Assembly: GCA_015486705.1 (NCBI GenBank)
Contig: WFRG01000066.1
Span: forward strand, 1 to 6,597
From: Hippea sp.
GTDB lineage: Bacteria; Campylobacterota_A; Desulfurellia; Desulfurellales; Hippeaceae
Reading direction: 5' to 3'
DNA length: 6,597 bases
The notes under the pieces were generated by a model that worked only from the letters and a program-made list of their open reading frames with translations, did not search any database and had not been told where the DNA came from. The first letter of the stretch is position 1; every line of letters begins with the position of its first letter. Shown in pieces: positions 1-6,597 of the stretch. The translations under genes and the position numbers were made by a program.

Positions 1-77
1 AATAGAACCAAACCTTTTTTATCATCCATACTATTTGTCTCATACGCCCAAAATTTATTTTCTGTTTTTTCAATCAT
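1..77 (-). CDS. 5' end of an unidentified gene, cut by the window edge
   Basis: An open frame runs without a stop from ATG at 77 to the left edge. It gives 25 codons, beginning MIEKTENKFWAYETNSMDDK. A good ribosome binding site (AAAGGTGAG, five bases before the ATG) decides the start. An ATG at 113 in the same frame would add 12 residues but has a poorer site. Nothing in the short segment identifies a family. It is on the same strand as the replication operon but separated from it by about 200 bp, so it may be the next gene of that transcript or have its own promoter. The existence of a gene is moderately supported; its product is unknown. Confidence 0.45.
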   Translation of the reverse strand, partial: MIEKTENKFWAYETNSMDDKKGLVL

Positions 78-94
78 TGTCTCACCTTTTGTTT

Positions 95-205
95 TTAGTT
101 TCTTTTTATCCATAACACATATCCCTTTTTGAACTTAATAGAGATATTTCGCTTAACTCGTTTATACCTAAACCATTTAGATATACCGCTATTTTTATAA
201 GACAT
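95..205 (-). CDS. possible 36-aa very basic peptide
   Basis: A short frame from ATG at 205 to TAA at 95 encodes MSYKNSGISKWFRYKRVKRN and 16 more residues, about a third of them Lys or Arg. A GGGAGGTG sequence lies upstream, but 17 bases from the ATG, too far for a normal ribosome binding site. The frame ends 17 bases before the start of the truncated gene at 77, so it could be a leader peptide. An AT-rich intergenic region easily gives such a frame by chance, and I hold this call weakly. Otherwise 78-280 holds nothing I can name. Confidence 0.2.
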   Translation of the reverse strand: MSYKNSGISKWFRYKRVKRNISIKFKKGYVLWIKRN

Positions 206-280
206 AAAAACTGTTTATATACACCTCCCTTTGAGAGACTATTATTCTTTACTTCTTTTAGTGTTCAGTGACATATTAAC

Positions 281-505
281 TTAATCTTCCTTAAACTCCT
301 CAAGCCACGAGAAAAGCTTTCCTTCTTTTATTTCTCTCTCAAGGTTTTTCTTGAGCCTCTCTACCCACTCCTCATCTGACAGGTCAAAATCTTCTTTATA
401 CTCTCCGTGTGCTTTCGCTAATAGTATATCTTCCTGAATTTCTCTGAGCTTTTCTCTGTCCCTTTCACTCCAGTATTCTACAGGAAAGTCAAGAATTTTT
501 CCCAT
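281..505 (-). CDS. small acidic hypothetical protein (74 aa)
   Basis: Last complete gene of the rep operon. From ATG at 505 it encodes 74 residues, beginning MGKILDFPVEYWSERDREKL, charged and apparently all helical, with many Glu and Asp towards the C-terminus (ends SWLEEFKED). There is no signal peptide or membrane segment. I do not recognise the family. Size, acidity and position in a plasmid operon would suit an antitoxin or a DNA-mimic-like accessory protein, but no partner toxin is visible. A run of eight G lies six bases before this ATG and would be the only ribosome binding site. The alternative start, GTG at 532, would overlap the nuclease gene by 8 bases and add nine residues, two of them Gly encoded by the G run. 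I prefer the ATG. Confidence 0.65.
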   Translation of the reverse strand: MGKILDFPVEYWSERDREKLREIQEDILLAKAHGEYKEDFDLSDEEWVERLKKNLEREIKEGKLFSWLEEFKED

Positions 506-511
506 GAAAAA

Positions 512-519
512 CCCCCCCC
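512..519 (-). repeat. G8 homopolymer at the start of the 281-505 gene
   Basis: Eight consecutive C on the given strand (G on the coding strand) sit between the nuclease stop and the ATG at 505, where a Shine-Dalgarno sequence belongs. If the GTG at 532 is used, the run is coding and a one-base slip would shift the frame. Confidence 0.6.
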
Positions 520-524
520 TGCTC

Positions 525-1088
525 TCACTCACACAAACACTCCATAATCTCTCTATTCTCGCCCCACAATCCTTTTCTCTCCACTTTCGCCTCTTCCGTC
601 AGCCTCTCTAATTTCTCAAACTCTTTCTCACTTAATTTTCTGCTCTTGTGCCCTTTATACTTATACACACAAGCATAGCCGTCCGCCACTTCTTTCTCGT
701 TGTAGTTTGTCCCGTTAGGCAAGATAATAAACGCCAGCGTCCTACCGTAGTATCCTTTTCCCTTTGTTATAACCGTCACCTTCTCTCCTTTATAAAGCAT
801 CGTTTTTGCGTGCTTTGTGGCAAGCAAGCCAAGTCTTCTCATTTGCTTGAAAGTCGTATGGCACATCTCTATGTCCTTGTCCATCTTTCTTGACGGGTAT
901 TCCTCAGGCGTGTCAATGCCGAGCAGTCGAAGCTTAACCCTTTTGCCGTGCATTTTCACCCAAATAGTGTCGCCGTCTGAGATTTTGAGAACGACGGCTT
1001 GGTAGGTGGCGGAGAAGGATACGGTAGAAACAAAAACAAATAAAAAAGTGATTACTAACAATCGTTTAGACGTAATTACCTCATACAT
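525..1088 (-). CDS. secreted staphylococcal-nuclease-like (thermonuclease) protein, 187 aa
   Basis: SNase-family nucleases (OB fold) cut DNA and RNA in a calcium-dependent way. Family marks read from the sequence: SDGDTIWV (residues 37-44), then RLLGIDTPEE (54-63), which aligns with the Arg35, Asp40, Thr41 and Glu43 active-site cluster of the S. aureus enzyme. YYGRTLAFI (113-121) supplies the equivalent of Arg87 (here Arg116). GYACVY and AKVERKGLWG near the C-terminus are typical of bacterial homologues. The first 27 residues (Lys8-Arg9, a hydrophobic run 10-26, then SFSA) look like a Sec signal peptide, so the mature enzyme probably acts outside the cytoplasm. Its ATG lies three bases after the stop of the upstream gene, so translation is probably coupled. 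Plasmid-borne secreted nucleases of this type are common; a role in DNA processing, defence or nutrition cannot be chosen from sequence. Confidence 0.92.
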   Translation of the reverse strand: MYEVITSKRLLVITFLFVFVSTVSFSATYQAVVLKISDGDTIWVKMHGKRVKLRLLGIDTPEEYPSRKMDKDIEMCHTTFKQMRRLGLLATKHAKTMLYKGEKVTVITKGKGYYGRTLAFIILPNGTNYNEKEVADGYACVYKYKGHKSRKLSEKEFEKLERLTEEAKVERKGLWGENREIMECLCE

Positions 1089-1091
1089 CTT

Positions 1092-1403
1092 CTACAGACC
1101 AAACAACCTTGCCCAAAACGACTTTTTTGTTTGCTGTTGCTTAAGCTCAGCGAGTTGCTTATCTTTTTCTTCAATAGCACCTTTTAACCGACCGATTTCG
1201 TATATAGCCTTCTGTAGTTGTTCTTTTTCTTGTTTGTATTCGTTGAACGGCACGAGTGCCTTGTTTTTCTTTAAGTCGTGTATATCACTCACAACCACCC
1301 TGAATAACTCATTTTCACTCTTGACGTTGTAAATAGACAACAGCTCCTTAAACTTCTCATCAGTTTCTTTATCAATCCTAAAACTCTTTCTAATTATTAT
1401 CAT
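1092..1403 (-). CDS. ribbon-helix-helix-like protein with coiled coil (103 aa)
   Basis: Residues 1-41 (MIIIRKSFRIDKETDEKFKE onward) have the pattern of a ribbon-helix-helix DNA-binding domain: a basic beta-strand, a first helix from about 11, a turn at NVKSENE (26-32) and a second helix. From about 55 to 92 the protein is a charged heptad-like helix (KEQLQKAIYEIGRLKGAIEE), probably a coiled coil. It ends in KKSFWARLFGL, a short basic amphipathic tail. This architecture occurs in plasmid accessory proteins such as MobC-like or copy-number/partition regulators; no exact family is evident. The start is set by AAGGAG nine bases before the ATG. The gene is downstream of rep, and three operator-like repeats lie just before it, which suggests autoregulation. 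No relaxase gene is visible to support mobilisation. Confidence 0.75.
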   Translation of the reverse strand: MIIIRKSFRIDKETDEKFKELLSIYNVKSENELFRVVVSDIHDLKKNKALVPFNEYKQEKEQLQKAIYEIGRLKGAIEEKDKQLAELKQQQTKKSFWARLFGL

Positions 1404-1420
1404 AACGCCATTCTCCTTGA

Positions 1421-1463
1421 CTTGACAGCATGTGACGGCAATTTGATGTCAAATGCTGTCAAA
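1421..1463. promoter_or_regulatory. operator-like repeat cluster between rep and the RHH gene
   Basis: Two adjacent 10-bp direct repeats, TGATGTCAAA (1444-1453) and TGCTGTCAAA (1454-1463), differ at one base. An inverted copy, TTGACAGCA, lies at 1422-1430. Outer arms TTGACAGCAT (1422-1431) and ATGCTGTCAA (1453-1462) form a perfect 10-bp inverted repeat. A 10-bp spacing suits tandem binding of RHH dimers, and the next gene encodes an RHH-like protein. No clear -10 box is seen here, so the repeats could also act on read-through transcription or mRNA structure. Confidence 0.55.
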
Positions 1464-1475
1464 CTTCAGAAAAGC

Positions 1476-2708
1476 CTATTCTAACAAGGATTTCTTCTCT
1501 TTAGCCTTATTCAATAACCAATCCTCGCTTACTTTATACCATTCGTAACGTTCTTCACCATTCTTATCTTTCCAATCAAGCCTAACAAGATACTCGTCTT
1601 CATATTCTTCCACATGTCCAATCACGGATTCTATTTTCTCTCCATTAACCTCAAGTATATCAACAGCTCCAATAGCGTCTTTTACTGTTATAACATCACT
1701 CTCTATCTTTTCAGCTCCAGCATAATCCTTTTCCAAGGCTCTCTTAAGATACGCTATAAAATCTTTAACCTTACCCGCCTCAAACTTCTTAACAACATAC
1801 TCTATTTGAGCCTTTACATAGTCTTTCCCTTTTTCTTTCAGCCCACCAAGAACAATAGCAATCAAGTTCATCTTCTCTCTAAACTCGCCCGGTATTAAAG
1901 CAAGTAGTTCTTTAGCCTCTTCATTCTCTTTCAACTCATCGCTAATTACCTTTTTAGCTTGTTGTTTAAACTTTAATTGAGCGGGTTTAGGCTTCACATG
2001 AAACTTTATACTCGTATAAGCTTTACCGTCTTTTTTGAGTTCATAAGATACCGTAAAATCGGTGTGCGGATTTTCGCTTATTTCTCTACAAGCAGGATCT
2101 AATACATACTTCCGCAAGTCCGGCATTCTTGGATACTTATTTTCCACACCAAACATCTTTCGAAAATCTCTCATAGACATCTCAGGGACTTTAACTTTCT
2201 CGTAATCTTTTATCAGCTCATAAAGCAAAATAGCATATTTACTTTTTAGTCCTTTAACTACAACCAAGTCTATTTTCGCGAACACTCCATTTTTCTTTAT
2301 CATCGCTTCCCTTACAATTCTGGGTAACGAATAACCAATTACTGTTTTACCAATCTCTTTATCAAAATCGACTTTTACATCATTCAAAACGCTTGATATT
2401 CCCCAAGTTTCACCGTCTTTTCTCAAGTAGTTATACTCAATCTTTATATCAACCAAATCTCTTATTATTTGCTTAAGCCTCTGCTTATTCGGTTTCTCAA
2501 GTTCAAGAGCTCCTATAATCTCAGAAAGCGAAATATTGAAGTAATCCTTTTTTATATCTCTTTTAAGCTCATTTTTAGCTTCAAATAAGAACACGTCATA
2601 TAACTTCCTTTGTAGAGCATTCATATCACCAACTATCGCTATGGCCCCACTCGGCTTCTCAAGTATTACTAAGTGTCTTTTCTTCATCATCTCAAGCAAC
2701 TTACCCAT
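1476..2708 (-). CDS. plasmid replication initiator, Rep_3 / RepB family (410 aa)
   Basis: Initiators of this family bind iterons as monomers, melt the origin and recruit host DnaB, and their dimers repress their own gene. Two winged-helix domains can be traced: about 25-130 (ALQRKLYDVFLFEAKNELKR, then the LSEIIGALEL helix) and about 140-240 (KGLKSKYAILLYELIKDYE, MSMRDFRKMFGV, the DPACREISE helix, then the beta wing SYELKKDGKAYTSIKFHVK). Those motifs are the family signature. Beyond 240 is an unusually long C-terminal extension: a helical part (about 250-330, including YVKAQIEYVVKKFEAGKVKD) and a small beta-rich tail (340-400). ATG at 2708 is chosen because AAAGGAGG ends seven bases upstream; a TTG 18 bases earlier overlaps that site. 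A consensus promoter and four iterons lie directly upstream, which confirms the role by context. Confidence 0.93.
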   Translation of the reverse strand: MGKLLEMMKKRHLVILEKPSGAIAIVGDMNALQRKLYDVFLFEAKNELKRDIKKDYFNISLSEIIGALELEKPNKQRLKQIIRDLVDIKIEYNYLRKDGETWGISSVLNDVKVDFDKEIGKTVIGYSLPRIVREAMIKKNGVFAKIDLVVVKGLKSKYAILLYELIKDYEKVKVPEMSMRDFRKMFGVENKYPRMPDLRKYVLDPACREISENPHTDFTVSYELKKDGKAYTSIKFHVKPKPAQLKFKQQAKKVISDELKENEEAKELLALIPGEFREKMNLIAIVLGGLKEKGKDYVKAQIEYVVKKFEAGKVKDFIAYLKRALEKDYAGAEKIESDVITVKDAIGAVDILEVNGEKIESVIGHVEEYEDEYLVRLDWKDKNGEERYEWYKVSEDWLLNKAKEKKSLLE

Positions 2709-2730
2709 TAACTCGCCTCCTTTCAAGTTT

Positions 2731-2758
2731 ATTATAATACGAGTAGAATAAATGTCAA
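2731..2758 (-). promoter_or_regulatory. sigma70-type promoter of the rep operon
   Basis: On the minus strand TTGACA (2753-2758) and TATAAT (2731-2736) both match consensus exactly, 16 bp apart. The promoter is about 23 bp upstream of the rep ATG and only seven bases from the first iteron. Initiator bound at the iterons could therefore occlude RNA polymerase, the usual autorepression in iteron plasmids. Confidence 0.88.
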
Positions 2759-2764
2759 GTTTCG

Positions 2765-2862
2765 TCTCTCACTGAGGTAGGCATTTTCTCTCACTGAGGT
2801 AGGCATTTTCTCTCACTGAGGTAGGCATTTTCTCTCACTGAGGTAGGCATTTTCTCTCACTG
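2765..2862. repeat. iterons of the replication origin: four 22-bp direct repeats plus a 10-bp partial copy
   Basis: Units start at 2765, 2787, 2809 and 2831 and are identical. Each begins TCTCTCACTG and continues AGGTAGGCATTT. A fifth unit at 2853-2862 stops after TCTCTCACTG. The 22-bp period places all copies on one face of the helix, as in RepA, RepE and pi iterons. With rep next door this is the origin's initiator-binding array. The complete identity of the copies points to recent homogenisation or strong constraint. Confidence 0.93.
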
Positions 2863-2903
2863 TTTTTTCGAAAACCCGCATAGAAACGCCAATTTTTTTG
2901 ACG

Positions 2904-2940
2904 AAAACTCTTTAAAACTCTTTAAAACTTTTTAAAAACA
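2904..2940. other. AT-rich repeats, candidate DNA-unwinding element
   Basis: Three consecutive 10-bp units read AAAACTCTTT, AAAACTCTTT, AAAACTTTTT (2904-2933), followed by an A run. AT-rich repeats beside iterons are the usual melting site of theta-replicating plasmids. No good DnaA box (TTATNCACA) was found between here and the iterons. Confidence 0.65.
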
Positions 2941-2989
2941 ACAACCCGAGATCCTACCAACTCACCAGCTCCTACCGTAATACAGTCTC

Positions 2990-3283
2990 CCTACCAACCA
3001 AAAGCCGTTGCCTACACCCACCCACCACCCCGTCGTCGTCGTTGTTTTTTTAATTTTTAAGAACAACAAGAAAGAAAAAAAATCGGATACGCTTCGCTTC
3101 ACTTCGTTGTATTTCTCCCCTACCGCTACGAAGAAAACCCAAAGAAGAAATCCTCGCTACACGGGGAGAAATACAACTTCGTTTCGCTATATGGATAAAA
3201 AATCAATATCAATTAAGCGGATGAAGTTTGTTTATTCGATCAGACGCCCTACCCGAATATAGAGCTCCTACCAACCAAAAGCC
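2990..3283 (+). repeat. 17-bp direct repeat at 2990-3006 and 3267-3283
   Basis: CCTACCAACCAAAAGCC occurs identically at both positions, 277 bp apart, bracketing the 15-bp inverted repeat at 3106-3177. Exact copies flanking a segment could mark an insertion or duplication boundary, or could simply be conserved binding sites. Confidence 0.8.
3106..3177. repeat. 15-bp perfect inverted repeat with 42-bp spacer
   Basis: GTTGTATTTCTCCCC (3106-3120) is the exact complement of GGGGAGAAATACAAC (3163-3177). The arms are flanked by several CTTCG motifs. It has no T-run, so it is not a simple terminator. It may be a cruciform, a protein-binding site or the ends of a very small insertion. Confidence 0.7.
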
Positions 3284-3339
3284 TCTTTTCTTGTAAGAGC
3301 AACAAGCAAGATAACACGCCCCCTTTTCCTGTCCCTACC

Positions 3340-3838
3340 AAGCAAATCTTTGTTATTAGCCAAAATATACCGCTATCGCGAAAGGATAGACTTAACTTTA
3401 TACCCAACATAGAGTTACTCAAGCAATCTCTACTTTCAAAAAACTCCCCGCGCACGGCCCTCAAAACGCCCTCAGATTGACAGAAACGCCCCTATTTGCT
3501 CAAAGTCGGGCGGGAGTCGATATATTAATCGAATTTGAAAAACTTGACGCCTTAAAACGCGTTATTTTAGACGTTATAAATCCTCTCGCCCCAGGCGGTC
3601 GGCAAGGAAGGGGGGGGCGTGATCTTTTTTCCCCTTTAAGGAAAGACGCAAGATGCAGTTAACTGCTCTCAATGTCTCTATACTACAAGCACGATAGATA
3701 CAACGATTTCGCACTTTTCAGAAGCAAATTTAACTCCGAAAAAACAACGCAAAACACGGGGTTATTTTTGTTTTAAAATTCAAATAGAACGGCGTTATAT
3801 CAACGTTCTTTAATAACGTGAAAAATGGAGTTATCGAA
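3340..3838. other. non-coding stretch, nothing identified
   Basis: Short frames here lack ribosome binding sites and protein-like composition. The region has mixed base composition, a G8 run at 3610-3617 and a weak CTATC/GATAG hairpin (3373-3389). I see no gene, RNA or mobile element that can be supported. Confidence 0.5.
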
Positions 3839-3855
3839 AAAAGCCAAAGGCTTTT
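3839..3855 (-). terminator. possible small terminator hairpin
   Basis: AAAAGCC (3839-3845), AAA, GGCTTTT (3849-3855) form a short hairpin. Read on the minus strand it is followed by a run of six T, as in an intrinsic terminator. The stem has only three GC pairs, and no minus-strand gene ends nearby, so the call is weak. Confidence 0.3.
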
Positions 3856-4078
3856 AAAATAGTGCGTGAGCCGTCCCGCAAAGGTTATCTTCGAAGCGGA
3901 AAGGCGAAACGCTTGACGCGTAAGCGTCTTCAAGCACGTCGGCACGAGAACTCAAAAATTAGTAAGAACTCAAGCGTGCGTAAATAAGCACAAGCAAGCA
4001 GTATGTTTTTTGCGTCAGTCTTGTTTTTCTCGTTTAATAGAGCAAAAAACAACGCTCGGTAGAGCGTAAAATAGACAG

Positions 4079-4102
4079 ACTACAGAAAACTACAGACTAC
4101 AG
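4079..4102 (+). repeat. three copies of ACTACAG
   Basis: ACTACAG is at 4079-4085, 4089-4095 and 4096-4102. The last two are contiguous and the first is three bases away. The cluster lies 12 bases after one of the small hairpins. Role unknown. Confidence 0.6.
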
Positions 4103-4192
4103 GAAAAGCTTATAAACTCAAGCATTCTAACCTGTTATGGGATACAGAATAATATATACTTGACTTTCCCCGCTTTTGGCAGCAATATATTA

Positions 4193-4217
4193 GTGCCTAC
4201 TCGCCCATGAGTGGCAC
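4193..4217. repeat. inverted repeat with 9-bp arms and 6-base centre
   Basis: GTGCC-T-ACTC, centre GCCCAT, then GAGT-GGCAC, with one bulged T. Near-symmetrical arms of 9-10 bp around a 6-base centre resemble the core site of a tyrosine recombinase, and such a gene starts at 6383. It could equally be another hairpin of the surrounding non-coding region. Confidence 0.45.
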
Positions 4218-4379
4218 GATCTTTAGGCCGGTAAAAACGCACGGAAGTGCGTAGAAAAACGCCCGTAAGGGCGTAGGAAACAGACTAAAGAAACGTAAAT
4301 AGACAAAAGAGACAAAACCCACCTTGCGCTCAAGGAGCGCCCAAAAATCACTAAATTAACCATAAATTCCGTAATAATA

Positions 4380-4407
4380 GTTAAGATTTAACATATAGAT
4401 ATATTTT
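4380..4407 (+). promoter_or_regulatory. AT-rich region likely to hold the promoter of the structured RNA
   Basis: Directly before the RNA the sequence becomes very AT-rich, with TATA-like boxes (TATAGA at 4394, TATATT at 4400) and a GTTAA-GAT-TTAAC palindrome (4380-4392) that could be an operator. No good -35 box can be fixed, so the exact start is unknown. Confidence 0.3.
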
Positions 4408-4527
4408 TGTTTAAAAAACGGAGAGAGGGAGAGTTTGGCCTGTAGGTCTTATTCCGTGTTTACACGGGATAGGGCTGTCCCGGGGCTACCAGAGGGAGTG
4501 GCGCCCCTCAAGTACCCGGGACGGGGA

Positions 4528-4561
4528 CCGCCGGATGCACGGAGACGTGCTCGTCCGGTAG
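4528..4561 (+). ncRNA. group II intron domain V (catalytic hairpin)
   Basis: Exactly 34 nt with the domain V plan. The 5' strand is CCGCCGGA-U, the upper stem GCACG with GAGA tetraloop and CGTGC, the two-base bulge TC, then G and the 3' strand TCCGGTAG. The triad position reads CGC (4529-4531), the form used in group IIC introns rather than AGC. The conserved G-U wobble is present (G4530, T4559), as is the U-G pair beside the bulge (T4536, G4553). Oddities: the bulge is UC where AC-like sequences are usual, and the triad C4529 faces A4560, a mismatch. Confidence 0.68.
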
Positions 4562-4600
4562 GGAACGGGGGCTCGCGGCTGGCAACCGCGTTCTACCCAC
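4561..4600 (+). ncRNA. domain VI-like hairpin with branch-point A and 3' splice site
   Basis: GAACG (4563-4567) pairs with CGTTC (4589-4593), with further pairing inside. Then T4594-A4595 are unpaired and CC (4596-4597) can pair back to GG at 4561-4562. A4595 is thus a bulged A on the 3' strand of the first hairpin after domain V, as expected of the branch point; CTACCC resembles bacterial domain VI. Group II introns end in AY: candidates are AC at 4599-4600 or AT at 4602-4603. The second lies 8 nt from A4595, the more usual distance. Confidence 0.5.
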
Positions 4601-4684
4601 TATCAGGCCGAAAAGGCCAAAAGGATACGGGCGACGGGGAAATAGTCTGAGGGTATTTTCATCAGGTTTAGGCCCGCAGGCTCG
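4601..4684 (+). other. predicted exon that back-splicing would release as an RNA circle
   Basis: This is the stretch between the domain VI-like 3' splice site (after 4600 or 4603) and the GTGTG 5' splice site at 4685, so 84 or 81 nt. It folds itself: GGCC-GAAAA-GGCC (4606-4618), TATC/GATA (4601-4604 with 4624-4627) and CGGGC/GCCCG (4628-4632 with 4672-4676). Its last six bases GGCTCG (4679-4684) are the candidate IBS1. No start codon with a ribosome binding site is seen, so it is probably not translated. Confidence 0.45.
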
Positions 4685-5075
4685 GTGTGTATGAAAGGGT
4701 GACGCCCTCGAAAGAGAGGGCTAATCCCCCTGGGTCTTGTCCTGAAAGGGGCAGAGATCCAGCGCGGCGGGGGAGGTATAGGCGGGTAACCGTCTATACT
4801 GACATAGCTCAACCCGATAAAGGCCCGTCGAGACGGAGCGACGGCCAAAGCCCCTACCAAGTAACGCTTGGGAGCTGGGGCGACCGCGTAAGTCCAGCTG
4901 GAGCGGTAGCGAGGCCACAAATCCGATGACCCCATATCTCGAGCCGAATTCCGCAAGGATAGTAGGCAGGGGGCCTCTGTATCCTACCCTCTCCCGTCCT
5001 TTCCTTGTAGGAAGGACATAGGGGAGCAAGAGATATGGGCACAGGAAGCCGGAACAGCTGGATTGACATGCACAC
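4685..5075 (+). ncRNA. domain I of the intron, with 5' splice site and EBS1
   Basis: It starts with GTGTG, the group II 5' consensus GUGYG. Bases 6-9 (TATG, 4690-4693) can pair with CATG at 5067-5070 to close the domain, and an AGGGTGACGCCCT element just after the start resembles the early part of bacterial IIC introns. CGAGCC at 4940-4945 is the exact complement of GGCTCG directly before the splice site and lies at the top of the 4931-4940/5030-5039 helix, where EBS1 is expected. Two hairpins (4956-4985 and 4991-5026) are inserted beyond it, unlike a simple EBS1 loop. Confidence 0.5.
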
Positions 5076-5284
5076 CTAACCCGGGAAGGGCAACCGGTGG
5101 CAGGATTTTCAGAAAGCCGATATGCACCCAAAAAGCCACAAGGCACCTGGGAGCGAGGCTCAATAGAGGCAAGGTATCGGGCAGGGCAGTCTGATACCAA
5201 GGACGGCGGCCGCCAACCGCCATTAAAAGTCCCCTCGAAAGGCCTCACCTTGCACGGTCAAGCTCTTTCCTCTCTCCAACAAAC

Positions 5285-5353
5285 TTTTGGCTATTCCCAA
5301 AAGGAATTAGCCAAAACAAAAAGGATCCTCAAGAGCCCAAAAGGCTCAAGAGG
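5285..5353 (+). ncRNA. two tandem hairpins with identical CAAAA loops
   Basis: First: TTTTGGCTATTCC (5285-5297), loop CAAAA, then GGAA-T-TAGCCAAAA (5303-5316), 13 pairs with one bulged T. Second: CCTC-AA-GAGCC, loop CAAAA, GGCTC-AA-GAGG (5327-5353), 9 pairs around a symmetrical AA/AA internal loop. Neither is followed by a T-run, so they are not typical terminators. They follow the long closing helix of the large RNA by 7 bases and may be its 3' appendage or protect its end. Confidence 0.6.
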
Positions 5354-5513
5354 TGTCAGGTAAGAAAAAACCTAAAAATCTAATCAGGAAAACAAAAATC
5401 AAAAAGAAGATGAAAACCTTATCAATTGGCCAATAAGGCCTTAACATATAAACCTAAAAACAAGCAAACCAGCCCTATTTTTATACCGACCGGCCAGTCT
5501 TGTGCGTCTTTTC

Positions 5514-5542
5514 GGGGAGCAGTAGGTAGCCCTACTCTCCCC
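5514..5542 (+). promoter_or_regulatory. leader hairpin before the 222-aa gene
   Basis: GGGGAG-CA-GTAGG, loop TAGC, then CCTAC-T-CTCCCC makes 11 pairs and ends 19 bases before the ribosome binding site at 5562. A loose T-rich stretch (ATATTTTTCTCTTTT) follows, so it could act as a partial terminator or attenuator between the large RNA and the gene, or as an mRNA stabiliser. A second leader hairpin is CCTTAT/ATAAGG at 5417-5438. Confidence 0.5.
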
Positions 5543-5572
5543 ATCCATATTTTTCTCTTTTGGAGGTGTTCT

Positions 5573-6241
5573 ATGCCCGAAAACGGCTACACGACAGGGA
5601 TTTGGGAATTTGTCGAACTACTACGCCATAGGGTTTCATACGGCTATATTTACTACTATGTTTTTCCTCAGAAAAAACCACAAAAAGACGCCGAAATCTC
5701 GCAATACTACAAGTCAAACTTTAAAAAGTATCAAAGAGTCTACCGCAAGCATGTAAAGAACCTCAGAAATTACTTTTACATGAGATACCAAAACACCGGT
5801 ATCGTTTTAGCCACTGAGGGCAAACCAGACCCGGAGCTCACGCACATCGAACCCTACCTTGTAGATATTCGCCAAAAACCGCTACACCTCAAAGTTTCCG
5901 ATATTACGGAGCTCATAATCCACGCGCAACCGAGGGCCAATAAAAAGACACTCAAGGTCAACGTATATTTAAGCAAAGAGACAATACAAATCATCAAAGC
6001 AAACTTATTACAGGTTTTAAAAGAAAATGCTAACCCCAGTAAGAAAGAACAGAAGCGGGCAAAGGCTAATATAAAACGGGCTTGGCTCATAAACGGCTAC
6101 CCGTCCTTCGCAGGGCTACTCGAACAAAAGAAACAATTACGCTCTTGGTATGTAAAAGAGGCGAGGATAAGAGGTATAAACATTCCTCAAAGCGAGCTCA
6201 AGCTCTCATACTTCAGAAAGAACCGCCTCAAGAAGAATTAA
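5573..6241 (+). CDS. basic protein of unknown function (222 aa)
   Basis: I do not recognise this family. The start is ATG at 5573, preceded by GGAGGTG at a good distance; the frame is open further upstream, to a TTG at 5426, but that stretch lies in hairpins and has no ribosome binding site. The protein is soluble-looking and strongly basic. It has an aromatic N-terminal part (VSYGYIYYYVFPQKKPQK, about 23-40), a Lys/Arg/Tyr-rich helix (SQYYKSNFKKYQRVYRKHVK), a probable beta region (ITELIIHAQPRANKKTLKVN) and basic helices to a KNRLKKN end. That composition suits nucleic-acid binding. There is no reverse-transcriptase, maturase, endonuclease or transposase motif. It sits between the large RNA and a recombinase gene, so it may bind that RNA or the element's DNA; this is inference from position. 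Confidence 0.8.
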   Translation: MPENGYTTGIWEFVELLRHRVSYGYIYYYVFPQKKPQKDAEISQYYKSNFKKYQRVYRKHVKNLRNYFYMRYQNTGIVLATEGKPDPELTHIEPYLVDIRQKPLHLKVSDITELIIHAQPRANKKTLKVNVYLSKETIQIIKANLLQVLKENANPSKKEQKRAKANIKRAWLINGYPSFAGLLEQKKQLRSWYVKEARIRGINIPQSELKLSYFRKNRLKKN

Positions 6242-6264
6242 CCACAAAATGTAAATAGTGTGGT
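6241..6264 (+). terminator. weak hairpin after the 222-aa gene
   Basis: ACCACA (6241-6246) and TGTGGT (6259-6264) can pair over a 12-base loop just past the stop codon, followed by AATTATTT. The stem is short and the T-run poor, so read-through into the recombinase gene is likely. The rest of the gap to 6383 is AT-rich, with TTGATT at 6314 as a possible but poor -35 box. Confidence 0.25.
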
Positions 6265-6382
6265 AATTATTTATAAAATAAGGTCAAATTAAGCCTTTTT
6301 ATTCCCAAAAAGTCTTGATTTTCTCTTTCATATTTACTACTTTATATTAAAAATAAAATAGTAAAAAGGAAGGAGTGTGTCA

Positions 6383-6597
6383 ATGTTGCCAAGAGCGCTA
6401 AACGGCAATTTGGTTTTTTCGGGCAATATCCCCAATTACCTAACAGAAAGCCAGTTAAACAACCTTATAGCTACCTTTCAGGCTTGGTATGACGATAAAA
6501 GCATATCAGATACTAAAAGACGCATAAGAGGCCGCTATTGGCTTGTTTTCCTAACACTTAGGTTTACGGGTGCAAGGATAAGCGAGGTAATAAACAT
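6383..6597 (+). CDS. tyrosine recombinase / integrase, N-terminal part, cut by the window edge
   Basis: Tyrosine recombinases join or resolve DNA at short inverted-repeat core sites. Seventy-one full codons are present from ATG 6383, with GGAAGGAG seven bases upstream. YWLVFLTLRFTGARISEVIN (52-71) is the family's box I; Arg65 is the first catalytic arginine, in the typical TGxRxSE context. The second Arg/His box and the Tyr lie beyond the window. Arg65 comes unusually early: most members have a core-binding domain of about 100 residues first, so this protein has a short N-terminus (about 50 residues), as in FimB/FimE-type enzymes. It follows the 222-aa gene by 141 bp on the same strand. It could resolve plasmid multimers, integrate the element or invert a segment. 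Confidence 0.88.
   Translation, partial: MLPRALNGNLVFSGNIPNYLTESQLNNLIATFQAWYDDKSISDTKRRIRGRYWLVFLTLRFTGARISEVIN

What the first reader, a model, noticed from the sequence alone, without database searches (positions are those of the whole stretch)
4528..4693. Circularly permuted group II intron: domain V and VI lie upstream of domain I
A 34-nt hairpin at 4528-4561 has the domain V layout (CGC triad of the IIC type, G-U wobble, two-base bulge, GNRA loop). A domain VI-like hairpin with a bulged A follows, and only after about 85 nt does GTGTG open a domain I-like region. Natural permuted group II introns that make RNA circles have, as I recall, been reported from the Breaker laboratory (Roth and colleagues, about 2021), but are rare. 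A case on an iteron plasmid from a probable thermophile, with a divergent bulge (UC) and a C-A mismatch in the triad pair, would be a notable addition or a variant class.
Basis: partly seen in the sequence, partly recalled or inferred. Interest (0 to 1): 0.9.

Follow-up and report, generated by a model that had tools for sequence, protein, structure and literature searches.

The report
Permuted group II ribozyme on plasmid
This stretch of plasmid DNA most likely encodes a known kind of natural ribozyme, a group II intron with its parts in permuted order that should cut out a tiny RNA circle, and the gene beside it looks like a shrunken relative of the helper protein that ordinary group II introns carry.

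Summary
A group II domain 5/6 hit lies at 4526-4601, above Rfam's gathering score, and domain 1-type sequence follows it. A covariance model built from 14 other CP group II RNAs, window excluded, hits 4523-4640 with 48.6 bits, E 7.7e-12. So this is a divergent member of the CP group II ribozyme class (Roth et al. 2021, about 290 sequences), not a new class.

The 5' splice site is GGGCG at 4629, not GTGTG at 4685, and the predicted circle is 27 nt (4602-4628), not about 85. The UC bulge is class-typical; the CGC triad is unusual.

The new part is the adjacent 222-aa ORF (5573-6241). It aligns full length, weakly but above shuffled controls, with AcpG, the orphan protein linked to this class. 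Models of this ORF and of a Thermus AcpG share element order, and both retrieve group II intron reverse transcriptases as best PDB matches. I propose that AcpG is a shrunken, polymerase-dead maturase of the permuted ribozyme. That fold evidence is borderline, and no sequence search supports it. The host is unknown.

The parts
4420..4433 (+). 5' strand of an outer helix that can close the whole element; partner 5263-5277
   Evidence: 4420-4428 and 5269-5277 are 9 nt, 100% complementary; no covariation test made
4445..4476 (+). P1-like hairpin
   Evidence: Minimum-energy fold; position as in the class model of Roth et al.
4477..4522 (+). P2-like hairpin; loop bases 4498-4502 (GUGGC) could pair with 5135-5139
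   Evidence: 8-bp stem 4477-4484/4515-4522, fold; the loop-loop pairing is suggestive only
4528..4561 (+). Domain 5: CGC triad, UC bulge, GAGA loop
   Evidence: Rfam RF00029; models R1 and R2
4564..4601 (+). Domain 6 with bulged branch-point candidate A4595; 3' splice site after U4601
   Evidence: Rfam RF00029 ends at 4601; aligned D6 ends
4602..4628 (+). Linker = predicted 27-nt RNA circle, with hairpin 4606-4609/4615-4618 and IBS1 4623-4628 (GGATAC)
   Evidence: Boundary rule checked on pPNAP05, where it gives the published 32 nt; hairpin folded
4629..4640 (+). 5' splice site and start of domain 1 (GGGCGACGGGGA)
   Evidence: Same motif in the 13 Thermus loci and in proteobacterial loci
4804..4809 (+). 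Conserved hexanucleotide of domain 1 (ATAGCT)
   Evidence: A.AGCT at offsets 198-286 in the 15 other members aligned; window offset 175
4979..4984 (+). EBS1 (GTATCC), full complement of IBS1; U4978 faces A4602 (delta-delta')
   Evidence: Only full Watson-Crick match in 520 nt; chance estimates
5135..5139 (+). D2 loop bases (GCCAC) that could pair with the P2 loop
   Evidence: suggestive only
5149..5153 (+). GGGAG, likely the purine-rich J2/3
   Evidence: Aligned with GGGAG of other members
5236..5244 (+). CGAAAGGCC, domain 3-like conserved motif
   Evidence: Resembles the CGAAAG element of several members; alignment there is uncertain
5263..5277 (+). 3' strand of the outer helix, end of the element
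5573..6241 (+). 222-aa ORF, probably a very divergent AcpG; RT palm/thumb-like predicted fold

Best explanation
[quoted passage not shown] By analogy with the tested members, the 2'-OH of A4595 attacks the 5' splice site before G4629; the freed 3' end C4628, held by EBS1 (4979-4984), then attacks the 3' splice site after U4601. This releases a 27-nt circle (4602-4628) and leaves a branched RNA. The sequence layout is shown; catalysis, branch and circle are inferred. The ORF just downstream (5573-6241) is probably a very divergent AcpG (my odds 0.8), and AcpG probably is a shrunken, polymerase-dead maturase that helps the ribozyme fold (0.55). The confidence below is for class membership of the RNA.
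For: Rfam D5/D6 hit. Model R1 from 7 Thermus RNAs, window excluded: 32.1 bits, E 7.9e-8. R1 also hits the published pPNAP05 RNA, E 3e-10. Model R2 from 14 members, window excluded: 48.6 bits, E 7.7e-12. The aligned set shows covariation: 22 of 31 pairs with a change on both sides, against 4-12 in slid controls (that alignment was fitted to the structure). GGGCGAC-NN-GGA, linker hairpin and ATAGCT in the class positions. EBS1-IBS1, six of six Watson-Crick. The boundary rule reproduces the published 32-nt Polaromonas circle.
Against: Score is low for the class: the window (48.6 bits) ranks with the broken Pandoraea member (48.7), the other 14 full matches being 80.6-117.8, and those 14 built the model. 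Triad is CGC, not AGC or AGU. EBS1 lacks the usual flank and can pair with 4957-4961 instead. In 4 of 15 other members the homologous EBS1 site is not among the three best matches. No Rfam D1-D4 model matched. No RNA data.
Confidence: 0.92

Rival explanations
1. One reading: a permuted group II intron whose D1 starts at GTGTG 4685, making a circle of about 83 nt.
For: GTGTG resembles the GUGYG start of canonical group II introns (their text).
Against: GGGCGAC-NN-GGA is kept in all 13 Thermus loci and in the proteobacterial members, and sits at 4629 in the window. EBS1 4979-4984 pairs with the six bases just before 4629.
Confidence: 0.03
2. A degenerate, inactive CP group II RNA that keeps its layout but no longer splices.
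For: Lowest-scoring full-length member, CGC triad with C.A mismatch, EBS1 possibly hidden in a hairpin.
Against: D5 helix, branch A, both splice-site motifs and full EBS1-IBS1 pairing are kept; the delta-delta' pair changes on both sides, C with G elsewhere and A4602 with U4978 here.
Confidence: 0.12
3. A canonical group II intron ending at 4601, with its D1-D4 upstream of D5.
For: The Rfam hit alone would allow it.
Against: The models that include the downstream splice-site motif match through 4640, D1 motifs lie downstream, and the stretch just upstream folds as P1 and P2 hairpins. No intron-encoded RT gene was recognised among the window ORFs given to Pfam and NCBIfam.
Confidence: 0.02
4. 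For the protein: the 222-aa ORF is unrelated to AcpG, or AcpG is not RT-derived and the fold match is a common arrangement.
Against: Profile match collinear over 185-187 columns, score 37.6 against at most 21.4 in 100 column shuffles and 28.8 in 100 block shuffles. Both models rank group II intron proteins first in Foldseek and VIA-align; 8 of the top 9 VIA entries for AcpG are group II or G2L4 RTs.
Confidence: 0.4

Closest known systems
CP group II ribozymes ('T-large'; Roth et al. 2021, PMC8637638), e.g. T. thermophilus pTT8 and Polaromonas pPNAP05
   Same: Domain order, UN bulge in D5, bulged A in D6, linker hairpin, GGGCGAC 5' splice site, EBS1-IBS1, ATAGCT hexanucleotide, plasmid location
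   Different: CGC instead of AGC triad, first circle base A instead of C, other EBS1 flank, AcpG-like gene downstream on the same strand and hardly recognisable by sequence
Canonical group II introns (Rfam RF00029)
   Same: D5/D6 sequence and structure above gathering score
   Different: D5/D6 lie before D1, splice sites reversed and internal, no RT gene inside
AcpG (TTHC007 family)
   Same: Neighbour of a CP RNA, similar size, collinear profile match, same order of predicted elements
   Different: No BLAST or HMMER-level similarity
Group II intron reverse transcriptase/maturase (e.g. 8t2r, 6me0, 8h2h) and Prp8
   Same: Best structural matches of the AcpG and window-ORF models, over roughly residues 100-425 (up to 526 in 8h2h) of the group II RTs; that this is mainly palm and thumb is recalled
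   Different: 7-10% identity in the group II RT alignments, much shorter, no YxDD, no sequence-level match

Membership tests
CP group II ribozyme class | D5-D6 upstream of D1 in one RNA | tested here: met
   R2 match 4523-4640 through the D1 start; D1 motifs downstream
CP group II ribozyme class | AGC triad at the start of D5 | tested here: not met
   CGC at 4529-4531. The paper describes AGC as consensus; among 15 other readable rows the first base is always A, but two rows have AGU, so the triad is not strictly fixed
CP group II ribozyme class | UN bulge in D5 | tested here: met
   UC 4551-4552
CP group II ribozyme class | GGGCG 5' splice site and NU 3' splice site with a short linker (15-86 nt) | tested here: met
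   CU 4600-4601, GGGCG 4629-4633, 27 nt
CP group II ribozyme class | EBS1-IBS1 pairing next to the 5' splice site | tested here: met
   Six of six Watson-Crick, offset 350 against 302-388 in 11 of 15 others; competing hairpin exists
CP group II ribozyme class | P2-D2 loop pseudoknot | tested here: inconclusive
   GUGGC with GCCAC possible; could be chance
CP group II ribozyme class | Back-splicing with a circle and a branched product | not testable with these tools
   Needs RNA assays
Canonical group II intron | Order D1 to D6 with splice sites at the two ends | tested here: not met
   D1 start at 4629 follows D6
AcpG family | Recognisable sequence homology | tested here: inconclusive
   BLASTP and HMMER negative; hhalign E 1.3e-4 with A5 and above shuffles
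AcpG family | Adjacent to a CP group II RNA | tested here: met
   ORF starts 296 nt after 5277 in the window; contexts of the 56 relatives could not be fetched
Group II intron RT/maturase | RT palm and thumb fold | tested here: inconclusive
Group II intron RT/maturase | YxDD polymerase motif | tested here: not met
   [YF][AVLIMC]DD in 0 of 57 window-family and 0 of 81 AcpG proteins; the looser [YFML].DD in 0 of 57 and 3 of 81

The most novel reading that the evidence does not exclude
AcpG, so far an orphan family, descends from the reverse transcriptase/maturase of group II introns. When the ribozyme became permuted it did not lose its protein: the gene moved outside and shrank to a polymerase-dead palm-and-thumb maturase, a bacterial parallel to Prp8. 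The window carries a very divergent form of it.
Probability: 0.55. Interest if true: 0.85.

Novelty: new member of a known kind. Interest (0 to 1): 0.6.

Why it matters
Roth et al. give no biological role for CP group II ribozymes and no homology for AcpG, and argue that the intron's own protein gene is missing from the class. If AcpG is a shrunken maturase, that argument changes: the class would be a ribozyme with a dedicated helper protein, testable by RNA binding and by splicing at low Mg2+. A dead RT serving a permuted self-splicing RNA would be an independent parallel to Prp8. The window also extends the class to a plasmid family that I found only in unnamed database contigs.

Tried and rejected
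Domain 1 at GTGTG 4685: rejected. Canonical intron ending at 4601: rejected. DNA relatives of the RNA in the plasmid and phage collections: none. Relatives of the ORF: none in plasmids by tblastn, in viral contigs or in genome contigs. Two patterns in viral contigs gave 100 and 26 stretches; from these loci nine stretches carried GGGCGA[CT]..GGA, none of which I judged by eye to be a CP RNA, and R1 found nothing in the 18 of them that it was given. Host: the Rep search returned 94 proteins, none with a name from a source; no whole genome is held. Contig closure: no terminal overlap of 10-60 nt. RT similarity by sequence: none. A pattern count over 15 loci found nothing because the pattern was badly chosen. 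R1 missed L143 and L150; R2 found L143's plasmid; L150 was not searched with R2. Rfam did not recognise the published pTT8 RNA either, so Rfam alone cannot delimit the class. The epsilon, lambda and zeta contacts were not tested, and D2-D4 boundaries are approximate.

Full report
What is there. The 6597-base window appears to be a whole contig: its own protein is listed on a contig of 6597 bases. It carries a Rep3-type initiator gene on the minus strand (1476-2726; PF01051 and PF21205) with 4.5 copies of a 22-nt direct repeat at 2765-2862 beside it. The region 4420-5277 holds an Rfam group II D5/D6 hit at 4526-4601 (40.7 bits, gathering 40). The segment 4629-5280 folds better than all of 20 shuffles (z -6.1), and 4420-4640 better than 199 of 200 (z -2.8).

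Membership. Roth et al. 2021 (PMC8637638; I read the outline, parts 1-6 of 9 of the text and sections 8 and 35; supplements not seen) describe CP group II ribozymes of about 900 nt with order D5-D6-D1-D2-D3-D4. I fetched pTT8 and 12 further Thermus plasmid loci that encode AcpG, 13 of the 20 Thermus records with AcpG. All 13 carry D5, D6, a linker hairpin and GGGCGAC-NN-GGA: eight by a D5 descriptor, five more by the splice-site motif. Seven of the 13 were aligned and made into model R1. R1 hits the window at 4523-4640, 32.1 bits, E 7.9e-8, and the published pPNAP05 RNA, 47.5 bits, E 3e-10. Of the other proteobacterial loci, one search gave L144 and L146-L149 at E<=4.1e-9 and L145 at 0.0039 and missed L143; one search gave L151-L154 at E<=1.4e-7 and missed L143 and L150. 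R2, from 14 members without the window, hits the window with 48.6 bits, E 7.7e-12. In the joint search the window scores like the Pandoraea member (48.7), the lowest full-length matches; the 14 that built the model score 80.6-117.8. R2 also finds the plasmid of L143 (71.1 bits). On the 17-row alignment 22 of 31 pairs have a change on both sides, against 4-12 in slid controls; that alignment was fitted to the structure.

Splice sites. In pPNAP05 the linker between the D6 end (AAT) and GGGCG is 32 nt, counted, and the paper predicts a 32-nt circle. The same rule gives the window 4602-4628, 27 nt. It ends in GGATAC, and its full complement GTATCC occurs once in the next 520 nt, at 4979-4984 (offset 350). 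In 11 of 15 other members the homologous EBS1 site (offsets 302-388) is among the three best matches, with 5-6 of 6 pairs; in four (pTT8, pTA16, Burkholderia glumae, Pseudoalteromonas) it is not. Gluconacetobacter shows a compensated pair, AACTTC with GAAGTT. The first circle base is C in the 15 other rows with a readable D6 end, and G precedes EBS1 in the 11 homologous sites; in the window it is A4602 with U4978. In random sequences the full match arises anywhere in 520 nt with P 0.117, within offset 310-362 with 0.008, and there with the preceding U with 0.0012 (the interval was chosen after seeing the homologues). Against this, 4957-4961 can also pair with 4980-4984.

Differences. The D5 triad is CGC with C opposite A; the 15 other rows with a readable D5 have A as first base. 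The UC bulge is class-typical. The P2 loop (GUGGC) and D2 loop (GCCAC) can pair, where proteobacterial members mostly show GCCAA and UUGGC; this could be chance.

How it should work. If it works like the five members tested by Roth et al., A4595 attacks the bond before G4629, then C4628 attacks after U4601, giving a 27-nt circle and a branched RNA. No step of this is shown here. The paper did not detect the processed form in cells of the one species examined.

The neighbour gene. ORF 5573-6241 (222 aa) has 57 database proteins including itself, none with a source name, and none in the genome or viral contig collections by the peptide patterns used. BLASTP against pTT8 AcpG is negative. Profile comparison improved as the AcpG alignment became more diverse: E 0.025, probability 2% with 7 rows; E 0.016 over only 19 columns with the Thermus-type set; E 1.3e-4 over 187 columns, probability 54%, with 20 rows. 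With the larger window-family alignment the score is 37.6, against at most 21.4 in 100 column shuffles, 28.8 in 100 block shuffles and 12.3 reversed. HMMER searches are not significant: Halomonas AcpG E 0.99 among 3380 ORFs, window ORF E 0.63 in the reverse search. AlphaFold2 models of the window ORF (pLDDT 79; the other four models 59 to 46) and of a Thermus AcpG, P0058 (pLDDT 91), share the core order of elements: helix, strand, two helices, five strands, three helices.

In print. 'CP group II' occurred only in Roth et al. among the 20 of 21 papers listed; the listing (15 of 291, mostly other senses of the terms) showed AcpG in this sense only there. PMC11394858 (two passages seen) concerns group I introns at those places. 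I saw no statement that AcpG resembles an RT.

Verdict.

Noticed in passing
window 2765-2862 with 1476-2726 (-): 4.5 perfect copies of a 22-nt direct repeat upstream of a Rep3-type initiator gene, as in iteron plasmids.
   Followed up: partly
window 525-1088 (-): Staphylococcal-nuclease-like gene, PF00565 E 6.6e-17, with a possible export signal at its start.
   Followed up: no
window 6383-6597 (+): Start of a gene that runs off the contig; weak, below-cutoff match to tyrosine recombinases.
   Followed up: no
window 5285-5316: Hairpin just after the ribozyme, 14-nt arms 86% complementary; Rfam's below-threshold mir-208 match over it is surely chance.
   Followed up: no
L151 2578-2689 (-) and 2986-3669 (+): An E. 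coli plasmid (pA16EC0321-4) carries a CP group II RNA (44.3 bits) next to an AcpG gene; one search lists AcpG in 10 Escherichia plasmid records, of which I examined this one.
   Followed up: partly
L152 3121-3255 (+) and 110-817 (+): The small Pseudoalteromonas plasmid pMtBL (4086 bases) carries a CP group II RNA (33.7 bits) and an AcpG gene.
   Followed up: partly
L145 1028-1119 and 2482-2585: In Pandoraea plasmid pPO70-4 the CP RNA looks split: a D5 part and a D6-to-D1 part flank an annotated IS256 transposase at 1200-2465.
   Followed up: no
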